NCBI RefSeq assembly: GCF_030503435.1 | Contig: NZ_JAUKPO010000008.1 | Location: 62,001-126,000 of the forward strand | Source of the DNA: Rhodocytophaga aerolata | Lineage (GTDB): Bacteria; Bacteroidota; Bacteroidia; Cytophagales; 172606-1 | Reading direction: 5' to 3' | Length of the DNA stretch: 64,000 bases | Made by a program: the position numbers and the translations under genes | Shown: positions 1 through 64,000 of the stretch, in pieces | How the letters are laid out: every line of letters starts with the position of its first letter | How positions within the stretch are numbered: the stretch's first letter is position 1 | Notes under the pieces: model-generated | Databases searched by the model: none | Seen by the model: only the letters and a program-made list of their open reading frames with translations | What the model was told of the DNA's origin: nothing

Positions 1-218
1 ATATATACACAGCATGATGCGAAGGTAGCTTGAAATCTGCAAATACACATGATCTGTTCACATATTCTTCAGCCGCCCATTTCTTTCGGAGTAGAGCTAT
101 GTTACAAGTGATTGCTAGGAGCTTGTTGTCCATCTTTAAGATAGAATAGCTTTATCGCTGACAAACATTCCCGGATTAGGCTATTGTATAGCATTTACTG
201 ATTATTTAGTTTTGCTCC

Positions 219-962
219 ATGTATAACGGAAAAAAGGTAGTAATTGTATTGCCTGCCTATAATGCAGCTCTTACATTAGAGCAAACCTACCGCGAAATAC
301 CTTTTGATATTGTAGATGAAGTAGTATTGGTAGATGATGCCAGCCGCGACAATACCATGGAAGTAGGGCGCAAACTGGGCATTACGCACCGCATACGCCA
401 CGAAGTAAACAAAGGCTATGGGGGCAATCAGAAGACCTGCTACAAGAAAGCATTGGAATTGAAAGCTGATATAGTGGTAATGCTGCATCCGGATTATCAA
501 TACACCCCTAAACTAATTACTGCGATGGTAGCTATTATTGGGCAGGATTTGTATCCGGTGGTGTTTGGGTCCAGAATTCTGGGCAAGGGAGCCTTAAAAG
601 GAGGTATGCCTTTATATAAATATATAGCTAACCGCTTTCTTACCTTGTCGCAGAATCTGTTGATGAACAAAAAACTATCGGAATACCATACCGGTTACCG
701 GGCTTTTTCGGCAGAGGTGCTGCATGCGATTGATTTTACCCATAACTCTAATGACTTTATCTTCGACAATCAAATGATTGCCCAGATCTTTTACAAAGGG
801 TATGAAATTGCCGAAGTTACCTGCCCCACCAAGTATTTTGAGGAAGCTTCCTCTATTAATTTTTCCCGCAGTGTTACCTATGGCCTGGGTGTGCTGAAAG
901 TATCTCTCTATTATATGCTTACCAAGCTGGGGCTCATGAAATGGAAGGTGCTTACCGGGTAG
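219..962 (+). CDS. Family 2 glycosyltransferase (polyprenyl-phosphate sugar transferase type)
   Basis: This 247-residue protein has a GT-A fold N-terminus: a PAYN motif near residue 12, the nucleotide-binding VDDAS at about 38-42, and HPDYQY near 90, where dolichyl-phosphate-mannose-synthase-like GT2 enzymes hold the metal-binding Asp. Such enzymes move a sugar from a nucleotide donor to a lipid phosphate at the inner face of the membrane. The C-terminus is amphipathic rather than a clear membrane segment. The gene begins with ATG at 219 and its 3' end overlaps by 11 bases the end of the convergent GT39 gene. A GT39 enzyme uses lipid-linked sugar donors, so the pairing makes sense. The specific sugar cannot be read. 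Confidence 0.88.
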   Translation: MYNGKKVVIVLPAYNAALTLEQTYREIPFDIVDEVVLVDDASRDNTMEVGRKLGITHRIRHEVNKGYGGNQKTCYKKALELKADIVVMLHPDYQYTPKLITAMVAIIGQDLYPVVFGSRILGKGALKGGMPLYKYIANRFLTLSQNLLMNKKLSEYHTGYRAFSAEVLHAIDFTHNSNDFIFDNQMIAQIFYKGYEIAEVTCPTKYFEEASSINFSRSVTYGLGVLKVSLYYMLTKLGLMKWKVLTG

Positions 963-2616
963 CTTTTCTGCGGAAGAACACAAATCCGTTCTCTTCTTTT
1001 AACTTTTCCAGGCCTGGCACCTCTTTTAGTTTTTCAGCATGGTTGATCTTGGCTACTACATATACGTCCTTGTCAATATCTCCATATAACAGCCACTGGT
1101 GATCGTAACTTTTAGGATTGGTTACCGGTTGCTTGTTGGTATAATACAACTGTGCATAACTTTTATAGCCTTCCGTAATCACATAGCTATCTTTGCCTTG
1201 CAGGCTCTCGAAAAAGCGGATGGCGGCCCCTTGTGAATACAACTCTATCCGACCTATAAAGAATATAAGCGTCAGCATAACAAAGGTGGCTGTACCTACA
1301 TATAGCGTTACAAAGCCTTTTTGCATGGTACTAGGGTTACTTATCCATTTTATGGCCAATCCGACTACCAGAAAAAGAACAATACCAGCTATGGTTTCCA
1401 TGCCTGTCCAGTTCACTACCGCATCCAGATTAGCCTGTGCAAAAGGATCTTTGCTAAACAAAGGCTTGAGTACTTCTACCTTCATACCGATGAACGGAAG
1501 GGCTAGCGTAGCAATAATATATAAGGTACTCACCGCCATTAAGCCAAACTTCATCCAGGAGTTAAACTTTATCCGTTTTTCCAGCATCTGGTACATGGTA
1601 AGGGCAGCCAGATAGGTTAAGGGAAAATAACATAAGGATGAATAATGAACTATCTTAGATTTGACAATCGTGAACAAGATGAGCACAACCCAGAACAAAA
1701 TGACCATCCAGGTTTTAAAATCACGCTGGTAAATGTACAACTGGTCGGTGCGGGTAAAAGCCCGGATACAGAAGATGGAAGCCGGAAAACAGCCTACCAG
1801 CAACACCACAAAATGATAACCCGGAAAGCCGGCATGTCCTGCATCCGGCGTACTAAACAAGCGGTACTGATACTTAAAAAATTCATTAACAAACCATGTT
1901 CCGTGTGCCAGGGTTACTAGTCCATACCAGATGGCTGATACCGCTATAGCTACCAGCGTATAAAAAATAAACTGCGGAACATTGATATAAAACCGGAGCT
2001 TCTGCAGCACCCAGTACACAAAAAAAGTCAGCCCTGCCATAATATACGCTGCCGGACCTTTAGTTAACAAAGCAAGCCCCATAAATAACCCGGCAATGGT
2101 CAGGTAGTAATACTTACCTTTATTGAGGAAGATGTTTGAAAACGACTCTTTTTTCCAGTAGAACAGGATAAAGAAATAAATAGAAAGGAAAATAAACAGG
2201 TTGAAATACGGATCTATAATTCCTGATTTGAAATACAAGTGCGGAAGAATAGAGCCGAAATATGCACCTGCCCACAAAAAACCAAACCGCCGGTCGTATA
2301 ACTTTTCTCCAATCAAAAACAGCACAATCAGGGTAATTACGCCACATACAGCATTTGGGAACCTGGCAGCATACTCATTCATGCCAAACAGTTTCATAGA
2401 CAGGGTTTGCAGCCAGATAAAGAAAGGAGGCTTTTCCCAAAAGGGTTCATAATTGATATATACCCGCAGATAATCCTTTAAGATGATCATTTCACGGGCA
2501 GCTTCAGCAAAGTTTATTTCATCCCAGTCAAATAAATGCACTCCGCCCAGGAATGGCATAAAAAACAAGGCTGCCAGCAATCCTATTCCAATTGAATATA
2601 CAGTTCTTTGCGACAA
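952..2616 (-). CDS. ArnT/PMT-like family 39 membrane glycosyltransferase
   Basis: This 554-residue multi-spanning protein carries DWDEINFAEAAREM near residues 30-44, the first periplasmic loop where GT39/ArnT enzymes place their essential acidic pair. About ten or more hydrophobic helices follow, then a soluble C-terminal domain from about 470. Members transfer a sugar from an undecaprenyl or dolichyl phosphate donor to lipid A, protein or glycan on the outer face. The start is TTG at 2616. An in-frame stop lies eight codons upstream, and the next Met (residue 20) falls inside the first membrane helix, so the TTG is preferred. The likely partner is the GT2 enzyme whose gene meets this one tail to tail. 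Confidence 0.85.
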   Translation of the reverse strand: MSQRTVYSIGIGLLAALFFMPFLGGVHLFDWDEINFAEAAREMIILKDYLRVYINYEPFWEKPPFFIWLQTLSMKLFGMNEYAARFPNAVCGVITLIVLFLIGEKLYDRRFGFLWAGAYFGSILPHLYFKSGIIDPYFNLFIFLSIYFFILFYWKKESFSNIFLNKGKYYYLTIAGLFMGLALLTKGPAAYIMAGLTFFVYWVLQKLRFYINVPQFIFYTLVAIAVSAIWYGLVTLAHGTWFVNEFFKYQYRLFSTPDAGHAGFPGYHFVVLLVGCFPASIFCIRAFTRTDQLYIYQRDFKTWMVILFWVVLILFTIVKSKIVHYSSLCYFPLTYLAALTMYQMLEKRIKFNSWMKFGLMAVSTLYIIATLALPFIGMKVEVLKPLFSKDPFAQANLDAVVNWTGMETIAGIVLFLVVGLAIKWISNPSTMQKGFVTLYVGTATFVMLTLIFFIGRIELYSQGAAIRFFESLQGKDSYVITEGYKSYAQLYYTNKQPVTNPKSYDHQWLLYGDIDKDVYVVAKINHAEKLKEVPGLEKLKEENGFVFFRRKATR

Positions 2617-2806
2617 ATCTGATAAAGGGTTACTGATCTATTTATACAGGTTTTTTAAGTATTTTTTAAAAAACAGGTACAAAGGTAATTCTTAAATTTT
2701 CATATGTGCATGCTTGCCTGCTAAAATTCCTCTGTAATAACATCAGATTTGCAGGAATATTGTTTCAACCTACCCTACAAACCAGCTAAACAGCCTTGTA
2801 TATGCG

Positions 2807-3469
2807 TCAGTTATGTTCATACTGCAACAATCCTTTGCTATGCCATGACCTGCTATTTTTTCTAAAGAACAAATCCAGTGCGCGGAAGGTAACAAGCGTT
2901 AAAACTACGCCAATGATAGAACCAACGTATATATCGCCAAAGAAATGTTGCGACAGATATACCCTGGAATAACTGGCAATCAGGGCCAGGCAAAACCAAA
3001 GGTAACCCAGGCTTTTGTTTCTGGAGAAAATACTCAGCAAGCAAAAAAGTGAAAAAGCAGAAGTAGCATGGCCGGAAGGGAAACTATTATGCGAATGCAG
3101 GGTCACGCCTTCTACCATGTGTAGCACATAAGAGCTGTTTTCAAAAAAAGCTTTTGGCCGCAACTCATCCGTAAATATTACTTTTTTCAGCACCTGCGCT
3201 ACTAGTGAACTGGTGATGTAGCAACTCAACGCAATAGCGGCTTTCCGGTAGCTTACCAGCGCCAGCAGCACAACAACAAGTATATAAAACAAGCCATCGC
3301 CCACATGGGTCATGTACTTAAAAAAGTAATCGGCTGCCGAATGATAGTTTCCATTAATAAAAGAGAATAATTCAACTTTTGTATAAAAAAGCTGTAATAT
3401 CCCACCCAAGATAAAAAATACCTGATACGGTAGAAAGAAAGGAAAATTTACTTTTACTATTTTATACAT
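2807..3469 (-). CDS. PAP2-family membrane lipid phosphatase
   Basis: The protein has all three PAP2 signature pieces in order: a K...RP element (KKVIFTDELRP), the PSGH box, and SR...H...D (SRVYLSQHFFGD), within five or six membrane helices. Family members dephosphorylate phosphatidic acid or undecaprenyl pyrophosphate at the periplasmic face. I placed the start at the ATG at 3469, giving 220 residues. The longer frame begins with TTG eight codons upstream and adds nothing conserved. Next to a GT2/GT39 pair it could recycle the lipid carrier, but the substrate is inference. Confidence 0.85.
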   Translation of the reverse strand: MYKIVKVNFPFFLPYQVFFILGGILQLFYTKVELFSFINGNYHSAADYFFKYMTHVGDGLFYILVVVLLALVSYRKAAIALSCYITSSLVAQVLKKVIFTDELRPKAFFENSSYVLHMVEGVTLHSHNSFPSGHATSAFSLFCLLSIFSRNKSLGYLWFCLALIASYSRVYLSQHFFGDIYVGSIIGVVLTLVTFRALDLFFRKNSRSWHSKGLLQYEHN

Positions 3470-3800
3470 AACTACAGTGGAAAGCCGATGCAAGTTATTT
3501 ATTTATCCTGCAATCTGGAAGACTGAGCCGGTATTCCAGATTTTTAGCCAATCCTGAAAGCACCTTCTTGAAGAAAACAAAATGACAACCAATGAATTAA
3601 CTAATAGAGGGTGCAAAGCTCCTCATAATGAAAGCGTAAGCATAGATGTTTTTCATAGAAAAAGATAATTTTTTATCGAAAAAATCAAGGAAGTTATATG
3701 TTTATTGGGGAAAAATTGATATAATTGACATTATTTTTTAAAAATCAAAAAAGCTATCGGTACTCTACGTTAACCTATCCTTATTCTTAAACTTTTTATT
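3470..3800. other. Intergenic, divergent promoter space between PAP2 and MFS genes
   Basis: This stretch is AT-rich and has no convincing reading frame. It contains one small inverted repeat (3512-3520 with 3534-3542, 13-base loop) followed by a run of T on the plus strand, which resembles a weak terminator without a plus-strand gene in front of it. I found no clear TAnnTTTG box ahead of the MFS start at 3801. Confidence 0.5.
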
Positions 3801-5078
3801 ATGGCTACAATCATCAGTACACAAACTTCTACTGCTGTTAATGCAGACCGCCTTTTTTATGGGAGTTGCTTAGCACTCATTACTACAGCCTTTTCCTTTA
3901 GTATCAGGGCGGGTATTTTACCTCAATTAGGCACTTCATTTGGGCTTTCAGCCGAGCAATTGGGTTTTATAAACTCTATGTGGTTTGTTGGCTTCCCTAT
4001 TGCTATGATTATAGGTGGTCTCGTTTATTATTCTGTTGGTCCTAAAATTATTATGTCCGTTGCCTTTGTTTCCCATATGCTAGGCATCCTGCTAACAATC
4101 TATGCAGGTGGATACTCAACCCTGCTCATCTCTACACTTTTTATTGGTATTGGTAATGGTTGTACAGAAGCAGCCTGTAATCCAATGATTGCAGATACCT
4201 ACTCAGGTGAAAAAATGAATAAAATGCTGAACCGCTTTCATATGTGGTTCCCTGGGGGTATTGTTATTGGTAGTCTTATTTCTAAGTTCATGACTGATGC
4301 AGGATTACCCTGGCAAGCCCAGATCTGGGTTATTGTGGTTCCTACCGTAATTTATGCATTCTTGTTTTTCGGACAAACATTCCCTAAACCAAAAGTAGAA
4401 GGCGCTACTTCTTTATCTCAAAACTTCCGGGCAATATTCACTCCACTGTTTTTGTTTATACTTGCTTGCATGGCGTTCACAGCGATCTCGGAATTTGGTC
4501 CGCAGCAATGGGTGGGGTTAATTATGAGTAAAAGTGGAGCCAGCCCTATGCTGATTCTGGCACTTGTTACTGGCTTGATGGCCGTTGGCCGGTTCTTTGG
4601 TGGCCCTATTATTCATAGATTCGACCAGACAGGTGTATTACTTGGAGGTTCAGTTTTTGCACTGATCGGAATTTATCTATTCAGTACCCAAACAGGCGCT
4701 ATGGCCTATGTTGCTGCTATTTTCTTTGCCATTGGGGTATGTTATTTCTGGCCAACTATGATTGGTTTTGTGGCTGAACGCATTCCCCGCAGCGGTGCGT
4801 TGGGTATGTCTATTGTAGGAGGTATGGGTATGTTCTCAACGGCTATTTTCCAGCCTATTATTGGTGGATGGATCGACAGCGAACGTGCAGCTATCTCTAC
4901 ACAGGGATTGTCAGGAGATGCCTTGGAATTGGCCGCTGGTCAAGCCACTTTGCTTAAGATGACAACTTTCCCTATCATCCTGATCGTTGCTTTTACTGTG
5001 CTCTTCTTCTGGGTACGCAGCCGGAAAGGTTCTCATGTAGATGGAACAGAAATTCCTGCGCCAGGAGCTTCATTATAA
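3801..5078 (+). CDS. Major facilitator superfamily transporter
   Basis: This 425-residue protein has about twelve hydrophobic segments, a short polar N-terminus, and a central break near residue 200 typical of the 6+6 MFS fold. A cluster of polar residues in the first half (GNGCTEAACNPMIAD, near 118-132) resembles the helix-4/5 region of sugar-transporting MFS proteins. The substrate is unknown. The neighbouring sugar ABC importer hints at a carbohydrate or sugar derivative, but a hairpin lies between them, so co-transcription is doubtful. The start is ATG at 3801. Confidence 0.85.
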   Translation: MATIISTQTSTAVNADRLFYGSCLALITTAFSFSIRAGILPQLGTSFGLSAEQLGFINSMWFVGFPIAMIIGGLVYYSVGPKIIMSVAFVSHMLGILLTIYAGGYSTLLISTLFIGIGNGCTEAACNPMIADTYSGEKMNKMLNRFHMWFPGGIVIGSLISKFMTDAGLPWQAQIWVIVVPTVIYAFLFFGQTFPKPKVEGATSLSQNFRAIFTPLFLFILACMAFTAISEFGPQQWVGLIMSKSGASPMLILALVTGLMAVGRFFGGPIIHRFDQTGVLLGGSVFALIGIYLFSTQTGAMAYVAAIFFAIGVCYFWPTMIGFVAERIPRSGALGMSIVGGMGMFSTAIFQPIIGGWIDSERAAISTQGLSGDALELAAGQATLLKMTTFPIILIVAFTVLFFWVRSRKGSHVDGTEIPAPGASL

Positions 5079-5128
5079 TATAACCAGGTAGCAATAAAGC
5101 CACTTCTATTGTATATATTTGTTCGTTT

Positions 5129-5166
5129 AAAACATAAGGCAGGCTGCAAAACCTGCCTTATGTTTT
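5129..5166. terminator. Perfect 15-bp hairpin after the MFS gene
   Basis: A 15-base arm (5129-5143) pairs exactly with 5152-5166 around an 8-base loop, and the stem begins with AAAA and ends with TTTT, so it can act as an intrinsic terminator in both directions. A TATATTTG box at 5114-5121 lies just upstream. If that is the promoter of the binding-protein gene, the hairpin would sit at the 5' end of the sugar-ABC mRNA instead. Confidence 0.7.
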
Positions 5167-5188
5167 ACTTATTTCCAACTATTCACCT

Positions 5189-6211
5189 ATGTACCTTAAA
5201 AAATATATTGCCTTACTCAGCACAGCCTTCAGTTTCATGATGCTGATAAGTTGTAATTCATCGTCGTCTACAGAAAATAAAACCACCACGGCCAATACAG
5301 AAGGCGGCACTGAAAAACTCCGCATTGCCGTTATTCCAAAAGGCTCTACACATTCTTTCTGGAAATCTATTCATGCAGGTGCCGTAAAAGCCGGACAAGA
5401 GACTGGAGCTGAAATTATCTGGCAGGGCCCTCAGAAAGAAGACGACCGGCAGATGCAGATTCAGGTGGTACAAAACTTTATCAGCCAGGGGGTAGATGGC
5501 ATTGTACTGGCCCCACTCGACGACCGCAGCCTGGCTACGCCGGTAAACGCAGCTGTTAAACGGGACATTCCCGTTGTCATTATCGATTCAGACCTACAAT
5601 CCAAAGAATATTCTAGTTTTGTAGCTACGGATAACAAAATGGGTGGAAAACTGTGTGCTCAACGGCTGGCAGAATTATTAGGTGGCAAAGGCAAAGTGAT
5701 TATGCTTCGCTATAGTGAAGGTTCAGCTAGTACAGCCGAGCGGGAAGCTGGTTTTCTGGAAGGTATGAAAGAGTACGGTCCCAACATTGAATTAATTTCT
5801 ACCAATCAGTATGCCGGGGCTACCATGGAAAAAGCATTTCAGGCCTCTCAAAACCTGCTAAACCGCTTTCCTCAGGTAGAAGGGGTATATTGCCCCAACG
5901 AATCTTCCACACAAGGGATGTTACGGGCATTGCAAACATCTGGTAAAGCAAAAAAGGTAAAATTTGTAGGTTTTGATGCCAATGCCACGTTAATTGCAGG
6001 GGTGCAAAATGGCGAAATTCATGGCCTGGCGGTGCAAAATCCGTTTATGATGGGTTATGAAGGCGTAAAAACCATTGTAGCTGTTGTAAAAAAAGAGAAT
6101 TACGAGAAAAGAGTGGATACTGGCGTGAAGCTGGTTACCCAGGAAAACATCAATCAACCTGAGGTGCAAGAATTGATCAATCCTGACCTGGACAAATGGC
6201 TGAATCAGTAA
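5189..6211 (+). CDS. Sugar ABC transporter substrate-binding lipoprotein
   Basis: This 340-residue protein starts with a lipoprotein signal peptide whose lipobox ends at Cys22 (LISC). A periplasmic-binding-protein type 1 fold (ribose/galactose type) follows from about residue 43, with the typical IAVIPKGSTHSFW start, a GVDGIVLAPLD segment and a PVVIIDSDL segment. It would capture a sugar in the periplasm and deliver it to the permease encoded at 7877-8923. The ATPase and permease genes follow on the same strand. The sugar could be ribose, xylose, galactose or an unusual sugar; the sequence does not decide. Confidence 0.9.
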   Translation: MYLKKYIALLSTAFSFMMLISCNSSSSTENKTTTANTEGGTEKLRIAVIPKGSTHSFWKSIHAGAVKAGQETGAEIIWQGPQKEDDRQMQIQVVQNFISQGVDGIVLAPLDDRSLATPVNAAVKRDIPVVIIDSDLQSKEYSSFVATDNKMGGKLCAQRLAELLGGKGKVIMLRYSEGSASTAEREAGFLEGMKEYGPNIELISTNQYAGATMEKAFQASQNLLNRFPQVEGVYCPNESSTQGMLRALQTSGKAKKVKFVGFDANATLIAGVQNGEIHGLAVQNPFMMGYEGVKTIVAVVKKENYEKRVDTGVKLVTQENINQPEVQELINPDLDKWLNQ

Positions 6212-6321
6212 ATGTCTGTGGTTTATAGAGCTATGATTCTGTTGTGTAGATAATGACTTTTGTAGCCTTTACAGTTAGTTATTTGACCTGTATCTGTTTT
6301 ATTACCTGAATTGGTTTATAA

Positions 6322-7824
6322 ATGCCTGACACCTTACTTAAACTAACAAACATCATAAAAACTTTTGGGCCGGTAAAGGCCCTGGGTGGGGTACAACTGG
6401 AAGTAGCCCAGGGAGAAATTCATGCCTTGATTGGAGAGAATGGAGCAGGCAAAAGTACCCTGATGAAGATATTGAGTGGCGCTGAAAAACCAGACTCCGG
6501 TGAAATCATGTTTGATGGCAAGCCGTATCATCCACAAAATCCGGCAGAAGGCCGTTTGTCTGGTATTGCCATGATTTACCAGGAACTGAACCTGGCCCCT
6601 CACCTGACGATAGAAGAAAATATTACCTTAGGTATAGAAAAGTCTAAGCTAGGATTTGCCAAAAGCCAGAAAACGCTAGTGCAGGAAGCCTTACGTATAC
6701 TTGGCCAACCCGACCTGGACCCTTCTACCCCAGTAAATACGTTAAGCATTGCCAAGCAACAGCTCGTGGAAATAGCCAGGGCACTCGTACTGGATACCAA
6801 ACTGGTTATTCTGGATGAACCTACCTCCTCTCTAACAGCTGCCGATACACAGGCTTTATTTGAAGTAATTGCCCGCCTGAAAGCCAAAGGAATTGCCGTT
6901 ATTTATATTAGCCATTTCCTGGAAGAAGTGCAGCAGATTTGTGACCGGTTTACAGTGCTACGCGATGGACAAACGGTGGGTACTGGTAGCATGGCAGGTA
7001 CATCCATTCAGCAATTGATTGAGCAGATGGTAGGCCGTTCGCTGGAAGATATGTACCCTCATATTCCACATACACTTGGCGAGCCTGTATTAGAAGTGCA
7101 GGCATTACAGGGAAAAAGTGCTTTACCCAGAAGTGCTTCTTTTACACTTCACCGCGGCGAAATATTAGGGATATCCGGCCTGGTAGGTGCCGGCCGCACC
7201 GAGATGATCCGTTGTTTGTTCGGCCTGGATAAGGTGGCCAATGGGAAGGTGACTATTATGGGGAGAAAGGATTTGCAGGCGCATTATCTACGTCCCGAAA
7301 AAGCATTGGATAGCGGATTGGATTTGCTCAGTGAAAACCGCAAGGAAGAAGGCCTGGCGGTGAACCTGCCCATTTTTACCAATATTACCTTATCTGCCCT
7401 GAAGAGAGTAAGCCGGTTTGGCTGGCTCAATCTTGCCCAGGAAAAACAGCAGGCAGATGAGTGGTGTACCAAAATGAATGTAAAATGCCGTGACTCCAGG
7501 CAAGAAGTAGGTGCCTTATCCGGAGGAAATCAGCAGAAAGTTTCTATTGCCAGGTTATTAAATCACAATAGTGACATATTCTTTATGGATGAGCCCACGA
7601 GAGGAATTGATGTGGGCAGCAAAGCAGAAATTTACCGCCTGATCCAGACATTGGCTTCCCAGGGAAAATCCATTGTCATGATTAGCTCCTATTTGCCTGA
7701 GTTGCTGGGCATATGCGATACATTAGCCGTTATGCACCGGGGTGAACTGTCTGCTGTAAAACCAATTTCTACCTGGACAGACCACGACATTATGCTTTAT
7801 GCTACCTCCGGAGTGGCTGTTTAA
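6322..7824 (+). CDS. Sugar ABC importer ATP-binding protein (RbsA/MglA type)
   Basis: The 500-residue protein contains two ABC cassettes fused in tandem, as in RbsA/XylG/MglA. Cassette 1 has Walker A GENGAGKST at 38-46, a degenerate signature LSIAKQQ at 141-147 and Walker B VILDEPTS at about 162-169. Cassette 2 has a degenerate Walker A (GLVGAGRTE) and a canonical signature LSGGNQQKVSIAR followed by DEPTRGIDVG. This asymmetric pattern, with degenerate motifs split between halves, is normal for the family. It powers import through the permease encoded 52 bases downstream. Confidence 0.93.
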   Translation: MPDTLLKLTNIIKTFGPVKALGGVQLEVAQGEIHALIGENGAGKSTLMKILSGAEKPDSGEIMFDGKPYHPQNPAEGRLSGIAMIYQELNLAPHLTIEENITLGIEKSKLGFAKSQKTLVQEALRILGQPDLDPSTPVNTLSIAKQQLVEIARALVLDTKLVILDEPTSSLTAADTQALFEVIARLKAKGIAVIYISHFLEEVQQICDRFTVLRDGQTVGTGSMAGTSIQQLIEQMVGRSLEDMYPHIPHTLGEPVLEVQALQGKSALPRSASFTLHRGEILGISGLVGAGRTEMIRCLFGLDKVANGKVTIMGRKDLQAHYLRPEKALDSGLDLLSENRKEEGLAVNLPIFTNITLSALKRVSRFGWLNLAQEKQQADEWCTKMNVKCRDSRQEVGALSGGNQQKVSIARLLNHNSDIFFMDEPTRGIDVGSKAEIYRLIQTLASQGKSIVMISSYLPELLGICDTLAVMHRGELSAVKPISTWTDHDIMLYATSGVAV

Positions 7825-7876
7825 TTCAAAATCTTTATTCGTAGCTACACAAACCAGTTAAATTTTTCATTTTATA

Positions 7877-8923
7877 ATGACTCCAAAAGTAGAAATACCG
7901 CCTGCTACCGTAATGCCGCCCTTGCCAAACAAATCTAAAGGTGAATCTTCTAGTGTAAAAAAGGTTCTACTCCAGTTTGCGCCGTTTTTTGGGTTGCTTT
8001 CTGTATTTATATTATTTGTCATTTTATGTCCTCCGGCCTTTTATAGCTTTTATAATTTTAAAACTATCATTACCCAAACCGTTATTGTCGGAATAGCTGC
8101 TATGGGTATGACCATGATTATTATATCCGGAGGAATAGATTTAAGTGTAGGCTCCCAAATAGCCCTGGGTACGGTTGTTATTGCTACTATACTAAATATG
8201 GGTGGTCCGGGTGTTGAAGCAAGTACTGGCATTACTATACTGGCTGCTTTAGGTGCCATTGCAGCATGTGCCGTTTGCGGATGGCTTATTGGCCTCACTA
8301 CTTCCAGGCTGAATATTGTGCCTTTTATTGTAACATTGGGTGTAATGCAGATAGCCCGTGGAGTAGCCAAATGGATAGGCAAGGAACAAACCGTAAGCAC
8401 CCCAGTTAATAATTTGCAAAAACTGATGCTACTGGACCCCGAGCCAGAATGGTTGATATTTGCCCCCGGTGTATGGATTACCATTCTGCTGGTTGCTCTT
8501 ACGGCGGTAGTTCTCAAATATACAGTTTTTGGCCGCTATATTTTTGCTATTGGTTCGAATGAAAAAACCGCTAGGCTGTGCGGAATTAATGTTTCGCTGA
8601 CCCGGATGGCAATTTATACATTCAGTGCCCTGTTCACCGGTGTGGCTTCGGTCATGCAATACAGCAACCTTACCGTAGGCGACCCTACAGCTGCAGCCGG
8701 TATGGAACTAGATATTATTGCAGCCGTAGTGATTGGCGGGGGCTCGTTAAGCGGTGGTGAAGGAAGTGCCATGGGCTCTATCATTGGTGCCTTAATTATG
8801 GCCGTGTTACGTAACGGATGTAATATGCTTGGGGTACCTAATTTTGTACAGGAAGTAATTATTGGTGTAATTATCATAGGGGCTGTAGCCATAGACCGCC
8901 TGAAACATCATATTAAAGCCTAA
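7877..8923 (+). CDS. Sugar ABC importer permease (RbsC type)
   Basis: This 348-residue membrane protein has a polar, proline-rich N-terminal tail of about 30 residues and then eight to ten membrane helices. It carries the family motifs GGIDLSVGS near residue 95 and AAVVIGGGSLSGGEGS near 290, which form the coupling region that contacts the ATPase. It would form the homodimeric channel of the importer. It follows the ATPase gene closely and is the last transport gene of the presumed operon. Confidence 0.92.
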   Translation: MTPKVEIPPATVMPPLPNKSKGESSSVKKVLLQFAPFFGLLSVFILFVILCPPAFYSFYNFKTIITQTVIVGIAAMGMTMIIISGGIDLSVGSQIALGTVVIATILNMGGPGVEASTGITILAALGAIAACAVCGWLIGLTTSRLNIVPFIVTLGVMQIARGVAKWIGKEQTVSTPVNNLQKLMLLDPEPEWLIFAPGVWITILLVALTAVVLKYTVFGRYIFAIGSNEKTARLCGINVSLTRMAIYTFSALFTGVASVMQYSNLTVGDPTAAAGMELDIIAAVVIGGGSLSGGEGSAMGSIIGALIMAVLRNGCNMLGVPNFVQEVIIGVIIIGAVAIDRLKHHIKA

Positions 8924-8953
8924 GGAGTTGTTAAGATTATTATTGAATTACCA

Positions 8954-9565
8954 GTGCCAGTTTTAAAGTTATTACACCAATACTGCCCGCAAGCAGCTGT
9001 AAATTATTGCTATGCGTTATGGCAAAAGGATAGTTTTGTTCTTATAATCAAAAAGGACAGAAGAAGTAAATTAGGCGACTACCGCTTCATTCCGGGCAGC
9101 TCTACCCCGCATCAGATTAGTATTAATCATACACTCAACCCTTATTCTTTTCTGATTACCTATATTCATGAAGTTGCTCATCTGCATACCTTTACTAAAT
9201 ATAAAAGAAAGGTACTTCCTCATGGAAAAGAATGGAAACGGAATTTTCATCAGCTGATGCTGCCCTTGCTGAATGAACAAATTTTTCCGTCTGATGTGCT
9301 CTTGCCTTTGCAGCTATACATGCAAAATCCGAAAGCTTCCTCTTGTTCGGATATGCGCCTTTTTAAAGCGTTGCAGACTTATAGCACTTCGGCAAAACCT
9401 TTATTGATGGAATTATCTACTGGCGAAAACTTTGTGCTGCATGGAAGAATATTTCAGAAGGGACTTACCAGGCGTACCAGAGTACTTTGCACGGAAAGAA
9501 GCACCGGCAAGCAATATACGATCTCAGCCCAGGCACCAGTAGAGAGAATGATTAATGAAGGATAG
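8954..9565 (+). CDS. SprT-like zinc metalloprotease-fold protein
   Basis: The 203-residue protein carries HEVAH at 72-76 (the HExxH zinc-binding helix) in a context typical of SprT-like domains, with a third His shortly after (HLHTF). SprT family proteins are Zn-dependent; the eukaryotic SPRTN relatives cut DNA-protein crosslinks, while most bacterial members are uncharacterised. The start is GTG at 8954 and no in-frame ATG is better placed. It follows the sugar permease by 30 bases and may ride on that transcript, without an obvious functional link. Its 3' end forms one arm of a palindrome shared with another site in the window. Confidence 0.78.
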   Translation: MPVLKLLHQYCPQAAVNYCYALWQKDSFVLIIKKDRRSKLGDYRFIPGSSTPHQISINHTLNPYSFLITYIHEVAHLHTFTKYKRKVLPHGKEWKRNFHQLMLPLLNEQIFPSDVLLPLQLYMQNPKASSCSDMRLFKALQTYSTSAKPLLMELSTGENFVLHGRIFQKGLTRRTRVLCTERSTGKQYTISAQAPVERMINEG

Positions 9566-9589
9566 CCTGTAATCATTCATTAATCATTC
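9546..9589. repeat. 13-bp palindrome, copy 1 of a dispersed element
   Basis: GAATGATTAATGA (9546-9558) pairs with TCATTAATCATTC (9577-9589). The hairpin covers the end of the SprT-like gene, with the stop codon in the loop, and lies before the convergent orphan gene. The same arm sequence recurs at 41584-41629, so it is a repeated element rather than a one-off terminator. Confidence 0.65.
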
Positions 9590-9600
9590 GTACAGAATCA

Positions 9601-10167
9601 TTATTCCAGCCTTCTGACTACTAAATCTTTTACGGTGTCGTAAAAGCGGCCGGGAGTAAGGGTACGCCAGTTGTCTATTTCCAGAGTTCCACCAAAATTA
9701 ATGTAGTAGTCGAGCCGGAATTTACGCCATTCCGCTTCTACAAAATCACGGAAATTGATGGCTACAATCCACCCGTCTTCTACCTCTTCAAACCATTCTT
9801 CATAATAGCAATCATCTGAGCCGTGGAAATTGAGGATATTTTCGCCAATCAAAATAAATTGATTGATTCCTTCGCCCAGCAGATAATCTATGACATTCCG
9901 TTTGAAGTGCATAATATCATTATGCAGCGTGTCATTCCACTCTCCGAACATCTCTATTATGGCAAAGCGGCGGTTGTAGTCGGTAAAAAGAATTTTAACG
10001 TATAAGGTTTCAGAGCCAATTTCGTCCCATAACGGGTGAATGTAATACCCATAGATGTCATGGGTATATTCCTGCATATTGTATTCTCTGCCATAGAAGG
10101 GAGACCGGTCATCGTCTGAAGCTACGTAATAGTTCTCCCAGTTGTAAAAAGGTTCTATTTCGTGCAT
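9601..10167 (-). CDS. Conserved-looking hypothetical protein, acidic and aromatic-rich
   Basis: This 188-residue soluble protein has no signal peptide and no membrane segment. It is very rich in Tyr, Trp, Asp and Glu, with clusters such as CYYEEWFEEVEDGW around residue 120. It reads as a genuine coding frame (ATG start, even composition, sits cleanly between neighbours), but I do not recognise a family. It stands alone, convergent with the SprT-like gene and co-directional with murQ, whose start codon lies further upstream. No function is proposed. Confidence 0.7.
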   Translation of the reverse strand: MHEIEPFYNWENYYVASDDDRSPFYGREYNMQEYTHDIYGYYIHPLWDEIGSETLYVKILFTDYNRRFAIIEMFGEWNDTLHNDIMHFKRNVIDYLLGEGINQFILIGENILNFHGSDDCYYEEWFEEVEDGWIVAINFRDFVEAEWRKFRLDYYINFGGTLEIDNWRTLTPGRFYDTVKDLVVRRLE

Positions 10168-10263
10168 GTAAGTGCAAATGTATACCCTACTTAACGTGCA
10201 TCCCTTAGCTGGCGTTCATTTTCTACCTAAAATTTGCCAGGGAATTTATTTTCCTATTGTTAA

Positions 10264-11073
10264 CTATTTAGTTCCTCTGACACTGTCTACCGCTTTGCGT
10301 ACACTGCCGTGCTGCTGCAATAGTTGAGCGGCTTTCTGTTCGTCAATCTGTAGTTCATCCATTACCATTTTTACACCGCGGCCTACTAGCTTCTCATTGC
10401 TCAGTTGCATATCTACCATCTTATTTCCGCGTACTTTCCCCAGCTGAATCATAACAGAAGTAGAAATCATGTTGAGTACTAGTTTCTGCGCCGTGCCAGA
10501 CTTCATACGGGTGCTGCCTGTTACAAACTCTGGTCCAACTACTACTTCTATAGGGTATTCTGCTGCTTCTGCCAGTTTGCTTCCAGTGTTACAGGTAATG
10601 CAACCGGTAAGAATTCCTTTTTCCCGGCTGGTTTTAACTCCACCAATAACATACGGCGTGCGGCCAGAAGCTGCAATACCAATAACCGCATCCTTCTCAC
10701 TGATGTTAAAGGCTCCCATATCTTTCCATGCCTGATTAGGATCGTCCTCTGCATGCTCTACAGATTTACGGATGGCGCCATCTCCACCGGCAATAATCCC
10801 GATAACCATATCAAAAGGAACTCCATAGGTGGGCGGACACTCTGAGGCATCTACCACTCCTAAGCGTCCGCTGGTGCCGGCACCAATGTAAAATAGCCTC
10901 CCTCCTTTTTTCATCCGGTCTACAATCTGCACAATCAGTTTCTCTATCTGAGGAATGGCTTTTTCCACCGCAAAAGGAACCGTTTTGTCTTCATTATTGA
11001 TGTTTGTCAGCAGTTCATGTACCGACATTTTTTCCAGGTTATTGAAATGAGAAGCAGATTCGGTAGTAAGCAT
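10264..11073 (-). CDS. murQ: N-acetylmuramic acid 6-phosphate etherase
   Basis: This 269-residue SIS-fold enzyme splits the D-lactyl ether of MurNAc-6-phosphate, giving GlcNAc-6-phosphate and lactate in peptidoglycan recycling. It has GAGTSGRLGVVDASECPPT from residue 64, with Glu78 in the position of the family's catalytic acid, and a second conserved GGDGAIRKSVEHAEDD block holding another family Glu. The length is a little shorter than the roughly 300 usual. A BadF-type amino-sugar kinase lies upstream on the same strand, as expected if the kinase supplies MurNAc-6-phosphate. Confidence 0.95.
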   Translation of the reverse strand: MLTTESASHFNNLEKMSVHELLTNINNEDKTVPFAVEKAIPQIEKLIVQIVDRMKKGGRLFYIGAGTSGRLGVVDASECPPTYGVPFDMVIGIIAGGDGAIRKSVEHAEDDPNQAWKDMGAFNISEKDAVIGIAASGRTPYVIGGVKTSREKGILTGCITCNTGSKLAEAAEYPIEVVVGPEFVTGSTRMKSGTAQKLVLNMISTSVMIQLGKVRGNKMVDMQLSNEKLVGRGVKMVMDELQIDEQKAAQLLQQHGSVRKAVDSVRGTK

Positions 11074-11253
11074 AGCTACAAGTTGAAAAGATTAAAGTTT
11101 ATGAATTTGGAAATCTGGAAATTAGCAAAGTGATATTTGTAAATAAATTGAGAAAAAGAGAAATCAATTTGTGTGTAATAGAGCACAGAAAGAATAGAAT
11201 TACAAAAGTTTTTCCTGTACATTTTCAAACCGCCACATTTTTTCATTGGCCCA

Positions 11254-12120
11254 TCAGTTTTGCCATCCATTTTTCTGCTGATGGTAAAGGGTAAGTCCGG
11301 CAATAGGGCTTTCCATAATATGGCCAATGGTTAATCCTGTATCCTGGGCTGCCTTCCGAAGTACAGTATTGTAATAAAATGCTACAGAGCCAGTAAAATG
11401 TACTTTATACGACCGGGCATTCTCATATTTGAGTACATACCGATTGAGAAAAGTAATAAATCCATCATACACTAACTGGTAAGCATAGGGATGGCTGATA
11501 TTATCAAACAGAAACTTGGAATACGAGGCAAAATAACTATTGGGAAAAGGCTTTTTGTAGGCATTTTCCAGTACAGTACTTAGTACAGGCTTATACCGCT
11601 TCTCAAACTTTTGCCGCAGGTCAGCCGGCATATCCTCATGAAAATAGTGCTGAATGAGTGTTTTTCCCATGTATCCTCCACTGCCTTCATCTCCCAGCCA
11701 GAAGCCTAACGAAGGCCGGCCAGTTACAATATCTTTGCCATCGTACAGGCAGGAATTTACACCCGTACCCAATATACAGCCAATGCCTGGCTCATGCCCG
11801 CAAAGGGCTCTGGCAGCCGCAAGCAAATCATGGTTTGCATCTACCTGGGCATTGGGAAATGCTTTGTTTATAGCAGTACGAACTATAGTCCGGTTAGTAT
11901 CCGACGAGCAGCCAGCCCCATAATAGTATATTTCAGAAATAGCTGTAACGGAGGTAGAACTTAGCTGCGGAAGAAGTGTTTTTTCCAGCTCTTCATAAAT
12001 CATGTCGGAATCCTGAAAATACGGATTAAAACCGACAGTTTTGGCTTGTGCTACGGAACCATCCGGGCCCAGCAGCCGCCAGTCTGTTTTAGAAGAACCG
12101 CTGTCTGCGATTAATATCAT
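11254..12120 (-). CDS. BadF/BadG-type amino-sugar kinase (GlcNAc or MurNAc kinase)
   Basis: The protein begins MILIADSGSSKTDW, the phosphate-1 loop of the BadF/BadG/BcrA/BcrD ATPase family, followed by GCILGTGVNSCLYDG and GFWLGDEGSGGYMG, the substrate and adenosine motifs seen in eukaryotic-type N-acetylglucosamine kinases. I chose ATG at 12120 (288 residues). The longer frame adds 20 residues ahead of the conserved start, from within an AT-rich intergenic repeat. Kinases of this type next to murQ phosphorylate MurNAc (MurK) in some Bacteroidota and clostridia; that is the favoured role here, by context. Confidence 0.87.
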   Translation of the reverse strand: MILIADSGSSKTDWRLLGPDGSVAQAKTVGFNPYFQDSDMIYEELEKTLLPQLSSTSVTAISEIYYYGAGCSSDTNRTIVRTAINKAFPNAQVDANHDLLAAARALCGHEPGIGCILGTGVNSCLYDGKDIVTGRPSLGFWLGDEGSGGYMGKTLIQHYFHEDMPADLRQKFEKRYKPVLSTVLENAYKKPFPNSYFASYSKFLFDNISHPYAYQLVYDGFITFLNRYVLKYENARSYKVHFTGSVAFYYNTVLRKAAQDTGLTIGHIMESPIAGLTLYHQQKNGWQN

Positions 12121-12151
12121 TCGTGTAGGATAGGAGTTATAGTAAAAAATG

Positions 12152-12181
12152 CAAATTACGGATAGTATCCCAATGTGCAAA
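12152..12181 (-). promoter_or_regulatory. Candidate promoter for the amino-sugar kinase / murQ
   Basis: Read on the minus strand this is TTTG-N19-TAATTTG, one base short of the Bacteroidota TTTG-N19-21-TAnnTTTG pattern, about 30 bases ahead of the ATG at 12120. Part of it lies in AT-rich repeated sequence, so a chance match is possible. Confidence 0.35.
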
Positions 12182-12320
12182 TTTAAGAATATGGAAATGT
12201 GCTAAATATGCCACAATAGGGTAGAATGCAGGTAAAAAAGTTCAGCTATGCCGCTAAGCCTGGAACTTTTCCTATCCAGATTACTTCTGTTATTTTCAAA
12301 TTTATACATTCCCTAATTTT

Positions 12321-12551
12321 CTAATTCACCAACCTGCCTACAACTTCGAACTTATCAAATACATTTTCGTTGTGCGGTGCATCGTTGAGTTCATCTGTCA
12401 GATCCTGGCCAGCCCAGTGCTCATAATGTTTGCCATTTCGCCAGAGCCGCGATTTTTTCACATCGTAGATTATACCTTTATACGCACACCAAATTTCCTC
12501 TCTATCTGAACCATTCCGTAAGGCAAGCTGAGATCTGGTGTATTCTTTCAT
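12321..12551 (-). CDS. Small cytochrome b5-like heme-binding domain protein
   Basis: This 76-residue protein is a free-standing cytochrome b5-like domain of the predicted heme/steroid-binding type. It starts with YTRSQLALRNG, matching the domain's first strand, continues with GIIYDVKKSRLWRNGKH, and has two histidines (HYEHWAG and APHNENV) placed like the axial heme ligands. The canonical HPGG is replaced, as in this subgroup. There is no signal peptide, so it should be cytosolic. Its redox partner is unknown and it appears to be a single-gene unit. Confidence 0.83.
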   Translation of the reverse strand: MKEYTRSQLALRNGSDREEIWCAYKGIIYDVKKSRLWRNGKHYEHWAGQDLTDELNDAPHNENVFDKFEVVGRLVN

Positions 12552-12583
12552 ACTATAGAAGGGAGATTCAGAAAATTGGTGTT

Positions 12584-13294
12584 TTAATTACTAGTTAAAA
12601 ATGAATAATCTTTCAGAACAGTATGTAAAAAAGCCATCGGCGGCATGGTAGATTCTATCTGTAAAATAGACTTTATCCGGTTGGCCAATGTTTCCAGTAG
12701 GCGATAATCCGGACTTTCGCTGTTTTTGTGTACATGCAAGGCTTCTTTAATTAAAGCTACATCCCGGTCGGTGAGGGAAGTTACCTGTGGGTACAGTGGC
12801 TGGTAGTTTTCCTGTACCTGGGGCATCACCGTTTCGGCCAGGCCGACTTGCCGGTTGAGGCTAATGACAGAGGTACCAGCCGCTAAATCTCCTAACCGCT
12901 GCCCTTTTCCATTAATAGAGATAGTTAAGATTGCTACGGCACCAGAGAAAAATACATCAATCGGCCGGATGAGCCACCGCAGCAAATAGCTGCCAATAGT
13001 CGGTTGGGTGCCATCAAGCTTTACTACTTTAATATTTCTGGCTTTTTTGCCAATGGTTTGTCCGTCCAGCAGAACCTCCAGCACCAGGTCGTAAAACAGA
13101 AAAGGCACACCCAATACACCAATATATATCCATATTTCATTCACTTCCATAGACCCCAATAGTATCGAAACCAGGATCACATAACTATAGAGGGTTACAT
13201 AATCTATGAGGGCAGCCAGGATACGGTCACCAATACTGGCAGGCTGGTATTCAATAAAAACATTTTGCGCTGTTTGTATGCGTACGGTTTGCAT
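12584..13294 (-). CDS. RDD-family membrane protein
   Basis: The 236-residue protein matches the RDD family: PASIGDRILAALIDYVTLY near residue 18 carries the Arg and Asp, followed by three or four membrane helices, the GQTIGKKARNIKVV loop and RWLIRPID. The start is the ATG at 13294; the frame can be extended two codons to a GTG. RDD proteins are poorly characterised and some are linked to ion transport. It is divergent from the SpoIIM-like gene and belongs by habit to the SpoIIM/MoxR/DUF58 cluster that follows. Confidence 0.88.
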   Translation of the reverse strand: MQTVRIQTAQNVFIEYQPASIGDRILAALIDYVTLYSYVILVSILLGSMEVNEIWIYIGVLGVPFLFYDLVLEVLLDGQTIGKKARNIKVVKLDGTQPTIGSYLLRWLIRPIDVFFSGAVAILTISINGKGQRLGDLAAGTSVISLNRQVGLAETVMPQVQENYQPLYPQVTSLTDRDVALIKEALHVHKNSESPDYRLLETLANRIKSILQIESTMPPMAFLHTVLKDYSFLTSN

Positions 13295-13441
13295 AGTCAC
13301 TATTTTTCGTAAAATTTATCTACATTTAAACAATTTACTAAAGGTAATTTCTTTTCCAGAATCTTCAGAAACTCATAATTTCCAACGTTTCGCGGCTCTG
13401 TAAGAAATACCTAGTATTTTATAAAATTAACTAAAAACAAT

Positions 13442-14407
13442 ATGCGGGAAGCCCTTTTTATCAAAAAGAATACCCCCAGATGGCAACAATTTGAATCGCT
13501 GGCGGCCGGCCGCAGTGCTTCCAACCCCGATACCCTGGCAGATTTGTTTATACAACTCACCGATGACCTTTCATATGCCCGGACCAATTATCCGGACAGT
13601 CAAACAACGGTTTATTTAAATAATCTCACAGCAAAGGTTCATCAGTCTATCTACCGGAATAAAAAAGAAGAAAAAGGCCGGTTTGTCAAGTTCTGGAAGT
13701 ACGAACTGCCGCTCTTATTTTACAGTGTACACAAACAGTTGCTGTATTCCTTTCTTATTTTTATGGCTGCTGTCATCATAGGTGCCGTTTCAGCAGCTCA
13801 CGACAACACGTTTGTACGCCTTATTCTGGGAGATGGCTATGTAAACATGACCCTGGAAAATATTGAAAAAGGAGACCCGATGGCAGTGTACAAAAGCAAA
13901 GGTCAGCTGGATATGTTTTTTATGATTACTCTTAATAACATTTTTGTATCCTTCAAAGCTTTTGCCTACGGAATTTTTGTATCGCTAGGAACGGTGTATA
14001 TTTTGCTTTTTAACGGAATCATGCTGGGGGCTTTCCAGTATTTTTTTCATCAGCAAGGCTTGCTGCTCACTTCAGTGTTAAGCATCTGGATTCATGGCAC
14101 GCTGGAGATCTCGGCTATTGTCATTGGGGGTTGTGCAGGGTTAGTAATGGGGAATAGTATATTGTTTCCGGGCACCTATTCCAGGTTGGATTCGTTAAAG
14201 ATAGGAGCAAAAAAAGGATTAAAAATTATTATTGGCCTGGTACCTATATTTATTATGGCAGGCTTCCTGGAAAGCTTTATTACCAGACTTACCGAATGGC
14301 ACTGGTTTTTCAAACTATCTATTATCCTTTTATCAGCCGCTTTTATTGTCTACTATTTTGTAATCTATCCTATACAATTAAATAAACATGCTTCTGTCGA
14401 CCAATAA
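13442..14407 (+). CDS. SpoIIM-like (stage II sporulation protein M) membrane protein
   Basis: This 321-residue protein has a soluble N-terminus of about 100 residues with a conserved RWQQFE start, then five or six membrane helices with the hallmark HGTLEISAIVIGGCAGL near residue 220. That HG(T)xE motif is typical of SpoIIM-family proteins, found widely outside spore formers. No sporulation role is implied here. Its last 20 bases overlap the next gene, so translation is likely coupled, and it heads a six-gene co-directional run. Confidence 0.9.
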   Translation: MREALFIKKNTPRWQQFESLAAGRSASNPDTLADLFIQLTDDLSYARTNYPDSQTTVYLNNLTAKVHQSIYRNKKEEKGRFVKFWKYELPLLFYSVHKQLLYSFLIFMAAVIIGAVSAAHDNTFVRLILGDGYVNMTLENIEKGDPMAVYKSKGQLDMFFMITLNNIFVSFKAFAYGIFVSLGTVYILLFNGIMLGAFQYFFHQQGLLLTSVLSIWIHGTLEISAIVIGGCAGLVMGNSILFPGTYSRLDSLKIGAKKGLKIIIGLVPIFIMAGFLESFITRLTEWHWFFKLSIILLSAAFIVYYFVIYPIQLNKHASVDQ

Positions 14408-15356
14408 AATAGAATTCCGGAAGAAAAGAGACTTTGGAGAAATACTGAATGTTAGCTTTACTTTCTTACGTCAACACCTGAAACCAATATTTAAAAGCCT
14501 GCTCTTTATTGCCGGGCCTTTTATTCTGGTGGGCAGTGTACTACCCGGTTTGTTATTCTACCCCTGGATAGGAGCTACTACAGATACCGGATTTTCTTCG
14601 TTTGATATTTCCAGCGTACTGGTAAACATTGTTTCGTTTATTGTAGGAGTAGTGATGGCCGTAGCCACTGTTTATCAGTATATGTTGCTGTATATGCAAA
14701 AAGGACCTGACCCTATCAGTACCAATGATGTTTGGAAGGCTGTACGGAATAATTTTTTCAATATCCTGATCAGTTGCATGGGGCTGGTATTTTTATCTAC
14801 CATAGGCATTTTATTTTCCGGATTCATTGTTTTTAGCATATTCAATGAAGGAGCCGGGGCTGTTCTGGGATTCTTTCTGTTACTGGGGTCTATCATTTAT
14901 CTGACTGTATTGTTGTCTCCTCTGCTTATGATGCGGTTGGTAGAGAGGGTGAACTTTTTCAAAGCTATTGCCCGGTGTTTTACCTTAATGGAGGGCAAAT
15001 GGTGGCAAACTTTTTCCCTGTTGTTTGTGTGTTATATTATTCAGTCGGCCTTGGTATCGGTAGTGTTTATTCCTTTTTATACATTTGTTTTTGCAGAACG
15101 CATGCTTTCTAACGATACCACACCCGACCTGACAACCAGCCTTATTTATGTAGCAGTAGGAGGAGTAATTCTGGTATTAACTGTTACTGCTTCTTTTTGC
15201 TTAACACTGGTAGTTACCGGTTTTCAATATTTTAGCCTGGTAGAAGAAAAAGAATCTGTAGGTTTGCTGCAACGGATTCAAAAAATGGGCGACCCCTCTA
15301 CTACAACCCCTGCCCCACCATCCACCGATTTTTACGAAAGCACCAACGAACATTGA
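14388..15356 (+). CDS. Polytopic membrane protein of the SpoIIM/MoxR cluster
   Basis: The 322-residue protein has a short basic cytosolic start (EFRKKRDFGEILNVSFTFLR), about six membrane segments between residues 35 and 285, and a Pro/Thr-rich C-terminal tail. The layout resembles the membrane domain of glycerophosphodiesterase-associated proteins found at this position in other MoxR clusters, but I cannot give a firm family name. It begins 20 bases inside the SpoIIM-like gene and very likely works with it. Confidence 0.82.
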   Translation: MLLSTNKIEFRKKRDFGEILNVSFTFLRQHLKPIFKSLLFIAGPFILVGSVLPGLLFYPWIGATTDTGFSSFDISSVLVNIVSFIVGVVMAVATVYQYMLLYMQKGPDPISTNDVWKAVRNNFFNILISCMGLVFLSTIGILFSGFIVFSIFNEGAGAVLGFFLLLGSIIYLTVLLSPLLMMRLVERVNFFKAIARCFTLMEGKWWQTFSLLFVCYIIQSALVSVVFIPFYTFVFAERMLSNDTTPDLTTSLIYVAVGGVILVLTVTASFCLTLVVTGFQYFSLVEEKESVGLLQRIQKMGDPSTTTPAPPSTDFYESTNEH

Positions 15357-15441
15357 GCATATTTTACCACCCAAGCGTGTACACTTCGTCTACGAAACTT
15401 ACACCATTTACCTGCTCTCAATTTTTCCACTTAGCAACTTA

Positions 15442-16332
15442 TTGTTTTATTTGTTCTGCATTAGCCTAGCAATTTTGAATAAAATCAGTACACATAGTAT
15501 AAGCCGGTTTATCTTTGCTTGCCTGTGCCTCTTATCCAATGAAAGAGGTAATGGAAAGGCTATTCCGTTGGGTAAATACATATATTTAATTCTTCTTACC
15601 TGCTTGCTGCCCTCTATTGGTACCTATACGGCAACCGCCAGGCCAGTGATAGAAGTAAACGTTAAGCCTGTTGACTCGGTAACAATAAGAAGTTTTAAGA
15701 AAGAAAACCTGGAGAAATATCTTTCCGATGAAGAGTACCGCTACGACCGGGAATACCGTCCGCAAGCACCCAATCTATGGCAGCGGTTTAAGCAATGGCT
15801 GTTCGACAAATTGATTCAAGCGTTAGGAGATGAAAATACCAGTAATCTTGTAAAGTGGACAATTTATATTATTTGCGGAGCAGTAATTTTATATGTAATT
15901 CTGAAACTGACCAACACCAATATCAGAGGGCTGATATATAACCAGTCACAACGCGGCAGAATGGCGTTTCAAGAGTCAGAGGAAAACATCCATCAGCTGG
16001 ATTTTGCCACTCTATTAAAAGAAGCCATTGCAAAGAAGGACTACAACCGGGCTATCCGAATGTATTACCTTCGAACGTTAAAAACCCTTTCGGATAAAAA
16101 TATCATTGACTGGCGGATTAACAAAACCAATCATGATTATGTACAAGAATTAAGCAACACGGAATTAGCCTCCGGATTCCGCAGGCTTACTATCCTTTTT
16201 GAATATATCTGTTACGGAGATTTCCACATGAACCAGGCAGATTTTGAAGAAGCAAGTGCCCAGTTCAACGCCTTTGACGAACAGGTACATAGCAAAAATC
16301 CCTCTATTAGTAAAGCAGTTCCCCACGTATGA
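15442..16332 (+). CDS. DUF4129-domain membrane protein
   Basis: The body is a DUF4129 protein: an extracytoplasmic segment (DEEYRYDREYRP near residue 95), one membrane helix at about 142-160 (WTIYIICGAVILYVILKL), then a cytosolic four-helix region with AIAKKDYNRAIRMYYLRTLKTL and the conserved RRLTILFEYICYGDF. The start is uncertain. The frame opens at TTG 15442, but the TTG at 15568 would begin directly with a good signal peptide (GKYIYLILLTCLLPSIG, then ATA before the mature part), so the mature protein probably starts near 15640. It overlaps the next gene by four bases. Confidence 0.8.
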   Translation: MFYLFCISLAILNKISTHSISRFIFACLCLLSNERGNGKAIPLGKYIYLILLTCLLPSIGTYTATARPVIEVNVKPVDSVTIRSFKKENLEKYLSDEEYRYDREYRPQAPNLWQRFKQWLFDKLIQALGDENTSNLVKWTIYIICGAVILYVILKLTNTNIRGLIYNQSQRGRMAFQESEENIHQLDFATLLKEAIAKKDYNRAIRMYYLRTLKTLSDKNIIDWRINKTNHDYVQELSNTELASGFRRLTILFEYICYGDFHMNQADFEEASAQFNAFDEQVHSKNPSISKAVPHV

Positions 16333-17513
16333 AGGAAAACAAAAAATATATTCTTCTGCTGGCCGCTGCCATTCTTCTGGTGATTGTGGTAGAGTGGCTT
16401 ACTCCCAAACCTATCAACTGGACGGCTACTTATTCGCAGGACGATAAGAATCCGTTCGGCAGCTTCATCTTGTATGACCTGTTACCAGATCTATTTCCCG
16501 GAAAAAGCCTCCGGACACTCAACAAAAACCTGTATGAACTGGATGTATCAGAAGAACTGGCAGATGGTAATTATATTTTTGTATCCGATGAATGTACCCT
16601 GGGAGAAGAAGACAGTAATATTCTGCTCAATCTGGCAACTAACGGCAATTCGGTCTTCATTGCTGCACACCGTTTTCCGCAATACCTGAAAGATACCCTG
16701 GTGTTTGAAACAGAAAACATTTTCTTTATCGCTGACTCTCTGGGGTTGAACTTAGAGCATCCGCAAATGAAATCGCCAGATGCCTACTACTTAAAACGGG
16801 TGGATTATTACTATGCATTTACAGCACCAAAAACTAAAGAAAAAAAACCTTTATTCCAGATACTTGGCAATAGCAAAGAAGGAAAACCAAATTTTATCCG
16901 GATACCTTTCGGAAAAGGATATTTCTACCTCAACACACTGCCTTTAGCGTATACGAATTACAACATGCTTTACCGGCAGAATGCCAGCTATATAGCCAAT
17001 ACACTTTCGTATCTGCCAGTACAAAACACTTTCTGGGACGAATATTATAAGATAAACAGAGGCGATTCGCAGACACCCTTACGCTACATTATCAGCCAGC
17101 CTCCGCTCCGGTGGGCTCTGTACCTTACCTTAATAGCACTTGTTCTTTTTATGATTTTTGAAGCCAAACGCAAACAACGGATTATCCCAATTATAAAGCC
17201 TTTAGCCAATACTACCCTTGAATTTACTGAAACAGTCGGCCGGTTGTATTTCCAGTACAAAGACCATCGTAATATTGCAGAAAAGAAAATTACCTACTTT
17301 CTGGATTATCTGCGGTCGCAGTATTATGTAAAAACTACTGAATTTGATGACGAATTATACAACAAATTAGCAGATAAGACCGGGCATGACAAACAGCAAA
17401 TTATAACACTCTTTGAATTGATAAAAAACATTCGGTCTAGCAAAAATATCAGTGAAGAGGAATTGGTAACACTCAACCGACAAATCGAAAATTTTCACAA
17501 AAAAAGCATCTAG
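16329..17513 (+). CDS. DUF4350-domain protein
   Basis: The 394-residue protein has an N-terminal membrane anchor (residues 7-24), an extracytoplasmic DUF4350 domain containing NPFGSFILYDLLPDLFPG, a second membrane helix near 258-275, and a C-terminal cytosolic helical domain (about 290-390). DUF4350 proteins sit between DUF4129 and MoxR/DUF58 genes in many bacteria; the domain resembles a GATase-like fold, with unknown activity. The ATGA overlap with the DUF4129 gene indicates tight translational coupling. Confidence 0.86.
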   Translation: MKENKKYILLLAAAILLVIVVEWLTPKPINWTATYSQDDKNPFGSFILYDLLPDLFPGKSLRTLNKNLYELDVSEELADGNYIFVSDECTLGEEDSNILLNLATNGNSVFIAAHRFPQYLKDTLVFETENIFFIADSLGLNLEHPQMKSPDAYYLKRVDYYYAFTAPKTKEKKPLFQILGNSKEGKPNFIRIPFGKGYFYLNTLPLAYTNYNMLYRQNASYIANTLSYLPVQNTFWDEYYKINRGDSQTPLRYIISQPPLRWALYLTLIALVLFMIFEAKRKQRIIPIIKPLANTTLEFTETVGRLYFQYKDHRNIAEKKITYFLDYLRSQYYVKTTEFDDELYNKLADKTGHDKQQIITLFELIKNIRSSKNISEEELVTLNRQIENFHKKSI

Positions 17514-17574
17514 CAAACCTTCTTTTCTGATAGGTGCCATTCTCTTTAAAAATTAATTTTAGAAGAAGTATATC

Positions 17575-18546
17575 ATGAATGAATTTGAAAACCGGGTTGA
17601 CCTGACACAGTTAAGTGAAACCGTAGCAGAAATAAAAAAAGAAATAGGGAAAGTGATTGTAGGACAAGAGAAAATGATAGAGTTGCTACTGGCAGCTATT
17701 CTGGCAGATGGCCATGTGTTGATAGAAGGAGTTCCCGGAGTTGCCAAAACACTTACTGCCAAACTAATCTCCAAAATTATTTCGGTAGGTTTTTCCCGTA
17801 TCCAGTTTACTCCTGACCTGATGCCATCGGATGTGCTGGGTACCTCAGTTTTCAACATGAAAACTGCTGAATTCGAATTTAAAAAAGGCCCTATTTTCTC
17901 CAACCTAGTGCTCATAGATGAGATTAACCGGGCTCCGGCAAAAACGCAAGCTGCCTTGTTTGAAGTAATGGAAGAAAGGCAAATAACGATGGATGGCAAA
18001 ACCTATCTAATGACGGCTCCTTTCCTGGTATTAGCAACGCAAAACCCCATCGAACAGGAAGGTACCTACCGATTACCAGAAGCACAGCTAGACCGTTTTT
18101 TGTTCAAAATAGAAGTGAACTATCCCTCTACTGATGAGGAAACTCAGATTCTGCTGCTAGCACATGAACGGAAAAATCACACAGCTTTACTGAAAATAAA
18201 CCCATTGCTCAGCGCCAACCAGGTTGCAGAATACCGCGAAAAGATCAGTGCTTTACATATAGATACATCGTTGCTCAAATATATTGCGCAGATTGTTACA
18301 CATACCAGAACACATAATTCTTTGTATTTGGGTGCCTCTCCGCGTGCTTCTCTGGCCATTATGAATGGGGCAAAAGCGCTGGCTGCTATGCGTGGGCGCG
18401 ATTTTGTGACCCCGGAAGATATCCGGGAGATTGTACCTGCCGTGCTGCGGCACCGGGTAATGCTCACTCCGGAGCGGGAAATGGAAGGCGTAAGTATAGA
18501 CAGTATTATTAAACAAATTGCTGATAGTGTAGAAGTGCCCAGGTAG
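17575..18546 (+). CDS. MoxR-family AAA+ ATPase
   Basis: This 323-residue AAA+ ATPase has Walker A GVPGVAKT at 52-59, Walker B LVLIDEINRAPAKTQ near 113-127, a sensor-1 ATQNPIEQEGTYRLPEAQLDRF block, and a C-terminal lid with the sensor-2 ASPRASLAI segment. MoxR ATPases act as chaperones that insert cofactors or remodel partners with von Willebrand-like domains. The DUF58 gene immediately downstream supplies the expected VWA-like partner. Confidence 0.95.
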   Translation: MNEFENRVDLTQLSETVAEIKKEIGKVIVGQEKMIELLLAAILADGHVLIEGVPGVAKTLTAKLISKIISVGFSRIQFTPDLMPSDVLGTSVFNMKTAEFEFKKGPIFSNLVLIDEINRAPAKTQAALFEVMEERQITMDGKTYLMTAPFLVLATQNPIEQEGTYRLPEAQLDRFLFKIEVNYPSTDEETQILLLAHERKNHTALLKINPLLSANQVAEYREKISALHIDTSLLKYIAQIVTHTRTHNSLYLGASPRASLAIMNGAKALAAMRGRDFVTPEDIREIVPAVLRHRVMLTPEREMEGVSIDSIIKQIADSVEVPR

Positions 18547-18578
18547 GGCGCCTGCATAGATGGCTACCACAACTACAT

Positions 18579-19901
18579 ATGAAATCTTTGTATCTGAATA
18601 ACCGGTTTTTTATTGCGCTGGGAATAATTATTTTCCTGTGCATGCTGGGCTTTGCTTACCGGATTTTTTTTGGAATAGCACAGGTATCATTGCTGGTATT
18701 TGCAGTAGTTGTAGCTATTGATATACTGTTATTGTACCGGTATAAAAATGGAATGCAAGGTAACCGGGAAATGGCTGAAAAGCTTTCTAACGGAGACGAA
18801 AATTTAATAAAGTTGTACCTGGAAAACCATTATCCGTTTACCATTCATGCCAGAATAATTGATGAACTTCCCCTGCAATTTCAGCTCCGCAATCACGATA
18901 TCCGGACACACCTGGCTACTGGGACAGGCAAAACCCTTACTTACCAGGTACGTCCGGTAAAAAGAGGAGAATATCATTTTGGCGCATTAAATGTATTTGT
19001 ATCTTCCATATTCGGCTTAGCCAGCCGCAGATTCCGCTTTGCTCAGGATAAAATGGTGCCGGTATACCCTTCCTATATTCAGATGCGGCAATATGAGTTA
19101 ATGGCCATTTCCAACCGTTTAACAGAACTAGGTATAAAAAAAATCCGGCGGATTGGACATAACCGGGAATTTGAACAAGTAAAAGAATATGTAAGTGGCG
19201 ATGACATCCGCACTGTTAACTGGAAAGCTACGGCCCGGAAAAACTCTTTAATGGTAAACCATTATCAGGACGAAAAATCACAGGCAGTATACAGTGTAAT
19301 AGATAAAGGCCGGGTCATGAAAATGCCTTTTGAAGGGTTGAGTTTACTGGACTATGCCATCAATGCCAGCCTGGTTATTTCTAATATCGCCATTCTCAAA
19401 GAAGACAAAGCAGGTATTATTACTTTTAGTAGTGCAGTGGGTACCATGCTGGCGGCAAGCAAAGTACATTCCCATATGCAGGCTATACTAGAGACCTTAT
19501 ATAACCAGAAAACTGGCTTTCAAGAGTCTAACTTCGACAGCCTGTATGTGCAGATTAAACGTCAGATTAAGGGACGGAGCCTGATATTACTCTATACCAA
19601 CTTTGAGACTCTTACGTCACTGGAAAGACAACTGCCCTACCTGCGAAGCATTGCACACCATCATGTGTTAGTTGTCATTTTCTTTGAGAATACAGAGCTG
19701 AAAGAATTACTGGAAAAGCCTGCTTCAGACACTGAAGAGATATATCTAAAAACCATTGCCGAAAAATTTGCATTTGAAAAAAAGCAGATTGTAAAGGAGC
19801 TGCAGAAGTATGGGATTCATGCCGTATTAACTGCCCCACAAAATCTTACCGTCAACACCATTAATAAATACCTGGAATTAAAAGCCAGAGGCTTACTTTA
19901 A
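18579..19901 (+). CDS. DUF58-domain protein (VWA-like MoxR partner)
   Basis: The 440-residue protein has two N-terminal membrane helices (residues 9-55), a beta-rich segment, and the DUF58 signature YVSGDDIRTVNWKATARKNSLMV-type block near 205-225, followed by a von Willebrand A-like C-terminal region with VYSVIDKGRVM in place of the usual DxSxS metal site. It lies 32 bases after moxR and ends the co-directional run. DUF58 proteins are the usual physical and genetic partners of MoxR ATPases, with unknown substrates. Confidence 0.92.
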   Translation: MKSLYLNNRFFIALGIIIFLCMLGFAYRIFFGIAQVSLLVFAVVVAIDILLLYRYKNGMQGNREMAEKLSNGDENLIKLYLENHYPFTIHARIIDELPLQFQLRNHDIRTHLATGTGKTLTYQVRPVKRGEYHFGALNVFVSSIFGLASRRFRFAQDKMVPVYPSYIQMRQYELMAISNRLTELGIKKIRRIGHNREFEQVKEYVSGDDIRTVNWKATARKNSLMVNHYQDEKSQAVYSVIDKGRVMKMPFEGLSLLDYAINASLVISNIAILKEDKAGIITFSSAVGTMLAASKVHSHMQAILETLYNQKTGFQESNFDSLYVQIKRQIKGRSLILLYTNFETLTSLERQLPYLRSIAHHHVLVVIFFENTELKELLEKPASDTEEIYLKTIAEKFAFEKKQIVKELQKYGIHAVLTAPQNLTVNTINKYLELKARGLL

Positions 19902-20004
19902 AGCATCTGAATACTGCATTTTCCGTTTCTTTTTTCTGCTCTCCGGCTAAGCAAACTTTTCTCAGATCACAGCGTTTTACAGGTAACAAAACATTGAAAC
20001 TACT

Positions 20005-20466
20005 ATGATAACCTGGAAAGACGTAATTAAATTTGTACGAGAAGGAAATCCCAAACCCGACCGCATTGTTGAACGGAGCGAAGAAGAATGGAAGTCTATG
20101 CTGACAACCGAGCAATACCATGTAACCCGCAAAAAAGGAACCGAACGTGCCTTCAGCAGCGATATGTGCAGCTTATTTGAACCTGGGTTGTATGCCTGTG
20201 TGTGCTGCAATACGTTGCTTTTTGATGCCTCCACAAAATTCGAGTCACGTACCGGATGGCCTTCTTTCACGCAGCCCATTAAAGAAAACGCTATAGCCTA
20301 TCTGGCTGACTATACCTACGGCATGCAACGGGTAGAAACCGTTTGTAATGTATGCCAGGCGCATCTCGGACATGTTTTTCCGGATGGTCCGGAGCCTAGT
20401 GGCTTACGCTATTGTATGAATGCAATAGCCTTGCAGAAAGTAAAAGTAGAAGAGACTCATCAATAA
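20005..20466 (+). CDS. msrB: Peptide-methionine (R)-S-oxide reductase
   Basis: This 153-residue MsrB repairs methionine-R-sulfoxide in proteins using thioredoxin. Zinc is held by two CxxC pairs, Cys65/Cys68 and Cys114/Cys117. The active-site block GWPSF (84-88), HLGHVFPDGP (120-129) and the catalytic Cys137 in RYCMNAIAL are all present. The usual Asn-Ser pair after the Cys is Asn-Ala here. There is no signal peptide, so it is cytosolic. It is a single gene closed by the hairpin at 20472-20516. Confidence 0.93.
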   Translation: MITWKDVIKFVREGNPKPDRIVERSEEEWKSMLTTEQYHVTRKKGTERAFSSDMCSLFEPGLYACVCCNTLLFDASTKFESRTGWPSFTQPIKENAIAYLADYTYGMQRVETVCNVCQAHLGHVFPDGPEPSGLRYCMNAIALQKVKVEETHQ

Positions 20467-20471
20467 AATAA

Positions 20472-20516
20472 ACCTCTGGGTACACTTAATATATTAGTTA
20501 GAAGGTGCCCAGAGGT
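20472..20516. terminator. Bidirectional terminator between msrB and the Lys/Ala-rich gene
   Basis: ACCTCTGGG (20472-20480) pairs with CCCAGAGGT (20508-20516), and CAC/GTG extend the stem across a two-base bulge. A T6 run follows on the plus strand at about 20525, and a T-rich stretch follows on the minus strand, so it can end both converging transcripts. Confidence 0.72.
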
Positions 20517-20575
20517 ATTGCTCGTTTTTTACAAGCATACAAACAAGCTTACCGAAAAAAATAGCTTGTAGTTGC

Positions 20576-21145
20576 TTATGACCGCAGTAGTTCATTTTCT
20601 GCTTTAAACCAATTGTCCTCAACGGCAGAAGGATTCTCATGAGAGAGTTCATAGGCCCGTCTGCCAATTTCATCATGGCTGGTGATGTTGCGCAGAACAA
20701 AACTAGCTGATCCATCAGCTTTTTTCTTTTTAGAAAACTCACCTAAAACCGTTACAAACTGTCCGCTGTAGGAAGGTATCCGGCTAGCAAGCTGATTATC
20801 TTTTGGAACCTCCAGTTGTAGCTGACCTTCAGGCACACTTCCTTTTTCAATAAAATACTTACCATTAGAAGTTAAAATCTGGCCATATACTTTGGTGAAG
20901 GCAGAACTATCTGTAGCAGTGGCTTTTGGAGCTGGCGTTGCTTTTTTCTTGGCAGGTGCGGCAGCTTTTACAGCAGGCTCAGGAGTTACCGCTGTAGCAG
21001 TTGTTTCTGCAGGTTTAGCAGCAGGTGTTTTTTTGGGAGCAGCTGCTTTCTTTGGTGTTTTTGCAACAGCTGGCACCGGTAGTTGCGGATCTCCAGGAAC
21101 AGTACTTTCTGGTGTGGTTGGTTGTTTTTTTGTTGCCATATTCAT
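20576..21145 (-). CDS. Lys/Ala/Pro-rich tail protein with C-terminal DUF2934-like helix
   Basis: The first 95 residues of this 189-residue protein are disordered and made of repeated A, K, P and T (KKAAAPKK, AKKKATPAPK), similar in style to histone H1 tails. Residues about 95-155 form a small beta-rich unit (FTKVYGQILTSNGKYF to SFVLRNI). The last 28 residues, IGRRAYELSHENP...WFKAENELL, follow the DUF2934 pattern. DNA binding by the basic tail is an inference. ATG codons at residues 1 and 3 are both possible starts. It ends against the msrB terminator. Confidence 0.78.
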   Translation of the reverse strand: MNMATKKQPTTPESTVPGDPQLPVPAVAKTPKKAAAPKKTPAAKPAETTATAVTPEPAVKAAAPAKKKATPAPKATATDSSAFTKVYGQILTSNGKYFIEKGSVPEGQLQLEVPKDNQLASRIPSYSGQFVTVLGEFSKKKKADGSASFVLRNITSHDEIGRRAYELSHENPSAVEDNWFKAENELLRS

Positions 21146-21523
21146 GTAGTTTAACTATCTGCTTATCTGTGTATTTTTTTATTGTATGTAGAGCAGATAT
21201 ATTTTTTCTTTCAAAGTAAATGAAATGAATCAAAACATCAAATTATTTATAAAAAAACGCTTGCAAATTTGCTATTTTTTTACAGTTTATTTTGCAACCA
21301 GATAGTCTGAATACAAAATATCCTGTATTTACCAGGAAAAAATCAATAAAATACTAAGGGCTACCGAGTTAAATGGCAACTTGAAATTATACAACCAGCC
21401 ATTCCTGTACTGGTCATCCGTACTTATTGCAGGATTTCCATAACCACCCGGTTTGGGAACATCAAACGCTCATCCTAGCGGCTACTGAATACATGTAGTA
21501 AAGGTGTTAGGTATAGAGTAAAA
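21146..21523. other. Gene-free stretch between gdh and the Lys/Ala-rich gene
   Basis: This AT-rich stretch has no credible frame. It holds the promoter candidate at 21212-21242 for the minus-strand gene ending the stretch, and otherwise nothing recognisable. Confidence 0.55.
21212..21242 (-). promoter_or_regulatory. Candidate Bacteroidota-type promoter
   Basis: On the minus strand this reads TTTG-N20-TACTTTG, one base short of TTTG-N19-21-TAnnTTTG, about 65 bases before the ATG of the Lys/Ala-rich gene. Its orientation and position fit that gene only. Confidence 0.42.
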
Positions 21524-22948
21524 TCAAGGGAAAATACCCATCATCTCGTAGCTTAACCCTATCTTTTTGATGGCAATATAAAATGCAGCCGTACGCAGAT
21601 CACTTAACTCAGGTTTTTGCCTCAACGCTTCTCTCATTTCCCGGAAAGCCTCAATCATGGTATCTTCCAGGCCCGAGCGTACAATGTCCAGTTCATCGGC
21701 ACCACGGGTAAGCTGTATGCGTTCCTCTGGCGTAATCTTATTGCCGGTACTGCTTTCTATGGCATTTACCAGACGTTTGTAGCCGGCTTCTTCTGCACGT
21801 TTTCCCATTCGGCCAAACCGTACATTCGATAAGTTTTTCAGCCACTCAAAGTACGATACCGTTACCCCTCCGGCATTTAGATAGATGTCAGGGATAATAA
21901 TTACACCTTTAGAAAGCAGTATTTCTTCTGCCTCTCTAGTGGTTGGCCCATTAGCTCCCTCGGCTATAATTTTGGCTTTAATCCGATCAGCATTGCCTTC
22001 ATGTATCTGATTTTCCAGTGCCGCAGGTAATAAAATATCACACTCCATTTCCAGCATACTGGCAGAATTTTCAATATTTTTTGCTCCCGCAAAATCAAGC
22101 AACGAACCTTTTTCAGTCCGGTAGGAAAATACCGCTTCTATATCCAATCCATTTTCATTATAAATACCTCCCTCTCGTTCAGCAATGCCAATAATTTTCG
22201 CGCCATTTTCCTGGCAGAATTTAGCCGAGTAATACCCTACATTTCCCAGCCCCTGCACAATAATCTGTTTGCCGGCTATTCCAGTGGTAAGGCCAAGTTT
22301 CTGTACATCTTCTTCATTGCATAAAAATTCCCGGATACCAAAATATACCCCCAAGCCGGTAGCTTCCGTGCGGCCGCGGATACCTCCTAACCCAACTGGC
22401 TTTCCGGTTACACAACCCTGTGCATCGGTATCGCCGTACTTAAATGTCATATAAGTATCCACAATCCATCCCATTTCACGACTGCCAGTACCATAGTCTG
22501 GAGCAGGTACATCTACAGCCGGGCCTATCAGATTTTTCTTGATCAGTTCGGTAGCAAAGCGGCGGGTTACTTTTTCCAGTGTTTTCGGGGAGCTGCTTCT
22601 GGGACTTATTTTTATGCCGCCCTTGGCGCCTCCAAAGGGTACATTTACCACAGCACATTTAAAAGTCATAAGCGTAGCCAGGGCTTTTACCTCATCTTCA
22701 GATACCTGTATGCTATAACGGATACCTCCTTTGGTAGGCATTTTATGGTGGCTGTGCTGTACACGTATGCCTTCTATGGCATGAATTTCCCCATCTATTT
22801 CTACGGGAAATATGGTTTTGTACACACTGTTGCAATGTCTGATCTGCTCAATTATACCTTTGGATAAGCCAGTATGGCGGGCAGCTTTGTCGTAGTAGTA
22901 CATCACTGTGTCCAGGAATTTGGTACCTTCGGCATCTTTGTTTTCCAT
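21524..22948 (-). CDS. Glutamate dehydrogenase (Glu/Leu/Phe/Val dehydrogenase family)
   Basis: The 474-residue enzyme interconverts glutamate and 2-oxoglutarate plus ammonia, or acts on a related amino acid. It has the substrate-binding PTKGGIR (71-77) and the conserved Lys97, the active-site GGAKGG at 106-111, and a Rossmann nucleotide-binding region around IVQGLGNVGYYSAKF (about 231-245). Motifs are complete and length is normal for the hexameric type. The acid residue after the second strand (GIAEREGG) suggests NAD preference, weakly. It is a single-gene unit with long flanking spacers. Confidence 0.93.
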   Translation of the reverse strand: MENKDAEGTKFLDTVMYYYDKAARHTGLSKGIIEQIRHCNSVYKTIFPVEIDGEIHAIEGIRVQHSHHKMPTKGGIRYSIQVSEDEVKALATLMTFKCAVVNVPFGGAKGGIKISPRSSSPKTLEKVTRRFATELIKKNLIGPAVDVPAPDYGTGSREMGWIVDTYMTFKYGDTDAQGCVTGKPVGLGGIRGRTEATGLGVYFGIREFLCNEEDVQKLGLTTGIAGKQIIVQGLGNVGYYSAKFCQENGAKIIGIAEREGGIYNENGLDIEAVFSYRTEKGSLLDFAGAKNIENSASMLEMECDILLPAALENQIHEGNADRIKAKIIAEGANGPTTREAEEILLSKGVIIIPDIYLNAGGVTVSYFEWLKNLSNVRFGRMGKRAEEAGYKRLVNAIESSTGNKITPEERIQLTRGADELDIVRSGLEDTMIEAFREMREALRQKPELSDLRTAAFYIAIKKIGLSYEMMGIFP

Positions 22949-23454
22949 AAATAACAGATTTTAGTTAAGTAAACTTGGTATAACATGCATATACGTGTAG
23001 ACGCGGCCTGTAGTGTATAAAAAATTGCTTTTCCTGCTTCTTAGGAACCCCAATATCAGGAATATGTTCAGCATTTTCAGAAAATTTATTAGCAATATGT
23101 TACTCCTCATGTCGATCACTAAGTAATTGACACAGCACATAGTTTTAGCAAGAGCTCTGTATAAGCTGTAAAGAAGATTACCTGAATTTTGATGTTACTA
23201 ATTTGCCTTACCTCAGCCTGAACTCCACTAACAATCAGTAGAGCTAGTGTATAGAAAAAGATTCGCTTTTATAGCAATTAAAAGTTGAGGGAAAGTTCCG
23301 TATCTAATGGTTTGTACAGCTGCCAGCGTTGAATAGACGGGCGGCTACTTAATAGAAAAATGTGAGTAGCTAATTGATAAATTCAGCTGAAAATACTGCA
23401 GAAACTGAAAAAGATACTAATAAGTCTTTTGCTTCCCATTTCCGCTACAGTTAC
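22949..23454. other. Gene-free stretch upstream of the glutamate dehydrogenase gene
   Basis: Five hundred bases without a supported gene on either strand. I looked for tRNA-like folds, long inverted repeats and short frames with plausible composition and found none. It presumably includes the gdh promoter; no clean TAnnTTTG box was seen. Confidence 0.5.
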
Positions 23455-23919
23455 TTACAGCAATGATTTAAGGCGGTCTATAAATTCTATCTGTGCGGGG
23501 TTAATGTAGTTTTTTGCTTCTTCACTATCAAACCAGGCACAACGGTCTACCTCCGGAAAAGTTAACCAGTTACCAGAGCCTTTCGGATATTCCATTTTCA
23601 TCAGGTTACTCGTTGTTTGCGAAGGATCGGCTTCGCCTTCCCAGGCCCAGGCATGTACCGTTTTGCCAGCTTTCTGGCGGATACTTCCCAAGGGCAGAAA
23701 ATTGCCTGAGGGCCGTATGCCGGTTTCTTCTTCAAATTCCCGGCAGGCGGCAAGTAAGGTAGATTCTCCCTTGTTTATCAATCCTTTGGGAATAGTCCAG
23801 GCACCTGCGTCTTTATGTGCCCAGAAGGGACCGCCAGGATGTGCCAAAAAAACTTCCAGTTTATTATCTTTTCTGCGGAACAACAACATTCCCGCACTCT
23901 CTGTAAATGTTTTCGCCAT
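23455..23919 (-). CDS. Nudix hydrolase
   Basis: A perfect Nudix box (Gx5Ex7REUxEExGU) begins at GLINKGE and ends at EEETGI, within a 154-residue single-domain protein. Nudix enzymes cleave nucleoside diphosphates linked to another group. The sequence around the box (DAGAWTIPKG) resembles the subgroup often described as predicted NTP pyrophosphohydrolases. ATG at 23919 was preferred to the TTG three codons upstream. The LigD-type polymerase gene starts divergently about 120 bases away, so a DNA-repair or nucleotide-cleaning role is possible but unproven. Confidence 0.9.
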   Translation of the reverse strand: MAKTFTESAGMLLFRRKDNKLEVFLAHPGGPFWAHKDAGAWTIPKGLINKGESTLLAACREFEEETGIRPSGNFLPLGSIRQKAGKTVHAWAWEGEADPSQTTSNLMKMEYPKGSGNWLTFPEVDRCAWFDSEEAKNYINPAQIEFIDRLKSLL

Positions 23920-24040
23920 AGTGTACAAAACGGTATGTAGGTTACCAAAGGCTTAACTTATTTTCGGGCTCCGACGTTCTACTCTAGCAGGAACCATCTG
24001 CGTAACATACGTATAATTCTCATTTTTTTATCTAGGCCAC

Positions 24041-25042
24041 ATGAAAAAAGACCAGAATACGCCAAAAACACCTCCCATTGAAAAGGCCACCAGTGGATCA
24101 GAAAGGAAGAGTCAGTCAACTACGGCTGAAAAAAGCACTGACATTGAAATAGACGGCCATACGTTAACCCTTACCAATTTGAATAAAGTATATTGGCCGG
24201 AAGAAGGGTATACAAAATCGGATCTGATACATTACTACCGCAAAGTAGCCAAGTGGATGCTGCCCTATTTGCAAGACCGTCCACAATCGCTGCACCGCCA
24301 TCCGAACGGAATACAGGATAATGGTTTTTATCAACGGGATATCAATAGCCAGCTGCCCGAATGGGTTGAACGGGTAGAGATTTATTCTGAATCCACTAAA
24401 CGGAACCTAGGCCATGTACTTTGCCAGAATGAAGCAACGTTAGTATACCTAAATAACCTGGGTTGTATTGAGATTCATCCCTGGAATGCCCGCATACAAA
24501 CGCTGGACAAACCTGATTATCTGGCCATAGACCTGGACCCAGGAGAAAACACTTATGATGAAGTGGTAGAAGTAGCGTTAGTTGTAAAACGCATTATGGA
24601 CCATGCAGGAGCCATTTGTTTTTGCAAAACCTCCGGAGCTACAGGCATGCATATTTTTGCGCCTCTGGGCAAGTTATATAGCTTTGATGAAGCAGAATCA
24701 TTTGCCAGACGGGTTGCTGAGATTGCCCATGCACAGTTGCCCAATCTTACCAGCGTGGAAAGAAGTCCCAAAGACCGCCGGAAGCAAATATACCTGGATT
24801 ATTTACAGAATAACAAAGGACAGTCGTTAGCTGCTGCCTATAGTGTACGGCCTAAACCTGGGGCTACTGTTTCAACGCCATTATATTGGCATGAGGTAAA
24901 AAAAGGCTTGCATCCCTCAGCATTTACGATACATACTGTACCAGAAAGGCTGCAGCAAATCGGTGATATTTTCGGTGGTGTGTTGGGTGCAGGAATTGAC
25001 TTAAAAAGCGGCCTGCAAAAGCTTGCTACTTTTCAAATGTAA
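24041..25042 (+). CDS. Stand-alone LigD-type NHEJ polymerase/primase domain protein
   Basis: The 333-residue protein is an archaeo-eukaryotic-primase-fold polymerase like the POL domain of LigD. It has a charged, disordered N-terminus (about 1-32), then LTNLNKVYWPEEGYTK, the catalytic DLDP at 164-167, KTSGATGMHIFAP at 196-208, and the C-terminal RPKPGATVSTPLYWHEV block. These enzymes fill and extend ends during non-homologous end joining. No ligase or phosphoesterase domain is fused and no ku gene lies nearby, so partners would be elsewhere. The DUF72 gene follows by 54 bases. Confidence 0.92.
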   Translation: MKKDQNTPKTPPIEKATSGSERKSQSTTAEKSTDIEIDGHTLTLTNLNKVYWPEEGYTKSDLIHYYRKVAKWMLPYLQDRPQSLHRHPNGIQDNGFYQRDINSQLPEWVERVEIYSESTKRNLGHVLCQNEATLVYLNNLGCIEIHPWNARIQTLDKPDYLAIDLDPGENTYDEVVEVALVVKRIMDHAGAICFCKTSGATGMHIFAPLGKLYSFDEAESFARRVAEIAHAQLPNLTSVERSPKDRRKQIYLDYLQNNKGQSLAAAYSVRPKPGATVSTPLYWHEVKKGLHPSAFTIHTVPERLQQIGDIFGGVLGAGIDLKSGLQKLATFQM

Positions 25043-25096
25043 GTAATCAATCATTACAAATGGCTGAGCTGCTTAAGGTAGATAATGTATGTGTAA

Positions 25097-25858
25097 ATGA
25101 ATCCACAAACAAAACAGTTTCCCTTATATATTGGCACTTCCGGGTGGCATTATAAACACTGGGTGGGTAATTTCTATCCGGCCGGCACCAAACCGGCTAA
25201 CTTTCTGGCGCATTATCTACAATATTTTAAAACCGTAGAAATTAATAATTCTTTCTACCGGTTACCTTCAATTGAAACCTTATCTGATTGGCGGGAGTCT
25301 ACTCCGCAAGATTTTCTGTTTACGGTAAAAGCCAGCCGCTTTATTACCCACATGAAAAAACTCAAAGACCCTCAGCAAAGTTTTTCCTTACTGATGGAAC
25401 GCGTACAGGTACTGGCAGAAAAACTAGGCCCTATTTTGTTTCAGTTGCCTCCTGCCTGGCGTTTTGATGAAGACCGCTTTCGTACATTTCTACAAGCATT
25501 GCCCCGCACTTATAGGTATGCCTTTGAGTTCCGTGACCCCAGTTGGTATAACGACAAGGCTTATGCACTTTTGCAAGAGTATTCGTGTGCCTTTTGCATC
25601 TATGAGTTGGAATACCACCTCTCCCCTTTACTTGTAACTTCCAATTTTGTCTATATCCGCCTGCATGGGCCAGCCAACAAATACGATGGCAGTTATCGTG
25701 ATGACGTGTTAGCGCAATGGGCAAGCCGCTGCCAGCTCTGGCTGGAACAAGGCAAACAGGTATATGTATACTTTGATAATGATATGCATGGCTATGCGCC
25801 AGTGAATGCCGCTACACTTCAGCGTCTCATGCAGGGCACACTAAAGGCTCTGAAATAG
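25097..25858 (+). CDS. DUF72-family protein
   Basis: The 253-residue protein has the DUF72 TIM-barrel-like signature: YIGTSGWHYKHW at the N-terminus, TVEINNSFYRLP near residues 49-60, GPILFQLPPAW near 115, and a YVYFDNDMHGYAPVNA segment near the end that resembles the metal-site region. Its function is unproven; a nuclease role has been suggested for relatives. It follows the LigD-type polymerase on the same strand, and this pairing supports a DNA-repair link. Confidence 0.9.
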   Translation: MNPQTKQFPLYIGTSGWHYKHWVGNFYPAGTKPANFLAHYLQYFKTVEINNSFYRLPSIETLSDWRESTPQDFLFTVKASRFITHMKKLKDPQQSFSLLMERVQVLAEKLGPILFQLPPAWRFDEDRFRTFLQALPRTYRYAFEFRDPSWYNDKAYALLQEYSCAFCIYELEYHLSPLLVTSNFVYIRLHGPANKYDGSYRDDVLAQWASRCQLWLEQGKQVYVYFDNDMHGYAPVNAATLQRLMQGTLKALK

Positions 25859-25878
25859 GCCACCTAAATTTACTCTAC

Positions 25879-26742
25879 CTACTTCTTTAGCCGGATCTCC
25901 GCTATGACTGGCAGATGGTCAGAAGGGTAGCGGCCATTCTGAGAGTCGGTGAGAATGGCATGCCGGAGCACTTCATACTGATCATTTACAAAGATATAAT
26001 CAATCCGTTCTCCTAATTTATTAGCTACTTCAAAGGTACTGAAAGAGCCATCAGGTCCGTAATGCCCGGTTTTAGATAGTGTTTTTGCGTCCTTCAGCAT
26101 GTTGCTGTTAATAATGGTTTGGTAAGGAGCTGCACTGTTGGGTGTATTAAAATCTCCCGTCAAAATCACCGGCAGCTTACCTGATAGTTCTTTTATTTTC
26201 TTCACAATCAGGGCCGCGCTTTGCTCCCGGGCTTTTACCCCCACATGATCGAAATGCGTGTTATACATAAAAAAATCCTGGCCTGTAGATTTGTCTTTTA
26301 GTTTTACCCAGCTACATACGCGCACAATGGCCGCATCCCAGCCTTTGCTGGGCTTATCCGGCTCTGTCGACAGCCAGAACGTGCCTTTATCCAGTAGAGT
26401 AAAGCGGTCTTTGTTGTAAAAAACAGCAGAATACTCACCGGCTTGTTTACCATCGTCACGTCCTGCGCCATACCAGGCATATTGCGGAAGCGCTTTCTCT
26501 ATATCTTGTAGTTGATTAAACAACACTTCCTGGGTTCCGAACACATCTGGTGCATGATAGGCAATCAGCTGGGTTAGCCGCTCTTTGCGGTTGCTCCACC
26601 GGTTGTCGCCATCACCCGGATTGTCGTAGCGCACATTGTACGACATTACCCGCACATTTTCTTTGGCAGACTGGCTGTAGGCAATTGTAATCATGCAGAA
26701 CGACAAAAATGCCGCGTACATACTTACCACAAGTAGTTTCAT
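25879..26742 (-). CDS. Secreted endonuclease/exonuclease/phosphatase-family protein
   Basis: A signal peptide (about residues 1-25) precedes a full EEP domain with the expected metal and catalytic motifs: VMSYNVRYDN, FGTQEVLFNQ, THFDHVGVKAREQSA, ILTGDFNTPN and YPSDHLPVIAEI. It should be periplasmic or exported and hydrolyse phosphodiester bonds, for example in nucleic acid, sugar phosphates or lipids; the family does not fix the substrate. Length (287 residues) is typical of a single-domain member. It is convergent with the DUF72 gene. Confidence 0.9.
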   Translation of the reverse strand: MKLLVVSMYAAFLSFCMITIAYSQSAKENVRVMSYNVRYDNPGDGDNRWSNRKERLTQLIAYHAPDVFGTQEVLFNQLQDIEKALPQYAWYGAGRDDGKQAGEYSAVFYNKDRFTLLDKGTFWLSTEPDKPSKGWDAAIVRVCSWVKLKDKSTGQDFFMYNTHFDHVGVKAREQSAALIVKKIKELSGKLPVILTGDFNTPNSAAPYQTIINSNMLKDAKTLSKTGHYGPDGSFSTFEVANKLGERIDYIFVNDQYEVLRHAILTDSQNGRYPSDHLPVIAEIRLKK

Positions 26743-27256
26743 AGATCAGGCTTGAAAAGGATATAGGTGTAAAAATAGCTTGACAAATATAGCTGCCAAT
26801 ATAAGGCAAGACTTCCAATTATTTCTAAGGAAATAGAAAATGAATCTGCACCAAGGATAGAATAATAAAAGTAATAATTGTACTATCCAAAGTACTATTG
26901 CAGGATATATTAGTTTTTCGCCTTGTAAAATATACACATTCTAGGGTTACCTGCAGCAAGGTTTTCAATAAAGAGCATCTAGGTTTTGAATTGGACAGGT
27001 AAATGTCCGCCAAGTGTACGGAAACGAACACAAGTTGTATCAAAAGTAAACAGTGTGTCAGGCAAAAAAGGCCTAAATCAGGCAGAAAACGAGGTTCAAG
27101 GTGGTTGGCACAGCAATTGGATTACTGGAAGCAAGACAGCGGACGAAAAGTAGAAGAAAAAAGCTAACAAAAAATACTGAAAGCCGGCTGCAACCTGGAT
27201 ACACAAATAGTAATCTAACAGACAAACAAACACATAAACTTAAAAACACAACAATC
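26743..27256. other. Gene-free stretch between the EEP gene and a small secreted protein gene
   Basis: No supported gene is seen. A short hydrophobic minus-strand frame (26746-26937) has a GTG start and random-looking composition and is not called. Just before the next gene the sequence is A-rich, a likely leader region. Confidence 0.5.
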
Positions 27257-27658
27257 ATGAAAACGATCAAATTATTCTCTCTTTTAGCCGCTACCGGCAT
27301 TCTTACTATGAGTATGGGTTTCCCTACCAATTTAACTGAAAAAGGCATAGATGCAGAAAGCTGCACAGAAGCCAGAGTCGTGAAGGTGCCAAAGAAAAAA
27401 CCGGCAAAAGTTGTACTGGTAGACACCATCGAAGAAGATCCGGCACTGGCTACTACCATGCCTATGTTTGCTGCTAGCTCAGACAAAATCACAGTGAAAG
27501 TGTTTGACGCTAAAGGTGCTTTAGTTTTGAATGAACTAGTAAGCATGAGTGATTTCTTAGCAAAAGAGAAAAAAGCAAGCTTACCTGCCGGCAGTACTTT
27601 TGTTATGTTCCACGCAAACACAGCCTATTATTTCTTAGAAGCAGGCTTAGCTAAATAA
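27257..27658 (+). CDS. Small secreted protein of unknown function
   Basis: The ATG at 27257 opens a 133-residue frame with a clean signal peptide (MKTIKLFSLLAATGILTMSM). The mature part is short, Lys- and Val-rich (KVPKKKPAKVVLV), with a C-terminal beta-like unit (KITVKVFDAKGALVLNE to AYYFLEAGL) that resembles the small secretion-type sandwich seen in Bacteroidota exported proteins. The open frame extends 52 codons upstream, but that part is Arg/Lys-rich leader sequence without conserved features. No family is recognised. Confidence 0.68.
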   Translation: MKTIKLFSLLAATGILTMSMGFPTNLTEKGIDAESCTEARVVKVPKKKPAKVVLVDTIEEDPALATTMPMFAASSDKITVKVFDAKGALVLNELVSMSDFLAKEKKASLPAGSTFVMFHANTAYYFLEAGLAK

Positions 27659-27774
27659 GCCTGGCTTCTAAACTTTAGTACATGTTGCCTTGGCATGGTA
27701 CTTTCTCCACTACTCTCTACTAATATTTGTTTACTTCCATGTAGTACACTCTCCCTTTCCGATGTATCCATGCT

Positions 27775-28245
27775 TTATACCAGTTGCTTTTTTAGCAAAA
27801 CCAGCTGTCCGGCGTGGTACAAATCGTGTTGGATAATTCCCTGTAGCAACACATAGTAGGTGTATGTCCGTCCAGGAACTATCTTATCCAGCAACTCATC
27901 TCCGTTTTGTTTTAATATATCTAGTAAATGCTCCTGACTTTGTTGTAAGCCATGTAATGCTTGCTGCCATGCCTGCTCACCGGTTGTACTTACCGGAGGC
28001 CAGTCTTGTTCTGCACTAGTAATATCATAAGCGGCATTTCCGCGTACTTTCTCCCAGGTAAAGGTGCGCCAGGCAGTCATATGCAGTACTAACTCCCATA
28101 TACTGTGAACATTCGCAACCGGCTTTTGGCTGGCTTGTGTGGCGGAGATACCGGTTAAACTGCTCATTACAGAAGGGCCATGCCAAGGTTCGCCGTTGAA
28201 GGTGGCTTGCAATAAATGGTGAATTCGGTTGATTTCTGTATTCAT
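27775..28245 (-). CDS. DinB-family protein
   Basis: The 156-residue protein is a four-helix DinB-type domain: HSIWELVLHMTAWRTF (first metal-type His) in the middle, and a C-terminal LLQGIIQHDLYHAGQLVLLKK with the paired His residues that bind metal in the DinB/YfiT superfamily. Members are small-molecule thiol transferases or damage-induced proteins of unclear role. ATG at 28245 is preferred; a 19-codon upstream extension crosses non-conserved sequence. Confidence 0.88.
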   Translation of the reverse strand: MNTEINRIHHLLQATFNGEPWHGPSVMSSLTGISATQASQKPVANVHSIWELVLHMTAWRTFTWEKVRGNAAYDITSAEQDWPPVSTTGEQAWQQALHGLQQSQEHLLDILKQNGDELLDKIVPGRTYTYYVLLQGIIQHDLYHAGQLVLLKKQLV

Positions 28246-28391
28246 AGGAGAACAATGATTAATAGCTATGCCGACAAGATAATGCAAAGTAACTACATGC
28301 AAAATGATCCATCGTTTAAAGATAAATAGTCAAGTGTTTGAAACACAGATTTATTTTTAGCATATTTATTAGTTGATACATCTTTTGCATT

Positions 28392-29045
28392 ATGAAATTA
28401 TTGATTCTTGTTCTTTTTCTGGCATGCCTGCTTTCAGGCTGCGGAGGCTCCCCTGATGACCTGGCTACCGATTCCAGTGCCACAGCCGAAGCTTCTATTA
28501 GTTCCGATACGTTCTCTAATTCCGATACGGATGACCTTCCTATGGAATCAGTAGCAATAGCTATAGACCAGGCAGGCATTATTAATGTAGGTATGTCTCT
28601 GACAGATGTATACCAATGGTTCGACTCTGCGCAGGTGCAAAAAGTATTGGAGAAAAAATCTGCTAACAACGCAGCGCATGTGTATAGTTTGCTTTCTACA
28701 GAGGCGGTTCCTCTCATGATTTTATTTGTTTCTGCTACAGATACTATTACCGGTATTATTATACATAACCCGGCTTATCAAACAGAAAAAGGAATTGGGG
28801 TAGGCAGCACGTTTTCGCAACTTAGCCGGGAATACCATATTGCCAGTATCACCGCAACCAAAGACCGGCAGGTAATAGCTACGGTGGAGGAACTACAAAA
28901 AAAAGAGATAGAAAACGGAAAAGAAACAACTGTAGCCGTTAAGTTTGAATTAGGCGTAGATTCCGGCAGTGTACTTGTAGAAAACAATGCAGTCGTGCCC
29001 AGCTCTATTCCACCTCATATTCAGATTACCAGAATATTTTTGTAA
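28392..29045 (+). CDS. Lipoprotein of unknown function
   Basis: This 217-residue protein has a lipoprotein signal with the lipobox at LLSGC (Cys17), followed by a Ser/Asp/Thr-rich linker to about residue 55. The globular part begins with DQAGIINVGMSLTDVYQWF, followed by VPLMILFVSATDTITGIIIHNPAYQTEKGIGVGSTF-like alternation, a pattern similar to small SmpA-like or BLIP-like modules that repeat a GMSLxDV unit. That resemblance is weak. It leads a set of two exported lipoproteins and a membrane protein on the same strand. Confidence 0.74.
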   Translation: MKLLILVLFLACLLSGCGGSPDDLATDSSATAEASISSDTFSNSDTDDLPMESVAIAIDQAGIINVGMSLTDVYQWFDSAQVQKVLEKKSANNAAHVYSLLSTEAVPLMILFVSATDTITGIIIHNPAYQTEKGIGVGSTFSQLSREYHIASITATKDRQVIATVEELQKKEIENGKETTVAVKFELGVDSGSVLVENNAVVPSSIPPHIQITRIFL

Positions 29046-29146
29046 CGCGGGTTACCATTGGTAGACAGTACTCACTAAAGCTAATCTGCGCCAGAGAAGA
29101 TTTTACCTGAGTAAGCCTTTTTGGCTTGTTATTCTGTCTAATTTTT

Positions 29147-30268
29147 ATGTATAAATTGTTACCCTTCCTAGTAACTACTGCTTGCTTAGTTACCGGATTA
29201 GCCGGGTGTTCTGAACAAAAAGAGCCCCAACATAACGTTTCTACCCATACCTCCACACCTGTTACCCAAATCAGCCAGCCGGAGCCAGAGGCATCATTCT
29301 CTAAAACATTTTATGGCAAGATAGATGGTAACTATGACATTACCCTAAACCTGACCCGGCAAGGTAAGCAATTGAGCGGCACCTATTTTTACAACAAGGT
29401 AAAACAACCCATTTCTCTCTCCGGCGAACTAAACGAAGAGGGTACACTTTTTCTGAAAGAGACGGATGCAAAAGGCAACGTAACCGGAATTTTTGAAGGC
29501 ACCTTAGTTGCCAATTCAGAACTTACCGGTCATTGGCGAAAACCGGATAGTAGCAAACAGTTACCTTTCTTCGTAAAAGAAAACTCAACAGCAAATTCCA
29601 CGGCAGGCGTAGAGATCACCGAATATAGTTTTTCTGTACAGGGTACAGATAACCGCCTGGCTGATTTTTCTTTTCCCAGAGTTCAGGGTAAGCATACCTC
29701 CCAAGTGGTTACTAAAATGAATGAGCAGCTTTCTATTCAAAACCTCACCGACGATACGGAAGAAGCCATTAAAAAGAATTTTGCTGAATGTGCCTGCGGA
29801 CTGGTGAACAGCAGTTATGTAATAAACTATAACAAGCATGGCATGTTGAGCCTTACAGTGGTAAATGAATGGCTGGGAGCTTATTCTTCGTTCAGTAGCA
29901 AATACTTTAATTTTAATACGCAAACCGGTGAGCTTATATCAGTAGATCAGTTATTTGCCCCTGCTGCTTTAGATGAGTTGACAAAACTGGCCAATACTAT
30001 TTTGCAAAGCCGGATTAGTGAAACAAAGAAAGAAGTAGCTGGCATGGATGAGACAGAATGGGCCAATGAGCTTTTAGCTGATAAACAGTTTACAAAAGCA
30101 GATTTGCAAAATTTTACCCTACATGCAGATGGAATTACCTTTTACTATTCCTTTGGATTCCCACATGCAGCTCTGGCTTTAGAGCCAGATGGCGAAATTT
30201 ACTTCACGTATGAACAACTCCAACATTTTATAGCCCCTAAAGGCTTGCTGGCTGTGGAAAATGAGTAA
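29147..30268 (+). CDS. Lipoprotein with DUF3298/RsiV-like C-terminal domain
   Basis: The ATG at 29147 starts a lipoprotein signal with Cys21 in the lipobox (GLAGC); the TTG seven codons upstream is less likely. Residues about 55-150 form a beta-rich domain (FYGKIDGNYDITLNL, GTYFYNKV). The rest matches the DUF3298 pattern known from RsiV-like proteins: NKHGMLSLTVVNEWLGAYSS, NFNTQTGELISVDQLF, then a C-terminal TFYYSFGFPHAALALEPDG block. It is anchored to a membrane by lipid. RsiV binds lysozyme, but no sigma factor lies nearby, so that role is not implied. Confidence 0.82.
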   Translation: MYKLLPFLVTTACLVTGLAGCSEQKEPQHNVSTHTSTPVTQISQPEPEASFSKTFYGKIDGNYDITLNLTRQGKQLSGTYFYNKVKQPISLSGELNEEGTLFLKETDAKGNVTGIFEGTLVANSELTGHWRKPDSSKQLPFFVKENSTANSTAGVEITEYSFSVQGTDNRLADFSFPRVQGKHTSQVVTKMNEQLSIQNLTDDTEEAIKKNFAECACGLVNSSYVINYNKHGMLSLTVVNEWLGAYSSFSSKYFNFNTQTGELISVDQLFAPAALDELTKLANTILQSRISETKKEVAGMDETEWANELLADKQFTKADLQNFTLHADGITFYYSFGFPHAALALEPDGEIYFTYEQLQHFIAPKGLLAVENE

Positions 30269-30764
30269 GCCATGCATCATAGGTAAAAGTTTGTCTATGA
30301 AACCTATGATGCACCACTCCAAAACGTCACAAAAATATGCTAATACCGGCATCCAGTATTTTTATTTACTGCCTTTACTCCTATGTAGCTTTTTTGTCTT
30401 ATACACAACTTTTCGCCCAAACTCTTTATTTGTAAAAATACATGTGCCAAATTCATTCAAGTCGGCACAAAAATTAACGGGTAAAGAAATTTATGGAGAA
30501 GCACCATGGATTTTTGTAGGTGAGCCGCTAGACCCAATCAGATGTTTTAGTACTTCAAAATATTCTATCCAGGTAAATGACGTTTTTATTGATTACGACC
30601 TGATACCCTTGTTTCTTCACCAATCTTTCCACATCCATACGCGTCATAAAATAGTGATGCTTAAAATAGATAGAAATGTAAAAATGGATGTGGTCTATAA
30701 GATCAGAGATAAAATCAAGGAAGAGGGTTCATATTTCCATCTTATTTGCTATGTGGTCAGATAA
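30261..30764 (+). CDS. Single-pass membrane protein with ExbD-like C-terminal region
   Basis: The 167-residue protein overlaps the end of the lipoprotein gene by eight bases. It has one membrane helix at about 30-48 (YFYLLPLLLCSFFVLYTTF), then a periplasmic part ending in YSIQVNDVFIDYD and KIVMLKIDRNVKMDVVYKIRDKI. This last block resembles the ExbD/TolR pattern (LIxxDxxVxYGxVVxV). The transmembrane Asp used for proton coupling in ExbD is missing, so it would not be a working energy transducer. The assignment is tentative; the coding status is reasonably sure from the overlap. Confidence 0.6.
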   Translation: MSKPCIIGKSLSMKPMMHHSKTSQKYANTGIQYFYLLPLLLCSFFVLYTTFRPNSLFVKIHVPNSFKSAQKLTGKEIYGEAPWIFVGEPLDPIRCFSTSKYSIQVNDVFIDYDLIPLFLHQSFHIHTRHKIVMLKIDRNVKMDVVYKIRDKIKEEGSYFHLICYVVR

Positions 30765-30822
30765 AGCCTGTTGTACCCTGCTATAATTTAACAGCAACTG
30801 CTTACCTACTTCTATGCTCAAC

Positions 30823-30849
30823 CCTGTTAGGTTTCAAAAACCTAACAGG
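30823..30849. repeat. Palindromic hairpin with 12-bp stem
   Basis: CCTGTTAGGTTT (30823-30834) pairs exactly with AAACCTAACAGG (30838-30849) around a 3-base loop. Neither side has a proper T run, so it is a tight hairpin or dispersed palindrome between the ExbD-like gene and convergent pdxA rather than a textbook terminator. Confidence 0.6.
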
Positions 30850-30937
30850 ATTGAGGTTGGATGATAATATATTAAAACAGCTGAAACGGATTTTTCTTAC
30901 TAGGCTGCTTTGTCATTTTGTAGCCGGAGAAACTAAG

Positions 30938-31951
30938 TTACACGGCTATCACCTCTTTCCGCATGTTTACAATGTCTATGGCCAGGAAGATGGCTTCACG
31001 CATAGAGGTTTCGCTGGCTACATTTTTTCCGGAAATGTTGTAGGCTGTACCATGGTCTGGTGAGGTCCGCACAATGGGCAAACCAGCTGTATAATTGACA
31101 CCACTTTCAAACGCAATCGTTTTAAATGGAATAAGTCCCTGGTCGTGGTACATGGCTAGTACGGCATCATATTTTTTGTAGCTCATGGTGCCAAAAAAGC
31201 CGTCTGCAGGAAAGGGTCCAAATACCATATTTCCTTTGTGTTTCAATTCCTGGATAACCGGGGTAATAATCTCCTGCTCTTCATTTCCCAGTAAACCTTC
31301 TTCCCCAGCATGGGGATTTAAGCCAAGCAAAGCAATCTTAGGTTTCTGAATTCCAAAATCACGCTTCAGTGTTTGCAGCAAGATAGTGGCCTTGCTTATA
31401 ATTTTTTCTTTCGTAATCGACTCTTTTACAGCTCCCAAAGGTATATGCCCGGTAACTACCCCTACCCGCAAACCTTCGCTTACCAGCAACATCAGGCTGT
31501 CTTGCACGCCAAATGATTGGGTAAAATATTCTGTATGCCCGGCAAACTTAAACTCTTCGTTCTGAATATTAAATTTATTGATAGGTGCCGTGACAATGGC
31601 ATCTATGTGTTTATTCTGCAAATCTGCAACCGCCGACTTCAACGCAATAAAGGCGTTCTGTCCGGCTTCTGCGGTTACTTTACCAGGTTGTATCTCCAGA
31701 TTTTCGTTCCAGCAGTTAAGAACATTGGTCCGTTTAGGGCTTATCTGGTCAATGCTTTTCACCGGATGCAAGGTCCACTCCTCCAGATTCAGCAGTTTAC
31801 GGTATTTAGAAAGCACCTTTACCGAACCATAAATTACCGGTGTACACATTTTTAATATGGTATTGTTAGAAAGGGCTTTTAAGGTAACTTCTGGGCCTAC
31901 TCCATTAAAATCGCCAAGGGTTATCCCAATAATCGGTTTGTGTTCAGACAT
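30938..31951 (-). CDS. pdxA: 4-hydroxythreonine-4-phosphate dehydrogenase
   Basis: This 337-residue enzyme of pyridoxal phosphate synthesis oxidises 4-phosphohydroxy-threonine to an intermediate that PdxJ condenses. The N-terminal ITLGDFNGVGPEV block, TAPINKFN near residue 140, the metal-site GHTEYF region, and the C-terminal YHDQGLIPFK and TSPDHGTAYNISG blocks are all typical. The start is ATG at 31951. It is followed at about 60 bases upstream in the same direction by the aminopeptidase gene, so a shared transcript is plausible but not required. Confidence 0.95.
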   Translation of the reverse strand: MSEHKPIIGITLGDFNGVGPEVTLKALSNNTILKMCTPVIYGSVKVLSKYRKLLNLEEWTLHPVKSIDQISPKRTNVLNCWNENLEIQPGKVTAEAGQNAFIALKSAVADLQNKHIDAIVTAPINKFNIQNEEFKFAGHTEYFTQSFGVQDSLMLLVSEGLRVGVVTGHIPLGAVKESITKEKIISKATILLQTLKRDFGIQKPKIALLGLNPHAGEEGLLGNEEQEIITPVIQELKHKGNMVFGPFPADGFFGTMSYKKYDAVLAMYHDQGLIPFKTIAFESGVNYTAGLPIVRTSPDHGTAYNISGKNVASETSMREAIFLAIDIVNMRKEVIAV

Positions 31952-32009
31952 ACAGGAATGTAATAATTTTAAAATTTAAGATTTAGAAAATGCACTACAC
32001 CATTTTCAC

Positions 32010-33449
32010 TTAACCTACGCTTGACTTCAGAAAATGATACAGCAAACGCACGCCCAGGCCTGTTCCATTTTTTCCCCGGTAACTATCCGGACTTGTCAGG
32101 AAAGCCCCGCCAGCAATATCCAGATGCAGCCAAGGATAGCTGATAAAATGCTCCAGAAACTTGCCAGCTGTAATGGCCCCGGCATCTGGCCCACCCAGGT
32201 TTTTAATATCTGCAATACCGGATTCTATCTGGCTACCATACTCCTCCCACAGAGGAAACTCTACCAGGCGTTCGTATACTTCGTTGCCACTTGCCTCAAA
32301 TGCTTTTTTTATCTCATCAGAAGCAGTGCCCATGTAGACAATACCTTCTTTGCCGATGGCTTTGGCGGCCGAACCAGTTAGTGTGGCCAGGTCTATTACT
32401 AACTGCGGATTGTATTTGGCAGCAAAATGCAAAGCATCTGCCAGAATGAGCCTTCCTTCAGCATCCGTGTTTAGCACCTCTACAGTTTTGCCGCTGTACA
32501 TGGTAATAACATCCCCAGGTGTAATGGCATTTCCATCGGGGCGGTTTTCAGTAGCCGGAATCAGGCCCACTACGTGTACAGGTACCTGATTTTTAGCCAG
32601 GGCATACATCGCTCCTACCACGGCCGCCGCACCCGCCATATCACTCTTCATCAGATCCATAGAATTTGGGGTAGGTTTCAGGCTTAAGCCACCTGTATCG
32701 TATACTACGCCTTTGCCAACGAGAATATACGGCTGACTGTTTTTTGCATCCGAGGGCTTATATTCAAGTATATTAAAAGTAGGGGGATTAGGGCTACCCA
32801 GATTCACGGCCAGTAAGCCGCCCATTTTCAGGCTGGCGATTTTGCTTTCATTTAATACTTCTACAGCAAACCCGGCTTCTTCTCCAAGTTGGCTAATATC
32901 TTCACTTAATTGTTCAGCAGTCAGGTAAATAACCGGCTCATTCACCAGATCGCGGGCAATGCAGGTAGCTTCGATTAAGTTACGTATTTCTTCTACTCTC
33001 TCTTGTGTTAGTCCTTTCCCATAAAGCCTGATTTGTTTCAGTTTTGTCTCTTTTTTGTCTTTGTCAGTCTTGTATTTGAGAAAATCATAACTGCCAAGCA
33101 TTAAACCTTCGCATAAAGCCAGTACATCTTCCGGATCGTCTGTGAAAGAGGCCAATTGTAAAGATTCCAGTTTTAGCTGACTTACTTGTTTAAATAGGTC
33201 GGCTCCAGTTTTACGTAAATTCTCTTTGCGGCGATAGGCTATATTTTCTGCTTTCGGTTTAATAAAAAAAAGTTGTTTTACGTATTGATTAATGGAAATC
33301 AGGGCTGTCTCAGCAGATAATCCTTTTTCTACATATTCTTTTTCGGGTTCGCTTTTGTAAAATCCAGAAACTGCCGACCCATCGGTGAACAGCAGCGCTG
33401 TGGATTCTTTATCAGAAAGCGACGATATATAAGAGATTGTGATAGACAT
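32010..33449 (-). CDS. Leucyl aminopeptidase (M17)
   Basis: The 479-residue cytosolic enzyme removes N-terminal residues from peptides. The C-terminal catalytic domain has GKGVVYDTGGLSLKPTPNSM with its metal ligands, KSDMAGAAAVVGA, and the M17 signature NTDAEGRLILADAL near residue 330. The N-terminal domain is a typical divergent macro-like half. Length fits the family, and the ATG at 33449 matches the start of the N-terminal domain. It is divergent from the rsmA promoter region. Confidence 0.94.
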   Translation of the reverse strand: MSITISYISSLSDKESTALLFTDGSAVSGFYKSEPEKEYVEKGLSAETALISINQYVKQLFFIKPKAENIAYRRKENLRKTGADLFKQVSQLKLESLQLASFTDDPEDVLALCEGLMLGSYDFLKYKTDKDKKETKLKQIRLYGKGLTQERVEEIRNLIEATCIARDLVNEPVIYLTAEQLSEDISQLGEEAGFAVEVLNESKIASLKMGGLLAVNLGSPNPPTFNILEYKPSDAKNSQPYILVGKGVVYDTGGLSLKPTPNSMDLMKSDMAGAAAVVGAMYALAKNQVPVHVVGLIPATENRPDGNAITPGDVITMYSGKTVEVLNTDAEGRLILADALHFAAKYNPQLVIDLATLTGSAAKAIGKEGIVYMGTASDEIKKAFEASGNEVYERLVEFPLWEEYGSQIESGIADIKNLGGPDAGAITAGKFLEHFISYPWLHLDIAGGAFLTSPDSYRGKNGTGLGVRLLYHFLKSSVG

Positions 33450-33515
33450 AGTATGTTATGAGTAGATAGAAACGTTCCAGGAAACCTACCCGGCCGGGCA
33501 AGTGTGAAATTTAAA

Positions 33516-33545
33516 TTTGCCTGTGCTTAAACTTCCTTATTTTTG
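33516..33545 (+). promoter_or_regulatory. Candidate promoter for rsmA
   Basis: TTTG (33516-33519), 18 bases, then TATTTTTG (33538-33545), an exact TAnnTTTG box. This is the best Bacteroidota-type promoter match seen in the window. It would leave a leader of roughly 100 bases before the ATG at 33655. Confidence 0.55.
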
Positions 33546-33654
33546 GGGGTGCAATATAGCAAATTAACCAATGAATGCGTGAGAAACGGAAAGAAAGTAT
33601 CGCTAACCCATTCTCTTTGCTGTTATATGTCACGTTTCACTCAATCGCCTGTTC

Positions 33655-34428
33655 ATGAAAGTAAAACCCAAAAAACATTTAGGTCAGCACTTCTTAAAAG
33701 ATAAGCAGATAGCCGAAAACATTGTAAATTTATTATCCCTGCATGGCGGGTATACAAAGGTACTGGAAATTGGCCCTGGCATGGGTGTGCTTACCGATTT
33801 TCTCATTACCCGGCCTGACTACGAAACCCACCTGATAGATATTGATGCGGAATCCATTGTGTATCTGAAGAAAAAATATCCACAACTGCAAAACCGCATC
33901 ATTCAGGGCGACTTTCTGAGGTTAAATCTGGATACGTTGTTTGATGAACCTTTTGCCATAATTGGGAACTTCCCCTACAATATTTCCTCGCAGATTTTAT
34001 TTAATATTCTGGATCATAAAAATAAGGTGCCTGAGGTGGTGTGTATGCTGCAAAGAGAAGTAGCTCAACGGCTAGCCTCCCCTCCTGGCAATAAAGAGTA
34101 TGGTATACTGAGTGTGCTGCTTCAAGCATATTATACTATCGAGTATAAATTTACAGTCCATGAAGGGGTGTTTGATCCGCCTCCCAAAGTAAAATCCGGG
34201 GTTATCCGGTTGTTACGGAACAGTGTTGAAAAATTAGACTGTGACGAAAAGCTATTCAAGCAGGTAGTGAAACAAGGGTTTAATAACCGGCGAAAAACGT
34301 TGCGGAATGCGTTAAAACCTTTGCATCTGCCAGAATCTATGCACACACATCCTTTGCTAGATAAGCGGGCGGAGCAGCTTAGCGTCGCTGATTTTATTGA
34401 ACTAACGAAACTTGCTAAAGAGGCATAA
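33655..34428 (+). CDS. rsmA: 16S rRNA (adenine-N6) dimethyltransferase
   Basis: The 257-residue protein dimethylates two adjacent adenines near the 3' end of 16S rRNA. It has KKHLGQHFLKDKQIAENIV at the start, the SAM site VLEIGPGMGVLT, and the catalytic IGNFPYNISSQIL (NFPY replacing the usual NLPY, an accepted variant). The C-terminal RRKTLRNAL helix is present. Length is normal. It is a single gene that ends in the hairpin at 34492-34518. Confidence 0.95.
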   Translation: MKVKPKKHLGQHFLKDKQIAENIVNLLSLHGGYTKVLEIGPGMGVLTDFLITRPDYETHLIDIDAESIVYLKKKYPQLQNRIIQGDFLRLNLDTLFDEPFAIIGNFPYNISSQILFNILDHKNKVPEVVCMLQREVAQRLASPPGNKEYGILSVLLQAYYTIEYKFTVHEGVFDPPPKVKSGVIRLLRNSVEKLDCDEKLFKQVVKQGFNNRRKTLRNALKPLHLPESMHTHPLLDKRAEQLSVADFIELTKLAKEA

Positions 34429-34491
34429 ATTGTTCCATCTTGGCATTCTTATGACGACCTTTATTAACTTAATAGCTATAGGTAAAAATGA

Positions 34492-34518
34492 AAAAGAGTA
34501 GCTAAATGCTACTCTTTT
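34492..34518. terminator. Bidirectional terminator after rsmA
   Basis: An 11-base stem (34492-34502 with 34508-34518, 5-base loop) starts with AAAA and ends with TTTT. The minus-strand side is followed by a further T-rich stretch, so it fits the convergent rsmA and cytochrome genes. Confidence 0.72.
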
Positions 34519-34606
34519 AGTTTGCACAGAAAATTTACTAATCAGCCATTTATATTGTTAGAATCCTTATAGCATGGTTATTCTTTAAACTCTCCTGTAA
34601 GCAGAC

Positions 34607-35527
34607 TTACTCTGCGCTTGTTTGCAAATTCTGGCTGCCTGGCAGTGTTTGCAAATACCGGAAGATGGCTTTCATTTCGTCATCTTTGAAGTTTTTAGTC
34701 GCTTCCCAAGGCATGTCTTTGTTATCTATCTGCCGGCCATCCGGACGCTTCCCTGTTTTCAATACAGTCATAAACTGTTCTTCTGTCCATTTACCTAAAT
34801 CGCCGGTAGATGTAATGTTGGCGGATGCTTTCATACCTGGAATGGGCATCTCCTGACCTTTAAAGTCTTGACCATGGCAACCAGAGCAGCCAACAGCCAA
34901 ATATTTTCCATATTCCGCATTTACGGCAGGTTCTATTTTATCTACTACCTCTTGGGTATGATCAATTTTTTGTGCACTGGTGAGCATAGAAAGAGGGCCG
35001 GCAATGTATAATACTCTGGCCAGTGGTTTCAGATTATGTACAGGCAATTCATTATCTACTGGAGGTAAGCTTTTCAGATAGCCTATCAAATTTGCTAGGT
35101 CAGCATTGCTCATAGGAAAGAACTCATTAGAAGGCATAACCAGTAATGGTTTATTATCTGTACCAACTCCATGACGAATGGCTTTTACCCAATCTTCAGG
35201 AGTAAAAATTTTGCCAATTCCGCCTTTTCCAGAGGTTAAATTAGAAGCAACTACTTGGCCCAGACCCGGATCATCAATAAATACTTTTCCTGCCAGATCT
35301 TTTCCATGGCAGTCCTGACATCCTCTGATGGCTAATATGTGTTCACCCAATGCCAGACTAGCCGAGTCGGTAGGAATGGCCAGTTTCACAGGCGTAACCT
35401 GGTATACCTGATTTAGCCTCTGTTCAGATTGATAATAAATTACGCCATAAGCCGCCAGTAACAAAAGTACCAGTGCCCCTACTACGCGGAGAGTCCATTT
35501 AAGAATAATACGGAATTTGCTTTTCAT
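34607..35527 (-). CDS. Membrane-anchored diheme cytochrome c
   Basis: An N-terminal membrane helix (residues 7-31) anchors two cytochrome c domains on the outer face of the cytoplasmic membrane. The heme-binding CxxCH motifs are at Cys70-His74 (CQDCH) and Cys214-His218 (CSGCH). Possible axial Met residues follow each (MPSNEFFPM near 131; MPIPGMKA after the second). The arrangement resembles electron-carrier subunits of periplasmic dehydrogenases. No oxidase or dehydrogenase gene is adjacent, so the electron partner is unknown. Confidence 0.9.
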   Translation of the reverse strand: MKSKFRIILKWTLRVVGALVLLLLAAYGVIYYQSEQRLNQVYQVTPVKLAIPTDSASLALGEHILAIRGCQDCHGKDLAGKVFIDDPGLGQVVASNLTSGKGGIGKIFTPEDWVKAIRHGVGTDNKPLLVMPSNEFFPMSNADLANLIGYLKSLPPVDNELPVHNLKPLARVLYIAGPLSMLTSAQKIDHTQEVVDKIEPAVNAEYGKYLAVGCSGCHGQDFKGQEMPIPGMKASANITSTGDLGKWTEEQFMTVLKTGKRPDGRQIDNKDMPWEATKNFKDDEMKAIFRYLQTLPGSQNLQTSAE

Positions 35528-35757
35528 ATACTAGGAAATAGTTTATTGTTTTATGTGTTCGATTGTTAGCTATAGAATAAATTTTTGACGGGTGCAAAGC
35601 ATTGAGAACTAAGGTCTGTTTGCATGTTGAGCTTTATGAAAGGCCGGAATGCAAGTAACCCTATACCCAAAACTTTTTTTAATTCTTTTACCGAGGATGT
35701 TAACTTTTATAATACAAGTATTTCATTTGTAAAATTTTTATTTACATTCCTTTTCCC

Positions 35758-35765
35758 TACTTTTG
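35758..35765 (+). promoter_or_regulatory. TAnnTTTG promoter box before the HTH gene
   Basis: TACTTTTG exactly matches the -7 consensus of Bacteroidota. It ends 31 bases before the ATG at 35797, giving a short leader. The corresponding TTTG box is not well placed, which lowers confidence. Confidence 0.4.
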
Positions 35766-35796
35766 TAGAACATGCCTAAGTTCACGTTAAGAAACT

Positions 35797-36219
35797 ATGT
35801 TTTTGCCTATGGAATCACTGCATAACGAAGTGGCTATTGGTCAGAAAATTAAGGAGGTGTTTGATGCAAGCGGAATCAAAATCGGAGATTTTGCAGATAA
35901 ACTTGGCATGGTCAGGCAGAACGTTTACCGCATTTTTGAACGTACCAATATTGATACTGGCTTACTGATCCGCATTTCTGAATTACTGGAACACGATTTT
36001 TTTCAATATTATATAAAGCCTGCTGCACAACAGGTACTAGAAACGCCTGACAATAAACCCACAACTAGTAGCCTACCTACTGAGGAAGCTTATACTGAAC
36101 TAGCTTCTGAGCTGGCAAAAACAAAAGCTGAATTAGCATTGGCCACCAAAGAAATAATGTATCTAAAAAAGATCATCGACTTAATGGAAGAGCGGGCAAA
36201 TTGGCTAAGTACTAAATGA
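35797..36219 (+). CDS. XRE-type HTH regulator with C-terminal coiled coil
   Basis: The 140-residue protein starts at the ATG at 35797 (a second ATG is four codons in). Residues about 10-65 form a helix-turn-helix (IGQKIKEVFDASGIKIGDFADKLGMVR with RQNVYRIF as recognition helix). The C-terminal residues about 92-135 (EAYTELASELAKTKAELALATKEIMYLKK) are a strong heptad coiled coil, presumably for dimerisation. It looks like a small DNA-binding regulator of its own; no operon partner is adjacent. Confidence 0.83.
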   Translation: MFLPMESLHNEVAIGQKIKEVFDASGIKIGDFADKLGMVRQNVYRIFERTNIDTGLLIRISELLEHDFFQYYIKPAAQQVLETPDNKPTTSSLPTEEAYTELASELAKTKAELALATKEIMYLKKIIDLMEERANWLSTK

Positions 36220-36363
36220 AAGGTGATCTTTTCTTAAAATCTCCGCTTTTGCAGCAACTATAATGTACATTTTCAGACAGGCACATTTCACAAAGATGTA
36301 AAAACAATTTATTCTACAGACTCCTACCAAATACATAATTTAACATACGTTATCCAATAAAAA

Positions 36364-36388
36364 ACCCGGCCTCTGCAGAGATCCGGGT
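36364..36388 (-). terminator. Intrinsic terminator on the minus strand
   Basis: ACCCGG (36364-36369) pairs with CCGGGT (36383-36388), and the inner CTCTGCAGAG is self-complementary, so the stem is nearly continuous. On the minus strand the stem is followed immediately by T6. No gene in the usual annotation would use it; the 29-codon frame at 36501-36590 is the natural client. Confidence 0.72.
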
Positions 36389-36500
36389 CTATAGGGAATA
36401 AATTGATAGCTACAAGCTATGTAACCTTATTTGCTACATAAGCTGATCTATTGGATTTTGGTTTATGGGTATATGAGTAATTTGTTGGCTTTTTACAGAA

Positions 36501-36590
36501 TCAAGCAGCTAATACTAAAATAAACATCACGCCAAGTACCAAATACGATAGAAAATAATAAGTGAAAGTTAAATGTTTAGAGGTTTCCAT
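36501..36590 (-). CDS. Small membrane peptide, 29 residues (candidate)
   Basis: An ATG at 36590 opens 29 codons ending in TGA. The peptide starts with a short polar stretch (METSKHLTF), then residues 10-27 form one hydrophobic helix (FTYYFLSYLVLGVMFILVL) and it ends LAA. This is the size and shape of small bacterial membrane peptides that accompany larger complexes. Evidence is the composition, the ATG, and the intrinsic terminator 112 bases downstream. A minus-strand promoter was not found with certainty. It could equally be a regulatory RNA whose frame is accidental. Confidence 0.45.
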   Translation of the reverse strand: METSKHLTFTYYFLSYLVLGVMFILVLAA

Positions 36591-36961
36591 AAGTTTATTG
36601 TTGCAAGTTCTATGAGGTATATGCTCTCTTAAAGATGTAGTTCAACTCTTCCTCTAGCTACTTTGCTTTCCTATTATGTAAACTACCATGCAACATTAAC
36701 ACTTAAACTTTAAATACGCAACAAAAAGTAAAAAATAATTTTACAAAACCCTTTAAAATGTAATACATAAATTTACAAAAGAATCTAAGCAAATAGAGTG
36801 TGTAAAAAATACGATTTGCCTGCAAAGGGTAGCTAATAAAAAACAATACAATCCCTGCTCCCCATAGACGGGAGAAATAAGGAGCTAGAAATGTCAATGA
36901 AGTAGAATTAAATAAAGGTGTATAGTTGTTTCATCAAGCGTTGTTTGGGTTTAGGTGTTTA

Positions 36962-37486
36962 CTAAAAATACTGGCTTACCTCGTTGGTTAATTTAAACAC
37001 ACTGCTCATTGCCGCTATACCTACGAAAATAACCGGAAACATATACAGGGCCATTATCTGATTTTCGAACATCATCAGAAAAGGAGCCACCATAAAACCA
37101 ACAGCAATCAGTGCACCCATCAGGCAAACCAGATATGTAATAATCTTAAACGGCATATACCAGCTGGATTGCTTGAATAGTTCATTATTCCGCTTAAACT
37201 CTTCGTACTGCATTTTAGCAAAACGGGCCGCTTTCTCCTGAGGGGTTTCCTGCCGGTAGGAATAGTAGGTTTGCTGCTGATAAAATACCCAACCTGAATT
37301 GTAATAATAATTATTGGAAAGTAGTTGGTATGCCTGGCTCACGCGCAGGAATTCCACAAGTGCATCGGCTGAATGATTAATATCCGGATGAAAGGCCTTC
37401 GCTTGTTTCCGGTAGGCACGTTTGATCTCCTCGGTAGATGCTCCTGGCGGAAGATCCAGAATCTGATAGCATTCTTCAATAGACAT
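36962..37486 (-). CDS. J-domain (DnaJ-like) membrane protein
   Basis: Residues 4-60 are a J domain with the required HPD at 33-35 (AFHPDINH). A Tyr-rich linker (VFYQQQTYYSYRQ) follows, then two membrane helices (about 113-135 and 143-163). J domains stimulate DnaK, so this protein would recruit Hsp70 to the membrane. It lacks the Gly/Phe and zinc-finger regions of true DnaJ. It is a single gene with no clear operon partner; the DUF6787-like gene lies about 210 bases upstream in the same direction. Confidence 0.87.
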   Translation of the reverse strand: MSIEECYQILDLPPGASTEEIKRAYRKQAKAFHPDINHSADALVEFLRVSQAYQLLSNNYYYNSGWVFYQQQTYYSYRQETPQEKAARFAKMQYEEFKRNNELFKQSSWYMPFKIITYLVCLMGALIAVGFMVAPFLMMFENQIMALYMFPVIFVGIAAMSSVFKLTNEVSQYF

Positions 37487-37697
37487 AGGAATAGGATTTA
37501 TCGCCCTAACAGCCTTTTGGGGAAAGGATGCGCAGGTTGTGGTTAAACAAATCGACTTCTCGAACTACTCAGTTAATCAAACACCTATGTCAGTACTTAT
37601 TGTGCAAGATACGCTATTTTTACCTGACAGATATAAATATAGTGCATTTTATTGGCAAATTAATATAACATAATACTGTTTCGGCCTATATAAAGTT

Positions 37698-38012
37698 TTA
37701 CCGGGTAAAGATTTTTTTTATGCCATGTAACATTCTTTTTTCGAACTTCCAGAAGAAAGCAAACTGGCCTAACAAAAAGCCATACATCAGCAGCAACACC
37801 TGGTAAGCCGGCAGAATAGTGACCATCCAGACAAGCGTTCTAATCCAGAAGGGTGTATCGGCATCTATGCCCAGTAACGCAAAAACAGGCCGTTTAATAT
37901 ACATCGACGAAAAACCGGTGAGAGCAAACACCAGAAGGATAACCAGCACTTGCCAGATACTGTTAACTCCCCACCGTTTTTGTAGTTTATATAAGAAATT
38001 ATCCTCTTGCAT
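37698..38012 (-). CDS. Small membrane protein of the DUF6787 type
   Basis: The ATG at 38012 gives 104 residues, beginning QEDNFLYKLQKRWGVNS. Two or three membrane helices (WQVLVILLVFALTGFSSMY; WIRTLVWMVTILPAYQVLLLMYGF) are followed by a basic tail (FWKFEKRMLHGIKK). The W-G-V start, the FALTG turn and the size match a small family common in Bacteroidota that I know as DUF6787. Its function is unknown. A GTG 11 codons upstream also opens the frame but adds nothing conserved. Confidence 0.72.
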   Translation of the reverse strand: MQEDNFLYKLQKRWGVNSIWQVLVILLVFALTGFSSMYIKRPVFALLGIDADTPFWIRTLVWMVTILPAYQVLLLMYGFLLGQFAFFWKFEKRMLHGIKKIFTR

Positions 38013-38074
38013 GTGTTTGTGTGTTGTATTACTAATACTTACCACTATTGCTATAGACGTAAATTAGAGCTTCC

Positions 38075-38767
38075 TTAGGATTTTTCAAATTGTTTCCAGA
38101 GTACATCTTCTGGCAGTGGAGCCATACAGACAATTTGCTCTTTCTTTACCGGATGAATAAATTCCAGCTGCCGGGCATGCAGGTAAATCCGTCCCTCCGG
38201 TTGTACTGGCACACCGCCATATTTGCTATCTCCACGGATGGGGCAGCCCATACTGGCCAACTGTACCCGAATTTGATGCGGTCTTCCGGTAACTGGATTT
38301 ACTTCCAGTAAGTAATTTCCTGACAGCTGAGTTTGCAAGCGGTAATGCAGGCGGGCCTGTAAACTGCCCGGAACTTCTCTGGCATAGGCCGTAGTTATAT
38401 TTTTTTGCTCATTTTTTACCAGCCAGTGTACCAATTCTCCTTGTAGGGCAGCAGGTTTGCGGGTAACCACAGCCCAATATATTTTTTTAATTTCCCGGCT
38501 TTTAAATAATTCATTCATCCGCTGCAACGCTTTGGAGGTACGGGCAAATACAACTAATCCACTTACTGGCCGGTCCAGGCGGTGTACGGTTCCCAGAAAT
38601 ACGTCTCCCGGTTTGTTATATTTCTCTTTGATGTAGCTTTTTACCAGATCTAACAAAGGAACATCGCCGGTTTTATCGCCTTGTACTAGAATTCCGCTTC
38701 GTTTATTTACCACGATCAGGTGGTTATCTTCATACACAACACGAAAAGCATCGCCGGCACCGGGCAT
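38075..38767 (-). CDS. RluA-family pseudouridine synthase
   Basis: The 230-residue enzyme converts uridine to pseudouridine in rRNA or tRNA. It holds the RluA catalytic motif HRLDRPVSGLVV, with the catalytic Asp at about residue 65, the KSREIKKIYWAVV segment and the C-terminal NPVTGRPHQIRVQLASMGCPIRGDSKYG block. The ATG at 38767 is preferred to a GTG three codons upstream. No S4 domain is present, so it resembles RluC/D catalytic domains alone. The exact target is not readable. Confidence 0.93.
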   Translation of the reverse strand: MPGAGDAFRVVYEDNHLIVVNKRSGILVQGDKTGDVPLLDLVKSYIKEKYNKPGDVFLGTVHRLDRPVSGLVVFARTSKALQRMNELFKSREIKKIYWAVVTRKPAALQGELVHWLVKNEQKNITTAYAREVPGSLQARLHYRLQTQLSGNYLLEVNPVTGRPHQIRVQLASMGCPIRGDSKYGGVPVQPEGRIYLHARQLEFIHPVKKEQIVCMAPLPEDVLWKQFEKS

Positions 38768-38893
38768 AACATACACAGTTAAGTTAATTTTTGCTGATTT
38801 AAATAGGTAGTCTTTTGTCTTGGGAAATATCCATTCGTAGTTCAGCAGACTAGGAGGTAGTTTTTCACCTGAAGCAACAGTATGTCTTTATAG

Positions 38894-39712
38894 CTAATAT
38901 CCTTCTTGTTCTGTAGGAAATTCTTTGTTCTTTACATCCGCAATGTATTGGCTGACAGCTTCTGTCATAATTGTATGTACATCAGCGTAGCGGCGCAGAA
39001 ACTTTGGATTAAAATCTTTGGTAATGCCCACCAGGTCATGCAGCACCAATACCTGTCCATCCACGTGAGGACCTGCGCCGATGCCAATCATAGGAATTTT
39101 CACTTCTTCCGCCACCCGTTTGGCCAGGATAGCAGGTATTTTCTCCAACACAATAGCAAAACATCCACATTCTTCTAGCATTTTCGCATCGGCAATCAAT
39201 TTGTTGGCTTCTGCTTCTTCCCTGGCACGTACGGCATACGTACCAAATTTATAAATGGACTGCGGAGTTAATCCCAGATGGCCCATTACTGGTACGCCAG
39301 CACTCAGCACCCGGATTACTGATTCTTTTATTTCCATGCCGCCTTCCAGTTTAATGGCATGCGCCCCGGATTCTTTCATGATCCGGATGGTCGACCGCAA
39401 CGCTTCAGATGAATTGCCCTGGTACGAACCAAAAGGCAGATCTACCACCACTAAAGCTCTTTTTACTCCTCTCACCACCGAAGCCGCATGGTAAATCATC
39501 TGATCCAGGGTAATAGGCAAGGTAGTTTCATGCCCGGCCATCACGTTTGAAGCAGAATCGCCCACCAGAATAATATCCATTCCGGCTCCATCTACAATAC
39601 GGGCCATGGAAAAATCGTAGGCGGTAAGCATGGAAATTTTTTCTCCCCGGCCCTTCATCTCCTGCAAGATATGGGTAGTTATTCTTTTGATCTCCTGGCG
39701 ATGTACTGACAT
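38894..39712 (-). CDS. panB: 3-methyl-2-oxobutanoate hydroxymethyltransferase
   Basis: This 272-residue enzyme makes ketopantoate from alpha-ketoisovalerate and methylene-tetrahydrofolate, the first step to pantothenate and coenzyme A. Signature segments include [45 protein letters not shown] with metal ligands, AIKLEGG and GHLGLTPQS, and [20 protein letters not shown]. Length is typical. It lies alone; no panC is adjacent. Confidence 0.95.
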
Positions 39713-39971
39713 ACAAGTAAATATGGAAATGTGAAAATGAAAATTTAATAATTTGGAAATGCTATTATGTATCCCATCCTGAAAAAGATGTTGCTGCTAA
39801 ACTTTCTTTAAACCGGTGGCCATATACTTCTCATGATAAAAAGAATAAGTGCTTACCCCCGCACCAAAATTAAGGTAAATATTCAAATTTCCGGGTACTA
39901 TGCATAAGTTCTGCCGCACTTTCTTCATTTTTACGTTTTTCCTGTTTTCACATTTTCAAATTTCAGCTACT

Positions 39972-40394
39972 ATGCTTGTCTTCCAGAAAGAAATACGCTT
40001 ACCAGCCTATAAACGAGGTTTTCACCTGATTACAGATACTATTGTAAAAGAATTTACAGACCTTACACACATACAAACAGGCATTTTGCAAGTGTTTATT
40101 AAACACACCTCTGCGGGCTTAACTATTAATGAAGATGCTGACCCAACGGTACGGGCAGATTTTGAAAGCCATTTCAACCAGATGGTACCCGAAAATGCTC
40201 CGTATTACCGCCACAACACCGAAGGGCCAGACGATATGCCTGCTCATATAAAAGCATCACTCGTAGGTTCTTCTGTAAGCATACCTATTACTGGCGGCAA
40301 ACTTAATATGGGCACCTGGCAGGGAATTTACCTGTGTGAATACAGGAATCAGGCTTCTTCAAGAAAAATTGTTGTAACTGCCTATGGGATTTAG
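39972..40394 (+). CDS. YjbQ-family protein (secondary thiamine-phosphate synthase type)
   Basis: The 140-residue protein has the UPF0047/YjbQ pattern: FHLITDTIVKEF near the start, TGILQVFIKHTSAGLTINEDADP with conserved His and Glu, and GTWQGIYLCEYRN at the end. The ATG at 39972 gives the normal family length. An upstream ATG at 39900 adds 24 residues that look like a signal peptide, but they are translated from a low-complexity AT repeat and are probably accidental. YjbQ of E. coli can replace thiamine phosphate synthase; the physiological role is unsettled. Confidence 0.85.
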   Translation: MLVFQKEIRLPAYKRGFHLITDTIVKEFTDLTHIQTGILQVFIKHTSAGLTINEDADPTVRADFESHFNQMVPENAPYYRHNTEGPDDMPAHIKASLVGSSVSIPITGGKLNMGTWQGIYLCEYRNQASSRKIVVTAYGI

Positions 40395-40471
40395 TAGGTG
40401 CGGCTATACAGAATCTGAGAGAATCCTGCTATTTTTGCCCACTTTCTTCTAAATATAAATACACTAGTCCT

Positions 40472-41110
40472 TTGAACCAGAAAACGATATATCTTATACG
40501 CCACGGGCAAACCAATTATAATCGCATGGGCATTGTTCAGGGCGGGGGTATAGACTCTGATTTGAATGAACTTGGATTGCAGCAAGCACAAGCCTTTTTT
40601 GAACATTATCAACACATCCCGTTCGATAAAATCTATACTTCTACCTTGAAACGCAGCATTCAATCGGTGAAGCAGTTTATAGATAAAAATATACCCTGGG
40701 AACAGCATGCTGGCCTGAATGAAATTAACTGGGGGCACCGGGAAGGAACCAAAATTACCCCCGAAGAAGATGCCTACTATTACTCGGTTATTGAATCATG
40801 GAGTAAAGGGGAGATAGATTTACGCATAGATGGCGGAGAAAGCCCCACAGATGTAGTAACCCGCCAAAAACCTGTTCTGGATCTGATACTATCTCGTCCC
40901 GAAGAAAAAAACATTCTCATCTGTATGCATGGCCGGGCTATGCGCATGTTTCTCTGCCTCATGCTTAACTACCCGCTTCAATGTATGGATGTATTCGAAC
41001 ACCAGAATCTTTGCTTGTATAAGCTGCATTATTCGGGCAACATGTTTACCGTAGAATCGTACAATGATGTGACGCATTTAGGCGGATTGGATATACCAAC
41101 AATTAGTTAA
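40472..41110 (+). CDS. Histidine phosphatase family protein
   Basis: The 212-residue protein starts at TTG 40472, with no in-frame ATG upstream; the start gives NQKTIYLIRHGQTNYN, so the catalytic RHG is at 10-12. A second His lies in CMHGRAMR near 150, and the ERxxG-like region (GHREGTKITPEED) is present. This is the phosphoglycerate-mutase-like fold used by phosphatases of sugar phosphates, nucleotides or phosphoproteins. The substrate is not predictable. It follows the YjbQ gene by about 80 bases and leads into the ArsC-like gene. Confidence 0.88.
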   Translation: MNQKTIYLIRHGQTNYNRMGIVQGGGIDSDLNELGLQQAQAFFEHYQHIPFDKIYTSTLKRSIQSVKQFIDKNIPWEQHAGLNEINWGHREGTKITPEEDAYYYSVIESWSKGEIDLRIDGGESPTDVVTRQKPVLDLILSRPEEKNILICMHGRAMRMFLCLMLNYPLQCMDVFEHQNLCLYKLHYSGNMFTVESYNDVTHLGGLDIPTIS

Positions 41111-41204
41111 GGTGTACAACCTAAAAATGATTGGGCAGCTACACCTTAGCTGCTTTTCAGGTTTAGTTGTCTGCCCATTTACATTCACTTCAAATACTGA
41201 AATC

Positions 41205-41576
41205 ATGGATTTTAATAATCAAACCGTAACCATCTTTTATAAAGGAAACAAACGTTCGGATGAAGAGGCCTTAGGCTATGCCCGTCCGTTAAAACCCCAC
41301 AGCCTCGAAATTGACTTAACTAAGGACAATATTACGAGCACACAGCTGATGGAAATTGCCAATAAGTTAGGCGTAAGCGTTGGCGAACTAGTAGACCGGG
41401 AATCTGACATGTACAAAGAAAAGTACAATGGAATGGATTTTGACGACAATAACTGGCTTACCTTGCTTACACAAAATCCGGAGTTGCTCCGTACACCTAT
41501 TATATTTAACGGAGATCAAGGCATTATTGCTGAGTCGGGCCGGGATGTAATCAAATTCGGAACAGCCCAGAAATAA
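41205..41576 (+). CDS. ArsC/Spx-like protein lacking the catalytic cysteine
   Basis: The ATG at 41205 gives a 123-residue protein; the upstream extension to 41112 is not conserved. The fold is ArsC-type thioredoxin-like: VTIFYKGNKRSDEEALGYA at the N-terminus, and NWLTLLTQNPELLRTPIIF, which matches the characteristic LLxxxPxLLxRPII segment, near the end. At the place of the active Cys (CxxxR/C) the sequence reads YKGNKRS, with no cysteine, and the protein has none elsewhere. It should bind partners rather than reduce arsenate. Overlap with neighbours is nil. Confidence 0.77.
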   Translation: MDFNNQTVTIFYKGNKRSDEEALGYARPLKPHSLEIDLTKDNITSTQLMEIANKLGVSVGELVDRESDMYKEKYNGMDFDDNNWLTLLTQNPELLRTPIIFNGDQGIIAESGRDVIKFGTAQK

Positions 41577-41583
41577 TGACCAT

Positions 41584-41629
41584 TGACGAATGATTAATGA
41601 ACAAGTTGTTACTCATTAATCATTCGTCA
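41584..41629. repeat. 17-bp palindrome, copy 2 of a dispersed element
   Basis: TGACGAATGATTAATGA (41584-41600) pairs exactly with TCATTAATCATTCGTCA (41613-41629), with a 12-base loop. Its core is the same as the 13-base arms at 9546-9589. It starts eight bases after the ArsC-like stop codon. Confidence 0.7.
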
Positions 41630-41851
41630 TTATTTATTCATTCTCACCCCTTTTTATCTTCCTTTTATCTCCTTAATTTCCCCTTTCCTGTAATACTATT
41701 TTCGGTTGTTTCCAATTAATAGTAACTTTAAATAAATATTTTTTTGCTTTATAGTAAAGCTCCAAATATTGTTTGGAAAAAATTAGTACTCTTTATCAGG
41801 CATACGCATACTATTGCAGGTAACCATGACTGATGCATATAATACATATTT

Positions 41852-42979
41852 ATGAAGAGAATGGACAAAAGAAAAGTCTACTGGCTTTGTCAGATTGGTG
41901 GATGGTCAGCTTATAGCTTAAATGAACTGGCCTTATATAGTTTTAGCTTCGGCTATAGTGATGGGTTGCTGATAAATGCTATTGTTACCATTGTGTTGGG
42001 TATATGTATTACGCACCTGTACCGTCTGGCCATTAAACGTCTCTCCTGGCTAGATCTTCCTCTGAGCCAACTCATTCCACGTATTGCGGCCTCTGTTATG
42101 TTTATGGCTATAATAATGGTTATGCTGAGTGTGCTGCTGGATTACTACACCGTACCGGACATACGCAAATATTTCTCCTTAACTTCCATGGTATTTTTTG
42201 TGATTAGCTGGGGAAAACAGTTGCTCTTATGGTCAGTTATTTATCATTTGTTCCAGTACTTTGAGCGTTCCAAGAAGAATGAAGTAGAAAAAGTAAAGCT
42301 CTCTTCTTCAGTTAAAGAATTTGAAGCCAAAATTCTCCGTTCTCAACTTAACCCGCACTTCATGTTCAATGCCCTGAATAGCATCCGGGCACTGGTGTTA
42401 GAAAATCCGGAAAGAGCCCAGATATCGGTTACCCGTTTATCAAATATTTTGCGCAACTCCCTCCTGGCCGACCGCCGCCGTACCGTTACCCTGGAAGAAG
42501 AACTAAAAACCGTACAGGATTACCTGGCTCTGGAAAAAATACGCTACGAAGACCGCTTAAATGCACAGCTGAATATAGAACCTTCCACCCTTTCTGTGCA
42601 AATCCCTCCAATGATGGTACAAACCCTGGTAGAAAATGCAGTAAAGCATGGGATTTCCAAGCCTCTAAAAGGCGGATTTATTACCGTAGATTCAACAATT
42701 AAAGGAGATTTTGCCTATATTTTGATCAGAAACACAGGTATATTGCAGCAGGTAAACTCCGATGGATTTGGCCTGGTAAATACTACCCAGCGGCTGGCGC
42801 TTACATTTGGCAGCCAGGCGCACTTTGAAATAAAACAAGAATCTGCCGAAGTGGTATGTGCACAGTTAACTATTCCGCTGGCATCTGCACAGGAAGCACC
42901 TAAAAATCAGATTTTAAGCAGAAATAAGCAATTGATAAATACGCCATCGGCTACAAGTATTCAAGGAAAATTAGCGTGA
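41852..42979 (+). CDS. LytS-like sensor histidine kinase
   Basis: The 375-residue protein has four membrane helices in its first 130 residues, a short linker helix, and a His_kinase (LytS-type) domain with LNPHFMFNALNSI, where His169 is the phospho-acceptor. The C-terminal ATPase is reduced to VENAVKHGISKPLKGG and a DGFGLVNTTQRL glycine box. There is no extracellular sensor domain; signal sensing is presumably in the membrane part. The partner LytTR regulator begins 54 bases downstream. Confidence 0.92.
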   Translation: MKRMDKRKVYWLCQIGGWSAYSLNELALYSFSFGYSDGLLINAIVTIVLGICITHLYRLAIKRLSWLDLPLSQLIPRIAASVMFMAIIMVMLSVLLDYYTVPDIRKYFSLTSMVFFVISWGKQLLLWSVIYHLFQYFERSKKNEVEKVKLSSSVKEFEAKILRSQLNPHFMFNALNSIRALVLENPERAQISVTRLSNILRNSLLADRRRTVTLEEELKTVQDYLALEKIRYEDRLNAQLNIEPSTLSVQIPPMMVQTLVENAVKHGISKPLKGGFITVDSTIKGDFAYILIRNTGILQQVNSDGFGLVNTTQRLALTFGSQAHFEIKQESAEVVCAQLTIPLASAQEAPKNQILSRNKQLINTPSATSIQGKLA

Positions 42980-43032
42980 CTCTTGAGTTATACTCCTAGC
43001 CCAGAATAATTATATAACCCTGTTAAACCTTT

Positions 43033-43755
43033 ATGAAAGCACTGATTATAGATGACGAACGCCTGGCCAGAAACGAGCTAAAACGGCTGCTGGAAGCCTA
43101 TCCCAAGATAGATGTGGTAGGAGAAGCGGTAAATGCCGAAGAAGCCCTGGATAAGATAGAACAACTCGGTCCAGACTTACTTTTCCTGGACATTCAAATG
43201 CCTGGAAAAAATGGGTTTGAATTACTTGCTTCTATTGAAGGCAATGTGCCAGACGTTATTTTTACCACAGCCTACGATGAATATGCCCTGAAAGCCTTTG
43301 AATTCAATGCATTAGATTATTTGCTCAAACCAATTGATACTAACCGGCTGGCAGAAGCCATTAATAAAGTAGAAGATTACCAGAAAACAGAAACTGTCCG
43401 GAAAGAAAATGTAAAAATTCTTACCGAACAAGACCAGGTTTTTGTGAAAGATGGAGAAAAATGCTGGTTTGTAAAGCTTAGCCGCATACGCCTGTTTGAA
43501 TCTATGGGCAACTATGTACGTTTACACTTCGACGACCAGAAACCCTTAATCCTGAAATCATTAAATGCGCTGGATGAACGCCTGGACCCTCATACTTTTT
43601 TCAGGGCCAACCGTAAACATATTATTAATTTGCAATGGATTGAAAAAATAGAACCTTGGTTCAGCGGAGGCTTGCAGGTTACCCTTAAAGGCGGCGACAA
43701 AATAGAAATTTCCCGTAGGCAAGCAATCCGGTTTAAAGAATTGCTGAGTTTGTAA
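43033..43755 (+). CDS. LytTR-family response regulator
   Basis: This 240-residue regulator has a receiver domain (residues 1-120) with acidic IDDE at 6-9, the phospho-acceptor Asp53 in FLDIQMPGKNG, a Thr in FTTAYDEYA and Lys in LLKPID. The LytTR DNA-binding domain (about 140-240) contains FESMGNYVRLHF and FFRANRKHIINL. It belongs to the same unit as the LytS-like kinase and would be activated by it. Targets are not visible. The hairpin at 43776-43815 closes the pair. Confidence 0.95.
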   Translation: MKALIIDDERLARNELKRLLEAYPKIDVVGEAVNAEEALDKIEQLGPDLLFLDIQMPGKNGFELLASIEGNVPDVIFTTAYDEYALKAFEFNALDYLLKPIDTNRLAEAINKVEDYQKTETVRKENVKILTEQDQVFVKDGEKCWFVKLSRIRLFESMGNYVRLHFDDQKPLILKSLNALDERLDPHTFFRANRKHIINLQWIEKIEPWFSGGLQVTLKGGDKIEISRRQAIRFKELLSL

Positions 43756-43775
43756 GCAACGAATATAAATTTCTA

Positions 43776-43815
43776 TAAGAGAATCTTTAGCGGAAACGGA
43801 TTAAAGGTTCTCTTA
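43776..43815 (+). terminator. Hairpin after the LytTR regulator gene
   Basis: A 14-base arm (43776-43789) pairs with 43802-43815, with one G-T wobble and a 12-base loop. There is no strong T run, so termination is likely but not certain. Confidence 0.5.
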
Positions 43816-43877
43816 GCTGAATAGTACCGCTTTTAGAGAAAGCAAGTAAAATTTCCTATTTTCTATAGGCGCACATT

Positions 43878-44519
43878 ATGACTATTTCCATCAAACCTAC
43901 GCCTGTTCAGTTGTTGCAATCTGGCCACTACCAGAAAATTGCCGAAATAGATATATTTCAGCCGACGCAATTTTTTCAGCAATATAGCCGCAATTCTACC
44001 TTCCTCACTACGTTTTTGCTGCTTACCATAGCCGGATTCGGGCTTATGGGTGCTCTTACCGGTTTGGCCATTGTTAGGGGGATGGCACTATGGCAAATGC
44101 TATGGAATGTATGTTTGTTTGCCGCTTTTTTACTCCTGATCCTATTGCCTTTTCATGAATTAATCCATGCAGTTACCTACAAATACTTTGGAGCAGCCAA
44201 CATCCGGTTTTTATTTTCCTTAAAGCCACCGGCTATTTTCACTTGTGCACATTTGCTGGTAATTAACCTGATAGAAGTTATCTGGCTCGCTGCTTTGCCT
44301 TGTGTAGTAATCAGTTTGCTGTTAGTAGCCAGTGCTTTTTTTGTACCTGCTTACCGCTTATTTTTCGGCTGGGCTTTAATTGTACATGCTTTCTGCTGCC
44401 TGGGAGATATGATTCTGATTAGCTATGCGCAGAAAAACCGGCACAAACCCATTTATAATTTTGATGACCTGACAGAAGGAAAATCATACTTTTTTGAAAG
44501 AACCTTTCCCACCCAATAG
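43878..44519 (+). CDS. DUF3267 membrane protein with HExxH motif
   Basis: The 213-residue protein has four or five membrane helices. HELIH at 93-97 sits at the end of a membrane segment, as in DUF3267 putative metalloproteases, followed by AVTYKYFGAANIRF. The YRLFFGWALIVHAFCCLGDMI helix near 160 may bring the third metal ligand. It could be an intramembrane zinc protease, but no member has a proven role in this group. It is a single gene, closed by the hairpin at 44533-44563. Confidence 0.85.
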   Translation: MTISIKPTPVQLLQSGHYQKIAEIDIFQPTQFFQQYSRNSTFLTTFLLLTIAGFGLMGALTGLAIVRGMALWQMLWNVCLFAAFLLLILLPFHELIHAVTYKYFGAANIRFLFSLKPPAIFTCAHLLVINLIEVIWLAALPCVVISLLLVASAFFVPAYRLFFGWALIVHAFCCLGDMILISYAQKNRHKPIYNFDDLTEGKSYFFERTFPTQ

Positions 44520-44532
44520 ATAAAGAAACAAA

Positions 44533-44563
44533 TAAGTCCAACAGGTATTAGCTGTTGGACTTA
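44533..44563. terminator. 12-bp hairpin between DUF3267 and bifunctional nuclease genes
   Basis: TAAGTCCAACAG (44533-44544) pairs exactly with CTGTTGGACTTA (44552-44563). On the minus strand it is followed by a U-rich tail, suiting the end of the nuclease gene; it may serve both convergent genes. Confidence 0.72.
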
Positions 44564-44588
44564 CTCTATAGAATAGCTTATCTACTTT

Positions 44589-45200
44589 CTAATTTCTTCT
44601 GTTCAATTCGTCCCGGATCTTGGCAGCCCGTTCATAATCTTCTTTCTCCAGGGCTTCATCCAGCATAGCTTTTAGTTGCTCATACGGAATATCTTTCAAT
44701 TGTTCCATGGAAGAAGACGAAGAAGATTTACGGGAAGACGCTGGCCGCTTGGTCTCTTCTTTTTGAATCAGCGGTTCATCCTCACTGGCATCGGTAAGAA
44801 CAATGCCTGCTTCCGACAGAATGGCTTCAAACGTGTAAATAGGTACATTAAACCGGAGACCAATGGCAATAGCATCGGAGGGTCTGGCATCTATTTCTAC
44901 TTTTTTAATACCATCTGTGCACACAATTTTTGCATAGAATACGCCTTCCTTCAAGTCGGAGATAATAATTTCTATAACAGAAAATTTAAAACTGCTGGCA
45001 AACGAGCGGAACAGGTCATGGGTCATGGGCCGGTTAGGCACAATCTTTTCTATTTCTATGGCAATTGCCTGGGCTTCAAACATGCCAATAATAATAGGCA
45101 ACCGGCGGTTACCAGTTTCTTCACCTAACACCAGTGCAAATGAGCCGGATTGCGACTGGCTGGAAGAAAGGCCGAGTATTTCAAGTTTTATCTTGTTCAC
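44589..45200 (-). CDS. Bifunctional nuclease-domain protein with UvrB/UvrC motif
   Basis: The 203-residue protein (GTG start at 45200, in line with the conserved NKIKLEILGLSSS start; a longer TTG frame to 45260 runs back through a hairpin) has a bifunctional nuclease domain at about 1-140, with LVLGEETGNRRLPIIIG and a DARPSDAIAIGLRF block. A Ser/Lys-rich linker leads to a UvrB/UvrC-like helix pair (YEQLKAMLDEALEKEDYERAAKIRDEL). The family can degrade RNA and DNA; role in vivo is unknown. It follows etfA on the same strand. Confidence 0.88.
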   Translation of the reverse strand: MNKIKLEILGLSSSQSQSGSFALVLGEETGNRRLPIIIGMFEAQAIAIEIEKIVPNRPMTHDLFRSFASSFKFSVIEIIISDLKEGVFYAKIVCTDGIKKVEIDARPSDAIAIGLRFNVPIYTFEAILSEAGIVLTDASEDEPLIQKEETKRPASSRKSSSSSSMEQLKDIPYEQLKAMLDEALEKEDYERAAKIRDELNRRN

Positions 45201-45220
45201 GTGAAAAAGTATGCTTTTTA

Positions 45221-45260
45221 TTGAGAATTTGCAAATTTTCAAGAATTTAAAAATTCTCAA
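45221..45260. repeat. AT-rich inverted repeat between etfA and the nuclease gene
   Basis: TTGAGAATTT (45221-45230) pairs with AAATTCTCAA (45251-45260); a second inner AAATT/AATTT pair continues the stem. It lies in the spacer after etfA and before the GTG start at 45200, where it could partly end the etf transcript or shape the nuclease leader. It also matches the AT-rich repeats found in other spacers here. Confidence 0.5.
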
Positions 45261-45280
45261 TCAGCTGTTAAACACCAAAA

Positions 45281-46246
45281 TTACTTCAATTCTTTTACTG
45301 CTTTTGTTAACCGCGGCACTACATCAAAGGCGTCGCCCACTATTCCGTAATCGGCGGCTTTGAAAAACGGTGCATCTGCATCTTTATTAATCGCTACAAT
45401 TACTCTGGAGGAGTTAACCCCGGCCAGATGTTGTATAGCCCCTGAAATTCCCACAGCAATATACAAATTCGGACTAATTTTGATACCGGTTTGTCCAACG
45501 TGCTCGTGGTGAGGCCGCCAGTCCAGATCTGATACTGGCTTGGAACAAGCGGTGGCCGCTCCCAGAGCGCCGGCCAGTTCTTCAATAATACCCCAGTTTT
45601 CAGGTCCTTTTAAGCCCCGTCCGCCAGATACGACAATATCGGCTTCCGGTAACAAAATATCTCCAGTGGCTTTTACGGTTTCTTTAATTTTAACGTTGAA
45701 GTCTGCCTCCTGTAAGGTTGGAGAAAATGCTTCAACACTGGCTTTATTTTCGGTTTCGGCAGGTGTATATACGTTCTTTTTAATGGCAATAATCTTCTTA
45801 TCACTATTCATTTCCGTATACGCAAAGGCTTTACCTGTATAGATACTGCGCTTTACTATAAATCCATTGGATGTATCTGGTAACTCTACAGCATTGGAGG
45901 CCAGGCTTGCTTTTATTTTGGCAGCCAGCCGAGCGGCCACTGCATCGCCTAAAGAGGATTTAGCCAATACAACAACTTCTGCATTTTCCTTTTCCACCGC
46001 CTGTGCCAGCACGTTGGCATATGCTTGTATATTTCCTTCATTGAGGCGGCTGTCAGCAGCTTGCAATACCTTTGCAGCACCTATTCTACCTAAATTTTCT
46101 AACTCGGCAGATGCTATTTCGCCTAGTACTACCGCAGTAGCCGTGGTGTTACGCATCCGGGCAACTTCCGCTGCATAGCCAACTGCCTCCTGTGAGGTTT
46201 TTTTTATGGCTCCTTCAGCAATCTCTACAAATGCTAATATAGACAT
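45281..46246 (-). CDS. etfA: Electron transfer flavoprotein alpha subunit
   Basis: The 321-residue protein has an N-terminal ETF fold with AEGAIKKTSQEAVGYA, and a C-terminal FAD-binding domain: VVSGGRGLKGPENW, then HEHVGQTGIKISPNLYIAVGISGAIQHLAG, the classical FAD signature. With EtfB it carries electrons from acyl-CoA and other flavin dehydrogenases to the quinone pool. Start is ATG at 46246. It follows etfB by about 100 bases in the same direction. Confidence 0.95.
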   Translation of the reverse strand: MSILAFVEIAEGAIKKTSQEAVGYAAEVARMRNTTATAVVLGEIASAELENLGRIGAAKVLQAADSRLNEGNIQAYANVLAQAVEKENAEVVVLAKSSLGDAVAARLAAKIKASLASNAVELPDTSNGFIVKRSIYTGKAFAYTEMNSDKKIIAIKKNVYTPAETENKASVEAFSPTLQEADFNVKIKETVKATGDILLPEADIVVSGGRGLKGPENWGIIEELAGALGAATACSKPVSDLDWRPHHEHVGQTGIKISPNLYIAVGISGAIQHLAGVNSSRVIVAINKDADAPFFKAADYGIVGDAFDVVPRLTKAVKELK

Positions 46247-46346
46247 AGCTTTATAATGAATAATGAGTGATAACTAATGAACAATTACCTTAAGCAGGCA
46301 GAGACAATTTTCCTCTCATCTGCTTGATGGTACTATTAATGTATTT

Positions 46347-47084
46347 TTACAACACTTTTGCTTCTGTCCGGAGTAAGGTAATGAGTTTTTCTGCTTCTTC
46401 AGCCGGAATCATTTTACAGGCTCCCTTTGGTGCAGGCAACTCATATTTTGTAACCGTGGTTAACTCTTCCTTCCCGGTTGGCTCTACAACTTTCAGCGGT
46501 TTAGTGCGGGCAGTCATAATACCGCGCATATTTGGAATTTTCCATTCAGCAATCGGTTCCTGGCATCCGGCTACCAATGGCAAACTTACTTCCAGTTGTT
46601 CCTTACCTCCTTCAATTTCACGGCTCAGTTTGGCGGTAGTGCCTTCAATATCTAGTTTCATTACCGGAGAAACAGATGGTATGCCCAGCATCTCTCCTAC
46701 CAGCCCATGAACTTGTCCACTGTTAAAATCAATCGATTCGCGGCCCATCAGGATGAGATCATACGTATTTTGTTTGGCAATGGAGGCTATCTGAGTTGCC
46801 ACAAAAAAAGCATCGGTGGGCTCAGCATTTACCCGGATGGCATCATCTGCTCCAACGGCCAGGGCTTTCCGGATGGTTGGCTCCGTTTCTGCCAATCCAA
46901 CATTTAATACCGTTACCGTACCTCCGGAGGCTTCCTTCAACTCAATAGCTCTGGAAAGGGCATAATCATCATAAGGACCGGTAATAAACTGTACCCCTGC
47001 CTTATTAAGCTTGGTGTTATTATCTGTGAAGGAGATCTTGGTAGTGGTATCCGGAACGTGGGTTATACAAACTAATATTTTCAT
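46347..47084 (-). CDS. etfB: Electron transfer flavoprotein beta subunit
   Basis: The 245-residue protein has the EtfB start MKILVCITHVPDTTTKI, the GPYDDYALSRAIELKE segment, LILMGRESIDFNSGQVHGLVGEMLGIP and the C-terminal NMRGIMTARTKPLKVV signature that binds AMP and contacts EtfA. Lengths and motifs are normal. It begins the etfB-etfA-nuclease run. Confidence 0.95.
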   Translation of the reverse strand: MKILVCITHVPDTTTKISFTDNNTKLNKAGVQFITGPYDDYALSRAIELKEASGGTVTVLNVGLAETEPTIRKALAVGADDAIRVNAEPTDAFFVATQIASIAKQNTYDLILMGRESIDFNSGQVHGLVGEMLGIPSVSPVMKLDIEGTTAKLSREIEGGKEQLEVSLPLVAGCQEPIAEWKIPNMRGIMTARTKPLKVVEPTGKEELTTVTKYELPAPKGACKMIPAEEAEKLITLLRTEAKVL

Positions 47085-47254
47085 GAACAGGAAGGTGATT
47101 ATAATACGTATAACTTGTATTTTGCTGCGAAGTTACATAAACTTCCCGCAAAATGAAATCCTGGCTCCGGCTTATGTAGAATTAAATAGTTTACTCGTTG
47201 GTGTATTCAGTCGGTTTCTTTGCAGGTATTTAGTAATTTTACTGGACAAACGAT

Positions 47255-47581
47255 ATGAACCCCTCCAGACTTGAACAGCTGCTTGCATTTTTGAAAGAAG
47301 ATCCCCACGATCCGTTTAATCTGTATGCCCTTGCTATGGAGTATGTAAAGACGGATGCCTGGCAAGCCTTAAATTTTTATGAACAGTTGTTGCAGCAGCA
47401 TCCTGGGTATGCGCCTACTTATTACCATGCAGCAAAACTCTATGAACAACTGAATAAGCCTGAAAAAGCCAGGGAAACGTATGAAAAAGGTATGCAAATA
47501 AGTCTTCAGCAAAATAACCGGCATGCCCACCGTGAGTTGCAAAGTGCCTACAATCAATTTCTGGATGAATGGGAAGAATAA
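47255..47581 (+). CDS. Tetratricopeptide-repeat protein
   Basis: This 108-residue protein holds about two and a half TPR units: DPFNLYALAMEYVKTDAWQ, then PTYYHAAKLYEQLNKPEKAR with the classical W/L-G-Y-A-F-A-P pattern. No signal peptide. TPRs mediate protein contacts; the partner is unknown. It lies 170 bases upstream-divergent from etfB and 49 bases before the acetyltransferase gene. Confidence 0.85.
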   Translation: MNPSRLEQLLAFLKEDPHDPFNLYALAMEYVKTDAWQALNFYEQLLQQHPGYAPTYYHAAKLYEQLNKPEKARETYEKGMQISLQQNNRHAHRELQSAYNQFLDEWEE

Positions 47582-47630
47582 AAAACAGTTCCTGATAAAT
47601 GATTTTTGATTAATCCAAGACACTACCTAT

Positions 47631-48077
47631 ATGAATGAACGGGTAATCAGCGAGTATACCATTAGCACCGACAAAGCCAGGTTAGATATTACAACCATTC
47701 ACGACTTTCTGGCTAACCAATCTTACTGGGCTATGGGAATTCCGATAGAAACAGTTCGCAAATTTATTGAACATTGTCTCACAGTAGGGGTATACCATCA
47801 GGATAAGCAGGTGGGATTTGCCCGCGTAATTACCGATTATACCACTTTTGCTTATCTGGCAGATGTATTTATTATTGAAGCCTACCGCAAAAAGGGTTTA
47901 TCCAAACAACTAATGCAGTTTATTATGGACCTGGAGTTTGTAAAAGACATCCGGCGGTTTGTGCTGGCCACTAAAGATGCCCACAGTTTATATGCTTCCT
48001 TTGGCTTTGTTCCCCTGGACCAGCCAGAGTTATTTATGCAGATACACCATTTAAATAAATACAAAGCGCAACCCTAG
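47631..48077 (+). CDS. GNAT-family N-acetyltransferase
   Basis: The 148-residue protein has a GNAT fold with VGFARVITDYTTFAYLADVFI on strands 3-4, then the acetyl-CoA loop EAYRKKGLSKQLMQF and a C-terminal DAHSLYASFGFVPL segment. It adds an acetyl group to an amine; the substrate is unknown. It follows the TPR gene closely, with a hairpin plus T5 at 48087-48110. Confidence 0.9.
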   Translation: MNERVISEYTISTDKARLDITTIHDFLANQSYWAMGIPIETVRKFIEHCLTVGVYHQDKQVGFARVITDYTTFAYLADVFIIEAYRKKGLSKQLMQFIMDLEFVKDIRRFVLATKDAHSLYASFGFVPLDQPELFMQIHHLNKYKAQP

Positions 48078-48086
48078 CATTTAATC

Positions 48087-48110
48087 TCTCCTAGGTTAGG
48101 AGAAGGTTTT
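48087..48110 (+). terminator. Short intrinsic terminator after the GNAT gene
   Basis: TCTCCTA (48087-48093) pairs with TAGGAGA (48097-48103) around a 3-base loop and is followed by AGGTTTTT. A short but well-shaped terminator ten bases after the stop codon. Confidence 0.5.
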
Positions 48111-48251
48111 TAGTATGAAAGCAAAGTTATATTGGGCTATTAATATACCGGAAAACGTTTATTTTATAAGCTAGTGATTAATATACCAAAAGAATCTGCC
48201 CTACAGCTATCTGCTAGTCTTAATATAGTAGACAAGTAAACGCAGCAGCTC

Positions 48252-51200
48252 TTACCTTGCTTCCACGGTTCTGGGCAGGTATACATAGAAGGTAGTCCCT
48301 TTGCCCAGATGGCTTTCTACCTCAATGCTGCCCCCGGCATTTTCAATAATACGTTTGACAATATACAAGCCTACGCCTGACCCATCGACATGGTCGTGAA
48401 AACGCTTGAACATGGTGAACAGATTTTTGATATGCTTTTCACTTATTCCCAACCCGTTATCTTCCACCGATAAAAGCACATACCCATCTATTAGTTTTGT
48501 TTTTACTTTTACCTGCGGCGGACGTTCCGGAGACCGGTATTTGATGGCATTACTCATCAAATTAAACAAAATGCTGTACAGATTTTTCTTAGAGAACTTA
48601 ATTTTCTTGCATTCGCTGAAATCTATCTGCACATCGGCTTTCGAACTTATCAGCATATCGCGGATATTAACAAAAATATCCTCGGTAAGCTCACTCAGAT
48701 CAATCCACCGTACATCTTCCTGCTTATTACGCTGGATACGCGAAATATCCGTCAGATCATTGATAGTATTCTTAAATTTATCAATGGTTGTTTTCATCAA
48801 GTCCAGAATGAAATTCACATCCTGGCTTTCAGTATTCAGGTGCTTTCCCAGATTTTTGAGCAAGCCATCCAGATTGATAATGGGAGCACGCAGGTCATGG
48901 GAAGCCGTATAGACAAAATTGTCGAGATCTTCGTTAATTTTTACCAGATCCTGGTTGGTCCTCTCCAACTCGTCTTGCACCTTTTTCAGGTTGGTCAGAT
49001 CTACCAGAGAACCTAGCATGCGGTATGGAATACCATATTCGTTCTGTAGCACATATCCTCTGCCGAAGAGATAGGCATATTTTCCGTCGGCCTTCATGTA
49101 GCGGAACTCATCTGACCATTGGTTACCTCCCAGGTTAATTACATGGTTTATTCCTTCAATCACCCGCTCCTTGTCGTCCGGATGCAGCCGGTTATACCAC
49201 GATTCTATGCCTTTTTCCATAGCTTCGGGATTATGGCCCAGCATATTTTGCAAGCTGTTGCTCCACCAGAATTCGTTGCTAACCAGGTTCCAGTCCCAGA
49301 TTACATCGTTGGTTGCCAGCGATACCAGCCGGAAACGCTCTTCGCTTAACGACAGTTCTCTGGTACGGTCTTGTACCCGCTTCTCCAGTTCGTTATTGAG
49401 GTTGATCAGGTTTACTTCAGCCTGTTTCACATCTTCATAGGCCCGCAGTAAGCGTTCTTCAGCCTCCTTCTTTTCGCTGATATCAGCAAACGTAATGGCC
49501 AGCCCATCTTCCATTTTAATGGCTACGGTTTCAAACCAGGTTTTTATGCCTTCATGGTCATAAAAATGTTCCAGATGCAGCGCTTTACCGGTTTCTACTA
49601 CCTCTACATATTTATCGAACAGACCTTCTTCCCGGTTGCCTGGCATCTGTTGCAACAACCTTTTTCCTACAAGCGTCCCTTTAGAACGTTCCAGCAGTTG
49701 TTCAGATGAATCGTTGGCCAGTACCCATTCAAAATCAATAATTTTATTGGACTTATCCCGGATAGATTTAAATGCCATAATACCATTCAATGAGCTATTG
49801 AGCACACTAGAAATGATCAGGTTCAGATTTTTAAGCGTAGTAATATCTACGAATGTAATAACCACGCCATCGGTTTTTCTATCCAGCCGGATGTAGGGCA
49901 GAATCCGCATCAGATAAAACCGTCCATCCATCAACTCTACTTCCCGCTCTATGCTTTTAGAATCTTTAATTACCTGTTTTATGTCCCTTACCAGACTAGT
50001 ATATTTCAGGTTGTAGGAAAAATGGTTGATAGGCCGGCCAATATCTGTTTCAATAATGTTGATCTGGTTAATAATGGCCGGAGTATATTTGCGGATTACC
50101 AGGTTGCTATCCACGAAAATCTGCCCGATCTCTGTGCTGCGGAAGTAATTGTTTAAGTCGTCGTTTAACTCAATCAGCTCTTTTATCTTCAGCTGATGTT
50201 CCGTGTTTACCGTATGCAACTCTTCGTTGAGTGATTGCAGTTCCTCATTGGTACTTTGCAGCTCTTCATTAGAAGAAATAAGCTCTTCGTTGCTGGATTG
50301 CAACTCTTCATTGGAAGTTTCCAGCTCTTCTACCGCTGCATGCAAATGCGCTTTGGTTTCTTTCAGCTCAATTTCTAGGTCTTTAAAATACTCCAGGTCT
50401 GCTACATTACGTGTACTTGTTTCTGTTTCTTCCGGAAGCACCTGCCGTTTGCTATCTTCATAAAAAAGAATAAATAAGTACTTGAGGCTGGATTCTCTGG
50501 AAAGCAGAAAAGGTTTAATAACCATATTTACAAACCGGATGTTGTTTTTATCTTTCCACCGGACGCGGTTAATCGTTATTTTTTTATCATTCTTCAGGGC
50601 TTTGCGCAAGCCTACTCCCAGAGCCACCGATAAGTCTTCGGGTACTAGCTTGAGCAAGTTAAAATGAAGTCTTTTTTCGGGTAAGTTCAGGTATTTTTTG
50701 TACTCTCCTACGGCTTGTATTAAGTCGTTACTTTCATTCACCAGGATACCTGCATATCCGAATTCTTCTGCCAGTACATCATTAAACATTTCAGTTAACT
50801 GGTTATTAACTGTCAGCTTAGATGTTTTATTGGCTACGGCTTTGTTTAATTCCTTATTAGCTCCATGATAAGCTGGCACCAGCGAATCCATCACAAAATT
50901 CTGGGAAGGACGCACGTTTTTATAAACTTTCCATTTGCGGCTTACTTCTTCCAGTTCAGAAGCCAGGTCACCTGGATTTTCGCTAGTGCCCAGGAAAAGA
51001 TAGCCGCTAATATTAAGCGAAAAATGAAAGGTAGACAGAATTCTTTTTTGTAAGCCCGGATTCATATAAATAAGCATATTCCGGCAACTTACCAGGTCTA
51101 TTTTACTGTAAGGAGGGTCTTTGATAATGTCGTGGTTGGCAAAGATTACCATCTTACGTATGTGCTGATTAATGAGGTATTTGCTACCTTCTTTGGTAAA

Positions 51201-52367
51201 AAAATTATTTAACCTTTCCGGCGATATATCTTTACTTATGTTGTTGTTATAAATGCCTTTTGCAGCAAACTCTACAGCATGTTTATCTATATCGGTAGCA
51301 AATATTTTTACATTTAACTCCAGCTTTTGCTTAACCAGGTATTCTTTAATAAGAATGGCTAGGGTATACGCTTCTTCCCCGGTGCTACAGGCAGCCACCC
51401 ATATTTTTACCTGATCGTTGATGGTTTTATTGTCGATAATAGCGGGCAGCACCTGCTTCCGGATAACTTCCCAGGCTTCGGTATCGCGAAAAAACTTTGT
51501 TACCCCTATCAGAAAATCTTTACTCAGTGTTTCTACTTCTGCCGGGTTAATCCGTAGAAAATCCAGGTAGGCAGTAAGGCTGGGAATATCCTGCTGCACC
51601 ATGCGGCGCATAATCCGCCGCTTAATGGTATGAAGCTTATAGGCCGTAAAATCATTAGACGTATTAATCCGTACCAGGGCCAGAATCTCTCCAATGCAGG
51701 CTTCTTCCGCGTTTACAGGCTGATTGTCGAAATAGCGCAACAGCCGACCTTGTTTAATGAATTTAAATATCTCTTCCGGCATCAGTTCCGGAGGCAAAAT
51801 CAGGTCTATGTTCCCGGAAGCAATAGCACTATTGGGCATACCATCAAACTTAGCCGTAGCCGGATCTTGCACCACGACAATGCCACCTGTTTTTTTAATA
51901 GAATCTATTCCCCGGGTGCCATCGGTGCCTGTGCCAGATAGGATAATGGCAATAGCTCTATCACCTTGTTCTTCGGCCAGGGAATGCAAAAACACATCTA
52001 TGGCATTGTTTGGTATAGCAGCGGTTTTCTTCTCTGTCAGGCGTAACTTCCCATGGCGCAGCGTCATCAGTTTTTTACTGGGGATTACATACACACAGTT
52101 GGGTTTTACCAGCACGTCATCTTCGGCTTCACTTACTTTCATCTGCGTATGTTTGCTCAGCAATTCAGCCATCAGGCTTTTATAATCCGGCGAAAGGTGC
52201 TGCACAATGATGAACGAAAAATTGGTGTCCGGAGGCATATTATCAAACAGCTCATGGATTGCTTCCAGCCCTCCGGCAGACGCACCTATACCCACAATGT
52301 AATGCAATCTGTTCGTGTTACGTGTATTTATTGCTACTTCTTTTTCAGAAGATGCCTTCTTTTCCAT
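48252..52367 (-). CDS. Giant CheB/CheR-PAS-histidine kinase hybrid
   Basis: The 1371-residue protein joins, in order: a CheB methylesterase domain (about 22-210) with catalytic Ser30, His57 and Asp149; a CheR methyltransferase domain (about 220-490) with [15 protein letters not shown]; a linker with six EELxxxN heptads (near 680-735, a coiled coil); several PAS units (about 740-1120); and a histidine kinase with SHDLRAP at His1157 and an HATPase domain ([21 protein letters not shown]). No receiver domain regulates the CheB part and no chemoreceptor is near, so the CheB/CheR half is unlikely to serve classic chemotaxis. It sits downstream of heme oxygenase and phytochrome genes on the same strand. 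Confidence 0.93.
50217..50330 (-). repeat. 21-bp tandem repeat coding for coiled-coil heptads
   Basis: About five and a half tandem copies of a 21-base unit encode EEL-x-S-x-N heptads inside the CheB/CheR kinase gene. The protein period is 7 residues. Such linkers are usual in this hybrid family, but the near-perfect DNA repeat makes the length prone to slip. Confidence 0.75.
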
Positions 52368-52504
52368 ATTTATCCAAAAGCTATCAGCTGGTTAAATCAT
52401 TTATAAAACCTGGTATAAAACAAGCCTGCCACCACCCATGCCCTACTCAGTAACAGCGGCTTTCTACAAAAGTATAGGTAAATTTTTACAGAACTATTCT
52501 TTTT

Positions 52505-54037
52505 TTACCTGTCAGATAAAATTCGTTCGAGAATAGCCGTACGTAAAGACTCAGCTGCCTCTATTTCCTGCGCTGACCAGGGAAGGGAAGTATGTTTCAC
52601 CGTTTCTTTCCAGGCAGCAAAAGAATTTCTGGGATGATACGTTTTTCCATCTGGTTCAAATTGTATCCGTTCATTTGGATTTCCTCCCCAGTCTACGGTT
52701 TGAATAACCTCCGGACGGAAGCCTATTACATATTCTCCTTTCCGGTAAGAAATAGGCAAGGCTATAATTCCGCTGCCGACACCAGCATATTCCTGACTTT
52801 TAGAGAACGACCTTGGCAGACTATCTGTTGCAAATACTTTATCTATTTTTTGTATCTGCAACCATTTAATTAACTCTCGAATCTGCTCTGTTTTAGGGGT
52901 GTTACCAATTACATGCATTTCGCCTTCGTAGTAAATGGAAACTCCGGTAGCCGCAAACAAATTCATGAGGGTAGGCGTTTTTACCATCAGCCCTTTTATA
53001 AAATCCTTAGAGGCATACATCAGCTCAATAAGTTTGCCGTTAAGCATATTCAGTTGCGACCTGTAGGATAACTCTTTTTCACTCTCTTTAGCTGTTAACT
53101 GCACGGATATAATATTTGCCAGCAGTTCAAAAGCTGAGCGCATTTCATAGCCCGGGTACAGAGGTGTTTTATGGTGGCAAGAAATAAGCCCCCATAGTTT
53201 GTTGTGAATAATAATTGCCGTAGACATAGAAGCCATTACCTGCATATTTCGCAGGTACTCCACATGTACGGAAGGCACACTCCGCAGGATAGATTCCGAG
53301 AGGTCGGTAAATGTTTTAGTCATCGGATTTACCACTGGCACTAATCTGGCAGGTGTAAAATCTCGGTTAGGAATTACCCGGTAAGGATTTTTAAAATACA
53401 GGTCGCGGGATTGTTTGGGTATATCAGATGCCGGGAAACGCAGGTTCAAGTAAGGTTCCATGTCTGGCTCCCGCGCCTCTCCTATAACTATCCCATTCCA
53501 GTCTTTGTCAAACTGGTAGAGCATTACCCGGTCGAAGCCTGAAAGTTTTTTTATTTCGGCGGTAGCTATTTTGCCTATTTCCTGCGTATTTCCGGCCTCT
53601 TTCAGCACCGCCATAATGTATTTCACTTCCTGGTAAATGTGAATAAATGACTGCATGGCGGTAGCAGCCGTATTTTCCTCCAACTCCATCATCACATACC
53701 CGTCTTTTACATACAGGGTGGCGGAAAACATTTTTTGCTGCTCTCCGGCCTTTAACTCCACATTAATAGAAACCCGGTCTTTAATATCCCATTTATCTGT
53801 TTTACTACGCAGGGCCTCCATCACCGATTCGTCAATGAAGGCTGAGAGAGGCTGCCCAATAATTTTTTTTACCGGTATGTTGAGTACGCCTTCTATATTC
53901 TCACTTACCTGTACAATGGTAAAGGTATTTTTATCCAGAATTAATAAAATTCCATGAGGCTGTATAAGATTGATCAGATGCAAGGGAATACTTCCGCAGA
54001 ACTCTGAGTCATAGTTTTTTTCTTGTAGTGGCTGCAT
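52505..54037 (-). CDS. Phytochrome photosensory protein without kinase domain
   Basis: The 510-residue protein is a bacterial phytochrome core only. PAS (about 1-120) with the biliverdin-binding Cys14 in EFCGSIPLHL, just ahead of IQPHG; GAF (about 125-310) with PASDIPKQSRDLY and LWGLISCHH; PHY (about 320-505) with a tongue region ending PRNSFAAW and an RPE segment. It ends there: no histidine kinase, GGDEF or other output. The ATG at 54037 is preferred; TTG 14 codons upstream adds nothing. Light state must be read by a partner, probably the kinase encoded just downstream. Confidence 0.93.
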   Translation of the reverse strand: MQPLQEKNYDSEFCGSIPLHLINLIQPHGILLILDKNTFTIVQVSENIEGVLNIPVKKIIGQPLSAFIDESVMEALRSKTDKWDIKDRVSINVELKAGEQQKMFSATLYVKDGYVMMELEENTAATAMQSFIHIYQEVKYIMAVLKEAGNTQEIGKIATAEIKKLSGFDRVMLYQFDKDWNGIVIGEAREPDMEPYLNLRFPASDIPKQSRDLYFKNPYRVIPNRDFTPARLVPVVNPMTKTFTDLSESILRSVPSVHVEYLRNMQVMASMSTAIIIHNKLWGLISCHHKTPLYPGYEMRSAFELLANIISVQLTAKESEKELSYRSQLNMLNGKLIELMYASKDFIKGLMVKTPTLMNLFAATGVSIYYEGEMHVIGNTPKTEQIRELIKWLQIQKIDKVFATDSLPRSFSKSQEYAGVGSGIIALPISYRKGEYVIGFRPEVIQTVDWGGNPNERIQFEPDGKTYHPRNSFAAWKETVKHTSLPWSAQEIEAAESLRTAILERILSDR

Positions 54038-54192
54038 GTTGGCAATATGGTAGTTAAGGTGGTTTCTGACTTGTAACAATTATAAATTAAGTGTGGAACA
54101 GCTACACAGTAACGGAGGAAGGGCACCTGGTTGTTGTATGTAGGCTGTATATCTGGCTGACTATCCCATGAGAATAGGAAGCCATTTGTAAC

Positions 54193-54768
54193 TTATTCAC
54201 TTTCAAACCATTTTTTCAATTTATTAAAGGTGTTGTTGGCTGCCTCTATCAGTTGTTCGTCCTTGGCAGGTGCCCGACTGCTTACGGCTTCTAACGCTTG
54301 CTGAAAAGCTTTCCATTTAGGACCCGTCTCGGCCCCATAGCCATAAAAGAAGGAGATCCCATTTGTATGATCCAACCCTAAGGTATCGTTCACCATTTTA
54401 TAAATCATTTTTCCTCCCAGCGTAGATCCTTCCATTACATACAGGCAGCCAAACGCCTGTTCCAGTGTGTGTACCTCTGGCAGATCATAACACATAGGCA
54501 GAATGGATGCCGGGTGGGGCTGCAGGTGCTGCAGATCGTCAGCCAGCATGCCTGCTTTCCGTCGTTGGCCGAAGTCGGCAAGGTACGTTTCAATAGGGAA
54601 TCTGGTTAGTTGAAGTTCCAGCGGATAAAAAAATCCATAAAACTTCTTAAGTATAGTTATGTATTGAGTAAGGGTTAAACTTTTTTGGGAGATTGGACGT
54701 AAAAAAGGACTATTTTCGAGGCTGGTATGATTACCCTGCGTCTGTTCCTTAATTTTTTTTAAAATCAT
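54193..54768 (-). CDS. Biliverdin-producing heme oxygenase
   Basis: This 191-residue heme oxygenase has the proximal His14 (QGNHTSLE), the distal-helix glycines in VMEGSTLGGKMI near 115, and the ALEAV...FNKL end helix. It opens heme to biliverdin, CO and iron. The phytochrome gene follows 155 bases downstream on the same strand and needs biliverdin, so the pair is a chromophore-plus-sensor operon. The start is ATG at 54768; the response regulator gene diverges from here. Confidence 0.93.
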   Translation of the reverse strand: MILKKIKEQTQGNHTSLENSPFLRPISQKSLTLTQYITILKKFYGFFYPLELQLTRFPIETYLADFGQRRKAGMLADDLQHLQPHPASILPMCYDLPEVHTLEQAFGCLYVMEGSTLGGKMIYKMVNDTLGLDHTNGISFFYGYGAETGPKWKAFQQALEAVSSRAPAKDEQLIEAANNTFNKLKKWFESE

Positions 54769-54914
54769 ATTATACTAGCTGAAACGGAAATACTATTCAA
54801 TTATTAAGTAGCTCATATGGTAATATCACCAGTGAAAATTACCCCAAAATTTGCAAGAAGGTTAATTCAAAGGGAAATATTTCTAGTAAATTGCGGGCAG
54901 AACCTAAAATACTA

Positions 54915-55322
54915 ATGCAACAAACACCAAAGCTTAATACAATATTACTGATTGATGACGATAAGGTTACCAATTATTTGCACTCTATTGTCATTAAAGA
55001 CATGGGTATCAGCGACCGGATAGAGATTCAACAAAACGGAAAAGATGGATTAAAGTTTCTGGAAGAGTGTAGCAAAGCCGGAAATATGCCCGATATTATT
55101 CTGGTAGATCTGAAAATGCCCGTTATGGATGGCTTTGAGTTTGTAGATTCTTACCGGAAAATGGGTTTTCCGGAACACCACACTAAAATTGTGATGCTTA
55201 CAACGTCCTCGAATCCCAAAGACATTGAAAAAATGAAGGAAAAAGGCATTACCGATTTTTTTGATAAACCCCTTACCGAAGAAAAGCTGATGGAGCTGGT
55301 GGCCAAATATTTTCAAAATTAA
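54915..55322 (+). CDS. Single-domain CheY-like response regulator
   Basis: A 135-residue receiver domain with acidic IDDD at about 13-16, phospho-acceptor Asp65 in ILVDLKMPVMDG, Thr in MLTTSS and Lys in FFDKP. There is no output domain. It resembles the Rcp1 type often paired with phytochrome kinases. It diverges from the heme oxygenase gene over a 146-base promoter region. The ATG at 54915 is preferred to a TTG eight codons upstream, whose extension is not conserved. Confidence 0.92.
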   Translation: MQQTPKLNTILLIDDDKVTNYLHSIVIKDMGISDRIEIQQNGKDGLKFLEECSKAGNMPDIILVDLKMPVMDGFEFVDSYRKMGFPEHHTKIVMLTTSSNPKDIEKMKEKGITDFFDKPLTEEKLMELVAKYFQN

Positions 55323-55364
55323 GGATACGCTTGCTGCAAGCAACAGTAACACTCGAATAGCCAT

Positions 55365-55715
55365 TTAATTGCAGGTCTTTTGGCGGCATAACAGCCGGGC
55401 ATCTTCTTCACTGCTGGCAATCGGAATTACTTCTTCAAGACCGGTAACGGCAAAAATATTCCGTATACTTGGGCTCATGCTGTAGAAGACAATACTTTTG
55501 TCTTGCTCTCTCATCCGCCGGATATGGTAGATAAATGCCCCTATACCGGCAGCAGAAATATAGGTTAGCAGCGTAAAGTTTACCAGAATAAACTTCTGCT
55601 CCCGCTTGAGTATGTCTTCCAGCAGTTTATCTACTAATATGGAGGAAGAAGCATCCAGGTCGCCCTCCAGGGAGATAAAACACGAATCGGTATCTATACG
55701 GGTAGACAGCTGCAT
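55365..55715 (-). CDS. STAS-domain protein (anti-sigma antagonist fold)
   Basis: The 116-residue protein is one STAS domain, with FISLEGDLDASSSILVDKLL at the start and the loop LLTYISAAGIGAF, where SpoIIAA-type proteins carry the phosphorylated Ser in DSSG. Here the equivalent stretch is ISAAG, so the acceptor Ser is probably replaced by Ala. It may therefore bind a partner without a kinase-controlled switch, or the neighbouring Ser may serve. It is convergent with the receiver gene. Confidence 0.87.
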   Translation of the reverse strand: MQLSTRIDTDSCFISLEGDLDASSSILVDKLLEDILKREQKFILVNFTLLTYISAAGIGAFIYHIRRMREQDKSIVFYSMSPSIRNIFAVTGLEEVIPIASSEEDARLLCRQKTCN

Positions 55716-55809
55716 GGAGTTCCTGGAATGAAAGGTGGTACTAAATATAAGAAACTCCGGCTAATAATCTAGCTTTTTTCTCAAAAACTCCGCCTTGGTT
55801 TTCAGCCGT

Positions 55810-56460
55810 TTACTTTTTACCTCCTTGTGCAGATGGTAGCAGGGTATTGTTTTTTAACACATATTCTATCGTACGTTTGCCGGTTTTGCCCTTATCTTTA
55901 GTTGAAACCAGAAACTCCCGGATAATTTTATTTCCTTTTACAAAAAAGCTGTCCTGCCCCTGGTAGCCTTCTAAAAAATCGGTGGTTAATTCAGGCAAGG
56001 TAATCTTGTTCTGGTTATTCAAACTATCTATTTCATGGACAATTAAGGTTCCTTTCTGATCTTGCGGAGATTTAATGGAAATAATTATTTCCATTTGTTT
56101 GTCTGCATCCATATCGGTAGCATAGGCTTGTACTATGCGTCCTTTCTTATCACCGGTAATAGATGTAAATTTTTGTCCATCATTCGACGATTTTATAATC
56201 AGATAATTTCCCGAAGCCATGGTGCCTAGGCCCAACACATGGAAGGTCATATTCTGTACGTTCAGCTTCCGGTGGAATGTAAACAACTCAGTTAGATCCC
56301 CGGCTTGTGCCTCAGGTTCTACCACAAATGTGTCTGTAGCTTGCTGTACAGGTGTATCGGCGGCAATGCTAACGGTAGCAGCACCATTATTTTCTGTACA
56401 ACTACTTAGTATACCTACCCAATAAAGCAGGCTGATTAATAATTTTCCTGAGCGCATCAT
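55810..56460 (-). CDS. Lipoprotein with PliI-like (lysozyme inhibitor) C-terminal domain
   Basis: A lipoprotein signal peptide with Cys21 (ILSSC) opens this 216-residue protein. After a short Ala/Thr linker, the body runs GRIVQAYATDMDADKQMEII, GTLIVHEIDSL, then GYQGQDSFFVKGNKIIREF, resembling the pattern of PliI-type inhibitors of invertebrate lysozyme. The resemblance is by motif order, not by a full alignment, so function is moderate inference. It would face the periplasm or cell surface. Confidence 0.74.
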   Translation of the reverse strand: MMRSGKLLISLLYWVGILSSCTENNGAATVSIAADTPVQQATDTFVVEPEAQAGDLTELFTFHRKLNVQNMTFHVLGLGTMASGNYLIIKSSNDGQKFTSITGDKKGRIVQAYATDMDADKQMEIIISIKSPQDQKGTLIVHEIDSLNNQNKITLPELTTDFLEGYQGQDSFFVKGNKIIREFLVSTKDKGKTGKRTIEYVLKNNTLLPSAQGGKK

Positions 56461-56588
56461 TTAAAGAAGTTAGCAGGTTCCTGTAGCAAGTGCTAATGAA
56501 CATACAGGCACCTAATGGCTTAGATATACTGTTTCTAGGGAAAGAATGTTGTGTAGGATGTAATTTCCCTTCTGCCACACAAAGAAAA

Positions 56589-56641
56589 AACCCACAAGGA
56601 TGGCCAGATACTAACTATCTGACGCTAAAACCTTGCGGGTT
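56589..56641 (-). terminator. Distal intrinsic terminator (minus strand)
   Basis: AACCCACAAGG (56589-56599) pairs with CCTTGCGGGTT (56631-56641) with one mismatch, and an inner CAGATA/TATCTG stem continues the fold. T6 follows on the minus strand. It is the second of two tandem terminators. Confidence 0.65.
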
Positions 56642-56676
56642 ATTCTATATACTTTGTAAGTAAAATGCATAAAAAA

Positions 56677-56728
56677 GCATTACAGAAATTCTTCTCAACT
56701 GCTTCTCCCTTCCGACTTTCTGTAATGC
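56677..56728 (-). terminator. Proximal terminator-like inverted repeat (minus strand)
   Basis: A 12-base arm (56677-56688) pairs exactly with 56717-56728 across a 28-base loop, and the minus strand continues with T6. The large loop is unusual, but the T run and position after the DUF5060 gene fit a terminator. Confidence 0.6.
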
Positions 56729-56961
56729 TAGTATTCTAAACAAGTTTACACTGTCCTATCTTTATTCCCCTCTTTCTAATCTTGCTTGGTATAGGGATAT
56801 ATACGGGCTTGTTATAGAAGGGTTATCATCAAAGAGCATAATTTTTCATTTTTTTTGAAAATATTTTATCTATTTCGTTTTAAACAAGAAAACACCTGAT
56901 AAATAATGCAAATTGGTAACAAATAAAATTGCCATACCTTACTTAATACCCGCTGATCGGC

Positions 56962-58644
56962 TTAGTTTTTTGCCTGAATGATAAATGCCCAGTCACCGGA
57001 AAGTTCCTTGGGATATTGCCAGGCTGCCTGGTCTGCTTGTACATCTGGCAAGCGGGTTTCTTCGCCAGTACGGGGGTTCATCATGGTCACCTGATACGAT
57101 TGTCCTTTTTCCAAGTTTACCCGGCAATACGGCAAACGGCTGTAGATGAGGTATTGCTGCCCTGGTTCTGCCAGACAAAGATTGCCATAGTTTACCAGCT
57201 CCGGATGTGGATTCATTTTCCAGTAGGCTACTTTGCTGAAAATAACTGTAATATATCCATACCCTTGCAGCATGGTCATGGAGTCGTTGCCACGTCCATT
57301 AATCCAGCCACCGCCAGTATCTGCTCCAGCACCAGTGCCATCATTGGCTCTTTCGCCGGTGGTCTGGTAGCCGCCAGCCATATAAATTTCCCAGGCTAGC
57401 TGGCGGCGGTTATCCGCAGAACGCCCGTTTTCCACTTTTTTCGCATTAGCGCCGCATCCCCATTCCGGATAATGATCTTCATACCCATATTCTTCATTCA
57501 CTTGTGGCAGTATCCGTCCGGTTTCTGCTTGTTTCTGGCGGCAACTGGTTATAAACGCATAGCCGCCGCATTCATCCCACGACTGATACAAAACTACATC
57601 TACCCAGGGTGATTTGCGGAAGGGAAAATCTGCATGTCCATGTACCGATATCAGATGTTTGGCAGGATCAATCGCTTTAAGCAGCGTACCCATTTTTTCC
57701 ACCCATTCCTCCGACCGGAAAAGGTGATATTCGTTGGTAACATCCCACATAACGTTTTCAAACGCCCAGTAACGGGCAACGGCATACTGGTAGTACCGCT
57801 GTTCGTCAGCATTGCCCATGTTGGCCTTTTTAAAAGGATCGCAGCCATGGTCGAGGCCATCTACATAAAAAATGAGTGAAACCACTATTCCTTTGTCTCT
57901 GGCATGTCTCACCAGATTGTCCAGTTTTTGCCAATGAGAGACATTAAACCGGCTTACATCAAAGCCCGGATTATCCAGATCTGCTGGCCGCTCGGCTACC
58001 CAGGGGTTAAGCATGAAGGTAAATTTATCTGATTCCTTTACCATAGGTTCCGACCAACGGCTACCATCGTCTTGCCGCCCGTTTATGGCTACCCGGATAC
58101 GGTTCACCTTCAAAGCTGCCAGCCGGTCAATAGCGTTGATAATAACGGCATCCTCTTTCCAGCCGAGCATCCAGTACGTAGTGGTACTATTCCAGAAAAA
58201 ATGTTCACCTGATCCTTCCCTCTTAAAATGCCAGGGATTTTCTTCATCTACCCGTAAAGGGCCATGCCTGCCAGACTGTACAGCCTGAAAATTTCCTGTG
58301 TATGCTTGTTTTTTACCTTCTCTATGGATAATTATTTGGTAGCTGTATCTGCCGGGTTTGGTAGGCATAAACCGGATTTTATGCACTTCACCCTCCTGGC
58401 TGTCGCAGAAGCCCTGGACCTGGGTTACTTCCCCACTCTGGTGAGTAAATTTTCCTTCTACAGTAACTTCTGTAAAGGGGTTGTAGGAAACCGGAGTTTT
58501 TGAAGAAAAGCTAAGTTCCAGAAAATCATAAACTTCTACCTGTTTTGCGGGCTGCGGCTTGCTTACCGGGCCGGACGTGTTGTTTGCTAATACGTGTGTG
58601 GCTATGCACACAAAGCATAAAAATAAATTGATATATTTCACCAT
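56962..58644 (-). CDS. Secreted DUF5060 / TIM-barrel glycoside hydrolase-like protein
   Basis: The 560-residue protein has a signal peptide (about 1-20), an N-terminal DUF5060 beta-sandwich (about 35-125), then a TIM barrel (about 130-480) with WDVTNEYH (Asn304-Glu305, the acid/base pair of clan GH-A) and VNEEYGYE (Glu384 or Glu385 as nucleophile). The C-terminal part is a small beta domain. It would cut a plant or algal polysaccharide outside the cytoplasm. The exact GH family is not readable. It is a single gene; no SusC/SusD pair is adjacent. Confidence 0.88.
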   Translation of the reverse strand: MVKYINLFLCFVCIATHVLANNTSGPVSKPQPAKQVEVYDFLELSFSSKTPVSYNPFTEVTVEGKFTHQSGEVTQVQGFCDSQEGEVHKIRFMPTKPGRYSYQIIIHREGKKQAYTGNFQAVQSGRHGPLRVDEENPWHFKREGSGEHFFWNSTTTYWMLGWKEDAVIINAIDRLAALKVNRIRVAINGRQDDGSRWSEPMVKESDKFTFMLNPWVAERPADLDNPGFDVSRFNVSHWQKLDNLVRHARDKGIVVSLIFYVDGLDHGCDPFKKANMGNADEQRYYQYAVARYWAFENVMWDVTNEYHLFRSEEWVEKMGTLLKAIDPAKHLISVHGHADFPFRKSPWVDVVLYQSWDECGGYAFITSCRQKQAETGRILPQVNEEYGYEDHYPEWGCGANAKKVENGRSADNRRQLAWEIYMAGGYQTTGERANDGTGAGADTGGGWINGRGNDSMTMLQGYGYITVIFSKVAYWKMNPHPELVNYGNLCLAEPGQQYLIYSRLPYCRVNLEKGQSYQVTMMNPRTGEETRLPDVQADQAAWQYPKELSGDWAFIIQAKN

Positions 58645-58757
58645 AAAATATTGCTTGGGCAGTGACGGTTCTCAATCTACAAATTATTTACCGGCCTTTC
58701 AACACCTACGAATCCTGATCAGTATCCGTCTGCCTGCCTGTTAACTGACTATTTTTT

Positions 58758-59468
58758 TTAACGGTAAATACTGGTTGCCATCTTTCTGTTGAGCAGGAAA
58801 ATAGCCACCATATAGAGGGCAAATCCACTGCTTAAATAAAGCAGAAATTGAGGCGTATTTTCTGCCATTTCCAGACTGCGGTACGACCAGTAGGTGGGTA
58901 TAACAGCCGCCAGATGCATCCAGGGAGAAGGAACAAAATAAATCAAAGCAGGCAGGATAAGCAACAGATTGATAATTTTCATTTGTGCCAGGCCCTCAAT
59001 CCGGTTCTGCGAAAAAGCCCCCAGCAACAAAGCAATTAAGGGAGCGGCCAGGCTAAACTGAAAAGCAAGAAGCCATTCTTTGACCAGTGTTAAAGACACA
59101 ATTTGTCCGTAATGAAGCAGAAAAAAATTAACCAGCGAAGAAATACCCAGCCCAAAGAGCATTCTGGATAATACCAGGTTTAGCGGTTTAACCGGTAATA
59201 TGCGGATCACCTGCCAGATGTTTTCCTCTTTTTCTTCCAGAAACAAAAACCCATAAATAAACCCGAACATAATGGCAGATTGCAGGCAGGCCCACATCAG
59301 AATTACCTGACTGTAGGGCTGTATAACAGGAAAATTGTTCAAGATAGCAGGTAAACCCCATCGGATTAAGGTAAAAGACATAAACGGGAAAAAGAGCAAT
59401 ACCTTAAACACAGGATCGCGGAAGGTGGAACGAAGGTCGCTAATGCTCAGGCTAATCAGGTAATTCAT
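58758..59468 (-). CDS. ABC-2-type exporter permease subunit
   Basis: The 236-residue protein has six membrane helices and a soluble loop with EKEENIWQVIRILPVKPLNLVLSR, similar to permeases of two-permease ABC exporters (such as the fluoroquinolone-type systems). There is no ATPase domain, so the nucleotide-binding subunit is elsewhere. The partial permease at 63544-64000 shows the same I-x-x-LP...LS pattern in the matching loop, so the two are likely the two halves of one exporter, now split by the three-gene cassette. Confidence 0.82.
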   Translation of the reverse strand: MNYLISLSISDLRSTFRDPVFKVLLFFPFMSFTLIRWGLPAILNNFPVIQPYSQVILMWACLQSAIMFGFIYGFLFLEEKEENIWQVIRILPVKPLNLVLSRMLFGLGISSLVNFFLLHYGQIVSLTLVKEWLLAFQFSLAAPLIALLLGAFSQNRIEGLAQMKIINLLLILPALIYFVPSPWMHLAAVIPTYWSYRSLEMAENTPQFLLYLSSGFALYMVAIFLLNRKMATSIYR

Positions 59469-59723
59469 GGGTTAGTTAAATCTACAAAGGCTCCGCTTAA
59501 AGGTACAGGAAGTTTTCAAGGCAAACCAGGTAATATCCCGGACTCAGAAAAAACATCTTTCCGGAAAACGGCGTACAACCAGATAGTGCTTGACCATTCA
59601 TCCGGCATTTTAGCTGACAAAACCGGATGTACGCTTGTGCACCGGGCAAGGCTGATCGTATAGCCCGTTAACTGCCTGGCTCTTTAGTTACTGATTTAAG
59701 CTTTTATTTTACTTGTCTTGTTT

Positions 59724-60527
59724 ATGAACGAACCCATATTTTCTATACAAACAGCCGATAGCCCTCTGATAGCGGCGGCAATACACGATGGAAGCCGTAT
59801 CCGCCCAGAACTTCACCCATACCTATCCCTGGACACAGCAGGGCGGTTGCGGGAAGAAGATCCGCATACAGCTCAATGGACCAGTATAGCTCCTACCCGC
59901 ATCATTGGCTTGCATTCGCGTTTCGAAGTAGATTTGAACCGCGCCAGGCAAAAAGCCATTTACCTTACGCCAGAAGATGCCTGGGGCTTGACTGTGTGGA
60001 AAGAAGCCTTACCCGATGAAGTCATAAACCGGTCTCTGGCTAGCTACGATGCTTTTTATAGAGAAATAAAAAAGGTACTGACAGCTATTGTAGAAAAGCA
60101 TGGCAGCTTTGTGGTGTACGACCTGCACAGTTATAATCACCGCCGAGAAGGGGCCAACGGGCAGGAGGCTGATCCGAAGGAAAATCCGGAAGTAAACATA
60201 GGCACTGCCAACATCAACCGGCAACGCTGGGCACCAGTAGTAGATCAGTTTATAGATGATCTACGCAGCTTTCCTTTCCAGGGCAGGCATCTGGATGTAC
60301 GGGAGAATGTTAAGTTTAAAGGAGGGTATTTTTCGCAGTGGATACACGAACAATTTCCTGAAGAGAGCTGTGTAATGGCTATTGAATTCAAAAAAATATT
60401 TATGAACGAATGGACCGGAGAAGTATATCCGGGCTGGCTGGAGTCTATACAGGATGCCCTAACATCTACCGTTCCGGGTGTATTGAAAGCACGTGAAAGC
60501 GTACAAGTAAACCAGTTGCAACGATGA
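59724..60527 (+). CDS. N-formylglutamate amidohydrolase-family protein
   Basis: The 267-residue protein (ATG at 59724; a TTG two codons upstream is possible) matches the N-formylglutamate amidohydrolase family: AAIHDGSRIRPELHPYL with metal-binding His/Asp, VDLNRARQKAI near 73, VVYDLHSYNHRREG near 130 and a C-terminal CVMAIEFKKIFMNEWTG. Classical members finish histidine breakdown, but no hut genes are near. It overlaps the next gene by four bases (ATGA), so its activity is more likely tied to that gene's product. Confidence 0.88.
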   Translation: MNEPIFSIQTADSPLIAAAIHDGSRIRPELHPYLSLDTAGRLREEDPHTAQWTSIAPTRIIGLHSRFEVDLNRARQKAIYLTPEDAWGLTVWKEALPDEVINRSLASYDAFYREIKKVLTAIVEKHGSFVVYDLHSYNHRREGANGQEADPKENPEVNIGTANINRQRWAPVVDQFIDDLRSFPFQGRHLDVRENVKFKGGYFSQWIHEQFPEESCVMAIEFKKIFMNEWTGEVYPGWLESIQDALTSTVPGVLKARESVQVNQLQR

Positions 60528-62422
60528 TAGCAGAAATTACCGATGAGTTTATTCATAAAGTTTCCAGGAGGTTAAAACAAGGGAAAGGGATCAGGTGGAA
60601 AATACCCCCTCATGGCTGTATTCACATAGACCGCCCCTTGCCTTTTCTCTGTATCTACCGGTATTCCGACCATTCGCCTGATAAATGGACCGGGCAGCTT
60701 ATCCGCTCGGAAGCATCGTACCTTATTGCTTCTGCTTCGCAAGCTGCCAGGCTTTCCGAGCTGGTAAAAAGTATTACGGAAACACTTTCTGATCAGTTTG
60801 GTGCTTGCCTGCTTATTGAGGTATGGGCAGCATCTCCGCAAGAAATACTTACCTCTCCTACGCCTACTTTCCGGATTTTTGGTCCTCCTGTAGAAAAATC
60901 GGTAGTGGTAGAGAAGTTTGCTGAAAATCTCCGGCAACTAAACTTACTCCATCTACCCACCTCCGTGGAACTAAGGGAAGAGAATCGGCGACAGCCCGTT
61001 GAGATGCCTGCTTTGCTCAGGCATGAATCTCTAAAAACAACCGAATGTTTGTCGCTAGGTCTGGAGATACAGCCGTTTTACCTCAATACCAGTCTACATT
61101 CGGTTTATCCCTTATCTCTGCGCCTGCTAAACCGCGAATTGTCCAAAGCCCTTAAGAGTACTTTTTTTGAATTTGTACGCCTGGAAACAACCCATACTAT
61201 CTCTGCTTTTCAGGAACTAGGAAATACACATATAGACCGGGCTGTATGGGAAGCAGACCAACAGCTGGCGCAGATTAGCCAGTCTTTTCAGTTTTTGCTG
61301 CTGGTGACACCCATCAATGCCAAAGAAGCCTGGGAAGAATTTAAAGAAACAAAATTCAAAAAGCCGCCACATTTTCATTACCGGCTGTTGCCCATCGATC
61401 CGGATGTAGTAAAAAGAGAGCTATATAACATTCCTATTGAAAAAATTACCGATCCTACTCTGGCTTATATACTCCGGGACAAGCGGCACGAACTCGACAA
61501 AATGATTACTATGCTAGCTGATAGGAACACCCCTAACTTCCGCCTGAGCAGCCTGCAATTGTTTGGAGGGGTCTCTACAAGTTTAAGGCAAACCGCTGAA
61601 CAGCTGCTGCAGTTGCTGCCTATGAAAGAGGATAGCGAAACCCAACCAGATACCGTATCAGCTCAGGAGTTTGCCCGCAGGGCTCTGGAAGAGATTGACT
61701 ATTTCCGTGCCCAGTATGCTGACGTGGCAGCCACCGTAAAAATCCGCGACGATGTGGTAGGACTGATGGTGTCGGAGGGAAATCTACACATACAGGCGCA
61801 GTCCCGCATTCCCCGGAAACGGGTCGAGGCACTCATTCAGCACGAAGTAGGCACGCATATTCTTACCTATTATAATGGCAAAGCGCAGCCGCTGCAACAG
61901 TTATATTGCGGGGTGCCCGGATACGAAGAACTGCAGGAAGGCCTGGCTGTGCTAAGTGAATACTTGGTAGGAGGCCTTACCCATGCACGCCTCCGGCTAC
62001 TGGCCGCCAGGGTGATAGCCGTGTCAGATATGATCGACGGAGCCTCTTTTCAGCAAGTGTTCAGTCAATTAACAGAGCAATATGGTTTTGCTCCACTCTC
62101 AGCCTTTAATGTAGCGATGCGGGTATTCCGGGGAGGAGGCCTGACCAAAGACGCTGTATACCTGCGTGGGCTGGTAAGCTTGCTGGTTTATTTACGAGAA
62201 GGAAATGAGCTGGAACCTTTGCTACTAGGTAAAATCCGGCAAGACTATATTCCCATCGTACAGGAACTGATCTACCGCCGGGTACTTCGTACCATTCCTA
62301 TTAAACCCAGGTACCTGTCTGATCCACTGGCACTTGCCAAGCTCAGACAACTTAAAAAAGAGGGTACCGTATTTACATTACTTAACCCACATCCCCATGA
62401 AAATCGCATTTTTAGTGAATGA
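60524..62422 (+). CDS. QEGLA-motif (DUF1704) metalloprotein, MATCAP-like
   Basis: The 632-residue protein belongs to the DUF1704 family that also includes the human microtubule tyrosine carboxypeptidases (MATCAP). The metal motif HEVGTH is at 440-445 (HExxxH), and YEELQEGLAVLSEY at 467-480 holds the QEGLA sequence (471-475), whose Glu is the likely third metal ligand. The first 330 residues are a less conserved N-terminal part. NCBI names the family a flavohemoglobin-expression modulator from early genetics; carboxypeptidase action is an inference from the eukaryotic relatives. It is translationally coupled on both sides. Confidence 0.92.
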   Translation: MIAEITDEFIHKVSRRLKQGKGIRWKIPPHGCIHIDRPLPFLCIYRYSDHSPDKWTGQLIRSEASYLIASASQAARLSELVKSITETLSDQFGACLLIEVWAASPQEILTSPTPTFRIFGPPVEKSVVVEKFAENLRQLNLLHLPTSVELREENRRQPVEMPALLRHESLKTTECLSLGLEIQPFYLNTSLHSVYPLSLRLLNRELSKALKSTFFEFVRLETTHTISAFQELGNTHIDRAVWEADQQLAQISQSFQFLLLVTPINAKEAWEEFKETKFKKPPHFHYRLLPIDPDVVKRELYNIPIEKITDPTLAYILRDKRHELDKMITMLADRNTPNFRLSSLQLFGGVSTSLRQTAEQLLQLLPMKEDSETQPDTVSAQEFARRALEEIDYFRAQYADVAATVKIRDDVVGLMVSEGNLHIQAQSRIPRKRVEALIQHEVGTHILTYYNGKAQPLQQLYCGVPGYEELQEGLAVLSEYLVGGLTHARLRLLAARVIAVSDMIDGASFQQVFSQLTEQYGFAPLSAFNVAMRVFRGGGLTKDAVYLRGLVSLLVYLREGNELEPLLLGKIRQDYIPIVQELIYRRVLRTIPIKPRYLSDPLALAKLRQLKKEGTVFTLLNPHPHENRIFSE

Positions 62423-63443
62423 CATACAAACCGAAGAACCCTCGTATACCACAACTTTCCTGGCGCATAAAATGCATACCCTGGGACATGAAGTATACCA
62501 GATGGGAGTAGGTGAACTGGCCTACTACCCGGAAGGCCATATGGGCGCAACTGCCCACCGGGTGCCTGCCGCCAAATATAAAACAGCAGAAAACTACCTG
62601 GATGCCCTGCAAAGTGAAAAAGCCATTATAGAGAAAATAACCGCGCCCGATCTGGATATAATTATGCTCCGCAACGACCCGGCTTCAGAAGGAGAAGGAC
62701 GCGACTGGGCCAGAAACGCAGGTATTGTATTCGGACAGCTGGCTTTACGGAATGGTGTAATTGTGCTGAATGACCCTAACAGCCTGGCCGATGCCATTAA
62801 TAAAATGTATTTTCAGCATTTCCCAGAAAGTGTTCGCCCCTTAACCCTGATCACACGCGACAAGGAAGAAATCCGCCGGTTTTTTGCAGACCTGAAAGGA
62901 AACATGATTTTGAAACCCTTACAGGGCTCTGGTGGGGCAAATGTATTTATGGTCCGGAAAGACGATGCCACCAACCTAAACCAGATGATAGAAGCCATTT
63001 CCCGTGACGGCTACATTATTGCCCAGGAATACTTGCCAAAAGCTGCAGAAGGAGATATCAGGCTTTTTGTAGTAAATGGGCAGGCACTTAAACATAAAAA
63101 TAAATATGCTGCCCTGAAACGGGTAAGCAAAAAAGGAGACGTACGGAATAATATTCACGCCGGAGGATCTGTAGAAAAGGCTGAAATAACCGACGAAATG
63201 CTGGAGTTAGTAGAACTGGTACGGCCAAAACTCATAAATGACGGTATGTTTATGGTGGGCCTGGATATTGTCGGAAATAAGCTAATGGAAATCAATGTAT
63301 TTACTCCTGGTGGGCTACATACGTGCAGCAAACTGGAAGGTGTAGATTTTTCAGAACCAGTGATTGAAGCATTGGAAAGAAAAGTGCACCATAAAAAAGC
63401 CTATGAGACGGAGGTAAGCAATAAGACAATTGCTGTTATTTAA
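62397..63443 (+). CDS. Glutathione-synthase-like ATP-grasp ligase
   Basis: The 348-residue protein (ATG at 62397, 26 bases inside the preceding gene; the frame opens further upstream) has an N-terminal domain like GshB (KIAFLVNDIQTEEPSYTTTFLAHKMHTLGHEVY), DPASEGEG, and the ATP-grasp core GNMILKPLQGSGGANVFMV, QEYLPKAAEGDIRLFVV, LDIVGNKLMEINVFTPGG. ATP-grasp enzymes join a carboxylate to an amine. True GSH synthesis is possible, but no gamma-glutamylcysteine ligase is near. As third member of the cassette it may add a residue to a peptide or protein that the upstream enzymes process. Confidence 0.93.
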   Translation: MKIAFLVNDIQTEEPSYTTTFLAHKMHTLGHEVYQMGVGELAYYPEGHMGATAHRVPAAKYKTAENYLDALQSEKAIIEKITAPDLDIIMLRNDPASEGEGRDWARNAGIVFGQLALRNGVIVLNDPNSLADAINKMYFQHFPESVRPLTLITRDKEEIRRFFADLKGNMILKPLQGSGGANVFMVRKDDATNLNQMIEAISRDGYIIAQEYLPKAAEGDIRLFVVNGQALKHKNKYAALKRVSKKGDVRNNIHAGGSVEKAEITDEMLELVELVRPKLINDGMFMVGLDIVGNKLMEINVFTPGGLHTCSKLEGVDFSEPVIEALERKVHHKKAYETEVSNKTIAVI

Positions 63444-63463
63444 CAGTTTTAACCCGGTTCTTA

Positions 63464-63499
63464 AGAAGCAGACAGGCACCTCATCGCTTGTCTGCTTCT
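63464..63499. terminator. Hairpin between ATP-grasp and ABC permease genes
   Basis: AGAAGCAGACA (63464-63474) pairs exactly with TGTCTGCTTCT (63489-63499), with a 14-base loop. It lies between the ends of two convergent genes and could end both; T runs are short. Confidence 0.62.
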
Positions 63500-63543
63500 G
63501 TGTTTCCCCTACACAGACTTTTTTGCTAATTACAGGCACTGGT

Positions 63544-64000
63544 TTACAAAAGTTTTTTCACCGTTACTTTACTGGCAATAATCCAGCTGATAGCAGTCCA
63601 CAGCAATAAATGCCCGTACATAAGAAATAAGTGCCCGAAGCTTTTTTCTTCAAAAGCCGCCTGCAAAACGCCAATTCCCCCGGCCGAAGGAATAATAAAA
63701 TAATGCACCAGATCTCCAATTCCGAACAGGCTTAGAAAAGGAAGACCAGTCAGCACAAAAAAGGGGACGGAATACACCAATAGTTGATTGAAGGAACGGG
63801 TGAATGCCCCTACAGCGAAGCCAGCAAGCGAAAACATAAATGCAGATAAAAAAGCAGCTGCCAGCAAATGGAATAGATTGAAATCAGTTCCTTTGGTAGC
63901 AAAAGCCATTATAAACGAAATACCAGTTGCCAGCAAAGAAAGCAGCACTGTCTTTGACAGCAGATAGGTTTGGAATGGCAAGGGTAACACAGAAATAGCC
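63544..64000 (-). CDS. ABC-2-type exporter permease subunit, cut by window edge
   Basis: The frame is open to the window edge; what is visible is the C-terminal 152 codons (the GTG at 63990 is internal, not a start). It has five membrane helices and a loop reading AISVLPLPFQTYLLSK, matching the IRILPVKPLNLVLSR loop of the permease at 58758-59468, so it is most likely that protein's partner subunit. The ATPase gene is expected beyond the edge. Confidence 0.82.
   Translation of the reverse strand, partial: AISVLPLPFQTYLLSKTVLLSLLATGISFIMAFATKGTDFNLFHLLAAAFLSAFMFSLAGFAVGAFTRSFNQLLVYSVPFFVLTGLPFLSLFGIGDLVHYFIIPSAGGIGVLQAAFEEKSFGHLFLMYGHLLLWTAISWIIASKVTVKKLL

Follow-up and report, generated by a model that had tools for sequence, protein, structure and literature searches.

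Three adjacent genes of Rhodocytophaga aerolata, encoding an N-formylglutamate amidohydrolase-like protein (FGase), a MATCAP/DUF1704 protein and a GshB-like ATP-grasp ligase, form one conserved bacterial module. Linkage across genomes, gene fusion and replacement, conservation of active sites and the absence of gshA in this genome were observed, and the folds of FGase and MATCAP were predicted. As the function of the module we tentatively favour a cycle in which a small acidic peptide is made and unmade, and regard this reading as quite possible, if short of probable. The annotated names of the genes (formylglutamate amidohydrolase, "flavohemoglobin expression-modulating" protein, glutathione synthase) suggest unrelated pathways and mask the single module.

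In the window, i.e. the whole analysed stretch of 64,000 nucleotides, all three genes and all features given below lie on the (+) strand. According to frame coordinates, the FGase-like gene (59724..60527, ATG at 59724, 267 aa, PF05013) overlaps by 4 bp (60524..60527) the gene of long-form MATCAP (60524..62422, 632 aa), which in turn overlaps by 26 bp (62397..62422) the ligase gene (62397..63443, ATG at 62397, 348 aa, NF009110/PRK12458 subfamily). Frames, coordinates, overlaps and motifs that the first-pass annotation had named from the sequence were all re-found as described.

The three families co-occur far outside this genome, FGase-MATCAP fusions included. Among 198 sampled Bacteroidota genomes, MATCAP is present in 12; the ligase lies within about 2 kb in 11 of these and FGase is adjoining or fused in 10. 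None of the 198 genomes has a strong ligase without MATCAP (Fisher p = 3.5e-17 for the association), "strong" denoting the 10 genomes above the curated cut-off plus G002 (396.5 vs 408), while the ligase match of G194 (214.8 bits) was scored as absent. This sample is less biased than our second set, the best 80 of 574 matches to the window's type of MATCAP, which is biased towards that type and has the ligase in 78/80 and FGase in 72/80 loci within 2.6 kb. The ligase is directly downstream in 75 of these best 80 loci, and in 65 of the 75 it either overlaps the preceding gene or lies no more than 30 bp from it. Triads were found also on named plasmids of Sinorhizobium meliloti and Aminobacter, the S. 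meliloti cassette being located on pSymB. The module spans many bacterial phyla, and its pSymB copy in a model symbiont is open to deletion and assay. A phage-borne system was rejected: the window MATCAP gave one partial match among 50,697 phage records (tblastn, E <=1e-5).

The linkage does not extend to DUF1704 as a whole, and only cassette-type MATCAPs are tied to the ligase. Among genes from Gammaproteobacteria and Planctomycetota, long-form MATCAPs (27 genes at 26 loci) are accompanied by the ligase in 26 cases and by FGase in 22, the remaining 5 having no FGase within 2.6 kb. In the separate "classic" clade (42 genes at 41 loci), the ligase accompanies one gene, and this sole positive is the ligase-like gene of L240, a GSH-S_ATP protein. 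G227, G228 and G200 were excluded from the counts as loci already in the first set; G211 (L064 of the first set) was kept in the long/classic counts but contributed nothing to the neighbour test; broken frames in G255 yielded no gene, and G586, G676 and G693 stand outside the counts. In the quick MATCAP tree one branch (L218) is very long and 32 of 100 forks are open, so only its starred groups were used.

The window MATCAP scores 310.7 bits with PF08014 (cut-off 27) and 349.8 with TIGR02421 (cut-off 338.65). Its proposed kinship with human MATCAP is upheld by structure: in the predicted model, the catalytic domain (residues 258-621, 61295..62386) matches 7z5g with Z 24.1 over 291 aligned residues at 3.0 A. 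The HEVGTH sequence (61841..61858) is the zinc-binding and catalytic motif, its H440, E441 and H445 being conserved in 84/84 aligned proteins, the window's included; E472 of the QEGLA motif (61934..61948), also in 84/84, is the expected third zinc ligand. The N-terminal part of about 240 residues is a degenerate FGase domain devoid of zinc histidines (residues 28-221, 60605..61186). It matches FGase in hhalign (Prob 96.3, E 1.8e-9; the catalytic domain reaches Prob 0.2 in the same comparison), and its predicted structure matches 2q7s with Z 13.6. The two zinc His positions of FGase are occupied by Tyr45 (75/84) and Trp101 (71/84). We infer that this pseudo-domain originated by FGase-MATCAP fusion; it is probably a relic of such a fusion, serving either to bind the substrate by its acyl end or as a docking site for the partner FGase.

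The FGase itself scores 79.8 bits with PF05013 (cut-off 28.9). Its predicted model (pLDDT 95.5) finds as best solved fold the N-formylglutamate amidohydrolase 2q7s (E 3.5e-13), followed by carboxypeptidase A2 (5e-4) and, weakly, AstE (0.026), whereas the FGase alignment, run as a profile against the PDB, gave no match at 0.01. By analogy, His21 (59784..59786) and the Asp133-Leu-His135 motif (60120..60128) are putative zinc ligand and zinc/catalytic motif, respectively; H21, D133 and H135 are present in 68/68 aligned FGases. The HutG assignment (N-formylglutamate deformylase of histidine degradation) was rejected, the TIGR02017 score of 25.1 being far below the equivalog cut-off of 278.75. Removal of a cap, the role suggested for FGase at first, is plausible. 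As carboxypeptidases A come second only to N-formylglutamate amidohydrolases among the folds closest to its predicted model, FGase may instead cleave C-terminal Glu or Asp.

In three loci the place of FGase is taken by an AstE/AspA-type, aspartoacylase-like gene, recognised with Pfam in L026 and with an HMM built from a single sequence in L073 and L097. The known activity of the AstE/AspA family is hydrolysis of N-acyl-Glu/Asp, and its NCBIfam names agree with this. FGase and MATCAP are fused in several lineages, namely in L019, L125, L127, L215-L217 and L249; in Photobacterium sp. DA100 the ligase is followed by a fused FGase-MATCAP, and the Vibrio fused gene (L127) has no ligase within the 11 kb fetched. 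Additional ligases and MATCAPs occur in L044, L049 and L074, and stepwise building of a peptide would fit them.

As for the ligase, it scores 171.8 bits with PF02955 GSH-S_ATP (cut-off 23) and 460.2 with NF009110 (cut-off 408), and its best solved relative is E. coli GshB (1gsa, E 8.8e-35, phmmer). By analogy with GshB, D290, E298 and N300 (63264..63296), invariant in 30 sequences, are the expected ATP-grasp metal-binding residues. An ordinary glutathione synthase can nevertheless be rejected for this genome, in line with the initial suspicion: the ligase misses both GshB equivalog cut-offs (NF003573, 212 vs 272; TIGR01380, 196.1 vs 299.05), and gshA of either family (PF04262, PF04107) gave no match in the genome under conditions where controls matched. 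The same facts weaken a thiol pathway, in which the ligase product, a glutathione-like tripeptide or another thiol of low molecular weight, would be recycled by the two hydrolases. Among 42 ligase-bearing genomes, PF04107 is found in 15, PF04262 in 3 others and neither in 24, and among these 24 are 9 of the 11 sampled Bacteroidota, which are near-complete (completeness is on record for those 11 only). Besides the GshB-like character of the enzyme, a thiol would fit rhodanese (mercaptopyruvate-sulfurtransferase-like) genes within or adjoining the flavobacterial cassettes L020, L023 and L072; DCC1-type thiol-disulfide oxidoreductase genes are near in five loci, and in L021 and L019 the second-type ligases score above the NF003573 cut-off (283.9 and 278.1 vs 272), although not above that of TIGR01380. 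On balance, we consider the thiol pathway improbable.

Five flavobacterial cassettes have a gene for an SDF-family (glutamate/dicarboxylate) symporter adjoining the second-type ligase; that of L021 scores 431 bits with PF00375, yet stays under the GltP cut-off. Such symporters would suit mere salvage, with FGase and MATCAP breaking down imported acidic peptides and the ligase reversing the reaction or storing surplus amino acid, all with no dedicated product. We give this explanation a slim chance, since a dedicated product better explains why the three genes are so tightly conserved together, why two of them are fused and why ligases are duplicated.

Other neighbours of the cassette provide a weak hint of an osmotic link. 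MscS genes made up 6 of 89 neighbours in the first set (A5; 89 of 120 proteins, shadow-looking frames removed by eye) vs about 0.95 per Mb. This signal was not repeated in the second set (A6; 85 neighbours from other loci), where MscS is not among the families of at least two members; all 85 listed proteins were used there with shadow frames kept, which somewhat understates the rate relative to A5, and single-member families are represented in part. A6 includes one CorA and two Na/H exchangers, and CorA adjoins classic MATCAPs as well (3 of 125 neighbours in the control A7, drawn from 153 proteins). The osmotic neighbourhood was accordingly rejected as evidence beyond a hint, which is shared by one published dataset. 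According to PMC10308900, Photobacterium damselae at 1% vs 3% NaCl upregulates RS17020, "glutathione synthase GshB", 38.4-fold and RS17025, a QEGLA protein, 27.5-fold, together with RimK from another locus (52-fold). We recognise the cassette there by product names, neighbouring tags and a related species, not by gene sequences. The low-salinity induction of "GshB" published for this marine bacterium may be induction of the module and not of glutathione synthesis.

The joint induction of RimK is one of several observations pointing to a protein-tail tag cycle, modelled on tubulin glutamylation and on RimK modification of ribosomal protein S6. Here, the ligase would extend a protein, at its C-terminus or on a side chain, with residues such as Glu, and MATCAP and FGase would remove them. 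The closest solved relative of MATCAP is human MATCAP, which belongs to a family acting on the tails of proteins; according to PMC10499314, its animal members (MATCAPs/TMCPs) trim the C-termini of tubulin and also deglutamylate. RimK with a PF05618 zinc protease is encoded 34 bp (L197) and about 1.6 kb (L198) from classic MATCAP genes. In single-sequence searches, the short cassette-type L017, the one short-type sequence tried, reaches human MATCAP at 3.4e-7, unlike the classic L016 and L191, which match nothing at 0.1; the window MATCAP misses human MATCAP as well. The ligase speaks against this cycle, being GshB-like with a GSH-S_N N-terminus and lacking the RimK pre-ATP-grasp domain PF18030, which the same library detects in the RimK of L197. 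Further, the neighbour clusters listed (ORFs of at least 60 aa) contain no recurrent protein that could be the substrate, and relatives of FGase/AstE act on small N-acyl amino acids. We hold the tag cycle to be possible, though rather unlikely. The parallel drawn at first with TTL found no support apart from the shared ATP-grasp class: the six solved relatives recovered for the ligase are of GshB and RimK types, with no TTL/TTLL chain at E 0.001 (phmmer, comparing sequences and not folds).

The cycle on a small acidic peptide might proceed as follows. Firstly, the ligase of the GshB branch would attach an amino acid or peptide to a small acidic acceptor at its carboxylate. Secondly, the MATCAP zinc enzyme would take C-terminal (or branch) residues off the product, and the FGase-type zinc enzyme would hydrolyse the acyl-Glu/Asp amide left over. 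The cell could thus both build and dismantle a soluble acidic peptide; its deployment under osmotic or ionic change, chiefly at low salinity, would be a weaker addition. We infer the opposition of ligase and carboxypeptidase on a single substrate; likewise, all three enzymes would share this substrate and prefer Glu/Asp. No substrate or activity was found for any bacterial member, which we count against the peptide cycle. Of the points bearing on the original interpretation of an opposed pair assisted by cap removal, co-occurrence, a ligase other than an ordinary GshB and structural kinship to human MATCAP are supported; co-occurrence is narrowed to one group of MATCAPs, and the TTL parallel to the ATP-grasp class. 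A bolder and rather doubtful extension is that the cassette adds and removes acidic peptide tags and represents the ancestral setting of animal tubulin-tail carboxypeptidases. A MATCAP of the short/fused clade would have been taken up by eukaryotes, and the bacterial one would oppose a dedicated ATP-grasp ligase, guided by FGase or pseudo-FGase, so as to tune the acidic peptide load at salinity change.

A word search of the MATCAP1 paper (PMC13269789) gave no mention of bacterial relatives. A published description of the three-gene module was not found in open-access literature. The amidoligase study of Iyer et al. 2009 (Mol Biosyst) reportedly may already list such a neighbourhood. The module supplies bacterial MATCAPs with genetic partners and testable chemistry, and reveals a pseudoenzyme domain.

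Compared with animal MATCAP1/TMCP1 and MATCAP2/TMCP2 (tubulin detyrosinases/deglutamylases), the bacterial protein has the same predicted catalytic fold, HExxxH and downstream Glu, and further R, K, D and Y residues align with the human chain; unlike them, the long form has a pseudo-FGase domain, and its gene is accompanied by those of a ligase and an amidohydrolase. The ligase resembles E. coli GshB in sequence and in ATP-grasp D/E/N residues, but differs in equivalog scores and in the absence of gshA from its genome. Among N-formylglutamate amidohydrolases (HutG, 2q7s/2odf), FGase is predicted to have the fold of 2q7s, yet it differs from HutG in its equivalog score (about 25 vs 279); where FGase is lacking in three loci, an AstE-type gene occupies its place. 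RimK and the PF05618 zinc protease constitute the ribosomal S6 glutamylation system, which likewise sets an ATP-grasp ligase beside a metalloprotease and itself lies at or near classic MATCAPs in two loci; the cassette employs another ATP-grasp subfamily and another protease family. In the mammalian N-acetyl-aspartyl-glutamate cycle, an ATP-grasp ligase makes the peptide, and a metallocarboxypeptidase and aspartoacylase break it. Although the cassette carboxypeptidase comes from a different protein family and the likeness is one of analogy only, the same three kinds of activity are proposed for the cassette.

The cassette consists of three forward-strand genes, encoding an FGase-like amidohydrolase (59724-60527, ATG start; Pfam), a MATCAP/DUF1704 protein (60524-62422; Pfam) and a GshB-like ATP-grasp ligase (62397-63443, ATG start; Pfam and NCBIfam). 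Overlaps of 4 bp (FGase/MATCAP) and 26 bp (MATCAP/ligase), as well as the three families, had been noticed in the first-pass annotation and are borne out by coordinates and both profile collections. In NCBIfam, the FGase misses the HutG equivalog cut-off (25 vs 279), and the ligase misses both GshB equivalog cut-offs (212 vs 272, 196 vs 299) and passes that of the broader PRK12458 subfamily (460 vs 408). The R. aerolata genome (9.07 Mb, 202 contigs, completeness estimate 100) harbors a single MATCAP gene, one ligase that passes PRK12458, two weaker relatives and, by profile search, no gshA of either family (PF04262, PF04107). Earlier doubt about the ligase's usual name thus proved justified: with GshB cut-offs missed and gshA absent, it is not an ordinary glutathione synthase with gshA elsewhere. 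Among 42 ligase-bearing genomes, PF04107 occurs in 15 (in some barely), PF04262 in 3 others and neither in 24, many being metagenome assemblies of unstated completeness; in near-complete sampled Bacteroidota with the ligase, 9 of 11 have neither.

Two ABC-2-type permease genes flank the cassette on the reverse strand (window 58758-59468 and 63544-64000; Pfam below cut-off). By eye, the flanking genes look like one reverse-strand exporter operon (L266:3259-3969 and 8045-11505), with an ATPase, a LytTR-type regulator and a histidine kinase further on; it looks as if the cassette had been inserted into it as a unit.

MATCAP is present in 12 of 198 Bacteroidota genomes, the window's own included. 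At E 1e-60 or better, PRK12458 likewise hits 12 of the 198, 11 of them MATCAP genomes (10 above cut-off, one at 396.5 bits); the twelfth (214.8 bits) lacks MATCAP. In 11 of the 12 MATCAP genomes about 2 kb at most separates the ligase from MATCAP, and in 10 an FGase is adjoining or fused, the exceptions being a solitary short MATCAP (L016) and a locus with an AstE/AspA-type gene 3´ of the ligase and no FGase (L026). In a scan of named genomes, which favours the window's MATCAP type, 78 of the best 80 of 574 matches have the ligase at most 2.6 kb away and 72 have an FGase; of the eight that lack FGase, two carry an AstE-type gene and three end close to the MATCAP gene. These 80 loci, many from metagenome assemblies, include Planctomycetota, Acidobacteriota, Calditrichota, Poribacteria, Gemmatimonadota, Campylobacterota, Myxococcota and Pseudomonadota. 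The triad also occurs on plasmid records of Aminobacter and Sinorhizobium meliloti. On a Phyllobacterium zundukense plasmid (L128), FGase and ligase are just fragments around a shortened MATCAP, and the cassette looks decayed. A Pseudomonas phage record (OQ572403.1, 63659-64543) resembles MATCAP over 44% of the query (28.6% identity), a partial match.

Less biased samples were Gammaproteobacteria (class of L106's genome, by record title) and Planctomycetota (phylum of L044's), with MATCAP in 39 of 274 and 38 of 199 genomes. When type is assigned by whichever of two home-made HMMs scores higher, long cassette-type MATCAPs are accompanied by the ligase in 26/27 cases and by FGase in 22/27, whereas the classic clade, mostly of about 430 residues, has the ligase in 1/42 and FGase in 0/42 (ligase, long vs classic: Fisher p 1.0e-16). 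The co-occurrence on which the first-pass annotation staked its proposal therefore reaches far beyond this genome for long MATCAPs and does not extend to classic ones. The tree places classic MATCAPs together on one side of a starred branch; fused and flavobacterial short cassette MATCAPs form another starred group. Short planctomycete MATCAPs (L257-L265 and L184, 402-432 residues) show neither partner in the fetched stretch (0/10 each). On a Pseudoalteromonas plasmid (L126:107-6257), a solitary short MATCAP adjoins betIBA glycine-betaine synthesis genes.

FGase and MATCAP are fused in a Bacteroidota locus (L019), in Photobacterium sp. DA100, in Vibrio sp. HDW18, in three other gammaproteobacterial loci (two nearly identical) and in one planctomycete. 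The first ~240 residues of the window MATCAP match no Pfam family. Profile comparison aligns them to FGases (pair Prob 96.3, E 1.8e-9); the MATCAP catalytic domain, taken as control, gives no such alignment (Prob 0.2). In the AlphaFold model (mean pLDDT 89.2), residues 28-221 superpose on N-formylglutamate amidohydrolase 2q7s (Z 13.6, 181 aligned, 3.4 A), which Foldseek recovers at E 0.017 only. Two histidines invariant in 68/68 FGases, zinc ligands by family analogy, are replaced: Tyr45 stands at the first (Tyr 75, Phe 8, His 1 of 84 MATCAPs, by profile alignment) and Trp101 at the second (Trp in 71/84), and no aligned row of the 84 has His at residues 96-105. P40 (84/84), R46 (83/84) and E99 (84/84) are kept. 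Long MATCAPs thus carry an FGase domain that probably binds no zinc and still seems to be under constraint. Taken together, linkage, fusion and the replacement of FGase by an AstE-type gene show that the three genes are one module.

Residues 258-621 of the MATCAP model resemble human MATCAP 7z5g (Z 24.1, 291 aligned, 3.0 A). The zinc and catalytic residues are invariant in 84/84 MATCAPs, and so are R533, K542, D543 and Y546, for all of which the human chain has equivalents. With a pLDDT of 95.5, the FGase model is nearest to solved N-formylglutamate amidohydrolases, then carboxypeptidases A, with AstE lower, so the enzyme may cut acyl-Glu/Asp or C-terminal Glu/Asp. Expected ATP-grasp metal residues are invariant in 30 ligases.

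The three families comprise peptide ligases, C-terminal peptidases and N-acyl-acidic-amino-acid hydrolases. These chemistries fit a make-and-unmake cycle, in which the ligase would build an acidic peptide and MATCAP and FGase would dismantle the same. Some planctomycete cassettes (L044, L049, L074) combine three ATP-grasp ligases with up to two MATCAPs, suggesting stepwise assembly of a longer peptide. Rhodanese-domain genes inside or beside some flavobacterial cassettes count against a glutamate-only reading: L020:9316-10137 is mercaptopyruvate-sulfurtransferase-like, below that family's cut-off (205 vs 250), L023:4770-5609 is its homologue, and L072:3926-4762 has the domain. DCC1-like genes lie in the fetched stretch of five loci.

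The cassette may instead act on a protein tail. The ties to MATCAP and RimK speak for it: RimK and a PF05618 zinc protease lie beside one solitary classic MATCAP and near another in gammaproteobacterial loci (L197:6765-8101, L198:3058-4450), a second case of MATCAP near an ATP-grasp ligase. GshB-like and FGase/AstE-like enzymes point to a small soluble substrate, which we favour. C-terminal trimming and deglutamylation of tubulin are described for the animal MATCAP family (PMC10499314).

An osmotic role is a hint. A low-salinity RNA-seq study of Photobacterium damselae, 1% vs 3% NaCl, gives 'glutathione synthase GshB' RS17020 as up 38.4-fold, QEGLA protein RS17025 27.5-fold and RimK 52-fold (PMC10308900); the first two, assigned by product name and tag, are consecutive in tag numbering. 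Photobacterium sp. DA100 has the ligase, then the fused FGase-MATCAP. A first neighbour set (89 genes) contained MscS 6, MgtE 4, CorA 3 and amino-acid permease 3 times, against an MscS background of 137 matches in ~144 Mb in the same 31 genomes (both hand-summed); a repeat check covered five of the MscS proteins, and the L054 protein included in it is not MscS. We call the link a hint because the MscS signal was not repeated in a second set (85 genes) and the neighbours of classic MATCAPs include CorA too (3/125).

The one open-access library searched yielded no prior description of the module, which a 2009 survey of amidoligases may mention. In single-sequence searches, the short cassette-type L017 protein finds human MATCAP at 3.4e-7, whereas two classic proteins (at 0.1) and the window's MATCAP (at 0.01) do not, which suggests, but does not prove, a closer tie of the animal enzymes to the short/fused cassette group. 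For the ligase, E. coli GshB is the nearest solved relative (1gsa, E 8.8e-35; RimK next), yet the window enzyme falls outside the GshB equivalogs.
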